Made by a program: the position numbers and the translations under genes. From Bradyrhizobium sp. (GTDB lineage Bacteria; Pseudomonadota; Alphaproteobacteria; Rhizobiales; Xanthobacteraceae), in contig JAUXWH010000158.1 of assembly GCA_030681365.1 (NCBI GenBank), forward strand, positions 20,379 to 84,378: a stretch of 64,000 nucleotides of DNA. Reading direction: 5' to 3'. This document shows, piece after piece, positions 1-64,000 of this stretch. Positions within the stretch are counted from its first letter, which is position 1, and each line of letters opens with the position of its first letter. The notes beneath the pieces were generated by a model, which was not told the origin of the DNA, ran no database searches, and saw only the letters and a list, made by a program, of their open reading frames with translations.

Positions 1-1
1 G

Positions 2-406
2 GCGATCGAGAACGGCGGCGACCGCGTCGGCCTCGCCGCCGGCCAGCGGGTCGGACGCAAGGACACCGGGTTCAAGAAGCTGCAGTCGCGCACCGCCAAC
101 GGCATCCGCAACGCCATCCTGCACGACGGCACCCGCGACACCGGCTGCGGCCTGAAGGCGTTCCGGCGCGAGGTGTTCCTGATGATGCCCTATTTCGACG
201 GCCTGCATCGCTTTCTGCCGGCGCTGGTGCGCCGCGAGGGCTTTGACATCGTCTATGTCGACGTCATCGACCGTCCCAGACATTCCGGCGTGTCGAATTA
301 CGGCTTCTTCGATCGGCTATGGATCGGGATCATGGATCTCGCGGGGGTGTGGTGGCTGATCCGCCGCAAGAAGCCGACGCCCGTTGCGACCGAGGTGATG
401 CCATGA
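2..406 (+). CDS. Glycosyltransferase family 2 (dolichol-phosphate mannosyltransferase-like), 5'-truncated by window edge
   Basis: Frame 2 open from the window start (AIENGGDRVGLAAGQRVGRKDTGFKKLQSRTANGIRNAIL...DTGCGLKAFRR...), typical GT2/DPM1 C-terminal half. Confidence 0.85.
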   Translation, partial: AIENGGDRVGLAAGQRVGRKDTGFKKLQSRTANGIRNAILHDGTRDTGCGLKAFRREVFLMMPYFDGLHRFLPALVRREGFDIVYVDVIDRPRHSGVSNYGFFDRLWIGIMDLAGVWWLIRRKKPTPVATEVMP

Positions 407-732
407 CTGAGCTGTTCAACATGCTTGGCGCCTATCTGCATGATGTCTTCATCATCAAGTTCGATGGCTGGGTCATTCTGGGATTCGTGGCGCAGGGGTT
501 CTTCACCATGCGCTTCGTGGTGCAATGGATCGCCTCCGAGCGCGCGCGCAAGAGCGTGATCCCGGTGGCGTTCTGGTTCTTCTCGATCGGCGGCGGCATC
601 CTGCTGCTGATCTATGCGCTGTACCGCCGCGACCCGGTGTTCATCGCGGGGCAGGCGCTCGGCCTGCTGGTCTATTTCCGCAATCTGTATTTTATCATTG
701 TCACCGGCCGCCAGTCGTCGGCGAAGGATTGA
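403..732 (+). CDS. Lipid-A-disaccharide synthase N-terminal domain (LAB_N) membrane protein
   Basis: MTELFNMLGAYLHDVFIIKFDGWVILGFVAQGFFTMRFVVQWIASER...; ATG at 403 overlaps the upstream stop. Confidence 0.85.
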   Translation: MTELFNMLGAYLHDVFIIKFDGWVILGFVAQGFFTMRFVVQWIASERARKSVIPVAFWFFSIGGGILLLIYALYRRDPVFIAGQALGLLVYFRNLYFIIVTGRQSSAKD

Positions 733-908
733 GCAACGTCCTCGCATGGGGACATCCAAAAATCGCGAAAACAACCCCATGTACAGAAAGCAACCCGATG
801 AAAAGACTGGTGTTTCCGTCGCAGTCCGCGTGCGCTTTAGCGGTATAAAAATACCGTGAAACTGTCGTCCCACACCTTCCACACCTCGCCATTCGAGTTG
901 TTTCCCTG

Positions 909-2003
909 ATGCCGCATCGTTCGAGCCTGGAAGTGTCTGCGCGGATTGATCATTGGTGGTCGATCGCGAATGGCGATTTCGTTGTCGATCCGTTCGGACC
1001 GATGGCGAGGGCCGGCCTGTTCCAGATCGGCCTGCCGGGCGCGGACGCCGCGTTCGACAGCTATCGGGCGATAGCAGCCGCTGAACAGGCGATTGCCGGA
1101 AAGACCGGGCTGTTGGGGCTGGCAAGCGCTTTCACCGCCCGGCAGGTGATCGCGCGCTTCTTCATCTCGGGTTTTGCCACCGCCGACCAGCGCGCCGCGT
1201 GGCTGCCGCGGATTGCCGCCGGCGAGGTCTGCACGGCGGTTGCGATCTCCGAGCCCGGCGCCGGTGCGCATCCCAAGCATCTGCAGACCACCGCCGAATC
1301 CCGTGGCGCGGGATATGTCATCCGTGGCCGCAAGGCCTGGGTGACCAACGGCCCGGTCGCCGACCTGTTCCTGGTACTGGCGGTGGTCGCGGTCGAGGAC
1401 GGCCGCAAGCGCTATGGCCTGTTCATGCTGCCGAAGACGACGCCCGGCCTTGTGATAAAGCCGATGGCGGCGCTGGACGTGCTGTTGCCGGCGACGCATT
1501 GCGAGCTCGAACTCGATGGCTGCGAGGTGCCGGCGTCCGCGCGGGTCGGCGAATTGCCGGACGCCTATCCGGCCATGGCGATGCCGTTTCGCGATGTCGA
1601 GGACACCGTCGGAACGGCGAATGTCGCGGGGTTGCTGAGCTGGCTGCTCGACAAGGCCGCAAGCCGCATCGAGCGCACGGAAGAGAATGCCTTGCGGCTC
1701 GGCCGCATCGCGGGTCTGGTGTCCCTGGTGCAGGCGGCGAGCCGGCTTGCGGTGGCGGCCCTCGACGGCGAAGGAGACGATGTTCCGGCGCGCGTGATCG
1801 GCGTAAGACTGCTGGCGCGCGACATCGTCGGCGAAATCCGCGAACTGCTGGGGCAAAGCGCGACCGACGACGAGACGATGGCCCGGGCGCTGGCCGCGTT
1901 CGACATGCTGGCCTCGGTCGCGCGCGAGCCGCGCAAGATCAGGCGGATCAGGCTTGGTAGTTCAATCTGGCCTGGAAATTCAATCGGAAGCGAGAACCAT
2001 TAA
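909..2003 (+). CDS. Acyl-CoA dehydrogenase family protein
   Basis: 364 aa; ISEPGAGAHPKHLQTTAESRGAGYVIRGRKAWVTNGPVADLF is the ACAD middle-domain signature. Confidence 0.85.
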   Translation: MPHRSSLEVSARIDHWWSIANGDFVVDPFGPMARAGLFQIGLPGADAAFDSYRAIAAAEQAIAGKTGLLGLASAFTARQVIARFFISGFATADQRAAWLPRIAAGEVCTAVAISEPGAGAHPKHLQTTAESRGAGYVIRGRKAWVTNGPVADLFLVLAVVAVEDGRKRYGLFMLPKTTPGLVIKPMAALDVLLPATHCELELDGCEVPASARVGELPDAYPAMAMPFRDVEDTVGTANVAGLLSWLLDKAASRIERTEENALRLGRIAGLVSLVQAASRLAVAALDGEGDDVPARVIGVRLLARDIVGEIRELLGQSATDDETMARALAAFDMLASVAREPRKIRRIRLGSSIWPGNSIGSENH

Positions 2004-2951
2004 ATGAATACCCAACTGCCGGCGGATTCGATCGAAGCCGTCACCCGTGGCCTGGCGTCAGCCGGCTATATCGCCAGCAAGCAGATTGCGACCGCGGTCT
2101 ATCTGGCCGAGAAGATCGAAAAGCCCATCCTGGTGGAAGGGCCGGCCGGTGTCGGCAAGACCGAGTTGGCAAAGGCGCTGGCGGCTTGGCGCGGCATGAA
2201 GATGATCCGCATGCAGTGCTACGAAGGCCTCGATGAAGCCAAGGCGCTGTATGAATGGAAATATGCAAAACAGCTGCTCTACACCCAGATCCTGAAGGAC
2301 AAGCTCGGCGAAGTGCTTGGCGGAGCCGACACGCTGGCCGCCGCGCTCGGCAAGCTGCACGATTTCGGCGACGTGTTCTTCTCCAAGGAATTCGTCGAGC
2401 CGCGGCCGCTGCTGCAGGCGCTGGAGCAGGCCAATGGCTGCGTGCTCCTGGTTGACGAGATCGACAAGTCGGACGCCGAATTCGAATCCCTGCTGCTGGA
2501 GATCCTCAGCGACTACCAGGTTTCGATCCCCGAACTCGGCACCGTCACGGCGATCGTCAAGCCCACGGTGATCCTGACCTCCAACGGCGAGCGTGATCTC
2601 TCCGACGCTTTGAAGCGCCGCTGCCTGCATCTGCATATCGGCTTTCCCGAGCAGAAGCTGGAGGAACGCATTGTCGAGAGCCGCGTCCCCGGCATCTCCG
2701 CGACCTTGCGCAAGCAGATCGTCGGCTTCATCAACCAGGTCCGTGCGCTCGACCTTAAGAAGCTGCCCTCGGTCAGCGAGACCATCGACTGGGCCCGCGT
2801 GCTGGTGCTGCTGCAGTCGAGCGAACTCGATCATGAGACCGTCAAGGACACGCTCAACGTGCTCCTGAAATACGAGGCCGACATCGAGACCACGATACCG
2901 CAAGTGTCGAGCTTCGTCGCCAAGTCCGGCCGCCAGGGCGTGTTCGGCTGA
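2004..2951 (+). CDS. MoxR/CoxD-type AAA ATPase
   Basis: 315 aa; Walker A GPAGVGKTELAK, Walker B LLVDEID; coupled to a VWA gene. Confidence 0.9.
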   Translation: MNTQLPADSIEAVTRGLASAGYIASKQIATAVYLAEKIEKPILVEGPAGVGKTELAKALAAWRGMKMIRMQCYEGLDEAKALYEWKYAKQLLYTQILKDKLGEVLGGADTLAAALGKLHDFGDVFFSKEFVEPRPLLQALEQANGCVLLVDEIDKSDAEFESLLLEILSDYQVSIPELGTVTAIVKPTVILTSNGERDLSDALKRRCLHLHIGFPEQKLEERIVESRVPGISATLRKQIVGFINQVRALDLKKLPSVSETIDWARVLVLLQSSELDHETVKDTLNVLLKYEADIETTIPQVSSFVAKSGRQGVFG

Positions 2952-4318
2952 TGCGCGAGGAACTGCATCGCTTCTTCCGGGCGGCGCGCGGCGCCGGCGT
3001 ACGGGTGAGCCCCGCGGAAAGCATCGATGCCATGAAGGCGGTGGCCGATGTCGGCTTTGCCGAGCGCGGCATCCTGCGCGACACGCTGCTGCTGACGCTG
3101 GCCAAGAGCCAGGAGGAAAAGCAGGCGCTGGGCGACTGCTTTGATCTGTTCTTCAGCCAGCCCGAAGTGCCGGAGGAAGCCGCGCCGGCGGATGCCGAAG
3201 ACAGCAAGGGCGGGGATGCCGCGCCAAACGAGAATGAGCGGGGCGCTCCGGGCGCACCGGCCCCGGAGCTCGGCGAGCTCGCGCAGATGCTGATGTCGCG
3301 CGACCGCAACGCGATCGCGGCCGCGATGGCGGCGGCATCGAACGCCGCCGCGCTGTCCGACATCCGCTATTTCACCCAGCGCGGCATCTTCTCGTCGCGG
3401 ATTCTCGAGCAGCTCGGCATCGAGCGCCTGCGCGACGATCTGGACGCGCTGATGGCGACCAGTCCCGGCGACGCCGAGCGGCTGGCGGCGGCGCTGGAGG
3501 CGTTGCGTGAAAACGTCCGCGAGGTCGTCAACCAGGCGCTGGTGCTGTATGGCCGCGAGGAAACCGAGAACCTGCGCAACGAAATCCTGCGCAACGCGCC
3601 GCTGGCCCGGCTGGAGCGCCGCCAGGTCGAGCAGATGAAGGCGCTGATCCGCGCCATCGCCCGGCGGCTGCGCGAACGCTACTCCAAGCCGCGCAAGCGC
3701 CAGCGGCGCGGCCATCTCGACACGCGAAAGACGTTGCGGCGCAACGCCGCCTGGGGCGGCGTGCCGTTCCTCACCTCCTGGAAGCGCCGCCACCGCGACC
3801 GGCCCAAGATCGTGGCGATCTGCGATGTCTCGGGATCGGTGGCGCAGGTGTCCGATTTCTTCCTGCTCCTGATCCACAGCCTGCACGAAGTGGTGGACGA
3901 CGTGCGCTCGTTCGCGTTCTCCGGCCACCTGATCGAAGTCAGCAACATCCTCGACACCAAGTCGCCCGAGGAGGCGATGAGCGAGATCATGTCGAAAGTC
4001 GGTTTCGGCTCGTCCGACTATGGCGGCTCGTTCGTCGATTTCGAAAAGAACTTTCTCCGCAGCGTGACGCCGAAGACCACGGTGATCGTGCTCGGCGATG
4101 CCCGCACCAATAACCTCGATCCGCGTGCCGACATTTTGCGCACGATCTCAGAGCGGTCCAAGCGCCTGGTCTGGCTCAACCCGGAGGGGCGGATGGCCTG
4201 GGGCTGGGGCGACTCCGAAATGCCGCGCTATGGCGCTTTCTGCACCGTGGTGCGGCAATGCTCGACGGCAAAACAGCTGGAGCGGGCGGTGTCGGACATC
4301 GTGGCGGCGTATCAGTAA
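2951..4318 (+). CDS. VWA domain (CoxE-like) protein
   Basis: 455 aa; ICDVSGSVAQVSDFFLLLIHSLHEVVDDVRSFAFSGHLIEVS; start overlaps the MoxR stop. Confidence 0.9.
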   Translation: MREELHRFFRAARGAGVRVSPAESIDAMKAVADVGFAERGILRDTLLLTLAKSQEEKQALGDCFDLFFSQPEVPEEAAPADAEDSKGGDAAPNENERGAPGAPAPELGELAQMLMSRDRNAIAAAMAAASNAAALSDIRYFTQRGIFSSRILEQLGIERLRDDLDALMATSPGDAERLAAALEALRENVREVVNQALVLYGREETENLRNEILRNAPLARLERRQVEQMKALIRAIARRLRERYSKPRKRQRRGHLDTRKTLRRNAAWGGVPFLTSWKRRHRDRPKIVAICDVSGSVAQVSDFFLLLIHSLHEVVDDVRSFAFSGHLIEVSNILDTKSPEEAMSEIMSKVGFGSSDYGGSFVDFEKNFLRSVTPKTTVIVLGDARTNNLDPRADILRTISERSKRLVWLNPEGRMAWGWGDSEMPRYGAFCTVVRQCSTAKQLERAVSDIVAAYQ

Positions 4319-4366
4319 CTTTGTCCAGCCGAATGCGGGTGGCAAACATTCGCACCGGCTCGTCGA

Positions 4367-4546
4367 TCATCCGATCATCCATCGGCCCTTGTGAATGTCG
4401 AACTTGACCGCGCCTTCGTCGCGCATTTTCAGCAGCAACGACTGGCAGGCCTCCTCGTTCGGAAGATTGGCGCGTTTCATCACCTCATAGATCTTGAGCG
4501 GCTTCTCGCGGAGCGCGGTCAGAATCTTTTCGCGATCGTTCAGCAT
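4367..4546 (-). CDS. Small winged-helix-like protein (59 aa), absent from ORF track
   Basis: Manual translation: MLNDREKILTALREKPLKIYEVMKRANLPNEEACQSLLLKMRDEGAVKFDIHKGRWMIG*. Confidence 0.7.
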   Translation of the reverse strand: MLNDREKILTALREKPLKIYEVMKRANLPNEEACQSLLLKMRDEGAVKFDIHKGRWMIG

Positions 4547-4875
4547 CTCACGGGTTCCTCAATGGCGATCATTGGTCAGGGCAGGGGCACGAATTGCAAG
4601 CGGCAAGGACTGCCTCAAGCTGGTTGGCTTCCGCTGTTTTGGCGGCGCGCGCAAGGCGCTTTTTCCGGGACCGGTGCTTGAAGTTTCAGGCGGGCCTGGC
4701 GGGGCTCCCTGCTGTCGGGCAATGCCGCGCGGTCCACGGACTCCTTCTGTTCACGGAGAACGAACAGGGGTCGCAAAATCCGGTCGGATGACCGGTTAAG
4801 GAACCGTCATTAACCCAGTCTATTTGCAAATCATAAACGGCCCGCTGGCAGTCTGGAGGGGTCCAGGAGGGTGCC

Positions 4876-5040
4876 ATGGTGATTTATCCCGTGCCTGCCG
4901 CGGTGACGCAGGCCAAGATCCGGCTTGTCATCGACGAGACGGCAAAGCAGCCGGCGACGGTCATCAACAGCGACGTGCGGGCGCTCATCGAGGCTCAGCG
5001 ACAGGCCGAGCAAGAGGCATTGATCGACGTCAAGGCCTAG
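4876..5040 (+). CDS. Small hypothetical protein (54 aa), absent from ORF track
   Basis: Manual translation: MVIYPVPAAVTQAKIRLVIDETAKQPATVINSDVRALIEAQRQAEQEALIDVKA*; GGAGG a few nt upstream of ATG. Confidence 0.6.
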   Translation: MVIYPVPAAVTQAKIRLVIDETAKQPATVINSDVRALIEAQRQAEQEALIDVKA

Positions 5041-5123
5041 CATCGCGCCTGCCCTCACAATTGGTTTGACCGCGCCTGTAACGAGGCCGCGGCTTTCGCG
5101 CTATCCACCTGGGGGATGAATCC

Positions 5124-5570
5124 GTGTACAAGAATATCCTGATTGCAACCGACGGTTCCGAGCTTGCCGGCAAAGGTGTCAGACACGGTCTGGCGCTCGC
5201 GGAACAGCTCGGCGCCAAGGTCACTTTCCTGTCGGTTGTCGAGCCATTGCTGCCGGCGGCAATCCGGGCAGCCTTGGTCGGCGGCATCGAAGATCCCGTT
5301 GGCGGCTATGACCAGCAGATCGACGCGAGCATGAAGCAACGCTACGCGGAGCTCGAAAAGGAAGCCGCACAATATGGCATCAGCGTCGAAATGATGCACG
5401 AGATCGATGAAAATCCGGCAGAGGCGATCGTCAGATTCGCCGAAATGAAAGCCTGCGATCTCATCGTCATGGCGTCGCATGGGCGGCGCGGCATCAGGAG
5501 GGCTCTGCTGGGAAGCCAGACCGCGGAGGTGCTGGTGCATACTTCAATCCCGGTCCTCGTCATCCGGTAG
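5124..5570 (+). CDS. Universal stress protein (UspA family)
   Basis: 148 aa; MYKNILIATDGSELAGKG...IVMASHGRRGIRRALLGSQTAEVLVHTSIPVLVIR. Confidence 0.93.
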   Translation: MYKNILIATDGSELAGKGVRHGLALAEQLGAKVTFLSVVEPLLPAAIRAALVGGIEDPVGGYDQQIDASMKQRYAELEKEAAQYGISVEMMHEIDENPAEAIVRFAEMKACDLIVMASHGRRGIRRALLGSQTAEVLVHTSIPVLVIR

Positions 5571-5592
5571 TCGCGTCAGCGCGGGCGGCGCC

Positions 5593-6015
5593 ATGAACGA
5601 TCCGTTCCATCTCCAGCGCTTTCTCGATGCGCAGGCGCCGGTCTATCCGCTCGTCGTTGCAGAACTGCGGCGCGGTCAGAAGCAAAGCCATTGGATGTGG
5701 TTCATCTTTCCGCAGCTCGCCGGGCTCGGACACAGCCCGATGGCCCGGCGATTTGCGATCTCCGCACGCGAGGAGGCCGTCGCCTATCTCGCGGATGCCG
5801 TCCTGGGATCCCGGCTCAGGGAGTGCACGGCGCTCGTCAACGCCGTCGAGGGCCGCACGATCCGCGAAATTCTCGGCAGTCCCGATGACGTCAAATTCCG
5901 CTCGTCGATGACCTTGTTTGGTGCGGTGTCTTCCGACCCGGAATTCGCCGAAGCGCTCGCGAAGTTCTACGGCGGCAAGCCGGACCAAAGGACGCTGGCC
6001 CTGCTTGCGCAATAG
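5593..6015 (+). CDS. DUF1810 family protein
   Basis: MNDPFHLQRFLDAQAPVYPLVVAELRRGQKQSHWMWFIFPQLAGLGHSPMARRFAI. Confidence 0.9.
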   Translation: MNDPFHLQRFLDAQAPVYPLVVAELRRGQKQSHWMWFIFPQLAGLGHSPMARRFAISAREEAVAYLADAVLGSRLRECTALVNAVEGRTIREILGSPDDVKFRSSMTLFGAVSSDPEFAEALAKFYGGKPDQRTLALLAQ

Positions 6016-6089
6016 GCCGTCGCCGCGTTTTCCGGGTGTGCCCGAGTCGCTTGCCGGGCGAGGTCGGTCTGAAGCTCCGGGAGGATGGT

Positions 6090-7283
6090 CTACGCGGCGT
6101 TGAAGGCCGCAAATCCGCGTTCGAGGTCGGCCTTGAGGTCTTCGACATCCTCCAGTCCGATATGCAGCCGCAACGCCGGGCCGCCCGGCGCCCATTCCGT
6201 GGCGGTGCGATAGGGCGCGCAGTCGAAGGGAATGGCGAGACTTTCAAATCCGCCCCAGGAATAGCCCATTCCGAACAGCTTGACGGTGTCGAGCAGGGTG
6301 TCGACGGCGGCTTGCGGCTTGGGCTGCAGCACGATGCTGAACAGGCCGGAGGCGCCGGTAAAATCCCGTTTCCAGATCGCATGGCCGGGATGGCTTTCGA
6401 GGGCAGGGTGCAGCACCCTGACGACCTCGGGCCGGCCGGCCAGCCAGCGGGCCATTTCGAGACCGGAGCGATGATGCTGCGCCAGCCGCACCGACAGCGT
6501 GCGCAGGCCGCGCAGCGCCAGGAATACGTCATCGGGCCCGGCGCAGACGCCGAGCAGCTGGATCGCCTCGGCCACCAGCGGCCAGGCCGTGGCATTGGCC
6601 GCGATGGTGCCGAACATGATGTCGGAATGGCCGCCGATATATTTGGACGCCGCCTGCATGCTGATATCGACGCCTTGCTCCAGCGAGCGGTGATACAGCG
6701 CCGTCGCCCAGGTGTTGTCGTCGATGACGAGCGCGCCGCGCGCATGCGCGACCGCGGATATCGCGGGAATGTCCGGCATTTCGAAGGATTGCGAGCCCGG
6801 CGCCTCGATCACCACCGCCCTTGTATTGGGTTTGAACAGGCCGGCGATGCCGGCGCCGATCAGCGGATCGAAATAGCTGGTCTCGACGCCGTAGCGGGTC
6901 AGGATGCCGTTGCAGAAATTGCGGGTGGGACGGTAGACATTGTCGCAGACCAGCAGATGGTCGCCGGCCTTGAGCACCGCAAGCAGGGTGGTGGTGATCG
7001 CGGCCAGCCCCGAGGGCGCGATGCCGACGCCGGCGCATTGCGGTCCCTCCAGCGCCATCAGCGCTTGCTGCAGGGCCTTGGTGGTCGGGGTTCCCCGTCT
7101 TCCATACTGGTATTCGCCGCGATGGGCATGCAGGTCCGCGGCGGTCGGATACAGCACCGTGGAACCGTGGACCACCGGCGGATTGACGAAGCCCTTCTGC
7201 GCCTTGGTGTCGCGGCCCGCCGTCACCAAGAGGGTGTCGGCCTTGAGCGGGCTCGTCGGTCCGCCGTCCTCAGAAAAGCTCAT
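6090..7283 (-). CDS. metC: Cystathionine beta-lyase / trans-sulfuration PLP enzyme
   Basis: PLP-dependent Cys/Met metabolism family; VIDDNTWATALYHRSLEQGVDISMQAASKYIGGHSD; internal ATG at 7283 preferred over 7424. Confidence 0.88.
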   Translation of the reverse strand: MSFSEDGGPTSPLKADTLLVTAGRDTKAQKGFVNPPVVHGSTVLYPTAADLHAHRGEYQYGRRGTPTTKALQQALMALEGPQCAGVGIAPSGLAAITTTLLAVLKAGDHLLVCDNVYRPTRNFCNGILTRYGVETSYFDPLIGAGIAGLFKPNTRAVVIEAPGSQSFEMPDIPAISAVAHARGALVIDDNTWATALYHRSLEQGVDISMQAASKYIGGHSDIMFGTIAANATAWPLVAEAIQLLGVCAGPDDVFLALRGLRTLSVRLAQHHRSGLEMARWLAGRPEVVRVLHPALESHPGHAIWKRDFTGASGLFSIVLQPKPQAAVDTLLDTVKLFGMGYSWGGFESLAIPFDCAPYRTATEWAPGGPALRLHIGLEDVEDLKADLERGFAAFNAA

Positions 7284-7605
7284 GCGCTCGCCGCCATCAT
7301 TTTGCCCGGCCGCAACCTTCGAAATCCCCGCCGGACGGCGGGCTCGGGGCGGTCGGCTAATAACAGGACAGGGAAGACAGCCGTCAACCCCTTGACCCGG
7401 CACGCCAGTCGTTCTGTGATGCACGCGAACTATTCAGTCGCTGCACGTTGAGGGGCCTGCCGCGACCGCCGATCCATCGCCTGGCCGGACTGCGCATCGA
7501 ACTGCCTGTCAGGCATGCCGTTTGCAGGGATGGATTATCGGATCGGCCCGTCGGCGTGCGCGAGAATAGGCAACCGTTCCGGACGACCCTTGAAAGGCCT
7601 TTGCC

Positions 7606-8622
7606 ATGAAACGTGTATCGCTGGTTTTCACCCTTGCTCTCGCCGCCGCCTTTTCCACCGAGGCCGCCACCGCGCAAACGCTCAAGACGGTCAAGGACCG
7701 GGGCATGCTGTCCTGCGGCGTCAGCCAGGGCCTGCCGGGCTTCTCGTCCCCCGACGACAAGGGCAACTGGACCGGCTTCGACGTCGATATCTGCCGCGCG
7801 ATCGCCGCCGCCATCTTCAACGATGCGACCAAGATCAAATTCGTGCCGTTGTCGGCGAAGGATCGCTTCACCGCGCTGCAATCCGGCGAAATCGACGTGC
7901 TGTCGCGCAATACGACCTGGACGCTTTCCCGCGATACCTCGCTGGGCGCCAATTTCACCGGCGTGACCTATTATGACGGCCAGGGCTTTCTGGTGAAGAA
8001 GTCGCTCAAAGTGAATTCGGCGCTGGAACTCAACAGCGCCTCGGTTTGCGTGCAGACCGGCACCACGACCGAGCAGAACCTCGCCGACTACTTCAAGGGC
8101 AACAACATGAAGTATGAGGTGATCGCGTTCGGAACCGCCGACGAGACCATCAAGGCCTACGAGTCCGGGCGCTGCGACGTCTTCACCTCTGATGTCTCGC
8201 AGCTCTATGCCGAGCGGCTGAAGGTCGCCAATCCCGCCGACCATGTCGTGCTTCCGGAGGTGATCTCGAAGGAACCGCTCGGCCCGATGGTGCGTCATGG
8301 CGACGACCAGTGGTTCGATATCGTCAAGTGGACATTGTTTGCGATGGTGGGCGCCGAAGAACTCGGCATCACCCAGAAGAACGCCGATGAACTGGCGAAA
8401 TCGAACAAGCCCGAACTCCGGCGCGCCTTCGGCACCGACGGCAATCTCGGCGAACAGCTTGGCCTGACCAAGGACTGGCTGCTGCGAATCGTGAAGGCGG
8501 TCGGCAATTACGGCGAATCGTTCGATCGCAACGTCGGCCCTGGTTCCAAGCTCGGGATCGCCCGCGGGCTTAACCAGCTCTGGAACAAGGGCGGGATCCA
8601 GTACGCGCCGCCGATCCGCTGA
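7606..8622 (+). CDS. aapJ: General L-amino acid ABC transporter substrate-binding protein
   Basis: 338 aa; signal peptide; TLKTVKDRGMLSCGVSQGLPGFSSPDDKGNWTGFDVDICRAIAAA; operon context. Confidence 0.92.
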   Translation: MKRVSLVFTLALAAAFSTEAATAQTLKTVKDRGMLSCGVSQGLPGFSSPDDKGNWTGFDVDICRAIAAAIFNDATKIKFVPLSAKDRFTALQSGEIDVLSRNTTWTLSRDTSLGANFTGVTYYDGQGFLVKKSLKVNSALELNSASVCVQTGTTTEQNLADYFKGNNMKYEVIAFGTADETIKAYESGRCDVFTSDVSQLYAERLKVANPADHVVLPEVISKEPLGPMVRHGDDQWFDIVKWTLFAMVGAEELGITQKNADELAKSNKPELRRAFGTDGNLGEQLGLTKDWLLRIVKAVGNYGESFDRNVGPGSKLGIARGLNQLWNKGGIQYAPPIR

Positions 8623-8645
8623 TCGCTGGCCCGGAGGCTGCGGCG

Positions 8646-9851
8646 ATGAGCATCGAGCCCCGAAAACCGCCGCCGCAGTTCACCGCCAAACTGCAGCGCG
8701 CGCTCGGGGGCAGGGCCGGCTGGGCCGGCTTTGCGCTGCAGATCCTGTTCGTCGCTGCCTTGGCCTGGCTTTGCTACGAGATCGTCGCCAATGCCCGCGC
8801 CAATTTGCAGGCGCAGCGGATCACGGCCGGTTTCGGCTTCATGGCGAATACGGCGGGGTTTGACGTCAGCCAGGCCCTGATTCCCTATTCCGGATCCGAC
8901 TCCTATACCCGTGTGTTCCTGGTCGGCCTGCTCAATACGCTGCTGGTCTCGATCATCGGCATCTTCTTCGCCACGCTGATCGGGTTTCTCGTGGCGCTGG
9001 GGCGGTTGTCGCCGAACTGGCTGCTGTCGCGGATTTCCGGCGGCTATGTCGAACTGATCCGCAACCTGCCGCTGCTGTTCCAGATCCTGTTCTGGTATCT
9101 GGCGGTGCTGGCGGCGCTGCCGAGCCCGCGGCAGAGCATCTCGCTGTTCGACAGCTTCTTTCTGAGCAACCGCGGTTTCGTCGTTCCAAGACCGATCGGC
9201 AATCCCGGCTTCGAGCCGTTCGTGGCCGCCATCGTCATTGCGGTGATCGCCACCCTGCTGCTGCAGCGCTACGCCCGCAAGCAGCTGTTCGACCATGGCC
9301 GGATGATCCGGACCTTGCCCTATGTGCTGGGGATGCTGATCGGCCTGCCGCTGCTGAGCGCGCTATTGTTCGGCGCGCCGGTCAAGTTTGAATATCCCGA
9401 ACTCAAGGGCTTCAATTTCGCCGGCGGCTCGCGCGTCATTCCGGAGTTCGTGGCGCTGACGCTGGCGCTGTCGACCTATACCGCGGCCTTCATCGCCGAG
9501 ATCGTCCGCGCCGGCATCCAGTCGGTGCACAAGGGGCAGATGGAAGCCGGCTCCTCGCTGGGGCTGCAGCGCGGCTCGACGCTGCGGCTGATCGTGGTGC
9601 CGCAGGCGATGCGGGTGATCCTGCCGCCGCACACCAACCAGTATCTCAACCTCACCAAGAACTCGTCGCTGGCGGTCGCGATCGGCTATCCCGATCTGGT
9701 CTCGGTGTTCGCAGGCACGACGCTGAGCCAGACCGGGCAGGCGATCGAGATCATCGCCATCACCATGGGCGTCTATCTGGTGATTTCGCTGGTGACCAGT
9801 GCGATCATGAGCTTTTACGGATGGCGGCTTGGACGGAGCCTCGGCCCATGA
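8646..9851 (+). CDS. aapQ: Amino acid ABC transporter permease
   Basis: 401 aa; polar AA permease motif [29 protein letters not shown]. Confidence 0.92.
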
Positions 9852-11383
9852 GCGAGTTGGAGAGCGAACTTTCGACCCCGGCCTTCATCCGCCAGGATCT
9901 GGTTCCGGAGCGCGCCGCGCCGATCAAGACCACCGGTTTTGTCGGGTTCCTGCGCACCCGGCTGTTCAATTCCCCGACCAACATTCTGCTCACCATCGTC
10001 AGCGTCCTGCTGCTGTGGGTCACGATCGTTCCCACGGTAAAGTTCCTGCTGATCGATGCGGTCTGGACCGGTACCGACCGCACCGCATGCCTCGAGGAGA
10101 CCGCGAAACGCACCGTCGGAGCCTGCTGGCCGTTCGTGCAGGCGAAATTCAGCCAGTTCATCTACGGCTTTTATCCGGAGGCGGAGCGGTGGCGGGTCAA
10201 CCTGACCTTTGTGCTCGCCGCCGTACTGCTGCTGCCGCTGCTGATTCCGCGACTGCCGGCCAAGGGTCTCAATGCGGGCCTGTTCTTTATTGCACTTCCC
10301 GTCGTCGCATTCTTCCTGCTGCATGGCGGCGGATTGAAGGGATTTGGCGTGAGCTGGACCGCCGCGCTGCTGGGGGGATTCAACGACAGCATCGGCGACG
10401 GCGGCGCCAAACTTGCCAATGTCAGCGAAACAATCGCGGTGATCGGACCGGTACTCTGGCTGCTTGGCAAGCTCCTGGTCCTGATCAGTACCGTCATCTT
10501 CTATGTGCTGTGGCCGCTGACCTGGCTGCGCGACCAGATCCAGGCGTCCGACAGCCCGGTCTGGGCCGATTTCGCCGCGACCGCCGCGATCGTTTCGCTG
10601 CTGCTGTTCTTCGCGGGCGGCGGCGTGCGCACCGGCTGGCGCGCGCTGATCGTCAGCCTGGCGGTCTTTGCGGGAATCGGCATCGTCATCGCGGTCATGG
10701 GCCTCGACCGCGGCGGACTGCCGGTGGTCGATACGCGGCTGTGGGGTGGCCTGCTGGTGACGCTGGTGGTCTCGGTGACGGGGATCGTGGCGTCGATGCC
10801 GGTGGGCATCGCGCTGGCGCTCGGCCGTCGCTCGACGATTCCATTGATCCGGATATTCTCGATCGCCTTCATCGAGTTCTGGCGCGGGGTGCCGCTGATC
10901 ACGGTGCTGTTCTTCGCGACCTACATGCTGCCGCTGTTCGTTCCCGCAGGGTTCACCATCGACGGACTGATGCGCGCCCTGATCGGCATCGCGCTGTTTG
11001 CCGGGGCCTATCAGGCCGAGGTCATCAGGGGCGGCCTGCAGGCGATCCCGCGCGGGCAAAGCGAGGCGGCAAGCGCGCTCGGCCTGTCCTACTGGAAGAC
11101 GACGGGGCTGATCGTGATGCCGCAGGCGCTGCGCCACGTCATCCCCGGCCTCGTCAACAGCTTCATCGCGCTGTTCAAGGATACCTCGCTGGTCTCGATC
11201 GTGGCGCTGTTCGATCTGCTGGGACAGCTGCGGGCATCCTTCAGCGACCCGGTATGGTCGACGCCGACGACCTTGTTCACGGGCTTTGCCTTCACCGGCA
11301 TGGTCTACTTCGTGTTCTGCTTTGGAATGTCGCGCTATTCACTGTTCGTCGAGAACAGGCTCAATGCACACCGCCGGAACTGA
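9848..11383 (+). CDS. aapM: Amino acid ABC transporter permease
   Basis: [25 protein letters not shown]...; ATGA overlap with aap[31 protein letters not shown]. Confidence 0.92.
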
Positions 11384-11391
11384 GTGATCAC

Positions 11392-12132
11392 ATGACCGCC
11401 AACCCGATTGTCTCCATCGACGGCCTCAACAAATGGTTCGGCGATTTCCACGTGCTGCGTGACATCAACCTCGATGTCGCCAAAGGCGAGCGCATCGTGG
11501 TCTGCGGTCCGTCGGGCTCGGGCAAGTCGACTCTGATCCGCTGCATCAATGCGCTGGAGGAATTCCAGGAAGGCAAGATCGTGGTCGACGGCATCGAACT
11601 CGGGCCGAACCTGCGGCGCGTCGACGAAGTCCGGCGCGAGGTCGGCATGGTGTTCCAGAGTTTCAACCTCTTCCCGCATCTGACGGTGCTGGACAATTGC
11701 ACGCTGGCGCCGATCTGGGTGCGCAACATCCCGAAAAAGGACGCCGAAGCCGCGGCCATGAAATATCTCGAGCGGGTCAAGATCCCGCATCAGGCCAACA
11801 AGTTTCCCGGCCAGATGTCCGGCGGCCAGCAGCAGCGCGTCGCGATCGCCCGCGCCCTCACCATGAGTCCGAAGGTGATGCTGTTCGACGAGCCGACCTC
11901 GGCGCTGGATCCCGAAATGGTCAAGGAAGTGCTCGACACCATGGTCGATCTCGCCGAGGAAGGCATGACCATGCTGGTGGTGACCCACGAAATGGGCTTT
12001 GCCAGGGAAGTGGCCAACCGCATCGTGTTCATGGACGCCGGCCAGATCATCGAGTCCAACACGCCGGCGAATTTCTTTGCCAATCCGCAGCATTCGCGCA
12101 CGAAACTGTTCCTGAGCCAGATCTTGCGGTGA
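11392..12132 (+). CDS. aapP: Amino acid ABC transporter ATP-binding protein
   Basis: [29 protein letters not shown]...[13 protein letters not shown]...[15 protein letters not shown]. Confidence 0.93.
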
Positions 12133-12136
12133 TGTT

Positions 12137-12295
12137 TCTGCCTCATGGTGAGGAGCGCGTCAGGCACCGCCTGATGCGCGTCTCGAACCATCCAGCACAT
12201 TGCCTGTTGCCATCCTTCGAGACGCCGCGCGAAGCGTGCGCGGCTCCTCCAGCGACAACGACGAAGCCGTTGCGCGGGGATGAGGTCGGAGTTCG
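12137..12295. repeat. Intergenic palindromic repeat (gcctcatggtgaggagcgcg... / ...cgcgcggctcctcc... type)
   Basis: Interrupted inverted sequences; a related motif set recurs around 58300-58410. Confidence 0.45.
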
Positions 12296-12306
12296 TTGCT
12301 GTTAGC

Positions 12307-13347
12307 TCACACCTTTTCGAACGGCAACTCGATCTGGCTGCGCTTCTCGAGCCAGGCCGGCACCGGCAGGTTCTTCGAGCGCATGAAGGCCGGATTGAAC
12401 AGTTTTGACTGATAGCGGCCCCCGGAATCGCAGAGGATCGTGACGATGGTCTTGCCGGGCCCGAGCTGCCTGGCGAGCCGGATCGCGCCGGCGACGTTGA
12501 TGCCGGTGGAGCCGCCGAGGCACAGGCCTTCATGCTCCAGCAGATCGTAGATCACGGTCACGGCTTCCTCGTCCGAAACCAGGAACGCGTCATCGACCAC
12601 GGCGGTCTCGACCACCGGCGTGACGCGGCCGAGGCCGATGCCCTCGGTGATCGAATCGCCCGGTGTCGATTTGGCCTTGCCGTTCTTGAACAGCTCATAC
12701 ATCGCGAAACCATGCGGGTCGGCGCAGGCAACGACGATGTCCTTGTTCTTTTCCTTCAGTGCCCGGCTGGTGCCGGCGAGCGTGCCGCCGGTGCCGACCG
12801 AACAGATGAAACCGTCGATCTTGCCGCCGGTCTGTTCCCAGATCTCGGGGCCGGTCGAATCGTAATGCGCCTTGGCGTTATCCAGATTGTTCCACTGATC
12901 GGCGAACAGCACGCCGTTGGGCTCGGTCTTGCGCAATTGCGCGGCCAGCCTCCTGCCGACATGCTGATAATTGTTGGGATTGCTGTAGGGCAGGGCAGGT
13001 ACTTCGACCAGCTCCGCGCCGCACAGGCGAAGCATGTCCTTCTTTTCCTGGCTCTGGGTTTCCGGGATCAGGATCAGGGTCCGGTACCCGCGCGCGCTCG
13101 CCACCACGGCAAGGCCGATGCCGGTGTTGCCCGCGGTCGCTTCCACCACCAGCCCGCCGGGCTTGAGGTCGCCGCGCTTTTCCGCTTCCAGGATCATCCA
13201 TTTGCCGGCGCGGTCCTTGACCGACTGGCCGGGATTCATGAACTCGGCCTTGCCGAGGATGGTGCAGCCGGTCGCCTCCGAGGCGTGCTTCAGCTTGATG
13301 AGCGGCGTGTTGCCGATCGCCTGAACGACGTCGTTGTTGAAGGTCAT
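12307..13347 (-). CDS. Cysteine synthase A-like (PLP)
   Basis: MTFNNDVVQAIGNTPLIKLKHASEATGCTILGKAEFMNPGQSVKDRAGKWMI; ATG at 13347. Confidence 0.9.
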   Translation of the reverse strand: MTFNNDVVQAIGNTPLIKLKHASEATGCTILGKAEFMNPGQSVKDRAGKWMILEAEKRGDLKPGGLVVEATAGNTGIGLAVVASARGYRTLILIPETQSQEKKDMLRLCGAELVEVPALPYSNPNNYQHVGRRLAAQLRKTEPNGVLFADQWNNLDNAKAHYDSTGPEIWEQTGGKIDGFICSVGTGGTLAGTSRALKEKNKDIVVACADPHGFAMYELFKNGKAKSTPGDSITEGIGLGRVTPVVETAVVDDAFLVSDEEAVTVIYDLLEHEGLCLGGSTGINVAGAIRLARQLGPGKTIVTILCDSGGRYQSKLFNPAFMRSKNLPVPAWLEKRSQIELPFEKV

Positions 13348-13587
13348 GTCCTGAAATTTGCCAGTTGTTTCCTCACCGCCGATGACCCTAAAGGACGGCT
13401 GCAGTGCATACAAGCCAGCGCAGAGCATACCTGCGAGCATGCTGCGAGGAGCCGCGGATCAAAGCTCTGCTGCTGACCGGGCTTGGCATGGAATAAAATT
13501 GCCTGAAAAGGTCTTCTGGAAGGCGGCGCCTGCGGTACCGATTACCGCGCCGGCTTTCGGCCGCAGCTGACGGCAAGCCAAGCTTCA

Positions 13588-14820
13588 TTATTGCCGTTCG
13601 ATTTTATGGAGCCCGACGTTCAGCACGCCGATTTCGAAGCCGAGTCGGCAATAGGCCAGATAGTATTCCCACATCCGCTTGAAGCGAAGATCGAACCCCA
13701 GGGCGCTGATATCAGGCCATGCCTGTAGAAACCGGGTGTGCCAATCGGCCAGTGTGCGCGCATAGCTGTCGCCAAAGAACTCCGAGGAAACCAATCGCAA
13801 TCCCGCCTGGCCGATCTGTCGTTCGAGAATGCCCGTCGTCGGCAGCATGCCGCCCGGAAAAATGTAGCGTTGAATGAATTCCGGTCGTCGGCGGTAACTC
13901 TCGAAGCGGCTTTGGTCGATCGTAATTACCTGGAGGACGGCCGCACCCTGCGGATTCAGCCGTTGCCGCAGATTTGCGAAGAATGTAGGCCAATAGGCCT
14001 CGCCTACGGCTTCCAGCATCTCGATCGACACCACACGATCGTAAGTGCCGCCGGCGTCGCGATAATCCTGAAGCCGCAGGTCCGATTTTTCGGCAAAGCC
14101 GCGCCGGGCCAGTTGCTGTCGCGCATAGGCGAGTTGTTCGGTGGACAGCGTCAATCCGGTCACATGACTACCGGTGCGCTCGATGATGCGCTCGGCAAGC
14201 CCGCCCCAACCGCAGCCGATTTCCAGGATGCGTTCGCCACCATCCAGTTCGAGACATTCAATCACCCGATCAAGCTTGGTGCGCTGTGCATTCTCGAGAG
14301 ACTCGTCCGGCGACGAATAAATCGCGGAGGAGTACATCATGCTTGAATCGAGCCATAATCGATAGAAGGCGTTGCCGAGATCGTAGTGGGCCGCGATGTT
14401 TCGGCGGCTGCCGCGCCTGGTATTGCGGTTCAATGCGTGACGAATTCTGGTCAGGGGCTGAGGCGGCTTCAACCTCTCGAACGATATGCTGTCGCCTGAA
14501 CGGTGTCCCGCGGCGCGCAGGAATGCGTGGATATCGGGCGTCGACCACTCGCCCGCCAGATAGCCCTCGGCAAAACCGAGATCGCCGCTGGTCAACAGTC
14601 GGATCATGCATTTCCAGCTATGGATCGTCAGCTGTGCCTGCTCGCCCGATCGCTTGCCGCCGATCAGGATGCGCCGCCCGCCCGGCGTCTGCAGCAGGAT
14701 CTCGTCGCAGTCGACCTTGCGGAGCACGCGCTGCATGAAGGATTTGAGCAGGGCAGGCGACGTCGATGTTCCCGAAAGGTCGAGCGACCGGGGCGCGGTT
14801 TGTTGGTTTTCAGACGACAT
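13588..14820 (-). CDS. Cyclopropane-fatty-acyl-phospholipid synthase family SAM methyltransferase
   Basis: 410 aa; NIAAHYDLGNAFYRLWLDSSMMYSSAIY; ILEIGCGWGGLAERI. Confidence 0.9.
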   Translation of the reverse strand: MSSENQQTAPRSLDLSGTSTSPALLKSFMQRVLRKVDCDEILLQTPGGRRILIGGKRSGEQAQLTIHSWKCMIRLLTSGDLGFAEGYLAGEWSTPDIHAFLRAAGHRSGDSISFERLKPPQPLTRIRHALNRNTRRGSRRNIAAHYDLGNAFYRLWLDSSMMYSSAIYSSPDESLENAQRTKLDRVIECLELDGGERILEIGCGWGGLAERIIERTGSHVTGLTLSTEQLAYARQQLARRGFAEKSDLRLQDYRDAGGTYDRVVSIEMLEAVGEAYWPTFFANLRQRLNPQGAAVLQVITIDQSRFESYRRRPEFIQRYIFPGGMLPTTGILERQIGQAGLRLVSSEFFGDSYARTLADWHTRFLQAWPDISALGFDLRFKRMWEYYLAYCRLGFEIGVLNVGLHKIERQ

Positions 14821-15610
14821 GCGGATCGATCCGGTTTGACGTGTTGATGGCGGTGGTGGAATTGCGCGTGGGCGCGACAGGTCTGGTGCGCCACCGCATT
14901 CCTTTCAGCCAGAGGCGCAGCGCCTCCCAATGGATCGCCAGGGTGACTTTTGCGGTAATCAGCGGAATCCCGACAAAGGTCTGCAGCAGCGCACGGTCGG
15001 TCAGTTCGCGGCGAAGCCCGGCGAGGCTGGCGTGAAGGACGCGTTCGCCGCCCTTGCTGGCGTTGATGCCGACCGCGACGCGTCTGGTGGGTTCGATCAG
15101 CCGAAAGTGGTAAACGAGGTCCATATCCATGAACGGCGATACGTAGAACGCCTTGCGGCAGTTTTGCCGGATCTCGCCGGAGCTGGCTTCGATCGCGGCA
15201 ACGTAGGAGTGGCGCTCGCCAAAGGTGTTGTGGACTTCGTAAATGATCGCGGCGAGTTCGCCGCCGGGCCGGTGGCAGTAATAGATGCTGATCGGATTGA
15301 AGCTGTAGCCGAGCGTTCGCGGCATGCAGAGCAGGCGAATCGCGCCATCTGCAATGTCGATACCTGCTTCCGTCAGCAGCCGTTCGGCCTGGATGCGAAG
15401 CGGTGTCGGGCTGCCGTCGCCGAGATCTGCCTCGTGCAATGCGAACAGGTTGAAGCGGTTGTGGGAGAACAGTTTCAGCCGGGCGGTCAGCACAGGCAGT
15501 TCATCGAGGTCGATCAGCAGCCAGAAGGCGCGGTAGCGAAAGTGATGCACCTTGGGCCGCAGCCGCCGGTGCATCACCGCGCCGACATAGAGCGCCGATC
15601 GGAAACTCAT
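14810..15610 (-). CDS. DUF1365 domain protein
   Basis: MSFRSALYVGAVMHRRLRPKVHHFRYRAFWLLIDLDELPVL; overlaps both neighbours. Confidence 0.88.
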   Translation of the reverse strand: MSFRSALYVGAVMHRRLRPKVHHFRYRAFWLLIDLDELPVLTARLKLFSHNRFNLFALHEADLGDGSPTPLRIQAERLLTEAGIDIADGAIRLLCMPRTLGYSFNPISIYYCHRPGGELAAIIYEVHNTFGERHSYVAAIEASSGEIRQNCRKAFYVSPFMDMDLVYHFRLIEPTRRVAVGINASKGGERVLHASLAGLRRELTDRALLQTFVGIPLITAKVTLAIHWEALRLWLKGMRWRTRPVAPTRNSTTAINTSNRIDPHVV

Positions 15611-16968
15611 GGCTGCAGCTCCAGCATCGCCGCGCCCACGGCCTTGCGTCCGAGCACGATGCGTCCGGACTCGTCGGGCACCTTCCACGGTCGCCGCAGC
15701 CCGCCGAGCTGTTCGGCGACGGCGAGGCCGGCCTGCAGTCCGTCTTCATGGAAACCCGCACCGAAATGAGCGCCGCAGAACCAGACGTTGCCCTGTCCTT
15801 GCAGCGACCAGAGCCGGCGCTGCGCCGCTATCGCGGCGGCATCGAAGATCGGATGATGGTAAATTTCGCTGCGATACAGCGTCGCCGCGTGCGGCGCACG
15901 CGGCGGGTTGAGCGTGAGAAACAGCGGCGAACGATCCGGAATGCCTTGCAGCCGGTTCATCCAATAGGTGACGGCGACCTTGTCGGCGGACGCATCGCCT
16001 GAACCGATATAGTTCCAACTCGACCAAGCCGCGCGACGCCGTGGCATGAAACTCGCGTCCGAGTGCAGCACGGCGAGATTGCGGCTGTAGCGAAACGCGC
16101 CGAGCAGTTCGGTTTCGTCCGCCGTCGGATCGGCGAGGGCCGACAAGGCCTGATCGGCATGCGTAGCCATGACGACATGGTCATAGCGGCTCGATTCGCC
16201 GCGCGAGTCCGTCACGATGACACCGTCGGGGACACGCCGAACCGCGACGACTCCTGTGTCGAGCCTGATCCAGTCGGCAAAGGGCTGAATCAGCCGCTGC
16301 ACATACACGGTGCTTCCGCCAACCACGGTTTCCCAGGCGGGACGCCGGGAAAGCTGCAACAGGCCATGATTACGATGGAAGCGAAGGAAGGTCGCGACCG
16401 GGAATGACAGGATCTCGCTCGGCGGCGCCGACCAAATCGCGCTGGCCATCGGCAGCAAGTGATCGTCCCGGAACGCGGCGCCATAGCCGCCGGCCGCGAG
16501 ATAGTCGCCGAGGCTTATGGCTTCGTCCTTCAACAGGTCCGCATCCCGCGTCGCCTGCCGGTAGAATTTCACGAGATCGCGCAGCATCGACCAGAAACGT
16601 GGACGGAACAGGTTGCCCGGCTGTGCGAACAGGCCTTGCAGGCCGGTACCGGAATATTCGAGAGCGCCGTCATGCAGCGACACGGCAAGCGACATGTCGG
16701 AGGTTTTTGTGGGAACCCCCAAGTGCTCGAACATCGCCGACAGGTTGGGATAGGCCTGTCGATTGAAGACGATGAAGCCGGTATCGACGGGGATGCTATC
16801 CCCACCGACCCGCGCAACGACGGTATTGGCATGGCCGCCGATCCGTTCGGCCCGTTCGTACACCGTCACATCGTGGCGCTGGCTCAGCAGCCATGCGGCG
16901 GCCAGGCCGGAAATCCCGGTTCCAACCACCGCCACCTTCAATCGGATACCATCCCGCACGAAGTCCAC
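15607..16968 (-). CDS. FAD-dependent oxidoreductase (amine oxidase family)
   Basis: 453 aa; VAVVGTGISGLAAAWLLSQRHDVTVYERAERIGGHANTV dinucleotide-binding motif. Confidence 0.88.
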   Translation of the reverse strand: MDFVRDGIRLKVAVVGTGISGLAAAWLLSQRHDVTVYERAERIGGHANTVVARVGGDSIPVDTGFIVFNRQAYPNLSAMFEHLGVPTKTSDMSLAVSLHDGALEYSGTGLQGLFAQPGNLFRPRFWSMLRDLVKFYRQATRDADLLKDEAISLGDYLAAGGYGAAFRDDHLLPMASAIWSAPPSEILSFPVATFLRFHRNHGLLQLSRRPAWETVVGGSTVYVQRLIQPFADWIRLDTGVVAVRRVPDGVIVTDSRGESSRYDHVVMATHADQALSALADPTADETELLGAFRYSRNLAVLHSDASFMPRRRAAWSSWNYIGSGDASADKVAVTYWMNRLQGIPDRSPLFLTLNPPRAPHAATLYRSEIYHHPIFDAAAIAAQRRLWSLQGQGNVWFCGAHFGAGFHEDGLQAGLAVAEQLGGLRRPWKVPDESGRIVLGRKAVGAAMLELQP

Positions 16969-17022
16969 TCCATCGCCTCAGCCTGTCCAGCGGGCCGCTC
17001 GGCCGGCGAACGCCCTACTTGA

Positions 17023-17049
17023 AACGAACCGCAAGCGGGTTTGGATCAC
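17023..17049 (-). promoter_or_regulatory. Putative ECF-sigma promoter site A (for the FAD oxidoreductase-DUF1365-CFA operon)
   Basis: Minus strand GTGATCCAAAC-N12-CGTT, same spacing as sites B and C. Confidence 0.65.
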
Positions 17050-17066
17050 CTCGAGTGATCCAAACC
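17038..17066. repeat. Perfect inverted repeat, 12-bp arms (GGTTTGGATCAC / GTGATCCAAACC), 5-bp spacer CTCGA
   Basis: Read directly from sequence. Confidence 0.95.
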
Positions 17067-17081
17067 GGGCAAGTCTGCGTT
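17055..17081 (+). promoter_or_regulatory. Putative ECF-sigma autoregulatory promoter site B
   Basis: GTGATCCAAAC-N12-CGTT pointing to the sigma factor gene. Confidence 0.65.
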
Positions 17082-17197
17082 TTGTCGGTATGCAAACGCT
17101 GGCGCGACATCTTCCATCTCGCGGCGCTCTGGCCAGCGCCACGGCGATCCGGTACTCACGTCCGGCATGCGGTGGCAGATCGGAGCGTGCGGGCAGC

Positions 17198-17785
17198 ATG
17201 GTGAACGAGACACCCAACGGCGCGACGTCGGACGCTGCGAGGTGGGCCGCCCTGATCGAGGCCGTGGCGACGCGCGGGGACCGCGCGGCGTTCGCGGCGT
17301 TGTTCGAACACTTTGCGCCGCGGATCAAAACCTTCATGCGGCGTTCCGGCGCCAGCGAACAAAGCGCTGATGAATTCGCGCAGGAAGCCTTGTTGGCGGT
17401 CTGGTCGAAGGCGCGATTGTTCGATCCCGGGAGCGTTGGGGCCGCAGCGTGGATATTCACGATCGCCCGCAATCTGCGCATCGATGTCCTCCGCCGGGAA
17501 AAGCGCGGCGGCAGGGATCATACGGTCGAGATCGACCCCGAGTTTCACGTCGATGAAGGGCCGCAACCGGATGCGGGCCTGGCCGCGTCGGAGGTGGAAT
17601 CGAGGGTGAGGGACGCCCTGACCCATTTGTCCGAGGATCAACTGCGGGTGATCGAGTTGTCCTTTTTTGATGAAAAGGCCCATGCGGAAATTGCGCAGAC
17701 GCTTCAGATCCCGCTCGGAACGGTCAAGTCGCGACTGCGGCTGGCGATGAATCGGTTGCGTGGACAGCTGGGTGACTTCTCATGA
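17198..17785 (+). CDS. ECF sigma factor (RpoE of the RpoE-ChrR type)
   Basis: MVNETPNGATSDAARW...; sigma70 region 2 SADEFAQEALLAVWSKARLFD and region 4 LSEDQLRVIELSFFDEKAHAEIAQTLQIPLGTVKSRLRLAMNRL. Confidence 0.92.
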   Translation: MVNETPNGATSDAARWAALIEAVATRGDRAAFAALFEHFAPRIKTFMRRSGASEQSADEFAQEALLAVWSKARLFDPGSVGAAAWIFTIARNLRIDVLRREKRGGRDHTVEIDPEFHVDEGPQPDAGLAASEVESRVRDALTHLSEDQLRVIELSFFDEKAHAEIAQTLQIPLGTVKSRLRLAMNRLRGQLGDFS

Positions 17786-18432
17786 CGATCCATCACCACC
17801 CCCCGGAGGAACTGCTGGTGGCGTTTGCGGCGGGCTTGCTCGATCTGGGCCAGCACGTAGCTGTGGCAACACACCTTGTCGGTTGTCCGCATTGTCGCGC
17901 CATGGTGCGCACGATGGAGCATGTCGGCGGGTTGGTGCTGGCCGATCTGCCGCCGACTGCGATGTCCGTCGGTGCCCTGGCGGCCGTCGAAGCGAGGCTG
18001 GACGGGCCTGGTTCTTCCCTCGCAGTGCCGCCCCGAGTTGGTGCAGGGCTGGCTGATGTACCGGGTCTGCCCCCGTTTGTGCGCGAATACTCCGCCGGAC
18101 CATGGAGGTGGATCGCTCCCAAGGTGCATTTGCGTGCCATTCAGCTGCCCGTAGCCAGCGCGACGCGGGTCTTTCTGTTGAGATCCCGGCCGGGCACCAA
18201 GATGATCGAGCACACCCATACCGGTTTCGAAATGAGTTGCGTGCTGTCGGGAAGCTTTGTTCATGCCGGCGGGCATTTCGGGCCGGGGGATTTCGATTTC
18301 GGTGACGGCACTGACGATCACGAGATCATGATCGACTCGGCAGAGGATTGCATCTGTCTGGTCGCAATGCAGGGCGATCTCAAACTGAATGGCATGATCG
18401 GCCGCCTGCTGCAGCCGTTGATCCGGATGTGA
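17782..18432 (+). CDS. ChrR-like zinc-binding cupin anti-sigma factor
   Basis: MTIHHHPPEELLVAFAAGLLDLGQHVAVATHLVGCPHCRAMVRTMEHVGG; C-terminal cupin; ATGA overlap with the sigma gene. Confidence 0.9.
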   Translation: MTIHHHPPEELLVAFAAGLLDLGQHVAVATHLVGCPHCRAMVRTMEHVGGLVLADLPPTAMSVGALAAVEARLDGPGSSLAVPPRVGAGLADVPGLPPFVREYSAGPWRWIAPKVHLRAIQLPVASATRVFLLRSRPGTKMIEHTHTGFEMSCVLSGSFVHAGGHFGPGDFDFGDGTDDHEIMIDSAEDCICLVAMQGDLKLNGMIGRLLQPLIRM

Positions 18433-18478
18433 TTTCGCGAGCCGCTGCCATGAGCATGTACCCTACGGAAGATGCGAC

Positions 18479-19288
18479 ATGAGTCTGCTCGAGCTGGCCT
18501 TGCTTGCGGCGGCGATGGGAGTGGCACTCTCGGCGATCATGGCCGTCGCCTGGCAGGTGCAACGAACCACGGGGCATACCGGCTGGATCGACGTCTGCTG
18601 GACCTTTGGAACCGGCACGGTGGCCGCGCTTGGCAGCCTGACTCCATCCGGCGCAAATCATCCCCCCGACGCACGCCAGATCATGGTCGCCGCGCTGATC
18701 GCGTTCTGGTCGCTGCGCCTCGGCGGGCACATTCTGCTGCGCACCCGCGAAGTCGGCGACGATCCGCGCTACCGGGATCTCATCAGGCAATGGGGCGCTA
18801 ATGCCGATCGGCGGATGTTCCTGCAGCTGCAGTCGCAGGCGGCGGTCGGCCTGATCCTGGCGATCTCGGTAGCACTTGCGGCACACAATACGCCGCCAAA
18901 TCTCGGTTGGCAGGATTTCCTGGGGATGGCGCTGCTGATCGGCGCGCTGGCCGGGGAGGCGGTGTCCGACTGGCAATTGCGCCGGTTCAGGTCCGATTCC
19001 GCCAATCGCGGGCGGATTTGCGAGGCGGGACTTTGGAGCCTGTCGCGCCATCCGAACTACTTCTTCGAATGGCTGTGCTGGCTCGCTTATCCTGTCATCG
19101 CGATCGATCTGTCAGGAGCCAACCCGCTTGGCTGGATCAGCCTGCTGGCGCCCGCCTGCATGTACTGGGTGCTGGTCCATGTTTCCGGCATTCCGCCGCT
19201 TGAGGCGCACATGTTGCGAACGCGCGGCGAGCAATTTCGCGCACTGCAGGCCCGCACGCGGGCGTTCTTTCCGATCCCCAAGGGATGA
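18479..19288 (+). CDS. DUF1295 family (steroid-reductase-like) membrane protein
   Basis: 269 aa; GLWSLSRHPNYFFEWLCWLAYPVIAID. Confidence 0.88.
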   Translation: MSLLELALLAAAMGVALSAIMAVAWQVQRTTGHTGWIDVCWTFGTGTVAALGSLTPSGANHPPDARQIMVAALIAFWSLRLGGHILLRTREVGDDPRYRDLIRQWGANADRRMFLQLQSQAAVGLILAISVALAAHNTPPNLGWQDFLGMALLIGALAGEAVSDWQLRRFRSDSANRGRICEAGLWSLSRHPNYFFEWLCWLAYPVIAIDLSGANPLGWISLLAPACMYWVLVHVSGIPPLEAHMLRTRGEQFRALQARTRAFFPIPKG

Positions 19289-19295
19289 TCGCAGG

Positions 19296-19697
19296 TCAGA
19301 CCGCGAGCTTGACCGTCACCCAGTAGCCTGCCGCCGCCGCGATGGCGCCGAGCAGTGTTCCCCAACCCGCATCGACGAGGGTGAGCTGCGTGGTCCAGTT
19401 CCGCAGTGTCGCCTGGTTCGTCAGGTCGTAGGTGATGTAGGTGAAGAAACCGAACAGCGCGCCGCCAAGCATGGCCTGAGCGAGGCTACCGGACTTCAGC
19501 GCTGGAAGGATGGCGAAATAGACCAGCCCGACCGGGTAGATCAGATAGAACGCTATTCCTGCCGGCAGGTTGACGGTCGTGAGCATGATATCGCCCAGCG
19601 TGGGGCGATAAAATCGGCTGGCCATCGTTCCGAGCCAGGCCATGTCGACGAACACGAAAACCACCAGGGTGGACAAGTAAGCGGTGACATAAATCAT
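19296..19697 (-). CDS. DUF2177 family membrane protein (upstream start at 19745 also possible)
   Basis: MIYVTAYLSTLVVFVFVDMAWLGTMASRFYRPTLGDIML... Confidence 0.85.
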   Translation of the reverse strand: MIYVTAYLSTLVVFVFVDMAWLGTMASRFYRPTLGDIMLTTVNLPAGIAFYLIYPVGLVYFAILPALKSGSLAQAMLGGALFGFFTYITYDLTNQATLRNWTTQLTLVDAGWGTLLGAIAAAAGYWVTVKLAV

Positions 19698-19764
19698 CTT
19701 GGAATGCCCAATTCTGGAGCAATGCCGCAGCGACATCGATCGCATCTGGTGAACGCAGGACTGT

Positions 19765-19791
19765 AACGATGAAAATTCCTGTCTGGATCAC
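19765..19791 (-). promoter_or_regulatory. Putative ECF-sigma promoter site C upstream of the DUF2177 gene
   Basis: Minus strand GTGATCCAGAC-N12-CGTT. Confidence 0.6.
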
Positions 19792-20170
19792 GGGCGGGTG
19801 ACGGGTTTCGCGAGCTGACCCGGTCTTGCACATCAACTCGAGCGCCGCGACCGTCGCGCCACATGAAATCTTGGTAAGGCTGCCGCGCCTTCCGGGCGCA
19901 TCGAAACGTCAAAAACCCTTGAAGCAAGGGCGCAAGTAGGCTTTTTCCTCCGTTGCCGTCGGCAACGGCGCCGGGATAACGGGCCGAACAGGACTGTCCG
20001 CCCCGGCATCGCCCGGCTAGGATGGAATCGGGTGCCAAGAGATCAGGCTCCAAGGAAAGCATCACAGCGGTGACCGTGTCGCAGGCCGTCTCCATAAGCG
20101 TCATGAGCGGATCGGTCCGGGGGATCTCGCATCGCCGGATGCCGGGCGTTGCGCCCGGCGGAGGGCGGAC

Positions 20171-21649
20171 GTGAGACAACGCGCTGACGCGGCGGCCGGC
20201 CGGCTTGCGGCCATTCCGGGCGGAAATCGTGCAGTACGATGGCTGGCGGCGCTGTGCATGATCGTCAGTTCCACGGGCTGCATTCTGACCAAGGATCTGC
20301 CCGACCCGGCGCTGGACATCCCTGAAGGCTACAAGGCCGCGCGATTGACCCGCACCGACGCCCCGCCCACGCTGGACTGGTGGCGCGGCTTCCGCTCGCC
20401 GGAACTGACTTCGCTGATGGAGGAAGCCCAGACCGTCAATCTGGACATCGCCGCGGCTACCGCGCGCTTCATCCAGGCGGACGCCCAGGCGCGCGTGACG
20501 GGTGCTGCGCTGTTGCCGAGCCTCAGCGGCACGGGTCAACAGACCTATTCCCGCAGTTCCGGGTCCAGTTCCAGCGGCTTGACCAATGGCGGCCGTGAAG
20601 TCGTCAACTACCAGTCCTCGCTCAGCGCCAGCTACGAGCTCGATTTCTGGGGCAAGAACCGCGACGCCGCGCAGGCGGCGGAAGAGACTGCCATCGCCAC
20701 CCGCTTCGATCGCGACGTGGTGGCGCTGACCGCGCTGGTCAGCGTTGCCAACGCCTATTTTCAGGTGCTGGCGGCGCAGGACCGGATTCGAACCGCCGAA
20801 CGCAACATCGCCAGCGCGCAGCGCATTCTAGACGCCATCAAGCAGCGTTTGAGCGCCGGCACCGGAACCGACCTCGACGTCGCGCAGCAGGAAGCCGTGC
20901 TGGCCAATCAGCGCGCGGCGGTGCCGACCCTGCGCCAGACGCTGGCGCAAAACGTCAACGCCCTGGCCACGCTGGTGTCGCGGCCGCCGGAAAGCGTGCG
21001 CGTTAAAGGCGGCTCGCTCAACCGGATTTCGTCGCCGCGGGTGACGCCGGGCCTGCCGTCGGAATTGCTGACACAGCGGCCGGACATCAGGCGCCAGGAA
21101 GCGTACCTCGCCGCCGCCACCGCCAATGTCGGCAGCGCCCGCGCGCAGTTCTTTCCGTCGATTCAGCTGACCGGGTCGGGCGGCTATCAGAGTTCGTCGC
21201 TGGCATCGTTGTTCCAGCCGCAAGCCGCGTTCTTCAACGTGGTCGGCGGCCTGACCCAGCCGATCTTCGATGGTGGCAGAATTCTGGGCAATTTCGAATT
21301 CACCAAAGCGAGGCAGGACGAGCTGCTGCAGACCTACCGCAAGACGGTGGTCCAGTCGTTTGCCGATGTCGACAATGCGCTGGTGGCGATCCGCCAGACC
21401 ACCGAGAGGCTGCGGCTGCAGCGCGAGGTTCTGGCGGCCTCGCGGCGGGCGTTTCAACTGTCCGAGCAGCAGCTGCGCGCCGGCACGGCGGACATCGTAA
21501 CCGTGCTAAATACGCAACTGACGTTGTTTCAGGCGGAGGATTCGCTGTCGCAGGCCCAACTGGCGCGGCTGCTGGCGATCGTCAGCCTGTATCAGGCGCT
21601 GGGGGGCGGCTGGGAGCCAAGGATGGAAAGACCGGTCGATGCTCTTTAA
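20171..21649 (+). CDS. Efflux outer-membrane factor (NodT/OprM family)
   Basis: 492 aa; TLDWWRGFRSPELTSLMEEAQTVNLDIAAATARFIQADAQARVTGAALLPSLSG; lipobox-like SSTGC. Confidence 0.9.
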   Translation: MRQRADAAAGRLAAIPGGNRAVRWLAALCMIVSSTGCILTKDLPDPALDIPEGYKAARLTRTDAPPTLDWWRGFRSPELTSLMEEAQTVNLDIAAATARFIQADAQARVTGAALLPSLSGTGQQTYSRSSGSSSSGLTNGGREVVNYQSSLSASYELDFWGKNRDAAQAAEETAIATRFDRDVVALTALVSVANAYFQVLAAQDRIRTAERNIASAQRILDAIKQRLSAGTGTDLDVAQQEAVLANQRAAVPTLRQTLAQNVNALATLVSRPPESVRVKGGSLNRISSPRVTPGLPSELLTQRPDIRRQEAYLAAATANVGSARAQFFPSIQLTGSGGYQSSSLASLFQPQAAFFNVVGGLTQPIFDGGRILGNFEFTKARQDELLQTYRKTVVQSFADVDNALVAIRQTTERLRLQREVLAASRRAFQLSEQQLRAGTADIVTVLNTQLTLFQAEDSLSQAQLARLLAIVSLYQALGGGWEPRMERPVDAL

Positions 21650-23003
21650 GCCGGATGTGGACACTGCGAAAACCGCCGGCAAAGGCGTCGCGCGCAGCGC
21701 GGTCCGCCGCATGGTTTCGATCACGCTCACGCTCGTGATACTCGCCGGCCTCGGCTACATCGGCTGGACAGCGCTGCAGCAGAAACCGACCGCCGGACGC
21801 GGCGGCGGCATGCCGCGCGATCTGCCGGTGCCGGTGCTGGCGGCGACGCCGCGCGTCCAGGACGTGCCTGTTTATCTCGACGGCGTCGGCTCGGTCCGCG
21901 CGCTCAACAACGTGGTGGTGCGCGCCCAGGTCGACGGCAAGCTGATCTCGGTCAATTTCACCGAGGGGCAGGACGTCAAGAAGGGTGACGTGCTCGGCGA
22001 GATCGATCCCGTGATCTACAAGGCGCAGTACGACCAAGCGGTCGCCAAGAAGGCGCAGGACGAAGCGCAGCTCGCCAATATGCGGCTCGATCTCGCGCGC
22101 TACCAGCAACTCGCCGCCTCCAATGCCGGCTCCAAGCAGCAGGCCGACACCCAGCGCGCGGTGGTGGCGCAGCAGGAAGCGCTTGTAAACGCCGACCAGG
22201 CCGCGATCGACAATGCGCAGGCGATGCTCGGTTACACCAAAATCATCGCGCCCTTGTCGGGCCGCGCCGGGCTGCGGCAGGTCGACCAGGGCAACATCAT
22301 CCGCGCTTCCGACCCGACCGGTCTCGTCATCATCACCCATCTGCAGCCGATCGCCGTGCAGTTCAGCCTGCCGCAGCAGCAGATCGTGCGGGTCAACGCC
22401 GCCTCCGCCAGGGGCACGCTGGCCGTCGATGTGTTCGGCAATGACGGCGTCACGGTGGTCGACACCGGAACGCTGAAGGGCATCGACAACCAGGTCGATC
22501 CGACTACCGGGACGCTCAAGCTCAAGGCCGAATTTCCCAACGCCAACTTCCAGCTCTGGCCGGGCCAGTTCGTCAATATCCGGCTGAAGGTCGAAACCCT
22601 TGCCAACGCGCTGGTGGTACCGACCTCCGCGGTGCAGCGCGGCCCGCTCGGAACTTTCAGCTACGTGATCGGCGAGGGGGATGTGGTAACGGCCAAGCCG
22701 GTCGTGGTGACGCAGCAGAACGAAACCGATGCCGTGATATCAAGCGGACTGACGGCTTCCGATCGCGTCGTGACCACGGGTTTTGCCAATCTGTCGGATG
22801 GCGCCAAGGTCTTCATCGGCAAAGACGATCAGACGCCATCAGCCGATCTCGCCCCACGCAAGCGGACCCGGGCACCGGACGCGGCAGGCAAGGCCAGCGA
22901 GCGCCGCGGCAAGAAGGGCGAGGGTGATCAAAAGGGGCAGACCGGACCGGCACCGGCGGAGGGGAGCATCAAGTCAGGCAGCGGAGCGAAGTCGCCGCCA
23001 TGA
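21639..23003 (+). CDS. RND periplasmic adaptor (MFP)
   Basis: 454 aa; VYLDGVGSVRALNNVVVRAQVDGKLISVNFTEGQDVKKGDVLGEIDP. Confidence 0.92.
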   Translation: MLFKPDVDTAKTAGKGVARSAVRRMVSITLTLVILAGLGYIGWTALQQKPTAGRGGGMPRDLPVPVLAATPRVQDVPVYLDGVGSVRALNNVVVRAQVDGKLISVNFTEGQDVKKGDVLGEIDPVIYKAQYDQAVAKKAQDEAQLANMRLDLARYQQLAASNAGSKQQADTQRAVVAQQEALVNADQAAIDNAQAMLGYTKIIAPLSGRAGLRQVDQGNIIRASDPTGLVIITHLQPIAVQFSLPQQQIVRVNAASARGTLAVDVFGNDGVTVVDTGTLKGIDNQVDPTTGTLKLKAEFPNANFQLWPGQFVNIRLKVETLANALVVPTSAVQRGPLGTFSYVIGEGDVVTAKPVVVTQQNETDAVISSGLTASDRVVTTGFANLSDGAKVFIGKDDQTPSADLAPRKRTRAPDAAGKASERRGKKGEGDQKGQTGPAPAEGSIKSGSGAKSPP

Positions 23004-23070
23004 CCGAACCATTCGGCGCCTGCAGAATCCCGAACTGAACACATGACTTCGCAAGCGTGAACGCACAGCC

Positions 23071-26000
23071 ATGAGCGTCTCGGAACCCTTCATTCGCCGC
23101 CCGATCGCGACCTCGCTGCTGGGGGTCGCGCTGCTGATCGGCGGCGCGCTCGGCTACTGGGCATTGCCGGTATCGGCACTGCCGCAGGTCGACTTCCCGA
23201 CGGTGCAGGTGTCGACGCAATTGCCGGGCGCCAGCCCCGACGTGATCGCCTCGCTGATCACCGCACCGCTGGAGCGCCAGCTCGGCCAGATCCCGTCGCT
23301 GACGTCGATGCAGTCCACCAGTTCGTTCGGCGTCAGCCAGATTTCGCTGCAGTTCGATCTTAGCCGCGACATCGACGGCGCGACGCAGGACGTGCAGGCC
23401 GCGATCAATGCCGCGGCCGGAATCCTGCCGAAGAACCTGCCGTATCCGCCCGTCTACGCCAAGGTCAATCCGGCGGATGCGGCGGTCATGACGCTGGCGC
23501 TGACGTCGGAGACGATTTCGCTGCGCGCCATGAGCGATCTCGCCGACACCATTCTGGCGCAACGCCTGAGTCAGATTTCGGGAGTGGGGCGCGTCGCGGT
23601 GCTCGGTGGCCTGAAGCCCGCGGTGCGGGTACAGGCCGATCTGGCGCGGCTCGCCGCCTACGGCATTTCGATGGAGGATCTGCGCGCCGCGATCGCCGGC
23701 GCCAATGTCTCCGGCCCGAAGGGATCGCTGGACGGCGCACAGCAGGCCTACACCATCGCCGCCAACGACCAGATCGCGGCGGCGGAAGCCTACAAGCCGA
23801 TCATCATCGCCTATCGCAACGGCGCGCCGGTCACCATCGGCGACGTCGCCATCATCGTCGACGGGCTGGAAAACGACCGCACCGGCGGCTGGTACCAGGG
23901 CACGCCGGCGGTCATCATCGACATCCAGCGGCAGCCCGGCGCCAACGTCATCGAGGTGGTGCGCCAGATCCGCGAAGCCATTCCGAAGGTGCAGCGCGCC
24001 ATGCCGGCCGGCATCACCCTGACCGTGGTCAGCGACCGCACCGTCACCATCCGCGCCTCGGTGCATGACGTGCAGTTCACGCTGATCCTGAGCGTGGTGC
24101 TGGTGACGCTGGTGGTGCTTCTGTTCCTGCGCTCGCTGCGCGCCACTTTGATCGCCGGCGTGGCGCTGCCGCTGTCGCTGATCACCTCGTTCGGTATCAT
24201 GTATTTCGCGGGTTTCAGTCTCGACAATCTGTCGCTGATGGCGCTGACGATCGGCACCGGCTTCGTGGTCGACGACGCCATCGTGATGATCGAGAACATC
24301 GTCCGTCACATGGAGAACGGCGATTCCGCGATGGAAGCGTCGCTCAAGGGCGCCAGGGAAATCGGCTTCACGGTCATTTCGCTGACGGTATCGCTGATCG
24401 CCGTGTTCATTCCGATGTTGTTCATGTCGGGATTGATCGGGCGCATGTTCCGCGAGTTCGCGCTGACCCTGACGATCGCGGTGGTGACCTCGGCGGTGGT
24501 CTCGCTGACGCTGACGCCGATGATGTGCTCGCGGCTGTTGAAGCATGCTCGCGAGGAGTTCCAGGTTCCCGGCCTTGCCGCGGTCTCCCGGGGCATCGAC
24601 CGCATGGTCGAATTCTATCACCGCACGTTGCTGTGGGTGCTGCAGCGCCAGCGCGCCACCTTGCTGCTCACCTTTGTCACCATCGCCGCCACCCTGGTTC
24701 TCTACGTCATCGCGCCCAAGGGATTTTTGCCGCTGCAGGACACCGGATCGATCACCGCGGTGACCCAGGCCGGTCCCGACGTTTCGTTTGCGGAGATGCA
24801 GGCACGGCAGAGCAGGGCGGCGGCAGCGATCCAGGCCGATCCGGACGTGATCGGCGTCGTCTCGGTGATCGGCGCCGGTTCGGTCAACCCGACCACCAAT
24901 GTCGGCCGCCTGGTGATGACGCTGAAGCCGCGCGGCGAACGGCGTGACGACGTTTCCGCCGTCGTCGTGCGCCTCAAGGAACGGACGGCGTCGATCCCGG
25001 GGATGACGATCTATTTCCAGCCGGTGCAGGATGTACAGATCTCGACCCAGTCGAGCCGTTCGCAATACCAGTACACGCTGACCGGTACCGACGCGGCGCT
25101 GGTGAGCCTGTGGGCCAACCGACTGGTGGCCGAACTGCGCGGGGATCCCTTGTTCCGCGACGTCTCGTCGGAGGCTCAGGACGGCGGCCTGCGCGCCTCG
25201 CTCGATATCAACCGGCAGCGCGCCGGCCAGCTCGGTGTCAGCATCCAGGCGATCAACGACACCTTGAACGACGCCTTCGCGCAACGCCAGATTTCCACCA
25301 TCTACGGGCAGGCCAACCAGTACCGGGTGGTGCTGGAGGCGATGCCGGTCTACCAGCGCGATCCCTCGATCCTCTCCAAGCTCTATCTGCCGGGGGTGGC
25401 CGGCGCGCAGGTGCCGCTGTCGGCGGTGGCCACCCTGACCCGCACCACGGCGCCGCTGGCGATCTCGCATCACGCGCAGTTTCCCGCGGTCTCGCTCAGC
25501 TTCAACCTGGCGCCGGGCGAGGCGCTCGGCGACGCCGTCAAGGCCGTCAAATCGATCGAGCAGCGCATCGGCATGCCCGGCAGCATCGTCGGCGTTTACT
25601 CGGGCGACGCCGCCGAATTCTCGAAGTCGCTGGCCGGCCAGCCGTGGCTGATCCTGGCGGCGCTGGTCACCATCTACATCGTGCTCGGCGTGCTCTATGA
25701 GAGCTACATTCACCCGATCACCATTCTTTCGACGCTGCCGTCGGCCGGCGTCGGCGCCATCCTGGCGCTGATGCTGTTCGGACAGGACCTGTCGGTGATC
25801 GGTCTGATCGGCATCATCCTGTTGATGGGCATCGTCAAGAAGAACGCCATCATGATGATCGACTTCGCGCTGGAAGCGGAGCGGCGCCAGGGCATGTCGC
25901 CGGCGGATGCGATCGTGCAGGCCTGCCTGCTCCGGTTCCGCCCGATCATGATGACGACGCTGGCCGCCCTGTTCGGTGCATTGCCGCTGGCGGTGGAAAG

Positions 26001-26205
26001 CGGCACCGGCTCCGAGCTGCGCTTTCCCTTGGGCATTTCCATCATCGGCGGCCTGCTGCTGAGCCAGCTCTTGACGCTCTACACCACGCCGGTGATTTAT
26101 CTGGCGCTCGACCGGCTCAACCGCCGGATCGAAAAGGCGGTGCCGCCGCCGGCGCCGGGAGTGCCGTCACCGCCGGTCGCGGGAGCCACCGAGGGGATGC
26201 AGTAA
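23071..26205 (+). CDS. RND efflux permease (MdtB-like)
   Basis: 1044 aa; MSVSEPFIRRPIATSLLGVALLIGGALGYWALPVSALPQVDFPTVQVSTQLPGASPDVIA. Confidence 0.93.
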   Translation: MSVSEPFIRRPIATSLLGVALLIGGALGYWALPVSALPQVDFPTVQVSTQLPGASPDVIASLITAPLERQLGQIPSLTSMQSTSSFGVSQISLQFDLSRDIDGATQDVQAAINAAAGILPKNLPYPPVYAKVNPADAAVMTLALTSETISLRAMSDLADTILAQRLSQISGVGRVAVLGGLKPAVRVQADLARLAAYGISMEDLRAAIAGANVSGPKGSLDGAQQAYTIAANDQIAAAEAYKPIIIAYRNGAPVTIGDVAIIVDGLENDRTGGWYQGTPAVIIDIQRQPGANVIEVVRQIREAIPKVQRAMPAGITLTVVSDRTVTIRASVHDVQFTLILSVVLVTLVVLLFLRSLRATLIAGVALPLSLITSFGIMYFAGFSLDNLSLMALTIGTGFVVDDAIVMIENIVRHMENGDSAMEASLKGAREIGFTVISLTVSLIAVFIPMLFMSGLIGRMFREFALTLTIAVVTSAVVSLTLTPMMCSRLLKHAREEFQVPGLAAVSRGIDRMVEFYHRTLLWVLQRQRATLLLTFVTIAATLVLYVIAPKGFLPLQDTGSITAVTQAGPDVSFAEMQARQSRAAAAIQADPDVIGVVSVIGAGSVNPTTNVGRLVMTLKPRGERRDDVSAVVVRLKERTASIPGMTIYFQPVQDVQISTQSSRSQYQYTLTGTDAALVSLWANRLVAELRGDPLFRDVSSEAQDGGLRASLDINRQRAGQLGVSIQAINDTLNDAFAQRQISTIYGQANQYRVVLEAMPVYQRDPSILSKLYLPGVAGAQVPLSAVATLTRTTAPLAISHHAQFPAVSLSFNLAPGEALGDAVKAVKSIEQRIGMPGSIVGVYSGDAAEFSKSLAGQPWLILAALVTIYIVLGVLYESYIHPITILSTLPSAGVGAILALMLFGQDLSVIGLIGIILLMGIVKKNAIMMIDFALEAERRQGMSPADAIVQACLLRFRPIMMTTLAALFGALPLAVESGTGSELRFPLGISIIGGLLLSQLLTLYTTPVIYLALDRLNRRIEKAVPPPAPGVPSPPVAGATEGMQ

Positions 26206-29200
26206 TGGCATCGATCTCGGAGCCGTTCATTCGCCGGCCGGTCGGCACTACATTGCTGGCGATCGGGCTGTTTCTGGTCGGCATGGTGGCCTACGTGTTT
26301 TTGCCGGTGGCCGCGGTTCCCAATGTCGACTTCCCAATGATCCGGGTATCGGCGTCGCGTCCGGGCGCCGATCCCTCGATCATGGCGGCGACCGTGGCCG
26401 CTCCGCTGGAACGGCGGCTCGGCGAGATCGCCGGCATCACCCAGATCACGTCGACGAGTTCGCTGGGATCGACCAGCATCCAGCTGCAATTCGCCATCGG
26501 CCGCGACATCGACCGCGCCGCGCGCGACGTGCAGGCCGCCATCAACGCCTCGCTGGCGGATCTGCCGACCGATCTGCCGTCCCTGCCTCGGTTCCGCAAA
26601 GCCAATCCGGCGGCGGCGCCGGTGTTCGTGCTGGCGCTGACGTCGAAGACGATTGGCTCGAGCGCGATGTATGACGTGGCCGACACCGTGATCGCCCAGC
26701 GCATCTCGCAGGTGCCCGGGGTGGGCGAGGTGACCGTGAGCGGCGCCGACCAGCCCGCGGTCCGCATCGCGCTCAACCCGGTCGCGCTGTCCAATGCGGG
26801 AATTTCGACCGATGCGGTCCGGCTCGCGATCGTCGGCGCCAATCCGCTCGGCCCGGTCGGCATCTTCGATGGCGAGCGCCAGAGCGAGACCCTGTCGACC
26901 AACCGGCAGATGCGGACCGCGGTCGAATTCCGCGACATCCTGATCAAGAGTTCGAACGGCAATTATGTCCGGCTGTCCGACGTGGCCGAGGTCGAGGACT
27001 CCGTGCGCAACACCCGTTCGATCGCCTGGTTCAACAAGCAGCCGGCCGTGCTGATTCAGATTACAAAACAGGGCGACGCCAACGTCATCGACACCGTCGA
27101 CCGCGTGAAGGCGCTGATCCCTGAACTGAAGCAGTGGATCCCTGCCGGGGTCGAGATCTCGACCCTGGTCGATCGCACCGGAACCATCCGCGCCAGCGTG
27201 GAGGACATGGAATGGACGCTGCTGGCGACGGCCTTCCTGGTCATGTTGGTGGTATTCACCTTCCTGCGCCGGACCACGCCGACCATCGCCGCCGGCGTAG
27301 CAGTGCCGTTGGCGCTGGCCGGCACCTGCGCCGGGATGTGGCTGGCCGGTTTCTCCATCAACAATTTGACGCTGATGGCGCTGGCGATTTCGGTCGGCTT
27401 CGTGGTCGACGACGCCATCGTCATGATCGAGAACATGTACCGCAACCTTGAACGGGGCATGAAGCCGTATCAGGCTGCACTGGAAGGCGCCAAACAGATC
27501 GGCTTCACGGTGCTGTCGATCAGCCTGTCGCTGATCGCGGCCTTCACGCCGCTGGTGTTCATGGACGGGATTGTCGGCCGGCTGTTGCGGGAATTCTCGC
27601 TGACCCTGACCTTCGCCATCGTGGTTTCCACCGTGGTGTCGCTGACGGTCACGCCGATGATCTGCGCGCATTACATCAAGCAGGCGACGTCCCACAACGC
27701 CACCTGGTTCGACCGCGCCGTCGAAGGCACGCTGTCGCGGATCGTCGCCTTCTATACGCGGACGCTGCGCGTGGTGCTGGGATTTCCGATCCTGACCCTG
27801 ATCGTGTTTTTCGCCACCATCGCGCTGACGGTGGTGCTCTATATCAAAACGCCCAAGGGCTACTTCCCGGTCGACGATTCCGGCTTTGTGATCGGCGGGA
27901 CCCGGGCGTCGCCCGACACCTCGTTCCAGGCGATGCTGAAGCTGCAGCAGCAGCTCGCCGACATCGTCATGGCCGACCCGGCGGTGGCTGGAATCGGGTC
28001 GATGCTTGGCGGCGAGGGCGGCCCGGGAGGCGGGGGGTCCAATCGCGGCAGGATGTTCATAAGCCTCAAGCCACCCGCGGAGCGGGGCGGCATGTCGACC
28101 CAGCTCGTGATCGACCGGCTGCGCAAGGATCTCTATCGCGTCGCCGGCATCCGGCTGTTCATGTTTGCGGCGCAGGATATCCGCGCCGGCGGCCGGCAGA
28201 GTGATTCCGATTTCCAGTACACGCTGACCAGTCCCGATCTCGCGCTGCTGCAGAAATGGGCGCCGATCGTCGGCAAGCGCATGGAGAGCGTCGAGGGCAT
28301 CACCGACATTTCCAGCGACCGCGATCCCGGGGGCCTGCAATTGACCCTGGCGATCGACCGCAAGACCGCATCGAGCCTCGGCGTTCGCGTCCAGGACATC
28401 GACAACGCTCTCAACAATGCGTTCTCGCAGCGGCAGATCTCGATCATCTACACCCAGCGCAACCAGTACATGGTGGTGCTGGAGATCGACCCGAAATTCC
28501 AGGCCGATCCGTCCAACCTCGAGCAGATCTTCGTCGCCGGCGCCAACGGCGCGCAGGTGCCGCTCTCCGCCGTGGTGCGCACCAGCCGCGGATTGTCGCC
28601 GCTCGCGGTCTATCATTCGCAGTCGTTTCCCTCGACCACGGTGTCGTTCAACCTGCTTCCCGATGTGCCGCTGGAGGTCGCGACCACCAACATCCAGCGC
28701 GCGGTCGACGAATTGCATATTCCGGAGGGCATCCGGGGCAGCTTCGATGGCAATGCCGGCGATTTCAACAGGACCACCGGGCGGCAGCCGCTGCTGATCC
28801 TCGGCGCGCTGGTGGCGATGTATATCGTGCTGGGGGTGCTGTACGAGAGTCTGGCCCATCCCCTGACCATCATCTCGACGCTGCCTTCCGCCGGGTTGGG
28901 CGCGCTGCTGGCGCTGCAGGTCACCAATACGCCGCTGACCGTGATCGCCTTCGTCGGCATCATCCTGTTGATCGGCATCGTCAAAAAGAACGGCATCATG
29001 ATGGTGGATTTTGCCCTGGACGCCGAACGGAATCGCGGCCTGTCGTCCGCCGACGCTATTTTCGAGGCATGCAGGGCCCGGTTCCGCCCGATCCTGATGA
29101 CGACGCTGGCGGCCCTGTTCGCCGGGATTCCGCTGGTGATCGCCACCGGCCCCGGCACCGAGCTGCGCCGGCCGCTCGGCATCACCATCATCGGCGGGCT

Positions 29201-29315
29201 GCTCGTGTCGCAGGTCCTGACGCTCTACACGACGCCGGTGATCTATCTCCTGATCGACCGGCTGCGGCGGCGGTGGCGATCCCGGCCTCAAGCGGTCGCG
29301 TTACCCGCGGAATAG
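26205..29315 (+). CDS. RND efflux permease (MdtC-like)
   Basis: 1036 aa; MASISEPFIRRPVGTTLLAIGLFLVGMVAYVFLPVAAVPNVDFPMIRVSASRPGADPSIMA. Confidence 0.93.
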   Translation: MASISEPFIRRPVGTTLLAIGLFLVGMVAYVFLPVAAVPNVDFPMIRVSASRPGADPSIMAATVAAPLERRLGEIAGITQITSTSSLGSTSIQLQFAIGRDIDRAARDVQAAINASLADLPTDLPSLPRFRKANPAAAPVFVLALTSKTIGSSAMYDVADTVIAQRISQVPGVGEVTVSGADQPAVRIALNPVALSNAGISTDAVRLAIVGANPLGPVGIFDGERQSETLSTNRQMRTAVEFRDILIKSSNGNYVRLSDVAEVEDSVRNTRSIAWFNKQPAVLIQITKQGDANVIDTVDRVKALIPELKQWIPAGVEISTLVDRTGTIRASVEDMEWTLLATAFLVMLVVFTFLRRTTPTIAAGVAVPLALAGTCAGMWLAGFSINNLTLMALAISVGFVVDDAIVMIENMYRNLERGMKPYQAALEGAKQIGFTVLSISLSLIAAFTPLVFMDGIVGRLLREFSLTLTFAIVVSTVVSLTVTPMICAHYIKQATSHNATWFDRAVEGTLSRIVAFYTRTLRVVLGFPILTLIVFFATIALTVVLYIKTPKGYFPVDDSGFVIGGTRASPDTSFQAMLKLQQQLADIVMADPAVAGIGSMLGGEGGPGGGGSNRGRMFISLKPPAERGGMSTQLVIDRLRKDLYRVAGIRLFMFAAQDIRAGGRQSDSDFQYTLTSPDLALLQKWAPIVGKRMESVEGITDISSDRDPGGLQLTLAIDRKTASSLGVRVQDIDNALNNAFSQRQISIIYTQRNQYMVVLEIDPKFQADPSNLEQIFVAGANGAQVPLSAVVRTSRGLSPLAVYHSQSFPSTTVSFNLLPDVPLEVATTNIQRAVDELHIPEGIRGSFDGNAGDFNRTTGRQPLLILGALVAMYIVLGVLYESLAHPLTIISTLPSAGLGALLALQVTNTPLTVIAFVGIILLIGIVKKNGIMMVDFALDAERNRGLSSADAIFEACRARFRPILMTTLAALFAGIPLVIATGPGTELRRPLGITIIGGLLVSQVLTLYTTPVIYLLIDRLRRRWRSRPQAVALPAE

Positions 29316-29373
29316 GGCCTGAACCGGACTTTGCGTTGTTGAAGCGCAGGCCCGGCAAGCGTATAGCGGGCCC

Positions 29374-30105
29374 ATGTCAAAACATCCCGAGCCTGAAATG
29401 GCCGCCGCCGTGGAGGTGGTGCCGGACTGTCCGCAGTGCCAGAAGCCGATGCCGCTGTGCATCTGCGACAGCATCACGCCGATCGAAAACAAGATCTCGC
29501 TGTTGATCCTGCAGCATCCGCAGGAGCAGGACAGGGCGCTCGGAACGGCGCGGCTGACCGCGCTGCATTTTCCGAACGCGGTGCTCAAGATCGGGCTGTC
29601 GTGGCCGAGCCTGTCCAAGGCGCTGGGACGCCGGGTGCTCGATCCCTCGCGCTGGGCGGTGCTCTATCTCGGTTCCGCCAAGGTCGCGGACCTCGAGACC
29701 GACCGCGATATCGTCGCCATCGACCACAAGGGCCGGGCCGAGGAGACCCAACGCGGCCTCCTGAAAGACATCGAGGGCATCGTGCTGCTCGACGGCACCT
29801 GGAGCCAGGCCAAGGCGCTGTGGTGGCGCAACGCCTGGATGCTGAAATGCCAGCGCGTCATCCTTGGGCCCACGCAGCCGTCGCGCTATGGCAAGCTGCG
29901 CAAGGAGCCGCGCGGCGACGGCCTGTCGACCATCGAGGCGGCGGCGATGCTGTTGTCCGGGCTCGAAAAGCGGCCCGATATCGCCGAGACGCTGCACGCC
30001 AGTTTCGAGCGGATGCTGGCGAGATATCGAGAAGTGCAGAACACCATGCCGGCGATCGCGCCGAAGCCGAAAAAGAAGGATTATCGCCGGCGCAAGCGGG
30101 CTTGA
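29374..30105 (+). CDS. DTW domain protein (putative tRNA-uridine aminocarboxypropyltransferase)
   Basis: CPQCQKPMPLCICDSITPIENKISLLILQHPQE...LLDGTWSQAKALWWRN. Confidence 0.88.
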   Translation: MSKHPEPEMAAAVEVVPDCPQCQKPMPLCICDSITPIENKISLLILQHPQEQDRALGTARLTALHFPNAVLKIGLSWPSLSKALGRRVLDPSRWAVLYLGSAKVADLETDRDIVAIDHKGRAEETQRGLLKDIEGIVLLDGTWSQAKALWWRNAWMLKCQRVILGPTQPSRYGKLRKEPRGDGLSTIEAAAMLLSGLEKRPDIAETLHASFERMLARYREVQNTMPAIAPKPKKKDYRRRKRA

Positions 30106-30195
30106 ACAAGGCGGTTCGAGCGAAGCCGGCGCGTCATCCGGGACTGTCAGGCTCTTGGTTGCCTATCCCGGGCAGGCCGTATATGAGTTCGCCCC

Positions 30196-30238
30196 CAATG
30201 GGGCCACGTGGCGGAGTGGTTACGCAACGGTCTGCAAA
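30196..30238 (+). repeat. attL: 43-bp direct repeat containing the 5' half of tRNA-Cys
   Basis: caatggggccacgtggcggagtggttacgcaacggtctgcaaa, identical to 40991-41033. Confidence 0.95.
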
Positions 30239-30356
30239 GACTATTCCGGCCGTAGCGGGTAGGGGCGGCCAGTACCGAAACGTCCCATTTCATAGGCGTT
30301 TCTGAGCGAGCCGCGCCCATCCCGTCCCTTGCAGTATTGGCCTGTTTTATTGAGTT

Positions 30357-30376
30357 GGGTGCCATTTCGGGTGCCA
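30357..30376 (+). promoter_or_regulatory. Candidate integrase arm-type sites (left): GGGTGCCA x2
   Basis: GGGTGCCA at 30357 and 30369, same orientation as the pair at 40921/40932. Confidence 0.55.
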
Positions 30377-30424
30377 ACTCCTCATCCATGGTCGGGGCCG
30401 ACGGGTTCGCCTTTCGAAGCCGAA

Positions 30425-30604
30425 CTAGCTGCTCCGCTTGGACATCTCTTCACGTAAATCCGCAATCGCCTGCCCGGTCTCTTCTAACGCGCCAACGAGG
30501 CCGCGCATGATCCCGTTGGCCTGTTCCTGCAGCTCGTTCTGCTTATCGACCGACTTTTGTAACTGATACAGCGCGTTTTCAAGGTCGGCGTGGTCATTGT
30601 CCAT
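30425..30604 (-). CDS. Small coiled-coil-like protein (59 aa)
   Basis: MDNDHADLENALYQLQKSVDKQNELQEQANGIMRGLVGALEETGQAIADLREEMSKRSS; internal ATG of a longer ORF. Confidence 0.6.
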   Translation of the reverse strand: MDNDHADLENALYQLQKSVDKQNELQEQANGIMRGLVGALEETGQAIADLREEMSKRSS

Positions 30605-30781
30605 GGTGCTTTCCATTCTGTTGTTTGCGGCGTAGCTTAGGCGCCGGCCGGGGTGCTGGTAACACCCCGACCGACTTGCCATCAACAGCCGTAAGCGGGC
30701 CGCCGATGACCGATTCCCCAGATACCACGAATCTAACTGGCTGCCCGCCTCGGCGTTTTCAACGCACAGGGAGGCTGAGCC

Positions 30782-31030
30782 ATGAGGTTCTTTGATCCAG
30801 GAAATGTCGCTGACTTTTTCGTCCACAATATCGAGCGCGTCGACAGCATGGGGAGCACGTCTCGGATCGTGTTCTGCACTCCCAAGTCTGATCGGGGCGA
30901 GACAGTCAACGAATCAGTTTTGTCGCTGATAGTACCGACCGACCAACTCGCCGGCATGGTAGGGAAGCTTATGCAGGCGCCGAGCGCTTCGATCACCCGC
31001 AAAGTCGAGAGCGACGAGGTTCTGCACTAG
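30782..31030 (+). CDS. Hypothetical protein (82 aa)
   Basis: MRFFDPGNVADFFVHNIERVDSMGSTSRIVFCTPKSDRGETVNESVLSLIVPTDQLAGMVGKLM; aggGAGGctgagccATG. Confidence 0.65.
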   Translation: MRFFDPGNVADFFVHNIERVDSMGSTSRIVFCTPKSDRGETVNESVLSLIVPTDQLAGMVGKLMQAPSASITRKVESDEVLH

Positions 31031-31056
31031 CCCGCGCGCCGGGCGGCGGGGGGTTA

Positions 31057-31977
31057 CTACTCCGCCGCCTCGCACCGGATCGTGGCCCGCAGCCGATACG
31101 CACGATTGTTACAGGCTGCGCTGCAATAGAGCGCGTTTTTCTTCGCGGGACAGAATGGCCGGCCACATATGGCGCAGGGCCTCTCGGGCGGCGGCGGAAC
31201 CGCATGGTAAGCCTTATTGTACGCCTTCACACCCGCCCGGCGGCAGTCAGGCGAACACCACTGGTTATGGGCGCGCGAAGGATAAAACTCCCTTCCGCAT
31301 TGCGCGCAAGGGCGCGGCTCAATGGCAAATTTCCGTTTCCCGGAGCAAGTGTGCGAGCAAAAGCGATAGCCTTGTGGCTTCCATAGCCGCTCGAATCGAG
31401 TGCCGCAGCCTTCGCAGATGTATTCGCCGACCGACTTTTGACGCGATTTGGTCCGAGCTGCCATGACGGCCCGCATGCCGGCCTCGCCCTCGATCTGTGT
31501 GAGCCGCCACCGGAACGCCGACTGAGCGGCGCTATTGCAAGTTCGGCTGCAAAACTTGGTTCCGTCACGGGCATCGGCATCGAGAGGCTTTCCGCAGCGC
31601 TGGCAAAGAACGTAGCGGGTCGCCGTGTATCCGTCCTGGCACCACTCGGGCTGACCTTCGTGCCACATCGGCCGCGTCGCACCGATGCGTCGCAGCGCCT
31701 CGCTGACGATGGCAGACGCACGAGCGTCAGCTTTGCTCCAAGTCATGCCTTCGAGGCAGAAGGTCGACCGCAGCCCATGTCGCACCGCGCCCTCGAATTG
31801 AAACCGGCTGGAATGTCCGGCTTCCAGAATCTCGATCGCGCGCGGGACCAGAATTTCATTATCTTTCCGGCTCAGATTTTCGCGCTTGCGCGGTGTCCCG
31901 GCGAGCGTGATCTCCGTGGACCGGCGGCCTGCACGCGACCGCAGGTACGCCGCCAATTGATGCGAGATTTGAAGCAT
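31057..31977 (-). CDS. Protein with four consecutive zinc-ribbon-like CxxC...CxxxC modules
   Basis: CQRCGKP..FCSRTC; CEGCGTRF..FCSHTC; CAQCGREF..WCSPDC; CAICGRPF..YCSAAC. Confidence 0.75.
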   Translation of the reverse strand: MLQISHQLAAYLRSRAGRRSTEITLAGTPRKRENLSRKDNEILVPRAIEILEAGHSSRFQFEGAVRHGLRSTFCLEGMTWSKADARASAIVSEALRRIGATRPMWHEGQPEWCQDGYTATRYVLCQRCGKPLDADARDGTKFCSRTCNSAAQSAFRWRLTQIEGEAGMRAVMAARTKSRQKSVGEYICEGCGTRFERLWKPQGYRFCSHTCSGKRKFAIEPRPCAQCGREFYPSRAHNQWCSPDCRRAGVKAYNKAYHAVPPPPERPCAICGRPFCPAKKNALYCSAACNNRAYRLRATIRCEAAE

Positions 31978-31986
31978 GGCGCGTCC

Positions 31987-33048
31987 TCATGCGTCCCCAA
32001 GGCTGCGCTCCCACGCGTCGTTCACATCGGTATCCGACAGTCCGGCTTCCTTGGCTTGCGCCAGCGCGGCAACGATGCCGGCGAAGGCACGTGCACGGCC
32101 GCCATGATCGACGGCGCCCGTCGGGGTGACGACATCGATGGACACCGAGCCGCCTAGCTTTGCGGTTGCTTCCTCGGCGAGCAGCGCGGCAATGGGCGAA
32201 AGGGTCCAGGTTGCGAGATGCCGTTGTGCTTCCCGTACAAGCGGCCCCTGAGCTTGATTGCTCCACAGGGCGGGTAGGACGCCGAACGCTTGCGATACCG
32301 CATCACGCGCAGCCGCAAGCGTTTCCGTCGACATCGTGCGCTCGAGGTCAGGCGAAAGGCTTGCCGGCTTCCAGTCGGTTTGCGGTACAGGGCCGCCAGC
32401 CGCTGAGACAGCAACGGATTCCCGCAGCAGGACTCGGCCCCTTTGACCTCGGAATGACCGTCCGAGCGCCGTGCTGTCGGTCTCCGCCTGTTCGGGCATA
32501 GGCACAACCTGGCTCCCGATCGGAGCTAATTCGAAAACCTCCTCCAAGGCGCTTTCGACGGCATGCAGGAGCCCAGCTGAGAGGCTGGAGCGACGCAGCG
32601 GTGCCGTCCCGCAATAAGGCGCCACCGGATCGCAACCGATCCTGACATGCAGCACCTCGCCCGCGAGAGCAGTCTGCGTGGTGCCTCCGCCGGCCTCGCT
32701 GATCGAGGCTCGATAAGCAACCGGCATTCCGTTGCGGGTCGACACTTCCCAATCCGAGCACGGCACCAGGCCATCGCGGATCAGGAAGACACTTTCGCCA
32801 CGCAGCGCCAGGCTGCGACCGATCAGGGCCATGGTGCGCCGGTCGAGCATGGTGGTGCCGCTCACGGCCGCCAAGCTGAGGCCGCCTTCCCACAGGCTGA
32901 CGCAGCTCTGCGCCGTCGCCGTCAATTCAGCGAGGCCGCGCCGGCCGGAGATGTACGCTTCGCGAGCTGCTATGATCTCGGCCGTAAAGCCGGACGCGGC
33001 GGAACGTTTCTCGGTGCGGCGAAACCAATTCAGAATACCCACCGTCAA
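31987..33048 (-). CDS. HK97-family phage portal protein
   Basis: 353 aa; MTVGILNWFRRTEKRS...GEVLHVRIGCDPVAPYCGTAPLRRSSLSAGLLHAVESALEEVF... Confidence 0.8.
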   Translation of the reverse strand: MTVGILNWFRRTEKRSAASGFTAEIIAAREAYISGRRGLAELTATAQSCVSLWEGGLSLAAVSGTTMLDRRTMALIGRSLALRGESVFLIRDGLVPCSDWEVSTRNGMPVAYRASISEAGGGTTQTALAGEVLHVRIGCDPVAPYCGTAPLRRSSLSAGLLHAVESALEEVFELAPIGSQVVPMPEQAETDSTALGRSFRGQRGRVLLRESVAVSAAGGPVPQTDWKPASLSPDLERTMSTETLAAARDAVSQAFGVLPALWSNQAQGPLVREAQRHLATWTLSPIAALLAEEATAKLGGSVSIDVVTPTGAVDHGGRARAFAGIVAALAQAKEAGLSDTDVNDAWERSLGDA

Positions 33049-33587
33049 GCCCTCCGATACGGACGCAGCAGATCGCCCGCGCCGCTATTCTGCATTGCGC
33101 GCGCCATCCATGACGCCACGCGGCTCACCTCGTGCGTCCTCACGCCAGGAATCTCTTCTCGCTCGGATGCCGCACCGGGCGCGCCGGGCTCGGCGGCGAA
33201 GTATTCGGCAAGCCGCCGGAACGCCTCATCGACGGCCGCCGGAACGACTCCGCCACCGACAGACGCGGAGAACCGATAGGGTCCACTTGCGGGAAGGTAG
33301 TAACCACCGAGCGGCGAAGCATCTAGTTCGGCCGTTTCCCATTCGCTCGCGCCGCACGACCAGACTTCGACCGTATCCATCGTTGCCGGCGTGAGCGGCG
33401 GGTGCCACTCGCCGCAGCCCTCGACGACCCACGTCACGTCGCGCGACGTCCAGCGGTGCGCGATGTATGTCTCGATCCGTTGCCAGATCATGTCGGAGTC
33501 GAGCGCCGCCGCAGCGGTGGAGAGGCCATCCGGCGCGTCGGGATAGTCAGCCGGAAGCGATTCCGTCTGTTGGATTGTGGTCAACAT
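33045..33587 (-). CDS. Putative head-tail connector / gp6-like protein
   Basis: 180 aa; ALDSDMIWQRIETYIAHRWTSRDVTWVVEGCGEWHPPLTPATMDTVEVW; position between protease and portal. Confidence 0.6.
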   Translation of the reverse strand: MLTTIQQTESLPADYPDAPDGLSTAAAALDSDMIWQRIETYIAHRWTSRDVTWVVEGCGEWHPPLTPATMDTVEVWSCGASEWETAELDASPLGGYYLPASGPYRFSASVGGGVVPAAVDEAFRRLAEYFAAEPGAPGAASEREEIPGVRTHEVSRVASWMARAMQNSGAGDLLRPYRRA

Positions 33588-34102
33588 TATGCCCTCCAGC
33601 GCGCGAGCGTGCGGTGCAGGCCGGCATCAAGCCGCTCGGAACGATGCCGCGCTTGCACAACCGTGCCGTCATAGGCGGGAAAGCTGCTCACGATCGAAAT
33701 CTCGTGAAGGTTGAGGCTGCGAAGCTCGCGGCGGCTGCCTTGCCAGCGCTCGCCGTCTTTTTGCACCGTGAAGCCAAAGGAAGCGCCGCCGACATCACCG
33801 CGCTCCGCCAGTTCAAGGATGTCTCGGCCGAACGAGGTGTTTGGCACGTCGAAATCGAAGTGCAGCCCGCGCGCGTCCTCTGCAAGACGAAGCGTGCCGC
33901 TCCTGGTGCGAGCCAGGACCGCCTTCGCTTCATGGTCGGCAAGGGCGAGAACGTCACGCCCTTCCCTTAGCGTGTCAGTGAAAGCGCCGGGCAGGATGAC
34001 CTCGGTGAAGTCACGGATGAGCGTGTCCTGCAGGAAGACGGCGGCATAGCCCTCCAGCCTCCGGCCGACTGCGCGTAGTTCGATGCCAACCCGGCGTTCC
34101 AT
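33587..34102 (-). CDS. HK97-family prohead protease
   Basis: MERRVGIELRAVGRRLEGYAAVFLQDTLIRDFTEVILPGAFTDTLREGRDVLALADHEAKAVLARTRSGTLRL. Confidence 0.9.
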   Translation of the reverse strand: MERRVGIELRAVGRRLEGYAAVFLQDTLIRDFTEVILPGAFTDTLREGRDVLALADHEAKAVLARTRSGTLRLAEDARGLHFDFDVPNTSFGRDILELAERGDVGGASFGFTVQKDGERWQGSRRELRSLNLHEISIVSSFPAYDGTVVQARHRSERLDAGLHRTLARWRA

Positions 34103-34107
34103 CTGTT

Positions 34108-35370
34108 TTACTCGACGTTGATCGCGGTCAACAAATGCAACTGCGCGAGCCGTGAAACCGCCACGTCGAAGGTGGCGATAGCCGTCAGGCGAAGCATGCC
34201 GCTCTGCGCGTCGCTGTAAGGATCGCGAATCAGATCGATCCCGCCCCATGATCCAATCCAGATCGGAGCGACACCGCCCGCACTCGTGGCGAGCAGCGCG
34301 ACCGAGGTATCCGGGGTCGCGGATGTCAGCGTCGCCTGCGACGACAGGACGTTGTTCTGCGCGGGGAAATTCTTGACATGCCGATCCCACTCGGAAACCG
34401 CGGTGCCCGTCACGAGCTCCGAGTCCATGAAGTTCCACATAGCGGGATGCATAAGAACCTTCACGTCCGCCGGGCTGTTCGCCGAGTTGGCGGTCATAAA
34501 CGTGCCAGCCACAGTGCGGAAGATGCTGGACGAAGCGTCGGCACTGATCGCGGTGGTGCCGTAGCCGTGCGTGCCCTGGCCGGAGATCACACCAACGGGC
34601 TGACCGTTCGCGCCGGTGCCGTTGAACACGCCAGTGTCGAGCACGGCCTGCATGGTGCCGGAAATGTCACGACGAACCGCTTGCTCCAGAGCGTCGCCGC
34701 TCTGTTTGAGCGACTTGCGCGTGATCTTGACCTGGATGCCCAGGTTATGGTCCGGCGACAGCGTGCGCTCAGTCGTGGCGAACACGGTCGGCCCCGCCAC
34801 GTTGGCGGTCTCGCCATCCGCCCAGCCTGCCGAAACGCTTGAGGTGGTCAGGGGGTATTCGACCAGGCCCGTGTCGATGTTGACCATCTGCGCGCCCATG
34901 CGAGCCGCCGCGCTATCCGGGAAGAGTCGATCGATAACCGGCCGTACCTGCTTCGGGTCGAAGATGCCGCTGGCGATTGTCTCGCCGACGCGCCGCTCCA
35001 GGGCGGCCCACGGAATCGGCAAACCGCGGTAACCTCCTTTGCTTCGCAGCTCCTGCACGACTTCAGCAGTCGCGCCATCGAGCACTCGGCCCTCGTCGAG
35101 AGCGAGCACCACCTGGCGCATCTCGAACTTGTTGACGAGATCGGAATATTCACGATCGCCACGGGTTTCGAGGCTGGCACCGGCTTCGCGGCGCTCGGTA
35201 TCCTCGGCGATCAACGCCGCACGAAAGCGCGCCTCATTCGTTTGGTACTCGGTATCGAGCTCAGTCATGCTGCGCTGTTCGGTTTCGTCCGGCTTTTCCT
35301 TGCCGACCAACGCGGCAAGGTGCTGACGAATCTCCGACTGACGTTTCTGAATCTTCACTGAGGTAAGCAA
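34108..35370 (-). CDS. HK97-family major capsid protein (probable TTG start)
   Basis: N-terminal coiled coil then EVVQELRSKGGYRGLPIPWAALERRV...VEYPLTTSSVSAGWADGETANVAG...; AAAGGAG upstream of TTG at 35370. Confidence 0.88.
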   Translation of the reverse strand: MLTSVKIQKRQSEIRQHLAALVGKEKPDETEQRSMTELDTEYQTNEARFRAALIAEDTERREAGASLETRGDREYSDLVNKFEMRQVVLALDEGRVLDGATAEVVQELRSKGGYRGLPIPWAALERRVGETIASGIFDPKQVRPVIDRLFPDSAAARMGAQMVNIDTGLVEYPLTTSSVSAGWADGETANVAGPTVFATTERTLSPDHNLGIQVKITRKSLKQSGDALEQAVRRDISGTMQAVLDTGVFNGTGANGQPVGVISGQGTHGYGTTAISADASSSIFRTVAGTFMTANSANSPADVKVLMHPAMWNFMDSELVTGTAVSEWDRHVKNFPAQNNVLSSQATLTSATPDTSVALLATSAGGVAPIWIGSWGGIDLIRDPYSDAQSGMLRLTAIATFDVAVSRLAQLHLLTAINVE

Positions 35371-35642
35371 GCTGTGTCTCCTTTCAGGAGGTCTATCCAC
35401 GCTTGGCGCGCGGGTGATGGAAGCTGGCCTCTTTCGGCCAGCGTTTCGGTGATGTGACAGGTGCGGCACAACGTAACGACGTTGCCCATGCTGAATGCGA
35501 GTGCGGGCTCCTGTCGCGCCCGGATCAGGTGATGAACTTCGAGGTTTGCAGGCGAGCCGCATTTCGTGCACTGCCAGCCGTCGCGCCGCTTGGCAGCGAA
35601 GCGTACGGCCTTCCAACGCTTATCGTTGTAGTTCATGCCCAT
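35355..35642 (-). CDS. HNH endonuclease
   Basis: RDGWQCTKCGSPANLEVHHLIRARQEPALAFSMGNVVTLCRTCH. Confidence 0.92.
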   Translation of the reverse strand: MGMNYNDKRWKAVRFAAKRRDGWQCTKCGSPANLEVHHLIRARQEPALAFSMGNVVTLCRTCHITETLAERGQLPSPARQAWIDLLKGDTACLPQ

Positions 35643-37174
35643 TGCGGCGCCTTCGCTTTGCGAATGGTGCGGCCTGCAACGCGCGATCCTTCTCCAATAG
35701 CCATTACGGTGGCCGTGGCGGCGTCGACGCGGGAGTGACTGCGAGCTTTCGCGATCTTCGCCGCGCCTGTCGGATCAACCAGCGTAATGCAATCGGCAAG
35801 TGCCGATCGTAGCAACAACGACGGCGCGACCGCGATGCGCTTGTCAAAGACGAACTGACGAAACCGCTCGACGTCCTCAGCGGAATCCTTCCAGCCCTGT
35901 CCGCGCCATGTCGGCACGACATTGAGGGACGTCTTCCCCAATGCTTCCAGAAACTCACTCTGACGAAATCGGTCACAGCAAATCGACTGGATGGCGTAGC
36001 CTTCGAGCTTGCCGATCATGGCGGAAACGAACGCGGGGATGTCGACCACCTGCTGGCCGCACACCATCAACTCGCCGGCTTCTTGCATCTGTTGATACCG
36101 GCCGCCGACACCATCATTCCGGCCGCGATCCAGCAATTCAGGCGAGGTTGGGAACGCGCCGTGGCATTCGAGCCGCCCGGTTTGCGGCCAATAATTGGTC
36201 CAGGCTGACATGGACGATGAGCCGCCCAAATCTATACCGACACAGAGCGGCCCGGAGCGCGGCGGAAGTGCCGCCGGCTGTACCTCACACGCCAGCCAGC
36301 GGTCGACGCTGATCAAGACCGCTCTGTTCTCGGCAGAACAGCGCTGATTGAGATGAAATAGGCGATAGTTTGAGAGCGCACTGCCACCACGCTGCACAGC
36401 GCGTCTGGCGGCTGCTTGCAGCCATTCGAGAGAGCCACCGATCCCTTCAGCGGCGCCCGGATTGGCAGCTAGAATTGCCTCCGCGCTGTCAGGCGTCAGG
36501 CCTTCCGGTGCGCGATACTCGGCGACGAAGATACCATCGCTAGGATCGTCGAGGAGCCGCGAGAATGGATGACTGTCCGATGGCGCCGAAGTCGAGATCA
36601 GCAACACCTTGCCGTTGCGCTTGCCGCACGCCGAGGTGATCGCGTTCTCGAGGCTGTCGCCCTTGTCGTCCGGCCAAAAACCTCTTTCGTCACATAACGC
36701 GAAGACAGGCGACAAGCCGAGCGCATTCTTCGCGTCCGACGCCAGAACGTCGAGCGTGTGTCCGCCACCGTCACTCGCGAAGCGAATTTGTAAGCGAGGA
36801 GCGCGGACGAACGTCAGAGCCTTGCGAACCTTGAGCGGAAGTGATTGCGCCAGGCCCTCGATGTACTTCCAGGCAATGGCGCCCTGATCCTTCGTTTTCG
36901 CCGCGATTAGCACAGAACGCCGCGGCTGCTTGTCGAGAACGCCAATCAACGACGCCAGCGCCAAGCCGGCGCCGAGCATGGTCTTCCCGTTGCCTCGGCC
37001 GACGCTGAGAGCGGCAATCGAGGTACCCTCAGCCAATGCGCCGCGAATCCAGGCCTTTTGAAATTCGGCCAGCCTGATCTTTTTCCCGGCAAGGGGACCT
37101 TCCGGGACCTTCAGGCCTTCGAGGAACGCAATTGCAGCCTCGGCCGCCGAGAGCGAATTTTTGCGAGGCCCCAT
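35633..37174 (-). CDS. Phage terminase large subunit (longer start at 37264 possible)
   Basis: FQKAWIRGALAEGTSIAALSVGRGNGKTMLGAGLALASLIG...LSPVFALCDERGFW; Walker-like motif and nuclease-domain pattern. Confidence 0.88.
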   Translation of the reverse strand: MGPRKNSLSAAEAAIAFLEGLKVPEGPLAGKKIRLAEFQKAWIRGALAEGTSIAALSVGRGNGKTMLGAGLALASLIGVLDKQPRRSVLIAAKTKDQGAIAWKYIEGLAQSLPLKVRKALTFVRAPRLQIRFASDGGGHTLDVLASDAKNALGLSPVFALCDERGFWPDDKGDSLENAITSACGKRNGKVLLISTSAPSDSHPFSRLLDDPSDGIFVAEYRAPEGLTPDSAEAILAANPGAAEGIGGSLEWLQAAARRAVQRGGSALSNYRLFHLNQRCSAENRAVLISVDRWLACEVQPAALPPRSGPLCVGIDLGGSSSMSAWTNYWPQTGRLECHGAFPTSPELLDRGRNDGVGGRYQQMQEAGELMVCGQQVVDIPAFVSAMIGKLEGYAIQSICCDRFRQSEFLEALGKTSLNVVPTWRGQGWKDSAEDVERFRQFVFDKRIAVAPSLLLRSALADCITLVDPTGAAKIAKARSHSRVDAATATVMAIGEGSRVAGRTIRKAKAPQWA

Positions 37175-37327
37175 GCGGTTGCCCACCCCAGAGGATTCTC
37201 GGGGATTGGCACCGTCGTGGGGGCATGCCAGTTTGGCGCTTGTGCTAGTTCGCCTTGAAGCCATGCAGCGAAATTACCCGCTGCGCGTATTGCTTCGCCA
37301 CCGGACGTCGGGACACGCAGTCAAGTG

Positions 37328-37882
37328 CTACCTACCTGGTAGATATATGTGTTCCGCTACAGCATCCGATGCAGTGTCAGAAACGGCCTCTACGCTTCCG
37401 CTACAGCATCCGTCAGCGGTATCTGATTGCAGGCTCGTTCCGCAGCAGCATCCGATCGCTTCCCCTACAGCATCCGTACGCTTCCGCTGGGGAAACCGTG
37501 CTTTGTTTTTCTCCGGCGTCCAACGCAGGAAGTCTTTGGTGGACAGTTCGTTGCTGACGTCGCACTTGAAGCACGTCAGGCGCCATTCGCTGGCGTGGCG
37601 AACCTTGAAACTGAAGGCGCCCTTCTTCACCGCCACGATGAAGCCGCGATCCTGCAAATCATCCAGCGCGCGCTTCGCGGTGGCGTTGCCGATGTGCAGT
37701 TCTCTGACGGCGCAGCGGATCGAGTAGCCGATCCTGCCGTTGTTGCTGCCGTGGTAGCGTTTGGCGATGTCGACGTAGACGGCGCGGGGGATAGCTCCCA
37801 GGCCCTTCCAGGCCTGGGAGTCCATCAGGTGATGGAAGATCATCACATGCCGCGGCGATTTATTGCGGGAGTGTTTGGCCAC
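37328..37882 (-). CDS. Putative winged-HTH replication/initiator-like protein
   Basis: 184 aa; IGYSIRCAVRELHIGNATAKRALDDLQDRGFIVAVKKGAFSFK wHTH-like; 3' end carries the iteron-like array. Confidence 0.6.
   Translation of the reverse strand: MAKHSRNKSPRHVMIFHHLMDSQAWKGLGAIPRAVYVDIAKRYHGSNNGRIGYSIRCAVRELHIGNATAKRALDDLQDRGFIVAVKKGAFSFKVRHASEWRLTCFKCDVSNELSTKDFLRWTPEKNKARFPQRKRTDAVGEAIGCCCGTSLQSDTADGCCSGSVEAVSDTASDAVAEHIYLPGR
37352..37498. repeat. Iteron-like array: 17-bp TTCCGCTACAGCATCCG repeats
   Basis: Starts at 37352 (exact), 37396 (exact), 37438 (2 mismatches), 37460 (1 mismatch), 37482 (degenerate); spacings 44, 42, 22, 22 bp. Confidence 0.8.
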
Positions 37883-37889
37883 GGCTGGG

Positions 37890-38183
37890 CTACTTCCTCA
37901 GCTTCTCAGCCATGCCTTCCATGAAGGCGGTGGCAAACTCTGGCGCGATGAAGACGAAGGTATCTTCATCAGGCCAGCTGCGTTGGCGGATGATTACCTC
38001 CCCGCTGCGGTTGCGATAAACGGCGGTCGCCCGCTGCTCCCGCAACACGATCGACTCCTCGTCAGGGTTGTTCCAGTCGAAGTCATCCTCTGAATGCGCC
38101 GGGATCACGACAGGATCGCGTACCTCGGCGTTCCCCGTAACGGTCGGCAGCGGCAATTCGTTCTTATTGAGAGGCTTAGTCAT
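37890..38183 (-). CDS. Hypothetical protein (97 aa)
   Basis: MTKPLNKNELPLPTVTGNAEVRDPVVIPAHSEDDFDWNNPDEESIVLREQRATAVYRN. Confidence 0.65.
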   Translation of the reverse strand: MTKPLNKNELPLPTVTGNAEVRDPVVIPAHSEDDFDWNNPDEESIVLREQRATAVYRNRSGEVIIRQRSWPDEDTFVFIAPEFATAFMEGMAEKLRK

Positions 38184-38505
38184 GGCGAGCCCTCCAGATC
38201 ATGACGCTGTTGCCTCCGGCGTTCTTTGTGCGATCCTCGGTGCGCTTCACCTTGCCGTCGCGGTACAACTCGCTGATCCGGGGACGGACGGCATACTGCG
38301 TCAGGCCGACACGCTTGCCGATCTCCTCGGAGCAGAGGCCACTAGGCTCAGCCTGGAGCGCAGCCAGGATCATGTCGCGATGGCTGCTTGCGATGCCTGC
38401 AATGCGATCGGCAGCCTTGAAGGCCGTTTCGGGTGATCCGGCTTTAGTGCCGGGACTGTCGGGGTAAGCCGCCCTTGCGGTTGGCTCGGCAAAACTGTAT
38501 TTCAT
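38176..38505 (-). CDS. Winged-HTH domain protein
   Basis: DMILAALQAEPSGLCSEEIGKRVGLTQYAVRPRISELYRDGKVKRTEDRTKN. Confidence 0.7.
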   Translation of the reverse strand: MKYSFAEPTARAAYPDSPGTKAGSPETAFKAADRIAGIASSHRDMILAALQAEPSGLCSEEIGKRVGLTQYAVRPRISELYRDGKVKRTEDRTKNAGGNSVMIWRARHD

Positions 38506-38581
38506 TGATGTTCTCTCTTTTTCCAAGTTGGGGGGAATTGAAGGTCCGGGCGCCGCCCCAGCGCTTCGGGCCTTCGTCGTT

Positions 38582-38812
38582 TCAGGCGACATCGGGCCAG
38601 GCGACAAGCGGCAGGCCGAGGCGAATGCGGGCTTCGTGATCGCGCTCGCGGGCCTCCTCGACGCGCGGCAGCACCATCACGCGGTTCAGTGACGGCTCCT
38701 CGTAGAACACGCGTAGGAGGCCGCTACTGGCCCAACGCGAGACGGTGCGTTCCGACTTGCCGAGATCGTGGGCGATACGGCGCCTGCCGCGGATGGAGTG
38801 GCGGCTGCTCAT
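38582..38812 (-). CDS. Small HTH DNA-binding protein (76 aa)
   Basis: RRRIAHDLGKSERTVSRWASSGLLRVFYEEPSLNRVMVL. Confidence 0.65.
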   Translation of the reverse strand: MSSRHSIRGRRRIAHDLGKSERTVSRWASSGLLRVFYEEPSLNRVMVLPRVEEARERDHEARIRLGLPLVAWPDVA

Positions 38813-39006
38813 TAGGCTGCCTCCACTTTCTTTGCTGCGTCGTCGAGCATCTGTTCGAGGGCGCGAACGGGCACCCGCAAAAGCTTTCCGATCTTGATTG
38901 TTGGAATTTCGCCGCGCTCGGCGGCGGCATAGGCGGCATTACGGCTCAATTCAAAGTATCGCTTACCCGCTTCCGGTACCGAAAGCGTAAGGGGAATGTC
39001 GTCCAT
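38812..39006 (-). CDS. Excisionase/AlpA-like HTH protein (64 aa)
   Basis: MDDIPLTLSVPEAGKRYFELSRNAAYAAAERGEIPTIKIGKLLRVPVRALEQML. Confidence 0.75.
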   Translation of the reverse strand: MDDIPLTLSVPEAGKRYFELSRNAAYAAAERGEIPTIKIGKLLRVPVRALEQMLDDAAKKVEAA

Positions 39007-39082
39007 CGATAGCTCCTATTTGGTTCGACCGAGAACTAATATGGACAAAGCGGGACGCGTCTGCCATACTGTTTTCGTGCGA

Positions 39083-39104
39083 TTTGTATAAGTCGCTATA
39101 CAAA
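39083..39104. promoter_or_regulatory. Candidate operator: 8-bp inverted repeat TTTGTATA-N6-TATACAAA in the divergent promoter region
   Basis: Perfect arms; lies 15 bp before the RHH-like gene and faces the divergent HTH operon. Confidence 0.65.
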
Positions 39105-39118
39105 ATAAGGAACAGAGC

Positions 39119-39790
39119 ATGGCACCGAGAAAGCGCGCACCCGGCGGGGGTCGGAAGCCCCTCGACCCCATAGCCAAGACCGCCAACTTCTCGACCCGGT
39201 GTACGCCCGAAATGCGCGCACGGTTGGAGGCCCTTGCGGCCGAGAAGGGAAAGTCAATTTCACAGATTTCGGAAAAGATTCTAGAGTTGGGCCTGCAGCA
39301 ATACGCCAACGATCAGCTGTCTAGCCCGATCCGCGCGTTGGCATATTTGCTTCGGTTGCTCGCGCTTCGATGCAGCTACGTCGATACGAGTGTTTCGGAC
39401 GATGATCGAGAGTGGCACAACGATCCGTTTGCGTTCGATGCATTCGCTCGCGCTATCCAAATGCTGCTTGAGCGGATTCGTCCCGCAGGCGAGATCAAGA
39501 CGCCGAAAGAGGTCTTTCCCGGACTTCCAACTTGGCCAACCTCAGAGAGGCAGGCGGAGGTAGCGTTTGCAGATGTTTGGCGTCAGGTGATGACTCTCGA
39601 GCCCATCAGCAAGACAAAAGTGATCGATCGCGACAAACAGCCGAGCAAGGCAAAAGAGCTTGCCGCACAACGCGGCTGGAAACTTGGTCCGATATCGGAC
39701 GAATGGGCCGGCCGCATTTCAGGACGTTCCTATTCGATGGACGACATACGCCGCACGTTTGGAATCAAATCAGAGGTGAAGAAATCATGA
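39119..39790 (+). CDS. Ribbon-helix-helix-like N-terminus, hypothetical regulator
   Basis: MAPRKRAPGGGRKPLDPIAKTANFSTRCTPEMRARLEALAAEKGKSISQISEKILELGL. Confidence 0.7.
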   Translation: MAPRKRAPGGGRKPLDPIAKTANFSTRCTPEMRARLEALAAEKGKSISQISEKILELGLQQYANDQLSSPIRALAYLLRLLALRCSYVDTSVSDDDREWHNDPFAFDAFARAIQMLLERIRPAGEIKTPKEVFPGLPTWPTSERQAEVAFADVWRQVMTLEPISKTKVIDRDKQPSKAKELAAQRGWKLGPISDEWAGRISGRSYSMDDIRRTFGIKSEVKKS

Positions 39791-40914
39791 AGGGCCACAT
39801 TCAACAACGCGGCAAACACTCTTGGCGCCTGAAGTTCGATGCCGGCCGTGACGAAAAGACGGGCGAGCGCCGCTCTCAATTCGTCACGTTTCGCGGCACC
39901 AAGCGCGAAGCACAGGTCAAGATGGCTGAGCTGATCGCGTCGGTCGCGCAAGCCAAATATGTAGAGCCTCACAAGACCACCGTTACCGAATGGGTGCGCG
40001 CTCGCGTGGACCATTGGGAGGCCTCGAGCGAGATCAGCGCACGGACGGCGCAACGCTATCGACAATTGGTCGAGCACCAGATCGTACCGCATATCGGCGC
40101 GAAGCTGCTGCAAAAGTTGCGAACACTTGATATCGAGGGATGGCACGCGACGTTGCGGACAAGCGGGCGGGTACGAGGGAAGGGCGATCTATCGGCCCGC
40201 ACCGTTGGCCATGCGCATCGCGTTCTCAACAAAGCGCTGCGAGAGGCCACCAAGAACGAGCTAGTCACCAAGAACGTGGTCGCACTTGAAGCCGCGCCAA
40301 AGGTCGCCAGCGAAGAAATGGAGATCGTGCAGGACGTGCCGGCCTTCGTTGAAAAGATGCGGGGCCACCGCCTATTCACCATGGGAATGATCGGGCTGTT
40401 GACAGGCATGCGGCTCGGCGAAGTGTTGGCGCTGCGTTGGGGCAGGGTGGACATTGACGGGAAGGTAATTCAGGTCCGGGAGGCGCTGGAGGCGACCAAG
40501 AAATACGGCATCCGGTTCAAGGTGCCGAAATCGAAGGCCGGCCGCCGCGACATCACCTTGCCCGATTTGCTGGTCGACGCACTGCGCGACTTCCGGCGGG
40601 AGCAACTGGAATTGCGGCTCAAGCTTGGATCCGGGAAGCTGCCCGACGACGGCCTTCTGTTTGGGAACGTCGAAGGTGAACCGCGCTCGCCGTCGTCGGT
40701 CTCGCGCGCTTGGGGCGATGCTACGGGCGTTGGCTACCACAACCTGCGCCACACCCACGCTAGCCAGCTTATCGCCGCAGATGTGGATATTGTCACGATT
40801 AGCAAGCGGCTCGGGCATGCGAGCCCGGCAATTACTCTTGCGGTCTACGCGCACATGTTCAATAAGACCGACGCCAAGGCGGCAGCGGCGATCAATGCGG
40901 CGCTGAATCGCTAA
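39787..40914 (+). CDS. int: Tyrosine site-specific recombinase (integrase)
   Basis: MKGHIQQRGKHSWRLKFDAGRDEKTGERRS...LLTGMRLGEVLALRW...YHNLRHTHASQLIAADVDIVTISKRLGHASPAITLAVYAH. Confidence 0.96.
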   Translation: MKGHIQQRGKHSWRLKFDAGRDEKTGERRSQFVTFRGTKREAQVKMAELIASVAQAKYVEPHKTTVTEWVRARVDHWEASSEISARTAQRYRQLVEHQIVPHIGAKLLQKLRTLDIEGWHATLRTSGRVRGKGDLSARTVGHAHRVLNKALREATKNELVTKNVVALEAAPKVASEEMEIVQDVPAFVEKMRGHRLFTMGMIGLLTGMRLGEVLALRWGRVDIDGKVIQVREALEATKKYGIRFKVPKSKAGRRDITLPDLLVDALRDFRREQLELRLKLGSGKLPDDGLLFGNVEGEPRSPSSVSRAWGDATGVGYHNLRHTHASQLIAADVDIVTISKRLGHASPAITLAVYAHMFNKTDAKAAAAINAALNR

Positions 40915-40920
40915 ACGCCA

Positions 40921-40939
40921 GGGTGCCAATTGGGTGCCA
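40921..40939 (+). promoter_or_regulatory. Candidate integrase arm-type sites (right): GGGTGCCA x2
   Basis: GGGTGCCAATTGGGTGCCAA immediately after the int stop. Confidence 0.55.
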
Positions 40940-40996
40940 ACTTCGTGGTTTGTTCTCTCGGGAATGCCCGCTAAGTGCTTGATAAGTCTACAATGG

Positions 40997-41070
40997 GGCC
41001 ACGTGGCGGAGTGGTTACGCAACGGTCTGCAAAACCGTGCACTCGGGTTCGATTCCCGACGTGGCCTCCA
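40997..41070 (+). tRNA. tRNA-Cys (GCA)
   Basis: ggccacg...cgtggcc acceptor stem, ctGCAaa anticodon loop, U73 discriminator, encoded CCA. Confidence 0.95.
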
Positions 41071-41129
41071 TCAACATAATCAACGCCTTGCGCTAATCAG
41101 CTCAGAGACCGAAGGAAGCCGCGCGCGTT

Positions 41130-41309
41130 TCAGCAGACGGCGTGCCAGCCTTCCGGAAACGGCACCAGCGGCCAAGCCATCTGGTTGTCATTGGCGGCTT
41201 TCGGCGGCTCTTCGAAAAGCGGCAGCTCGGCCAAGAAGCCTTCCTGCGGCGCGGGTTCAATCGCCATCCTGACGCTCTCCAGCAATCGATTGTATTCAAC
41301 TTCGCTCAT
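41130..41309 (-). CDS. Small hypothetical protein (59 aa)
   Basis: MSEVEYNRLLESVRMAIEPAPQEGFLAELPLFEEPPKAANDNQMAWPLVPFPEGWHAVC. Confidence 0.5.
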   Translation of the reverse strand: MSEVEYNRLLESVRMAIEPAPQEGFLAELPLFEEPPKAANDNQMAWPLVPFPEGWHAVC

Positions 41310-42070
41310 GGCGCTCTCCCTCGTTCGAGAGCGCACCATCTCAAAAGTGTTTTGGTTCCAGATTGAACGGATCGCTCAAGTTTTATCGATCGAGCGATCG
41401 CGGCCGTCTTGGTTACTGATGTCTTAAAAGTCCCGCGGGCACCCTAGGTGGTTCCGCCCGCGGCCCTTTGTGAGAAAAATCACATTTCGCCGAAAAATCT
41501 TGCCGTATTTCCCAGACCACCACGGCTTTCGCGAGCCGTCAACACGGGAGAGCGGCCATGACCGCGAGGTTTGACCGGGCCTTCGCCAAGGCGAGCCGCG
41601 CCAGTCTCCTGCTGGCGCTGTCGGCATCGCAGCCCGCATCCGCCGCGCCGGCGACGCCGGAGCAGTGCAGGGCCCGCAAGCCGGACGCCAGCCGCCCTTT
41701 GTCCCGGCGAAATCCCCAACGTCCGCGCCATAACCAACCGCCTGCGCCGGAAGAGGCGAGCCTCAGCGAGGCGTGACGGGCGGTATTCGAGCAGTGAGGG
41801 GATGACGCCGCAGCCCGGCGCGGCGGACATCGGCACACGCAGACAGGCAACGACGAACGGTCGAAGCATCCGCGAAAAACACCCCGTCACTCTGGACGGG
41901 GTGAAGGTCGGGAGAGCGGCGGCAGAACACAAGCGCGCCGTGCGATCAATGATGCCACGTTCGGCCTCTAGAAGTTGCGTATCGCAATCTTCGAAAACCC
42001 ACCACGGCCTCGTCGTCCCCGAAGCGCGCAAAGGACGAGGCCGTGCCCATTGAGTTGGGCCGTGAAGTCC

Positions 42071-42343
42071 TCACCGGGCCTGGAGATCGTCTATGTTCCT
42101 GCAACCATAAGACTTCGCCTGTCCCTTGTTCCATGCCTGCCTGAGCTTTCGATTACATCTTCGCTCGGCGCGGCGGCAGGCACCGCTCTTCTTTATGCCG
42201 CTGGCATACCCGTCGATCGAGCGCGCCATTTCCCTGGACCATGGATCGAATGCAACAAACCAGCAATTGGCCGCGCTGGCGGGAGTCGCTAGGCCATTCA
42301 ACAGAACCACCGATGCGGTGGCGAGCAGCAACCTGCGGAACAT
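42071..42343 (-). CDS. Small secreted Cys-containing hypothetical protein (90 aa)
   Basis: MFRRLLLATASVVLLNGLATPASAANCWF... signal peptide. Confidence 0.65.
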   Translation of the reverse strand: MFRRLLLATASVVLLNGLATPASAANCWFVAFDPWSREMARSIDGYASGIKKSGACRRAERRCNRKLRQAWNKGQAKSYGCRNIDDLQAR

Positions 42344-42683
42344 GGGATGCCTCCTTTGGATCCAGATCAGAACCGAGCATGTTTCTGTCGCAACGTGGAA
42401 AAGCGAAGTTCAAATAGCTCGCGCGGTATCCTCGCCGCATTCGCCATGCGGCTCCGCAGTTTCGTGTGTGGAAGCGGGCATGGCGAAGGGAACGCAGATT
42501 CGCCTCAGGTAGAAGCGAATGATCAAGGGGAACAGTCTCGTAAGACCGCGCCACCGCCAAGGTCGATGGCACCGGCGCCTATCCGACGGGAGAGGGAGAA
42601 GTCTGCAAATTTCCAGACTTGAACGAGGGCAGTCGCTTGGACCGGTTCGAAATCCCTATCTATCGGGCGCTGAGCTGGCTTTT

Positions 42684-42758
42684 TGGCTCCCCGGGCTGGA
42701 TTCGAACCAGCGACCATTCGATTAACAGTCGAATGCTCTACCGCTGAGCTACCGAGGA
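42684..42758 (-). tRNA. tRNA-Asn (GTT)
   Basis: Minus strand TCCTCGGTAGCTCAGCGGTAGAGCATTCGACTGTTAATCGAATGGTCGCTGGTTCGAATCCAGCCCGGGGAGCCA. Confidence 0.95.
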
Positions 42759-43029
42759 ACAGGCGAAACAATCGTTCGCAAGCCGGCTGCGTATAACAAA
42801 GCCTTCCGGGCTTGCAAAGGACGAAATCGCCCGTTCCGACGCGTCATCAGGAAGACGGCGAAACTGCCTGCGCCACAACGATTTCTCGGGTTTCCGGACG
42901 ATCGGGCCGCGGTCCCGGCGCCTGACCGGCGCATGGCCACCACCCGCGTTCAGCACGGGTCAGCCGTCAAAAGGGCCCATTCGCCGGCGATCTTCGGTGG
43001 TGCCGGAGCCGAACCCTCGAGGTGATTCG

Positions 43030-43209
43030 ATGCCAGACGTCTTGACCGAACTCGCAAAACCGGTGCCGTCGATCGTTCCAAGCGATATTCCGGCACTCAG
43101 CGACGACGAATGCCTGCTCCGGCTCTCCCGGGCCATCGCCGAGCATGATTCCGACCATCTGGACGAGGTGGCGCGGTTGATCGGGCGGCTCGCGGTGCCC
43201 ATCGAATAG
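43030..43209 (+). CDS. Small hypothetical protein (59 aa)
   Basis: MPDVLTELAKPVPSIVPSDIPALSDDECLLRLSRAIAEHDSDHLDEVARLIGRLAVPIE. Confidence 0.55.
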   Translation: MPDVLTELAKPVPSIVPSDIPALSDDECLLRLSRAIAEHDSDHLDEVARLIGRLAVPIE

Positions 43210-43362
43210 ACCGGCTGGGGGGTCCCGGACCGGCTCATCGGGGAGGTGGCGTACCCGCTTCAGCCGCTCCCGGCAGCATGTTGCGTTTTGACGATCCTTG
43301 TACCAAAGATGGCGCGGTTTCGCCCCGCGGGCTTGCGCCCGCACCGCTTGCAAGGTCCGCTC

Positions 43363-44028
43363 ATGTCCGGTTTTTCGACCGCGCGCCAGAAGATGGTCGA
43401 TGGCCAGGTGCGCCCCAGCGACGTCACCGATATCAGGATCCTCGACGCCATGCTGGCGGTGCCGCGCGAGGTCTTTGTCCCTGCCAGCCAGCGCGCGCTG
43501 GCCTATCTCGACCTCGATCTCGATGTCAGCGAGGGGGCTTCGGCCAAGCGATTCCTGATCAAGCCGGCGGTCACGGCCAAGATGCTGCAGGCGGCCGAGA
43601 TCAAGGAAGGCGACCACGTTCTGGTGGTGGGCTGCGCCACCGGCTATGCGGCGGCGATCATCGCCAGGCTGGCCGGGCAGGTGACGGCGACCGAGAGCGA
43701 CGCCTCGCTCTCCGCGAAGGCGAGCGAGGTTCTGGCCGGGCTGGGGCTGGCGAATGTCACGGTCCGGACGGCGGCCGCGGGCGAGGGCGAACCGGCCAGC
43801 GCGCCCTATGATGTGATCATCCTCAATGGCGCGACCGAGATCGTGCCGGACCGGCTGTACGCTCAACTCAAGGAGGGAGGCCGGCTGGTCGGCGTTTTCG
43901 CTGCCACGCAGCCGCCGCGGGCCACCCTCGTGACGCGCTCCCATGGCGATTTCGGGAACCGGGCGCTGTTTGACGCCGCGGTTCCGGTTCTTCCCGGCCT
44001 GGAGAGGGTTGCCGCCTTCGTTTTCTAG
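43363..44028 (+). CDS. Protein-L-isoaspartate O-methyltransferase family
   Basis: MSGFSTARQKMVDGQVRPSDVTDIRILDAMLAVPREVFVPASQRALAYLD. Confidence 0.9.
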   Translation: MSGFSTARQKMVDGQVRPSDVTDIRILDAMLAVPREVFVPASQRALAYLDLDLDVSEGASAKRFLIKPAVTAKMLQAAEIKEGDHVLVVGCATGYAAAIIARLAGQVTATESDASLSAKASEVLAGLGLANVTVRTAAAGEGEPASAPYDVIILNGATEIVPDRLYAQLKEGGRLVGVFAATQPPRATLVTRSHGDFGNRALFDAAVPVLPGLERVAAFVF

Positions 44029-44269
44029 GCCGTTTCGGTCTTTTGCCGGCCATTGTTCGGGGCTTTCCGCCTTGCTCGTGCTTGCCCATTCTTGGCCACC
44101 GGCAAAATTCCGTTCCCGATCAGAAGTGTGGCCCAGATGCCCCACGTCGAGAGTTTCCGCTGCATAAGGGTGCGGGGTGGTTCCGTCGCGCCTATGTGCG
44201 GAATAAGGTGAGCCGGGACTCACTTGACTGCAGCGATGTCCGGCTTATCGTTCGAGCCGGCGATCAAGA

Positions 44270-45694
44270 ATGAATGGATTGCCAGGGATGCATGGTGTGA
44301 AGGCCTTTACCGGAGCTGCGGCTGCGGTCCTTCTGTTGGCATGGATGGGCCCGACGCCCGCCTTGGCCGACACCATCGAGGCCGCGCTGGTGCGCGCCTA
44401 TCAGAATAATCCGCAGCTCAACGCGCAACGCGCCTCGGTCCGAGCGACCGACGAGAACGTGCCGCAGGCATTGTCAGGCTATCGCCCGCGCGTCGCGATC
44501 ACCGGCAGCGCCGGTTACCAATACACCGAATCGATCTCCACCGCGGGCGGCTCGCCCGACACCCTCGTCCGAACCGGCATTCGCGGCGCCAACTCGCCGC
44601 GTAGCATCGGCACGACAGTGACGCAGACGCTGTTCAACGGACAGCAGACCGCGAACCGGACCCGCGCGGCGGAGAGCCAGGTGTCCGGCGCGCGCGAAGC
44701 GCTGCGGGTGCTCGAACAGACGGTGCTGCTGCAGGCCGCCACCATCTACATGGACTACCTGCGCGACTCCGCGATCGTCGAAGTGCAGAAGAGCAACGTC
44801 CGCGTTCTCGAACAGACGCTGAAACAGACCAAGGACCGCTTCAGCGTCGGCGAGGTCACGCGCACCGACGTCGCGCAGTCCGAGGCGCAACTGGCCGCCG
44901 GCAATACCCAGCTGCTGACCGCCGAAGCCAATCTGAACACGACGCGATCGAATTTCCGCCGCATCATCGGCAACGAGCCGGTCGCTCTCGCGCCGGGTTC
45001 GCCGGTCGACCGCTTTCTGCCGGGAGCGCTGCCCGCCGCGGTGGAACTGGCGTTGACGCAAAATCCCAACGTGACCGCCGCGATGTTCGGCATCGATGTC
45101 AGCTATCTCCAGGTCAAGGTCAACGAGGGCGCGCTGTTGCCGACGGTGACGCTGCAGGCCTCGGTGCAGCAGTCCTACGAACAGACCATGACCGTCCAGC
45201 GCTCGTTCGGCGCCTCGGCGATCGCTCAGCTGTCGGTCCCGGTCTATCAGGGCGGCGGAGAGTACGCGCTGATCCGCCAGTCCAAGGAAAGCCTGGCGCA
45301 GCAACGTCTCGCCCTCGAACAGGTCCGCGACCAGACCCGCGCCAATGTGGTGACGGCATGGGGACAGCTGGTGGCGGGCAAGGCGCAGGTTCGGTCGGCG
45401 CAGTCGCAGGTGTCGGCATCCGAGATCGCGCTCAACGGCGTGCGCGAAGAGGCCAAGGCCGGACAGCGCACCACGCTCGACGTGCTGAACGCGCAGCAGG
45501 CGCTGGTCAACGCCCGCGTCGCGCTGGTCACCGCGCAGCACGATCGCGTGGTGGCGTCATACTCCGTCCTGGACAAGGTCGGACGGCTGTCGCCGATAGT
45601 GCTCAAGCTTCCCACCACCGTCTACGACCCCAGTGTGCATTATCACCAGGTCCGCGACAGCTGGTACGGCGTTCGCACGCCCGACGGCCGCTGA
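44270..45694 (+). CDS. tolC: TolC family outer membrane channel
   Basis: 474 aa; ADTIEAALVRAYQNNPQLNAQRASVRATDENVPQALSGYRPRVAITGSAGY. Confidence 0.9.
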   Translation: MNGLPGMHGVKAFTGAAAAVLLLAWMGPTPALADTIEAALVRAYQNNPQLNAQRASVRATDENVPQALSGYRPRVAITGSAGYQYTESISTAGGSPDTLVRTGIRGANSPRSIGTTVTQTLFNGQQTANRTRAAESQVSGAREALRVLEQTVLLQAATIYMDYLRDSAIVEVQKSNVRVLEQTLKQTKDRFSVGEVTRTDVAQSEAQLAAGNTQLLTAEANLNTTRSNFRRIIGNEPVALAPGSPVDRFLPGALPAAVELALTQNPNVTAAMFGIDVSYLQVKVNEGALLPTVTLQASVQQSYEQTMTVQRSFGASAIAQLSVPVYQGGGEYALIRQSKESLAQQRLALEQVRDQTRANVVTAWGQLVAGKAQVRSAQSQVSASEIALNGVREEAKAGQRTTLDVLNAQQALVNARVALVTAQHDRVVASYSVLDKVGRLSPIVLKLPTTVYDPSVHYHQVRDSWYGVRTPDGR

Positions 45695-46040
45695 TCGTCA
45701 CCATCGCTGCATGAGCATAGGCCGCCTCCTTGAGCGCTCGCGCGCGTGAAAGGGGTGGCGCGTTGCTTGCAATCAATTGTTGCCATGACATACCGTTATT
45801 GGAGGCAGCAGGGCGATTCGCGCCGCATCTGAGTCAGCACTCGAGTTGGCAGGATCCTGGCCGCGACGCTTCGGTACCCTGAGCAGGGGCGGGATCCCGA
45901 ACGATGTGGTGAGCGGCGCTTGATCTGGGGACAAGTCAGGCTTGAGCGGTGAAAATCCCGACCTGTATCTCGAGAACCGGAAAATCCTGTCTGGCTTGGT
46001 GTAAAACGCACCGGAGGGCGTTGATGATGTGGAGTCGGCG

Positions 46041-46808
46041 ATGACGCAACCTGCAAAGGTCCAGGAACCCTCGATGGAGGAGATTCTGGCGTCGATCCGT
46101 CGCATCATTGCCGACGACGAAGCCAAGCCGCCGGTTGCCGAAAAGCCCGCCAGCCCGGCGGCCCCGGCGAAGCCGGTTGCGCCGGCGCCCGCTGCCAAGC
46201 CGGCCGCCATGACCAATATTCCGCCTTCGGCGATTGCCGCGGCTGCGAAGCCCGCACCCCCGCCGGCCAAACCCGCACCGCCTCCGCCCCCCGCCGCGCC
46301 GGCACCGGCGGCCGCCGCATCCAACAGCCAGGACGACATCGACGCCCTGCTCAACGGCCTCGACGAGGCGACCGTGCCGGAGGAAATCCGCCCGCCCTTG
46401 CCCGACGGCGATGTGTTCGAACTCACCGACGATATGGCGGTGGCGATGGCGGAGACGCCAGCGCCCCCGCAGCCTTCGTTCCAGAAGGTCGAACCGCAGG
46501 ACGACCTCGAATTCGCCGAGAGCGCGGCCCGCATGGCGCCGCGGCAGCCCGCCTTCGAACCGCCGCCGTTTGAAAGTGCCGCGCCCGTGCAGCAGATGCT
46601 GTCGCATACCACCGTGTCGGCCGTGGAATCCGCCTTCAACTCGCTCGCCAACACCGTGCTCAGCAACAATGCCCGCACGCTGGAAGACCTCGTCAAGGAA
46701 ATGCTGCGGCCGATGCTGAAGTCCTGGCTCGACGACAACCTGCCGGGCCTCGTCGAGCGCATCGTCAAGGCGGAAATCGAGCGGGTTTCCCGCGGCGGCA
46801 GGACGTAA
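46041..46808 (+). CDS. DUF2497 / PopZ-like polar organizing protein
   Basis: N-term SMEEILASIRRIIADDEA, Pro/Ala-rich linker, C-term LEDLVKEMLRPMLKSWLDDNLPGLVERIVKAEIERVSR. Confidence 0.88.
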   Translation: MTQPAKVQEPSMEEILASIRRIIADDEAKPPVAEKPASPAAPAKPVAPAPAAKPAAMTNIPPSAIAAAAKPAPPPAKPAPPPPPAAPAPAAAASNSQDDIDALLNGLDEATVPEEIRPPLPDGDVFELTDDMAVAMAETPAPPQPSFQKVEPQDDLEFAESAARMAPRQPAFEPPPFESAAPVQQMLSHTTVSAVESAFNSLANTVLSNNARTLEDLVKEMLRPMLKSWLDDNLPGLVERIVKAEIERVSRGGRT

Positions 46809-46981
46809 TCCGCCCGACCCGGCGGGGCCGGCTCCTCGCCGGCCTCTGACCGGCCCTCATTCAGTCCCAGATCCGGCCTAATCCTGCGTCCTTGGCGCCG
46901 GTGATGTTGACTTGTCAGGTTGACTTGCCGCGCTGCGGCGGCTTTCTAGCCCGTTCCATAGCCCAAAGATTGCATTTTCCG

Positions 46982-49846
46982 ATGATCGAGAAGAACTACC
47001 AGCCCGCCGATATCGAAACCCGCATGGCCCGCCTCTGGGAGGAAGCCGGGGCGTTCAAGGCCGGCCGCCCCGAGCGACGCGACGCCAGACCCTTTACGGT
47101 GGTGATCCCGCCGCCGAACGTGACGGGCTCGCTGCATATGGGGCACGCGCTCAACAACACGCTGCAGGATATCCTGTGCCGCTTCGAGCGGATGCGCGGA
47201 CGTGACGTGTTGTGGCAGCCCGGCACCGATCACGCGGGAATCGCGACCCAGATGGTGGTCGAGCGGCAGTTGATGGAGCGCCAGGAACCGGGTCGCCGCG
47301 ACATGGGCCGCGCCAAATTCCTCGAGCGGGTCTGGCAGTGGAAGGCCGAGAGCGGCGGCGTCATCGTCAACCAGCTGAAGCGGCTCGGCGCCTCCTGCGA
47401 CTGGTCGCGCGAACGCTTTACGATGGACGAGGGACTGTCGCGCGCCGTCGCCAAAGTGTTCGTCGAACTGCACCGCGAAGGGCTGATCTACAAGGACAAG
47501 CGGCTGGTCAACTGGGATCCGAAATTGCTGACCGCCATTTCCGATCTCGAGGTGCAGCAGATCGAGGTCAAGGGCAGCCTCTGGTACCTGCGCTATCCCA
47601 TCGAGGGCAAGAGCTTCAATCCCGACGACCCCGCGACCTTCATCGTGGTCGCCACCACGCGGCCGGAAACCATGCTGGGCGATACGGCGGTGGCCGTGAA
47701 TCCGGACGATGAGCGCTATGCCGACCTGGTCGGCAAGCACGTCATCCTGCCGCTGGTGGGACGAAAGATCCCGATTGTCGCCGACGAATATTCCGATCCC
47801 GAGAAGGGCTCGGGCGCGGTCAAGGTCACGCCGGCGCACGACTTCAACGATTTCGAGGTCGGCCGCCGGCACAACCTGCCGCAGATGAGCGTGCTCGACC
47901 AGGAGGGCTGCCTCGCGCTGGTCGGCAACGAGGATTATCTGCGCGGACTGCCGGAGGGCGCCTCGCAGCTCGCGGAAGAACTGCATGGCATCGATCGGTT
48001 TGCCGCGCGAAAATTGATCGTGGCGCGGCTGGAGGATTTCGGGTTCCTGGAGCGGATCGAGCCGAACACGCATATGGTGCCGCATGGCGACCGTTCCGGC
48101 GTCGTCATCGAGCCCTATCTCACCGACCAGTGGTATGTCGACGCCCACACCATGGCGCAGCCCGCGATCGCGGCGGTGCGCAGCGGCGCGACGACATTTG
48201 TGCCAAAGAACTGGGAGAAAACCTACTTCGAGTGGATGGAGAATATCCAGCCCTGGTGCATCTCGCGCCAGCTGTGGTGGGGCCACCAGATTCCGGCGTG
48301 GTACGGGCCCGACGGCAAGGTGTTCGTCGCCGAGACCGAGGAGGAAGCGGTCGGCAACGCGCTCGGCTATTACGTCGAGCAGGAAGTCATCACGCCGGAG
48401 CAGGGCGACGAGATGGCGCGCGATCCGGCCAGGCGCGAGGGCTTCATCACCCGCGACGAGGACGTGCTCGACACCTGGTTCTCCTCGGCGCTGTGGCCGT
48501 TCTCGACGCTGGGCTGGCCCGACGACGAGACCGACGTGAAGCGCCATTATCCGACCGACGTCCTCGTCACCGGATTCGACATCATCTTCTTCTGGGTCGC
48601 CCGCATGATGATGATGGGCATGCACTTCATGAAGGACGTGCCGTTCCCGACCGTTTATATCCACGCCCTCGTCCGCGACGAGAAGGGCGCCAAGATGTCG
48701 AAGTCGAAAGGCAACGTCATCGATCCCCTGCATCTGATCGACGATTACGGCGCCGACGCGCTGCGCTTCACCCTGGCGGCGATGGCGGCGCAGGGCCGCG
48801 ACATCAAGCTCGCTCCCCAACGCGTCGAGGGTTACCGCAATTTCGCGACCAAGCTGTGGAATGCCTGCCGTTTTGCGGAAATGAACGGCTGCGCGCTGCC
48901 GGCGGATTTCGACGCCACACAGGCGACGCAAACGCTGAACCGCTGGATTGCGCACGAGACCGTGCGCGCCACGCGCGAGGTCACCGAGGCGATCGAAGCC
49001 TATCGTTTCAACGACGCCGCGGCGTCGATCTATCGCTTCGTCTGGAACGTCTATTGCGACTGGTATCTGGAACTCGCAAAGCCGGTGCTGATGGGCGAGG
49101 AGGGCGCCGCCAAGTCCGAAACGCGGGCCATGGTAGCCTGGGCGCGCGATGAAATTCTGAAGCTGCTGCACCCGTTCATGCCCTTCATTTCAGAGGAATT
49201 GTGGGCGGTGACGGCCAGGCGTGACGGCCTGCTGGTGCTGACGGAATGGCCGCGCAAGGCCGGTCTGACGTCGGACGAGGCCGTGCTGATGGCGACCACG
49301 AGCCCGAACGACGGGCTGCTGCCGCCGGTCCTGCTGGCGCTCGATACCGGGGAATTCAGCGATCCCGCCGCGGAGGCCGAGATCGGCTGGGTGGTCGATC
49401 TCGTCACCGCGATCCGATCGGTGCGGGCGGAAATGAACGTCACCCCGGCGACGCTGACGCCGCTGGTGCTGGCAGGCGCTTCGGACGAGACCAGGGCGCG
49501 CGCGCAACGCTGGAACGACGTGATTAGGCGGATGGCGCGGCTCGGCGATATTTCCTTTGCCGACCGTCCTCCGGAAGGCGCGGTGCAGTTGCTGGTGCGC
49601 GGCGAGGTCGCGGCCCTGCCGCTCAAGGGCGTGATCGATCTTGCGGCCGAGAAGACGCGGCTCGACAAGGAACTGGCCAAGGCCGATGCCGACATCAAGC
49701 GCGTCGATGCCAAGCTGGGCAACGAGAAATTCGTCGCCAACGCGCCGGAGGAAATCGTCGAGGAAGAAAAGGAAAAGCGCGAGGCCGCGGTGGCGCGAAA
49801 GACAAAAATCCTCGAGGCGCTGGAGCGGCTGAAGAACGCGGCGTAG
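46982..49846 (+). CDS. valS: Valyl-tRNA synthetase
   Basis: MIEKNYQPADIETRMARLWEEAG...PPPNVTGSLHMGHALNNT...GAKMSKSKGNVIDPL; C-terminal coiled coil. Confidence 0.96.
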   Translation: MIEKNYQPADIETRMARLWEEAGAFKAGRPERRDARPFTVVIPPPNVTGSLHMGHALNNTLQDILCRFERMRGRDVLWQPGTDHAGIATQMVVERQLMERQEPGRRDMGRAKFLERVWQWKAESGGVIVNQLKRLGASCDWSRERFTMDEGLSRAVAKVFVELHREGLIYKDKRLVNWDPKLLTAISDLEVQQIEVKGSLWYLRYPIEGKSFNPDDPATFIVVATTRPETMLGDTAVAVNPDDERYADLVGKHVILPLVGRKIPIVADEYSDPEKGSGAVKVTPAHDFNDFEVGRRHNLPQMSVLDQEGCLALVGNEDYLRGLPEGASQLAEELHGIDRFAARKLIVARLEDFGFLERIEPNTHMVPHGDRSGVVIEPYLTDQWYVDAHTMAQPAIAAVRSGATTFVPKNWEKTYFEWMENIQPWCISRQLWWGHQIPAWYGPDGKVFVAETEEEAVGNALGYYVEQEVITPEQGDEMARDPARREGFITRDEDVLDTWFSSALWPFSTLGWPDDETDVKRHYPTDVLVTGFDIIFFWVARMMMMGMHFMKDVPFPTVYIHALVRDEKGAKMSKSKGNVIDPLHLIDDYGADALRFTLAAMAAQGRDIKLAPQRVEGYRNFATKLWNACRFAEMNGCALPADFDATQATQTLNRWIAHETVRATREVTEAIEAYRFNDAAASIYRFVWNVYCDWYLELAKPVLMGEEGAAKSETRAMVAWARDEILKLLHPFMPFISEELWAVTARRDGLLVLTEWPRKAGLTSDEAVLMATTSPNDGLLPPVLLALDTGEFSDPAAEAEIGWVVDLVTAIRSVRAEMNVTPATLTPLVLAGASDETRARAQRWNDVIRRMARLGDISFADRPPEGAVQLLVRGEVAALPLKGVIDLAAEKTRLDKELAKADADIKRVDAKLGNEKFVANAPEEIVEEEKEKREAAVARKTKILEALERLKNAA

Positions 49847-49855
49847 CAGGTTTTC

Positions 49856-49939
49856 CGTCATGGCCGGGCTTCGTCCCGGTCATCCACGCCTGCTGGTACC
49901 GCTGAAACGTGGATGCCCGGCACAAGGCCGGGCATGACG
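49856..49939. repeat. Intergenic long inverted repeat (cgtcatggccggg...cccgggcatgacg-like)
   Basis: cgtcatggccgggcttcgtcccggtcatccacg ... cgtggatgcccggcacaaggccgggcatgacg. Confidence 0.75.
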
Positions 49940-49958
49940 ATTTTGCCGGGGATTATCG

Positions 49959-50345
49959 ATGCTGGACCACGTCTCCATCACCGTCTCGGACATAACGGCG
50001 GCCGAGCGCTTCTACGACGCGATCATGAAGGAGCTCGGCGTCGTCAAGGTCGGCAGTCGTGAGGATTTTCTCGGCTACGGCGAACGGGCCCGAGCGGCCT
50101 ATCCGGAGCGGGTCTACATCGCCATCTACAAGGGCCCCAAGCCCGAAGCGGGCTCCCGTCGCCATTGGTGCTTCAAGGCGAAGTGGCGGAGCCAGGTCGA
50201 TGCATTCTGGGATGCCGGGATCGCCAACGGCGGCACTGACGACGGCCCGCCCGGCCTGCGCGAATATCATGCGTCCTATTATGCGGCATTCCTGCGCGAT
50301 CCCGACGGCAACCGGATCGAAGCCGTCTGCCACCACGCGGTGTGA
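49959..50345 (+). CDS. VOC/glyoxalase family protein
   Basis: MLDHVSITVSDITAAERFYDAIMKELGVVKVG...FLRDPDGNRIEAVCH. Confidence 0.9.
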   Translation: MLDHVSITVSDITAAERFYDAIMKELGVVKVGSREDFLGYGERARAAYPERVYIAIYKGPKPEAGSRRHWCFKAKWRSQVDAFWDAGIANGGTDDGPPGLREYHASYYAAFLRDPDGNRIEAVCHHAV

Positions 50346-50379
50346 GCTGGACGACGACGAATTCGATCTCTCCGAGCCA

Positions 50380-51309
50380 TCACAGCATTTGCTGCCAGGC
50401 CGGCGAGGCGCGCAGACGGGCGATGTCGCGGGCAGGGGGAGCGCCGAAAGTGCGCTTGTATTCCCTGCTGAATTGCGAGGGACTTTCATAGCCCACCGCA
50501 TGGCCGGCCATCGCCGCATCGAGCGACTGCGACAGAATGAGACGGCGCGCTTCCTGCAGCCGCAACTGCTTCTGGTACTGCAGGGGACTCATGGACGTCA
50601 CGGCCTTGAAATGTTCATGCAGCGTCGATGGGCTCATGCGAGCTTCGGCGGCCACGGTTTCGACCCTGAAGGAATCGCGATAATTGCGCTTGATCCATCC
50701 GATCGCGCGGTTGATTTGCTGCAACTTGCCTTCGGCCAGAGCGATCTGGCGCAATTTCGTGGATTGCTCACCCGTCAACAGCCGATACAGCATCTCCCGC
50801 TCAGCGAGCGGCGCGAGGATCGGGATGTCGCGCGGAGCAGCCAGCAGCCGCACCAGCCGGACGGCGGCGTCGAGAATCTCGGACGTGACGGTGCTGAGCG
50901 ACAGACCCGGTTCGGGCAAATCGCTGGCCTTCTTGGGAACATCCGCCTCGAGCATCAGCGCGCCGATCACCGACGGATCGAGGTCAAGGCGCAAACAGAG
51001 ATAGGGATCCGCGGGACTGGCTTCCATGATCTGGCCGATGATGGGGATATCGACCGAGGCGATCAGGTACTTGGCGCGATCGTAGAGATAGACCGACGTC
51101 CCGGCCATGACCTGCTTGCGACCCTGCGCAACGATACAGACGGCCGGCTGCTGGACGGCATGAAGTTGCTCGGTCGGATGCGACGACCGGATCAGGACGA
51201 CGCGCGGTATCGATGTGGCATGGACGCCGTCCGTGCCGGTGAATTGTTCAATCAGGCCGCCGAGTTCGCGGACCGCGGACAGGCTTCGATCGTCGGCAAT
51301 CTGTAACAA
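50380..51309 (-). CDS. AraC family transcriptional regulator
   Basis: 309 aa; MSPSTLHEHFKAVTSMSPLQYQKQLRLQEARRLILSQSLDAAMAGHAVGYESPSQFSREYKRTFG. Confidence 0.93.
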   Translation of the reverse strand: MLQIADDRSLSAVRELGGLIEQFTGTDGVHATSIPRVVLIRSSHPTEQLHAVQQPAVCIVAQGRKQVMAGTSVYLYDRAKYLIASVDIPIIGQIMEASPADPYLCLRLDLDPSVIGALMLEADVPKKASDLPEPGLSLSTVTSEILDAAVRLVRLLAAPRDIPILAPLAEREMLYRLLTGEQSTKLRQIALAEGKLQQINRAIGWIKRNYRDSFRVETVAAEARMSPSTLHEHFKAVTSMSPLQYQKQLRLQEARRLILSQSLDAAMAGHAVGYESPSQFSREYKRTFGAPPARDIARLRASPAWQQML

Positions 51310-51493
51310 GTTCCACCTACAAGCGAGTAAGCCCCGGTCGCGACTATAGACCAGCCCTTACTTCCTGCCGAGGCCGCACCCGTCGGTTCCGGAGGATTGG
51401 GCAAGGAGTGGCGAGGTCTGGTCTACCGTCTCGCCGCCGGCGCGCGCATTTTTCTCTCCGACCAGGCCAATCCGGAATGCGAGAGAAAATCCC

Positions 51494-52228
51494 ATGTCGA
51501 ATATCGAGAGTAAGGTTGTCGTGATCACCGGCGCATCCAGCGGCATTGGCGAGGCCACAGCGCTTCAGCTCGCCGCCAGTGGCGCCCGCGTCGTCGCGGC
51601 AGCCCGCCGTACAGAGCGCCTCGAGACGCTGGTCGACCACATCACGAAGAGTGGCGGCTCGGCCCGCTTTCGCGGCGTCGACGTCACGAAGCTGGCCGAC
51701 ATGCAGGGCCTCGTCGATTACGCCAAGGCCGAATTCGGCCGGGTCGACGTCCTCGTCAATAACGCCGGCGTGATGCCGCTTTCCCCGCTGAGTGCGATCA
51801 AGGTCGCGGAATGGGACCGGATGATCGACGTCAATATCCGTGGCGTCCTGCACGGGATAGCCGCCGTACTGCCCGACATGAAGGCGCGCGGCGAAGGCCA
51901 TATCGTCAACGTGGCCTCCATCGGCGCCCACGTGGTGGTTCCCACGGCCGCGGTCTACTGCGCCACGAAATATGCGGTCTGGGCGCTATCGGAGGGGCTG
52001 CGTCAGGAGAACAACGATTTGCGTGTGACGGTCATCTCGCCCGGCGTCGTCCAGTCGGAACTGGCGGACACCATCTCAGACGCCGCCACGGCGGAACTCA
52101 TCCGGGATTACCGCCGCATCGCGATTGAGCCGGACGCAGTCGCCCGGGCCATTGCATTCGCGATCGCACAACCCCGACACGTCGACGTCAGCGAGATCAT
52201 CGTTCGTCCGACCGCAAGCCCCAACTGA
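51494..52228 (+). CDS. SDR family oxidoreductase
   Basis: VVVITGASSGIGEATALQLAASGARVVAAARR...AAVYCATKYAV. Confidence 0.94.
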   Translation: MSNIESKVVVITGASSGIGEATALQLAASGARVVAAARRTERLETLVDHITKSGGSARFRGVDVTKLADMQGLVDYAKAEFGRVDVLVNNAGVMPLSPLSAIKVAEWDRMIDVNIRGVLHGIAAVLPDMKARGEGHIVNVASIGAHVVVPTAAVYCATKYAVWALSEGLRQENNDLRVTVISPGVVQSELADTISDAATAELIRDYRRIAIEPDAVARAIAFAIAQPRHVDVSEIIVRPTASPN

Positions 52229-52274
52229 CATGGCCGAACACTTCACCCGCCCAACCTGCCAACGGGAGAAACCC

Positions 52275-52754
52275 ATGACGACTCGCCTGACACCCCTTGC
52301 AACAATGGCTGCCGCCTGCGTGCTGATGGTCGCCGGTAGCGGAAGCGCCCCGGCACAGCAATCGCATCCGGATCGCCTGCAGCGCGGTGAGGAGGTCATG
52401 CGGATGCTGAACGCGGGGAAAACACAGCCGACCCTCGAGGAGCTTCGCCGCGAGTTTCCGTTCCTGGCCGATGCGATAACCGGCTACGCGCTGGGCGATG
52501 TCTGGGGCCGGTCGGGCCTCGACCATCGCACGCGGCAGATTGCGGCGGTCGCAGCGTTCGCGGCGCTGGGGCACCGGCCCTTCATGAAAATTCACGCAGG
52601 CTATGCCCTGAATCTCGGCGTCACCGCCGAGGAACTGAAGGAGGTCGTCTATCTGACGACGGTACATGCCGGATTTCCCCGCGCCATCGAGGCGGCGCAG
52701 ACGCTCGCCGAACTGTTCAGGGAACGCGAGCAGCAGGCTGGAGGCGCGAAATGA
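52275..52754 (+). CDS. Carboxymuconolactone decarboxylase family protein with signal peptide
   Basis: GDVWGRSGLDHRTRQIAAVAAFAALGHRPFMKIHAGYALNLGVTAEELKEVVYL. Confidence 0.85.
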   Translation: MTTRLTPLATMAAACVLMVAGSGSAPAQQSHPDRLQRGEEVMRMLNAGKTQPTLEELRREFPFLADAITGYALGDVWGRSGLDHRTRQIAAVAAFAALGHRPFMKIHAGYALNLGVTAEELKEVVYLTTVHAGFPRAIEAAQTLAELFREREQQAGGAK

Positions 52755-53146
52755 GCAAACCTGGATGGCCAAGGCGCGGATTCGTTCGCACCGGCGCCGG
52801 ACTGCTGGCCACGGCGTTGTTCGACTGTGGGCTGACGGGAATATCCATCGCGCAACTGCACCAGGGCGCGCTGGCGATCGAGGTCAGAGCGAAAGGAAAC
52901 GAGGTCATGCCTGCGCACGCGTTTGTTGGAATGTGGGTGACCGCCGACGGCCGTGTTCGCCACGAACTGCTGCCCAACGGCCGTTACGACGAGGCGAGGG
53001 GCGGCAGAAAGAGCGCCTACCAGGGACGCTACGAGATTCGCGGCAACCACATCGACTATTGGGATGACACCGGCTTTACCGCCGATGGCGACTTCATCGA
53101 CGGGGTGCTGCATCACGGCGGCATGATTCTGCGGCGCGAGGAATAG
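52751..53146 (+). CDS. Atu4866-domain protein
   Basis: FVGMWVTADGRVRHELLPNGRYDEARGGRKSAYQGRYEIRGNHIDYWDDTGFTADGDF. Confidence 0.8.
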   Translation: MSKPGWPRRGFVRTGAGLLATALFDCGLTGISIAQLHQGALAIEVRAKGNEVMPAHAFVGMWVTADGRVRHELLPNGRYDEARGGRKSAYQGRYEIRGNHIDYWDDTGFTADGDFIDGVLHHGGMILRREE

Positions 53147-53174
53147 TGCGTCGTCACGCCGTCCTCGCTTTCCG

Positions 53175-54044
53175 TCAGTAGCGCGCGACCACCGGGCCGC
53201 CGAAGCGGTAGTTGAGACGCGCGGTGGCCTGATCGACGGTCAGCCGCCCGCTGGTCGTCACGGTTGCGAAGGTGCCGCCCAATCCATCGGGAATGTTGGC
53301 GGTCGCGGCCCGCGTGCCGAAATCGGTGTGGCGGTACTCGCCGGCCAGGCTCCAGTTGTTGTTGAAAGCCCATTCGATGCCGCCGCCGACCGTCCAGCCC
53401 CAGCGGGTGGTGGAGCCGCCGCTCGTCGACGTGAACGTTCCCGTCGGCAGCGCGATCGCCGGCCCGTTGACGAGCGTGGCGCTGGCGCCGCCGATCTCCG
53501 CGACTGCGGCGCCGCCGGTGGCGTAGAACAGCGCGCGATCCGCGGCGAAACCAATGCGCCCGCGGAACGAGGCCATCCAGTCGATGCGGCCGGTATCGAC
53601 GGTCACTGTCTGGGAGGTGCCGCCGCCGAAGTCACGCGTGGCGCTGGCGCTGGCACCCTTCAGATCCGTGCCGACCACGTCCGCTTCGACACCCAGAACG
53701 AATTGCCTGACCTGCCAGTTGTAGCCGATCTGGCCGCCGCCGATGACGCCGCTTCGGCCATCGGATCCGGCCAGCGAACCCATCTGGCCGAGGATGATGG
53801 TCGGCACCACCGTGACCGGCGGGAGCAGGAGAAATGGCGGAAACAGTGGTCCAACATCGGAGCCGCCCGAGTCGGAAGTCCAGCCTCCGCCGACATTGGC
53901 GCCGACGTAGAAGCCGGTCCAGCTGAAGGCCGGGGGAGGGACCGCCAGCGGAAGCGCCTTGACCGGCATGTCGGCGGCCTCCGTCACGGCGATGCCGCCC
54001 ACCCACGCACGTCCCACAATGGCCGCGATTGCAATCCCGCGCAT
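53175..54044 (-). CDS. Outer membrane beta-barrel (Omp25/porin-like) protein
   Basis: MRGIAIAAIVG...SWTGFYVGANVGGGW...EWAFNNNWSLAGEYRHTDFG...ARLNYRFGGPVVARY. Confidence 0.88.
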   Translation of the reverse strand: MRGIAIAAIVGRAWVGGIAVTEAADMPVKALPLAVPPPAFSWTGFYVGANVGGGWTSDSGGSDVGPLFPPFLLLPPVTVVPTIILGQMGSLAGSDGRSGVIGGGQIGYNWQVRQFVLGVEADVVGTDLKGASASATRDFGGGTSQTVTVDTGRIDWMASFRGRIGFAADRALFYATGGAAVAEIGGASATLVNGPAIALPTGTFTSTSGGSTTRWGWTVGGGIEWAFNNNWSLAGEYRHTDFGTRAATANIPDGLGGTFATVTTSGRLTVDQATARLNYRFGGPVVARY

Positions 54045-54341
54045 GTTTGCCCCCAACCTCCTGCACGGTAACGAGACACCGGGTAGTGAACGTCGCACGA
54101 TGCAATCTGTGAGATCATTAAAATGGGAGTCGCTGGAGTCCGCACCTGTCAAATGGCTAGTTCCGTCCGATCGGAGTGTGATTTGTTTTCGGATGTTGCA
54201 TTTCCGCACTAATCGCAGTGAACTACCCCACGACATTCTGGCGTGCGGCGCACCCCGCAGGTAACGGAACCGCGGCGGCACGCTTTTGATTGGATTTTTT
54301 GCCGGCTCCAGCCGGGCCATTTCATTGCGACGAGACGACCG

Positions 54342-55460
54342 ATGATGGATGCGGCCGAGGTCTCCGGAATACTCGATGCGGTGTATGAATCGGCGATTTT
54401 CCCCGAGCGCTGGCCGCAGGCCCTGGAAAGGCTGGGACAGGCTTTCGACTGCAGATGCGTCGCGCTGATCGACCGGAATCTGCGCACCCTTGAAGCCAGG
54501 GTCGACACGTCGGGCGTCGATGCTTCCAGCCAGCGCGAGTTTCTCGATGTCTGGAGCGCGCGCGATCTGGTGCGCCTGCGAACCCGGGAATGGCGGCCCG
54601 GCGCGATCGAGATCGATCATCAAATCGTGCCGAAGTCCGAGCTGCTCGCGAGCGACTATTACAACGGCTTCATGAAGCCGCGCGACATGCACACGGTGAT
54701 GCGGTTGACGCTGGCGCACCGCAATCGATTTCTCACCATCATCAGTCTGGTGCGTCCGCCTTCCGCCGACGAATTCGATGCCGCCGCGATCGAGCAATGC
54801 CGGGTGCTGATGCCGCATCTGGAGCGCGCGGCCCATATCCGTTTCCACGCGCAAGGCGCCAGCGCGATGCTCGGTGGACTTTCCGATGTCGCCGACCGCT
54901 CGGTCACGGCCGTGCTGCTGCTGGAGCGCGACGGGCGGGTGAAGTTTGCCAACAAGGCCGCACGCGCCATGGCGGCTGCCGCGGATGGCTTTCTGTTTCG
55001 CGGCGATCAGTTCGAAATACTGGATCGAAGCGGCGATGCCGCATTTCAGCGTCTCGTTGCGGGGGCGGTGGGCGCGCTGCCGAAGCTGGATGCGCCGCGC
55101 GGCGGCGTCATGCGACTGGCGCGCCGCTCGGGCAAGGGGAGCTACACCGTCACCGTTGCGCCGGTGAAACGCGAGGCGTCGTGGGTCGGACACGAGCCGA
55201 TGGCGCTGGTGCTGGTTGCCGATCCCGATGCAACGCCGAAGCCACCGAAGGAAATGCTGGCGCAGCTGTTTGGCTTCACGGCGGCGGAAATACGCGTCGC
55301 GGAACGTTTGATGATGGGCGACAGTCCGGAGCAGGCCGCGACATTCCTGCAGGTGAAGACCGCGACCGCGCGCTGGCATCTGGCCTCGATCTACCGCAAG
55401 ACGGGGACCAACCGGCAGGCCGAGCTGATCCGGCTGCTGCTGTCGCTGGCGATGATGTGA
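54342..55460 (+). CDS. LuxR-type helix-turn-helix transcriptional regulator
   Basis: 372 aa; C-term LFGFTAAEIRVAERLMMGDSPEQAATFLQVKTATARWHLASIYRKTGTNRQAELIRLL. Confidence 0.85.
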   Translation: MMDAAEVSGILDAVYESAIFPERWPQALERLGQAFDCRCVALIDRNLRTLEARVDTSGVDASSQREFLDVWSARDLVRLRTREWRPGAIEIDHQIVPKSELLASDYYNGFMKPRDMHTVMRLTLAHRNRFLTIISLVRPPSADEFDAAAIEQCRVLMPHLERAAHIRFHAQGASAMLGGLSDVADRSVTAVLLLERDGRVKFANKAARAMAAAADGFLFRGDQFEILDRSGDAAFQRLVAGAVGALPKLDAPRGGVMRLARRSGKGSYTVTVAPVKREASWVGHEPMALVLVADPDATPKPPKEMLAQLFGFTAAEIRVAERLMMGDSPEQAATFLQVKTATARWHLASIYRKTGTNRQAELIRLLLSLAMM

Positions 55461-55515
55461 GTCGGATAACTCGCCCGGGCCTTGGCCCGGGCGAGCCTCT
55501 TCTCGTCGTATTCAA

Positions 55516-55788
55516 TCAATAGCGGGGATAGCAGATATTGATCGGGCCGTGGTGCGTCCACCTCCAGCAGCTGTGAACATAATAATGGCCATGCCGGTTA
55601 TGGCGACGCCCGTGATGACCGTGATGGCCATGTCCGTGATGACCGTGGGCGTGATGGCCGTGCCCGTGATGGCCGTGGCCCTTGCCGTGACCACCGCCGG
55701 CGAAGGCCTGACTCGGAACGGCCACAGAAGCAGTCGTCAGTGCCAGAGCAGCGATAGCGGCCATAACGAACTTGTTGATCCTAGTCAT
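55516..55788 (-). CDS. Secreted His/Gly-rich protein (90 aa)
   Basis: MTRINKFVMAAIAALALTTASVAVPSQAFAGGGHGKGHGHHGHGHHAHGHHGHGHHGHHGRRHNRHGHYYVHSCWRWTHHGPINICYPRY. Confidence 0.8.
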   Translation of the reverse strand: MTRINKFVMAAIAALALTTASVAVPSQAFAGGGHGKGHGHHGHGHHAHGHHGHGHHGHHGRRHNRHGHYYVHSCWRWTHHGPINICYPRY

Positions 55789-55908
55789 GAACCTCTCCTG
55801 GGTTGGGCAGCGCGGGGATCGCTCTGCGTTGATCCAAACCTAGGGGAGCTGAATGCCGCGCGAAGTGATCGGAATCACAGAGTAGGCGGGCCCTCGCAGT
55901 CAGCCCCC

Positions 55909-56068
55909 CGTCGTCCCGGACAAGTGAGCGCAAGCGAGCGCAGATCCGACCCATAACCACCGTCGTCGGCGATGGCGCGCAAGCCGTCCAACAGCCTGTC
56001 TCAAAGCGGGCGCCGCGGCGTGTGGATCCCCGCTCAGCGGTCGCTGCGCTCCCTTGGCCGGGACGACG
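55909..56068. repeat. Intergenic repeat element with terminal inverted CGTCGTCCCGG/CCGGGACGACG
   Basis: cgtcgtcccggacaagtgagcgcaagcgagcgcagatcc...cggtcgctgcgctcccttggccgggacgacg. Confidence 0.7.
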
Positions 56069-56107
56069 ATAGAAATCGCAGGACGGCGCGGCGCAACGCG
56101 CGTTAAA

Positions 56108-56713
56108 TCAAAACGGCTTGCTCAGAAACCGCGAACCCTTCAGCCCATATCGCCACGGCAGCTCGACCGCTTTCGTAATACCGATCCGCACCCCCGCGAC
56201 AATCTCCGGCTTTCTTGCCCGCGCATACAGCGAGATCGGCGGCGCATCCAGCGCCAGCCCATTATGCGCAACGGTGATTCCAAGCGCTTCCGTCAGTTTG
56301 CCCGGGCCGGAACACAGCGAACGCTCATCTTCAAGGCCACGTCGCCGCCGCATCGCGGCCAATCCATGGGTCGGCTCGAGCGCGCGGATCAACACCGCGC
56401 TGGCCGAGCCTTCTTTCTCGCAGACGAAGTTGACGCACCAGTGGATGCCATAGGAACGATAGACATAGGCAAAGCCTGCTGGCCCGAACATCACGAGGTT
56501 GCGCGGCGTCGGCCCGCGGAAGGAATGCGCGGCGGGATCGGTGTGATGATAGGCCTCGACCTCGACGATGACGCCGCCGACGCCGTCGACCAGCAGGGTG
56601 GCGCCGATCAGGTCGGGCGCCACCTCATGCACGCTGCGGGCAAAAAACGCGCGCTTCAGCGGCCGGCCCGGATCGGCGGCGGTCGGGACAGGGGAAATAC
56701 GGCTTCGAGCCAT
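56108..56713 (-). CDS. DNA-3-methyladenine glycosylase (MPG/AAG family)
   Basis: 201 aa; [48 protein letters not shown]. Confidence 0.92.
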
Positions 56714-56844
56714 TCAAATCGGAGCTGGGGAGAGCGGAATGCGTCAGCCAAGGCAATATGCTAAAGCATGGCTGCCAACAAGCCGGGCGGTTGCGATTCC
56801 CCTTCAAGCGGATTAGCTAAGCCTCTAAGGGATAAAGATATTCC

Positions 56845-57804
56845 ATGGTCGTCGTCGTCGATACCATCTCCGCCACTCCGCTGCGCCCGCGCCACCCCGA
56901 AAAGGTGAACCGGCCGGATGCGCTGTCGCCACCGAAGCCGGACTGGATCAGGGTGCGCGCGCCGAATACCCGCGGCTATGCCGACACCCGCGCCATCGTC
57001 AAGGAAAACGGTCTGGTCACGGTGTGCGAGGAAGCCGGCTGCCCGAATATCGGCGAATGCTGGGACAAGAAGCACGCCACCTTCATGATCATGGGCGACA
57101 CCTGCACCCGCGCCTGCGCCTTCTGCAACGTCAAGACCGGCATGCCCACGGGGCTCGATGCGTCCGAGCCGGAACATGTCGCGGAGGCCACCTTCAAGCT
57201 CGGGCTCGCCCACATCGTGGTGACTTCGGTCGACCGCGACGATCTCGCCGATGGCGGCGCCGAACATTTTGCCCAGACCATTCGCGCCATCCGCGCGCGC
57301 TGCCCCTCGACCACGATCGAGATTTTGACGCCGGACTTCTTGCGCAAGGAAGGCGCGCTCGAAATCGTGGCAAAGGCAAAACCCGACGTATTCAACCACA
57401 ATCTGGAAACGGTGCCGTCGCGCTATCTCACGGTGCGCCCCGGCGCGCGCTATTTCCATTCGATCCGGCTGCTGCAGCGGGTCAAGGAAATCGATCCGAC
57501 CATCTTCACCAAGTCCGGCATCATGGTCGGCCTCGGCGAGGAGCGTCACGAGGTGCTGCAGGTGATGGACGATCTGCGCTCGGCGGATGTCGATTTTCTC
57601 ACCATCGGGCAGTATCTGCAGCCGACCCGCAAGCATCACGCCGTGATGCGCTACGTCACCCCTGATGAATTCGCCGGCTATGAGAAGGTGGCCTATACCA
57701 AGGGCTTCCTGATGGTATCGGCGAGCCCGCTGACCCGCTCGTCGCATCACGCCGGCGACGATTTCGCGAAGCTGCGGGTCGCGCGCGCGGCGCGAGCCGG
57801 CTGA
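56845..57804 (+). CDS. lipA: Lipoyl synthase
   Basis: [39 protein letters not shown] radical SAM motif. Confidence 0.96.
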
Positions 57805-57812
57805 GTTCTTCG

Positions 57813-58298
57813 ATGCGGAAATTCTCCAGCAAGCGCCGGGTCATCCATAGCGCCGGGCAGATGTTCGACCTCGTCGCCGATGTCGAGCGCTATCCCGAAT
57901 TCGTGCCGCTGTGCCACGCACTCAAGATCCGGCAGCGCACGCCGGGGCCCGACGGCACCGAAATCGTGATCGCCGACATGACGGTGTCGTTCAAGCTGGT
58001 GCGGGAAGCCTTCACCAGCCGGGTCACGCTGGACCGCCCCAATCTGAAGATCATGGTGGAATATCTGAAGGGGCCGTTCAGCAATCTGGAAAACCGCTGG
58101 AGCTTCGAGCCGCGATCCGAAACCGCCTGCGACGTCGGGTTTTTCCTGTCCTACGAATTCAAGAGCCGGATGCTGGCGATGCTGATGGGCACCATGTTCG
58201 ACACCGCATTCCAGCGCTTTGCGGCGGCGTTCGAGAAGCGCGCGGATGCGATTTACGGGCAGGGTAGCGCAGCAAGCAAGCCGTCATCCCCGGGATGA
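57813..58298 (+). CDS. COQ10/RatA START-like family protein
   Basis: MRKFSSKRRVIHSAGQMFDLVADVERYPEFVPLCHALKIRQR. Confidence 0.9.
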   Translation: MRKFSSKRRVIHSAGQMFDLVADVERYPEFVPLCHALKIRQRTPGPDGTEIVIADMTVSFKLVREAFTSRVTLDRPNLKIMVEYLKGPFSNLENRWSFEPRSETACDVGFFLSYEFKSRMLAMLMGTMFDTAFQRFAAAFEKRADAIYGQGSAASKPSSPG

Positions 58299-58411
58299 AC
58301 GCAATTGCGTTCACCCGTAAGGTGCGCGCTCTTGCGCGCCTCGAAGGATCCGCAGTGGGCACCGTAGTCGTCTCCATCCTTCGAGGCCGTCGCAAGCGCG
58401 ACGGCGCCTCA

Positions 58412-59974
58412 GAGCCTGTGAATCTTTTGAGGCTGCTCGACGAGCAAGTCTAGCCGAAGCCTGGTGCAATGTGATTCCCTGCGATCATGGATTCGCGGGA
58501 GGCGATGATGGCGACCGACGATTTGTTTGGGGAACCGCCGGAGCAGGGCAAGCCGCGGGCCGAAGCGACGCCGTCCGGAGCGCCGCGTCTGCGTGAACCC
58601 CAACGCGCCCAGATCGAGTTGCGGGCGGTGGATATCGAGAGTCTGATCGGAGAAGACCACCCGGTGCGCCTGATCTGGTCCTATGTCGAAGGGCTCGATC
58701 TGAGTGAACTGGAGAACCGGATCAAGGCCCGGGGCGACCGGCCCGGTCACCCGGCGACATCGCCGCGGCTTCTGCTGGCGCTGTGGCTCTATGCCACCAG
58801 CGAGGGCGTCGGCAGTGCTCGGGCGTTGGCGCGGCTGAGCGAGAACCACGACGCCTATCGCTGGCTGTGTGGCGGCGTGTCGGTGAACTATCACACGCTG
58901 GCGGACTTCCGGGTGGGTTGTGCCGATTTGCTCGACCGTCTGCTCGCCGAGCATTTGGCGGCGCTGTCGAAGGCCGGGCTGGTCAATCTGGAGACGCTGG
59001 CGCAGGACGGCGTGCGGGTACGGGCCAACGCGGGAGCCGCTTCGTTCCGACGCGAGGCGACGCTTGACCGGCACTTGGCAACGGCTGAGGCGGTGGTGGA
59101 CGATCTCAAGCGCGAGGTCGATGCGCATTCGGATGCCAGCAATCAGCGTATCCGGGCAGCCAGGGAACGGGCCGCGCGAGAGCGCAGCGAGCGCGTGCAA
59201 AAGGCGCAGACGGCGCTGGCCGAGATCAAGCGGCAGCGCCAGGAGCGCGAGGAAAAGCGCGGCAATGGCAAGAAGCCGAAGGAGCCGCGTGCTTCCACCA
59301 CGGATCCCGATGCACGGGTGATGAAGATGGCCGACGGCGGCTTCCGCCCTGGCTACAATGTGCAGGTGACAAGTCCGGCCGGCGAGCAGATCGTCGTTGG
59401 CGTCGAAATATCCAACAACGGGTCCGATCGCGGCCTGATGCGGCCGATGCTGGAGCGGCAGCGCAAGCGTCCCGGCGGCCTGCCCAAACGCCATCTCGCC
59501 GATGGCGGCTTTGGCAGCGCGGAAGATATCGAGTGGGCGCATGCCGAAGGCATCGAAGTATATTGCCCGCCCACCCAATCCAAGCATGGCACGGACCCCT
59601 ACCTGCCGCGGCGCGGCGACGGCCCGGGGGTATTGGCCTGGCGTGCCCGAATGGCGAGCGAATCCGGCAAGGCCACGTACAAGCCCCGCTCGGTATGCGA
59701 ATGCATCCATGCCCGCTGGCGCAACTGGGACCTGAGGCAGTTGCCCGTGCGCGGCATCGAAAAGGTCCGCGCCGTCGTGCTCTGGTACGCGCTCACCAAC
59801 AACATCCTGCAAGGCATCCGCCTCGCCAGCGAATAAATCGAGAGGTCGTCGAGCAAAAAATGAGAGGTCATCGACAAATCGAGGCTTAAAACGGCCATCG
59901 GCTGCGACGAAGTGTTGCCACCTCGTCGCAAAGCCCTGCAAAATCAGAAAGCTTCACATCCTGTCAGGATGACG
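58412..59974 (+). mobile_element. IS1182-like insertion sequence (ends approximate)
   Basis: Transposase CDS flanked by imperfect inverted ends AGCCTGTGAATCTTT / AGGATGTGAAGCTTT (right end read on the complement). Confidence 0.75.
58487..59836 (+). CDS. IS1182 family transposase
   Basis: 449 aa; RAQIELRAVDIESLIGEDHPVRLIWSYVEGLDLSELENRIKARGDRPGHPATSPRLLLALWLYATSEGVGSARALARL. Confidence 0.92.
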   Translation: MDSREAMMATDDLFGEPPEQGKPRAEATPSGAPRLREPQRAQIELRAVDIESLIGEDHPVRLIWSYVEGLDLSELENRIKARGDRPGHPATSPRLLLALWLYATSEGVGSARALARLSENHDAYRWLCGGVSVNYHTLADFRVGCADLLDRLLAEHLAALSKAGLVNLETLAQDGVRVRANAGAASFRREATLDRHLATAEAVVDDLKREVDAHSDASNQRIRAARERAARERSERVQKAQTALAEIKRQRQEREEKRGNGKKPKEPRASTTDPDARVMKMADGGFRPGYNVQVTSPAGEQIVVGVEISNNGSDRGLMRPMLERQRKRPGGLPKRHLADGGFGSAEDIEWAHAEGIEVYCPPTQSKHGTDPYLPRRGDGPGVLAWRARMASESGKATYKPRSVCECIHARWRNWDLRQLPVRGIEKVRAVVLWYALTNNILQGIRLASE

Positions 59975-59985
59975 GCGGAGTTCGT

Positions 59986-60588
59986 TTAGGGCCTGGACGG
60001 CCGCCGCCGCTTGACGGCGCTGCGGCGCGGCGTGCGGGCGACGCGGGGACGCAAACGGCTCATGGTCTGGCGGCGCTGTTTTGCCGGCGCCTGCGGGCCA
60101 CGCGCGATCTCGGTCAGCATGCGCAGCGCCTCGAGCACCGAGCGCAGGCGAACCGCGCTGCGGCCGATCGCACCGAACCGGCATTCGCGGTGCAGGATGC
60201 GGCCGTCGCGCGCGGCGACCGCGAGATGGACCAGGCCGACCGGCTTGCCCGGCGTCGCCCCGCCGGGGCCGGCGATGCCGGTGATGGAGACGGCGAGGTC
60301 GACGCCGGCTTTTTCCAGCGCGCCGAATGCCATGGCGGTCGCGGTCTCCTTGCTGACCGCGCCGAAGGTCGCAAGCGTGGTGGCCTTGACGCCGAGCATC
60401 GCGCGTTTTGCATCGTTCGAGTAGGTGACAAAACCGCGGTCGATGACGTCGGAGGAGCCGGGAATGTCGGTCAGCGCGGCGGCGACCATGCCGCCGGTGC
60501 AGGATTCGGCGGTGGCAATGGTGAGCTTGCGCATCCGGCACAAATCGAGCAGCGAGCGGGAGAGGGCGCGGGTGTCGCTGCCGCTCAT
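59986..60588 (-). CDS. CinA family protein (nicotinamide-nucleotide amidohydrolase)
   Basis: LTIATAESCTGGMVAAALTDIPGSSDVIDRGFVTYSNDAKRAMLGV. Confidence 0.92.
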   Translation of the reverse strand: MSGSDTRALSRSLLDLCRMRKLTIATAESCTGGMVAAALTDIPGSSDVIDRGFVTYSNDAKRAMLGVKATTLATFGAVSKETATAMAFGALEKAGVDLAVSITGIAGPGGATPGKPVGLVHLAVAARDGRILHRECRFGAIGRSAVRLRSVLEALRMLTEIARGPQAPAKQRRQTMSRLRPRVARTPRRSAVKRRRPSRP

Positions 60589-60589
60589 G

Positions 60590-61771
60590 CTACTCGCTCC
60601 AGGGCAGGCGGATGGTGGCGCTCGCGGTGGCGGCGATGCCTTCCCCGCGGCCGGTGAAGCCGAGCCGTTCGCTGGTGGTGGCCTTGACCGCGACGCGCGA
60701 GATGTCGAGCCCGGTGATATCGGCGATCCGCGCCCGCATGGTGTCGCGCAGCGGGCCGATTTTCGGCCGCTCGCAGATCATGGTGACTTCGAGGTTGGCG
60801 ATGCGCCCGCCGCGCGCGGTGACGCGGTCGACCGCGTATTTCAGGAAGCGGTCCGATGCCGCCCCCTTCCACTGCGGGTCGCTTGGCGGAAAATGCGAAC
60901 CGATATCGCCGTCGGCCAGCGCGCCAAGGATGGCGTCGACCAAGGCGTGCAGGCCGACATCGCCGTCGGAATGGGCGAGAAAGCCTCTGACATGCGGCAC
61001 GCGCACGCCGCAGATCATCAGATGATCGCCGTCGCCGAAGGCGTGCACGTCGTAGCCGGTGCCGATCCTGATATCGCCGAGCCGGGCGGCCAGGCGGGCT
61101 TCCTCGCGGACGAAATCTTCAGGGGTGGTCAGTTTCATGTTCGCAGGATCGCCTTCAAATGTCGCCACCGTCAATCCCGCCCACTCCGCCAGCGCCGCAT
61201 CGTCGGTGAAGTCGCTGCGGCCCTCGCGCGCGGCGCGGCGATGGGCGTCGAGAATCTCATCGAAGCGAAAGGCCTGCGGGGTTTGCGCGATCCGCAGCCG
61301 CGCGCGCTCCGGCGTCGCCTCGACATTGCCGCTGCCGTCGACCAGCTTGATGGTGTCGGTGACCGCGATGGCCGGAACCGCGGCGCCGGTGCGGCCGGCG
61401 GCCTCGATCGCGCGCGAGATCAGCGCCGCCGATACGAAAGGACGCGCCGCGTCGTGAATCAGGACCACATCCGGCTTCTGGCTGGCGAGCGCCTCCAGGC
61501 CGGCATGCACCGAGGCCTGCCGCGTCGCGCCGCCGTTGGCGGGTGGCGCGTGGCGCAACGTGCTGACCGCCTCGTTGAACATGGCGGTGTCATCGGGATT
61601 CAAAACCGGCTGCACGGCAAACACGTGGGGATGGCGGCAGAACGGCTCCATCGCCCGGAAGATCACGGTCTGGCCGCCGATCGAACGGTACTGCTTCGGT
61701 CCTCCTGACCCGGCGCGAAGCCCGCGCCCGGCTGCGACAAGGATAGCTGCAGTCCGGTCAGGTGCGGGCAT
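60590..61771 (-). CDS. ispDF: Bifunctional IspD/IspF
   Basis: [25 protein letters not shown] (IspD) and [50 protein letters not shown] (IspF). Confidence 0.95.
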
Positions 61772-62022
61772 CTGGATTAACTACTGACAATTCGGGGTTG
61801 ATGGAGGGAACGGAGGTCCGTTGGCGCCCTCCCTATCATGCCGAGGTCGTAAAAACAGGCCGTTTCCCAATAGTTGTGGGAAAAGGATATTTTGCTGCAG
61901 TGCACTTGCGCAATTGATAGAACTGTCTAAAGTGTAGGCATGAAGCTTGACTGCACAAGATTTGTGCTCAGAATGATTCCCTGTGGTCGCAATGCTGCGT
62001 CCGCCAGAAAAACGAGACGTCC

Positions 62023-63057
62023 GTGACAGCCCCGGAATGCTCAAAGCGTAAGCCTTTGAAGATAGGCGATATTGAGGTCGCCAACCGGGTCCTTCTGGCG
62101 CCGATGTCAGGCATCACCGATGCCCCGTTTCGGCGTCTGACCGCGACCCTCGGCGCGGGACTCGTCGTATCCGAGATGACCGCCAGCGATGATCTCGTCA
62201 ACGGCCGTCCGATGTCGCTGCTGCGCTGCGAGGCGACCGGCATTGGCCCGCACGTCGTTCAACTCGCGGGCTGCCAGGCGCACTGGATGGCGGAGGGCGC
62301 GCGGATCGCCGAGTCCGCCGGCGCCGACATCATCGATATCAACATGGGCTGTCCGGCGCGTCACGTCACCGGCGGTCAGTCCGGTTCGGCGCTGATGCGC
62401 GATCTCGATCACGCCTTGACGCTGATCGAAGCCACGGTCGCGGCGGTGAAAGTGCCGGTCACATTGAAGATGCGGCTCGGTTGGGACGATCGCTCGCTCA
62501 ACGCGCCGGAACTGGCGCGCCGCGCCGAATCCGCCGGGGTGCAGATGATTTCGGTGCATGGCCGCACCCGCTGCCAGTTCTACAAGGGCGAAGCCGACTG
62601 GGGCGCGGTGCGTGCCGTCCGGGATGCGATTGCCATTCCGCTGGTCGTCAACGGCGATATCACCTCGTTCGAGAAGGCGGTGACGGCGCTTGAAATGTCC
62701 GGCGCCGACGCGATCATGATGGGGCGTGGCGCACAGGGCCAGCCGTGGCTGCCGGGCCAGATCGGGCGCCAGCTCGAATCCGGCATCCCGGAGCACGCGC
62801 CTGATCTGGCGCAGCAGCTCGACTACGTCCGCGCGCTCTATGACGAAGTCTGCAGCCTCTACGGCCTGCGCATCGGACTGCGCCACGCCCGCAAGCATCT
62901 CGGCTGGGCGCTGGACGTCGCATCGCACACCAGCCGCGCGCCGGTGGCGACGCTCAAGGGCTGGCGGCAGAAGATATTGACTACCGACGTCCCGGACCGC
63001 GTTCACCAATCCCTTGAAGATGCATTCGACGACTTTGCATGGAGCGCTGCTGCATGA
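62023..63057 (+). CDS. dusB: tRNA-dihydrouridine synthase (DusB)
   Basis: [36 protein letters not shown]...[26 protein letters not shown] start. Confidence 0.93.
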
Positions 63058-64000
63058 GCTTGGCTGCAGACCATCGCCGGCCGGCGCCGTCGGAAAGCGA
63101 GGCCATCCTCAACGCCTTGCCGAATCCGGTGCTGCTGATCGCGCCCGACGGCAAGATCATCGACGCCAACATGGCGGCGGAATCGTTTTTCGAGATTTCG
63201 ACCCAGTTTCTGCGGCGGCAGTCGCTGAGAGAACTGGTGCCGTTCGGCAGTCCGTTGCTGGCCCTGATCGACCAGGTGCGATCCAGCGGTTCGCCGGTCA
63301 ATGAATACAAGGTCGATCTCGGTACGCCGCGGATCGGCGGCGACCGCCAGGTCGATCTGCACGTCGCGCCGCTTACCGAGCGGCCCGGCCATATCGTGGT
63401 GATGCTGCAGGAACGCACCATCGCCGACAAGATGGACCGGCAGTTGACGCATCGAAGTGCGGCGCGTTCGGTGATCGCGCTGGCCGCGATGCTGGCGCAC
63501 GAAATCAAGAACCCGCTGTCCGGCATTCGCGGCGCGGCACAGCTGCTCGAGCAGGCGGCCTCGTCGGAAGACCGCATGCTGACGCGGCTGATCTGCGACG
63601 AGACGGACCGCATCGTCACGCTGGTCGATCGGATGGAGGTGTTCGGCGACGATCGTCCGGTGGCGCGCGGCCCGGTTAACATTCACAGCGTACTGGATCA
63701 CGTCAAACGGCTGGCCCAGTCCGGCTTCGCGCGCAATATTCGTTTTGTCGAGGACTACGATCCGTCGCTGCCGCCGGTGCTGGCCAATCAGGACCAGCTG
63801 ATCCAGGTATTTCTCAATCTGGTGAAAAACGCCGCCGAGGCGGTGGTCGATCTCGGCAGCGACGCCGAAATCCAGCTCACCACCGCGTTCCGGCCGGGCG
63901 TTCGCCTTTCGGTGCCCGGCAAGAAATCGCGGGTGTCGCTGCCGCTCGAATTCTGCGTCAAGGACAATGGCGCCGGCGTGCCGGACGACCTGCTGCCGAA
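63054..64000 (+). CDS. ntrB: Nitrogen regulation sensor kinase NtrB, truncated by window end
   Basis: [29 protein letters not shown]...[27 protein letters not shown]; overlaps the dusB stop. Confidence 0.92.

Follow-up and report, generated by a model that had tools for sequence, protein, structure and literature searches.

A tail-less island of head and packaging genes in a Bradyrhizobium tRNA-Cys gene, a probable member of a widespread family of capsid-building satellites in Alphaproteobacteria

What kind of mobile element carries genes for a phage head and for DNA packaging, with no recognisable genes for a tail or for lysis? This question is raised by a 10.8 kb island at positions 30196-41033 of the window, the 64,000-nucleotide stretch of Bradyrhizobium sp. 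DNA that was analysed. The original prediction took it for a satellite resembling capsid-forming phage-inducible chromosomal islands (cf-PICIs) or, alternatively, for a recent prophage remnant. The att repeats proposed as its bounds were borne out: a perfect 43-bp direct repeat, CAATGGGGCCACGTGGCGGAGTGGTTACGCAACGGTCTGCAAA, identical in both copies, occurs at 30196-30238 (attL) and 40991-41033 (attR). It corresponds to the 5′ half of tRNA-Cys, and the right copy lies within the intact tRNA-Cys gene (40997-41070). A precise empty attB is present in congeners. Repeats of at least 14 bp overlapping a tRNA were found at 45 of 57 family loci, compared with 5.4% of mismatched left/right pairs, and the att pair is therefore not a chance match. 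The source assembly is a metagenome-assembled genome (68% complete) and is too partial to judge resident helpers.

The head and packaging genes of the island make up a full HK97-type module in the order TerL-HNH-MCP-protease-adaptor-portal, all on the minus strand. The terminase large subunit (TerL; 35633-37264, phrog_9 5e-60, PF20441 7e-12) is of the HK97 type, as also supported by alignment and tree; its first ATG is at 37264, with a likelier start at 37174. It is followed by an HNH endonuclease as packaging partner (35355-35642, phrog_144 1.5e-15), a 420-aa HK97-fold major capsid protein (MCP) with an N-terminal delta-like domain (34108-35370, PF05065 2e-15, supported by alignment) and an S78 head-maturation protease (33587-34102, PF04586 1.6e-38). 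These four predicted functions were confirmed by PHROG and Pfam. A sequence search of the PDB gave a single weak match, to a capsid. The predicted connector was recovered as a 180-aa head-tail adaptor (33045-33587). The protein itself has no family match, and its assignment is based on PHROG head-tail adaptor hits (phrog_442) in 9 of 29 family members and on an AlphaFold model (AF2, pLDDT 89) whose best PDB match in Foldseek is the neck of the Rhodobacter gene transfer agent (RcGTA). The 351-aa portal protein, last in the module (31987-33042), is weak by sequence (PF04860 5e-8, under the curated cut-off), and its predicted fold resembles the HK97 portal (Foldseek E 8e-8, probability 1.0). The predicted models thus support an HK97-like portal and a GTA-neck-like adaptor. 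As originally described, the head genes are uninterrupted and coupled, overlapping or separated by gaps of at most 5 bp, and all island ORFs are open.

The integrase, the regulators and the replication gene of the original prediction were likewise recovered. A tyrosine integrase of 375 aa (39787-40914, plus strand) matches the PHROG integrase family (5e-60) and PF00589 (1e-16), and a ribbon-helix-helix regulator of at most 223 aa with an Arc-like N-terminus (39119-39790, plus strand) matches phrog_3431 (1.7e-5). On the minus strand, a 64-aa HTH_17/excisionase (AlpA-like) regulator (38812-39006) matches PF12728 (7e-7) and a PHROG excisionase (1.6e-4); AlpA itself (PF05930) was found in relatives of the island. 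Also on the minus strand are a winged-helix DNA-binding protein of 109 aa (38176-38505, phrog_1123 4e-14) and an orphan 97-aa ORF (37890-38183) with 45-48% identity to loci L039 and L046 of a second satellite lineage discussed below. The replication gene encodes a 184-aa lambda-O-like winged-helix initiator (37328-37882, minus strand), which belongs to a three-member island family and matches phrog_345 weakly (E 0.008). Within it lie four iterons of about 17 bp (37352-37476) with 44/42/22-bp spacing, where 0.29 sites are expected per 64 kb; they mark a candidate origin of replication, placed as in lambda O. The left part of the island encodes a 306-aa multi-zinc-finger/HNH-like accessory protein (31057-31977, minus strand, phrog_1271 1.5e-16), which occurs in six islands and has a relative in L046, an 82-aa ORF without family match (30782-31030, plus strand) and a 63-aa coiled-coil-like ORF (30425-30616, minus strand; cluster c20) common to three other islands. 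PADLOC found no defence systems, the HNH and winged-helix matches being generic.

As predicted, PHROG and Pfam revealed no convincing small terminase (TerS) in the island. The only resemblance is a very weak one (phrog_57, E=0.097) in a small 76-aa HTH protein (38582-38812, minus strand), which has a homologue in L051 and is otherwise a regulator; in relatives, two post-portal ORFs are TerS-like. The claim that tail, lysis and tape-measure genes are lacking held as well. None was recognisable within the island, and no tail families were among the 25 commonest PHROG/Pfam families listed for 243 ORFs (140 island ORF representatives and 103 post-portal ORFs). Families of tape measure, tube, tip and lysin proteins were not detected. 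The conclusion that tails are absent draws also on the little room left for them, less than about 3 kb remaining beyond the head, integrase, replication and regulation genes. In relatives, Hc1 stoppers were found in place of tail genes; none was detected in the Bradyrhizobium copy, and of the 51 islands described next, 24 have no detectable one.

The search of related genomes proposed with the original prediction revealed the same compact, tail-less and colinear TerL-to-portal module both in 51 islands with tRNA repeats at their ends and in 193 contigs of viral origin. The 51 att-bounded islands measure 10,387 ± 415 bp (a size spread of 4%) and occupy 12 tRNA isotypes in at least four alphaproteobacterial orders. 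Portal, MCP, TerL and HNH genes are each present in 51/51, the integrase in 50/51 and the protease in 49/51, and the adaptor belongs to one or the other of two families that never occur together (51/51). The module is colinear in seven loci of the same bacterial family as the Bradyrhizobium source and in the genome-contig relatives, L056 having lost terL-mcp. Among the viral contigs 189 of 193 are colinear; the remaining four, from metagenomes, are circular, tandem or permuted, which implies that unit-length free forms exist (9.6-10.7 kb). In some relatives that occur as free circles, no integrase was recognised. We note that a public virus database holds hundreds of such elements, filed as viral contigs whose length is that of a satellite. 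About 2% of the Hyphomicrobiales species sampled carry such an element, and cultured hosts of close relatives include Mesorhizobium, Rhizobium, Paracoccus and roseobacters. Intact islands are present, for instance, in the cultured, non-pathogenic Rhizobium sp. P32RR-XVIII (L054), Mesorhizobium sp. B2-7-2 (L060) and Paracoccus endophyticus (L110).

A search of 50,697 phage genomes gave no relative of the portal. In the closest phages with tails, identity is about 27% for TerL and at most 28% for MCP, with no portal similarity. In a TerL tree from which three wrong-frame ORFs were left out, the satellite clade stands apart from tailed phages (SH-aLRT 100), with the Bradyrhizobium TerL on a fairly long branch. 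Loci with TerL matches of about 30% in the bacterial family of the Bradyrhizobium source were considered as ordinary phages. Judged by their genes, L044 and L045 do resemble full phages, and several others proved to form a second satellite lineage without tails (lineage B). The protease of the Bradyrhizobium island is an allele of this lineage, with 48-61% identity to lineage-B proteases versus 23-36% to nearly all lineage-A ones. Locus L059 has the same allele, which shows that the swap is tolerated.

We conclude, with a probability of about 0.86, that the island is the integrated form of a capsid-forming phage satellite, which would make its own head and use the tails of a helper. Growth of a helper phage would relieve the satellite regulators, upon which integrase and the excisionase-like protein would excise a circle; circular or concatemeric DNA of unit length is known for the family. 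Replication of the circle may then start at the iterons, driven by the O-like initiator in whose gene they lie, and TerL with HNH would package one unit of about 10.4-10.8 kb into a small capsid encoded by the satellite. Seated on the portal, the adaptor of the satellite would dock the neck and tail of a helper siphophage, and lysis would be supplied by the helper. The near-constant island size points to an unusually small capsid of the tailed-phage type, and the head is predicted to be about T=3 and 43 nm. HK97 capsids of T=3 are predicted to hold 11.8 kb (95% CI 8.1-17.1; PMC7762592). This architecture has been reported as missing among tailed phages, and the fixed genome of about 10.4 kb makes these elements good candidates for it. 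We give even odds to a broader picture of an old and diverse alphaproteobacterial radiation of at least two lineages, which are held to about 10.4 kb by the T=3 HK97-fold capsids that they make, swap head genes with each other and include circles without a recognised integrase.

HK97-like head genes without tails or lysis could also be what remains of an ordinary prophage after deletion of its tail, lysis and early genes. This reading, the alternative in the original prediction, is very improbable and largely refuted, since the module is found again and again without tails and at an almost fixed size, with the same content, matching att repeats and intact ORFs, and portals of 26-30% identity are still found in 10.5-kb tRNA islands. 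Neither the phages nor the 80 genome loci nor the 193 viral contigs showed the module with tail genes alongside it; the full-length tailed prophage that was sought as a refuting case did not appear. Slightly less improbable is a self-sufficient minimal virus with an unrecognised tail or entry device of its own. The small ORFs of no known function and the integrase-free circles would fit such a virus, whereas the little DNA to spare and the lack of detectable tape measure, tube, tip and lysin families speak against it, as do the adaptors (and stoppers in relatives), whose sole known job is to join tails.

Hardly credible is a domesticated, GTA-like head cluster: although the fold of the adaptor comes closest to the neck of the Rhodobacter GTA and GTAs are typical of Alphaproteobacteria, the island carries an integrase, att sites, an initiator and iterons of its own and lacks the tail genes that GTAs have, and its family forms free circles and is scattered over many tRNA sites. 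A real if unlikely possibility is that the family functions and the Bradyrhizobium copy has become inactive. The missing stopper (no Hc1 found in the window), the protease from another lineage and the long TerL branch would agree with this. On the other hand, every ORF is open and coupled, the protease allele recurs in L059, about half of the islands lack a detectable Hc1, and attL and attR have not diverged.

The elements appear to form a widespread, previously undescribed branch of capsid-building satellites; the literature covered, which was incomplete, contained no description of them in Alphaproteobacteria. The 'Charybdis' marine element, described in a preprint, proved unrelated. One study of ocean viromes reportedly names 'capsid protein anchoring widespread viral elements', which could overlap with this family. 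An alphaproteobacterial branch would thereby join a satellite group whose known members come mostly from Enterobacteria and Firmicutes, and the cultured hosts of relatives make induction, tail theft and capsid geometry directly testable.

Among known systems, HK97-like siphophages (HK97/HK022, Rhizobium phage 16-3) have the TerL, MCP, S78 protease and portal fold families in common with the island but do have tails; among the records listed, the best matches are 31-69 kb long. The Rhodobacter GTA shares the neck fold with the island adaptor; it has tails, lacks integrase and att sites and packages host DNA. PICMI, P4 and PLE satellites are helper-dependent islands of similar size, whose capsid proteins are however made by the helper (PMC10803314, PMC11389934). 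Like the island, the Streptomyces satellites MulchRoom and MiniFlayer themselves encode a capsid, portal, terminase and head-tail adaptor, with small capsids of about 43 nm (PMC10690885), the diameter predicted for T=3. They differ in being actinobacterial, with virulent helpers and terminal repeats of about 1 kb, and have no significant homology to cf-PICIs (PMC10690885). The cf-PICIs contain integrase, AlpA-type regulator, replication gene, MCP, protease, portal, connector, TerL and HNH without tails (PMC10690885), and their named hosts are Enterobacteriaceae, Pasteurella, Morganellaceae and Firmicutes, Alphaproteobacteria being absent from the list (PMC10803314). Compared by description rather than by sequence, the Bradyrhizobium island shares this entire tail-less gene content with cf-PICIs of the EcCIEDL933 type. 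cf-PICIs average about 14 kb (PMC10803314), as opposed to about 10.4 kb here, their gene order differs, and no TerS was recognised in the island. Formal membership of the described cf-PICI lineages is thus unproven, and what stands of the term cf-PICI-like is a shared way of working.

Our analysis revealed that the Bradyrhizobium element is an island of fixed size with a head and packaging set and no recognised tail, and that its family has both empty and free forms. The boundaries given in the original prediction were exact: positions 30196-41033 are delimited by a perfect 43-bp repeat, and its right copy lies within an intact tRNA-Cys, forming the 5′ half. The predicted gene assignments likewise agreed with gene calls and family searches across the element. 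An integrase and an RHH regulator are encoded on the plus strand, while an HTH_17/excisionase, an HTH protein, a winged helix protein, a 97-aa ORF, a lambda-O-like initiator and the module of large terminase (TerL), HNH, capsid, protease, adaptor and portal are all on the minus strand, where neighbouring head genes overlap or almost abut. Four iterons (37352-37476, spacing 44/42/22 bp; 4 sites observed versus 0.29 expected per window) lie inside the initiator gene, just as the lambda replication origin is located within gene O; the initiator genes of two relatives (L125, L128) contained none of these iterons. A protein of 306 aa that carries several CxxC zinc-finger pairs (31057-31977) adjoins the portal in 6 islands.

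The window portal was a weak match by sequence. The AlphaFold model of its family (mean pLDDT 71, core >90) had the HK97 portal as top PDB match (E 8e-8). The model of the putative connector (pLDDT 89) matched the necks of the Rhodobacter GTA and other phages, and 9 of 29 members of its family matched the PHROG head-tail adaptor. Two adaptor families split the islands: 32 have this type, the remaining 19 have another PHROG adaptor family, and none has both.

Searching 300 genomes from the bacterial family with TerL recovered seven loci at 50-59%, followed by a drop to 32%. All seven contained the whole module in identical gene order; the flanking repeats, separated by 10.4-11.0 kb, correspond to ends of tRNA-Ser, Asn, Glu or Lys. 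Scanning 85,462 species genomes with the portal yielded 97 relatives, of which 80 were kept; the module was colinear in them, and hosts were mostly Rhodobacterales and Hyphomicrobiales, with Sphingomonadales and Hyphomonadales also represented, besides one Reyranellaceae and a few contigs that are catalogued under gammaproteobacterial MAGs. The 51 islands with repeat-defined ends measured 10,387 +/- 415 bp (range 9.3-11.1 kb) and targeted 12 tRNA isotypes; such repeats occurred in 79% of true left/right pairs versus 5% of mismatched pairs. In surveys, the portal turned up in 8 of 383 good genomes from the order; across the phylum the figure was 5 of 391, with all hits alphaproteobacterial.

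When joined, the window flanks aligned gap-free to congeners (91% in genome G736), and therefore empty sites exist. The tRNA-Cys 3′ half (41034-41070) differed from four congeners by paired T-arm changes (CGGGTTCGATTCCCG versus CCAGTTCAATTCTGG) with matching flanks, a sign of earlier exchange at the site. Four metagenomic virus-database contigs were circular, tandem or permuted copies of family members: L197 has a 127-bp terminal repeat, a 9,639-bp unit and no recognised integrase, L295 holds two copies ~10,406 bp apart, L327 measures 10,699 bp, and L296 is permuted with an integrase-like ORF inside. Unit-length free DNA of the family therefore exists in nature.

The satellite reading had to be weighed against the module belonging to a full-length tailed prophage, which was sought and not found in phages, IMG/VR contigs or islands. 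The portal had no match among 50,697 phage genomes, capsid identity to phages was at most 28% among the matches listed, and TerL reached ~27%. The 193 distinct IMG/VR contigs had a median length of 9.7 kb, and the longest stretch was 18 kb; the module was colinear in 189 of them. Tail families were missing from the 25 commonest families that each tally covered, both for 140 representative island ORFs and for 103 ORFs 3′ of the portal; Hc1 stoppers, adaptors, initiators, AlpA and integrases did turn up in island ORFs. Island sizes also leave no space for a tail. Even portals at 26-30% identity sit within 10.5-kb tRNA islands, and a fully supported branch of the TerL tree separates the family from HK022, 16-3 and other phage-type TerLs.

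The same bacterial family harbours a second, distinct lineage of tail-less compact islands with integrase, TerL, capsid, adaptor and portal; its TerL is ~30% identical to that of the window. This lineage, exemplified by an Afipia island (L041:15025 to L040:10852, 11.2 kb, tRNA-Arg), contains TerL, capsid, adaptor (Ad1), protease, portal, Hc1 and integrase and no tail; further loci are L042, L043, L046 and L038/L039 (11.6 kb, tRNA-Gly). The window protease (33587-34102) shares 48-61% identity with second-lineage proteases and 63% with that of a Reyranella island (L059) showing the same swap, versus only 23-36% with nearly all others of its own family. It is a second-lineage allele, swapped as a single gene into an otherwise lineage-A head operon. 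Two window accessory ORFs also have second-lineage relatives, which together with the swap indicates that head genes move between satellite lineages. A shortened family member in Afipia sp. Root123D2 (L056) has kept integrase, protease, adaptor and portal and lost the TerL-capsid stretch; its contig also carries a second-lineage island.

In the proposed life cycle, a helper phage would trigger excision, followed by O-type replication; TerL and HNH would package one unit into the satellite-made capsid, a helper siphophage tail would dock on the satellite adaptor, and the helper would provide lysis. For T=3 HK97-fold capsids a model predicts 11.8 kb of content (8.1-17.1 kb; PMC7762592), a range that includes the 10.4-10.8 kb seen here, and a Streptomyces satellite with its own capsid has a 43-nm head (PMC10690885). 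Compared by description, the element works like a capsid-forming phage-inducible chromosomal island (cf-PICI) as defined in PMC10690885. We do not count it as a proven member, because no small terminase was found in it, it is smaller than the cf-PICI average of 14 kb, and its host class is not in the host list (both PMC10803314). According to PMC11389934, cf-PICI capsids arose on three separate occasions; the element may represent an additional origin or a branch within one of these three.
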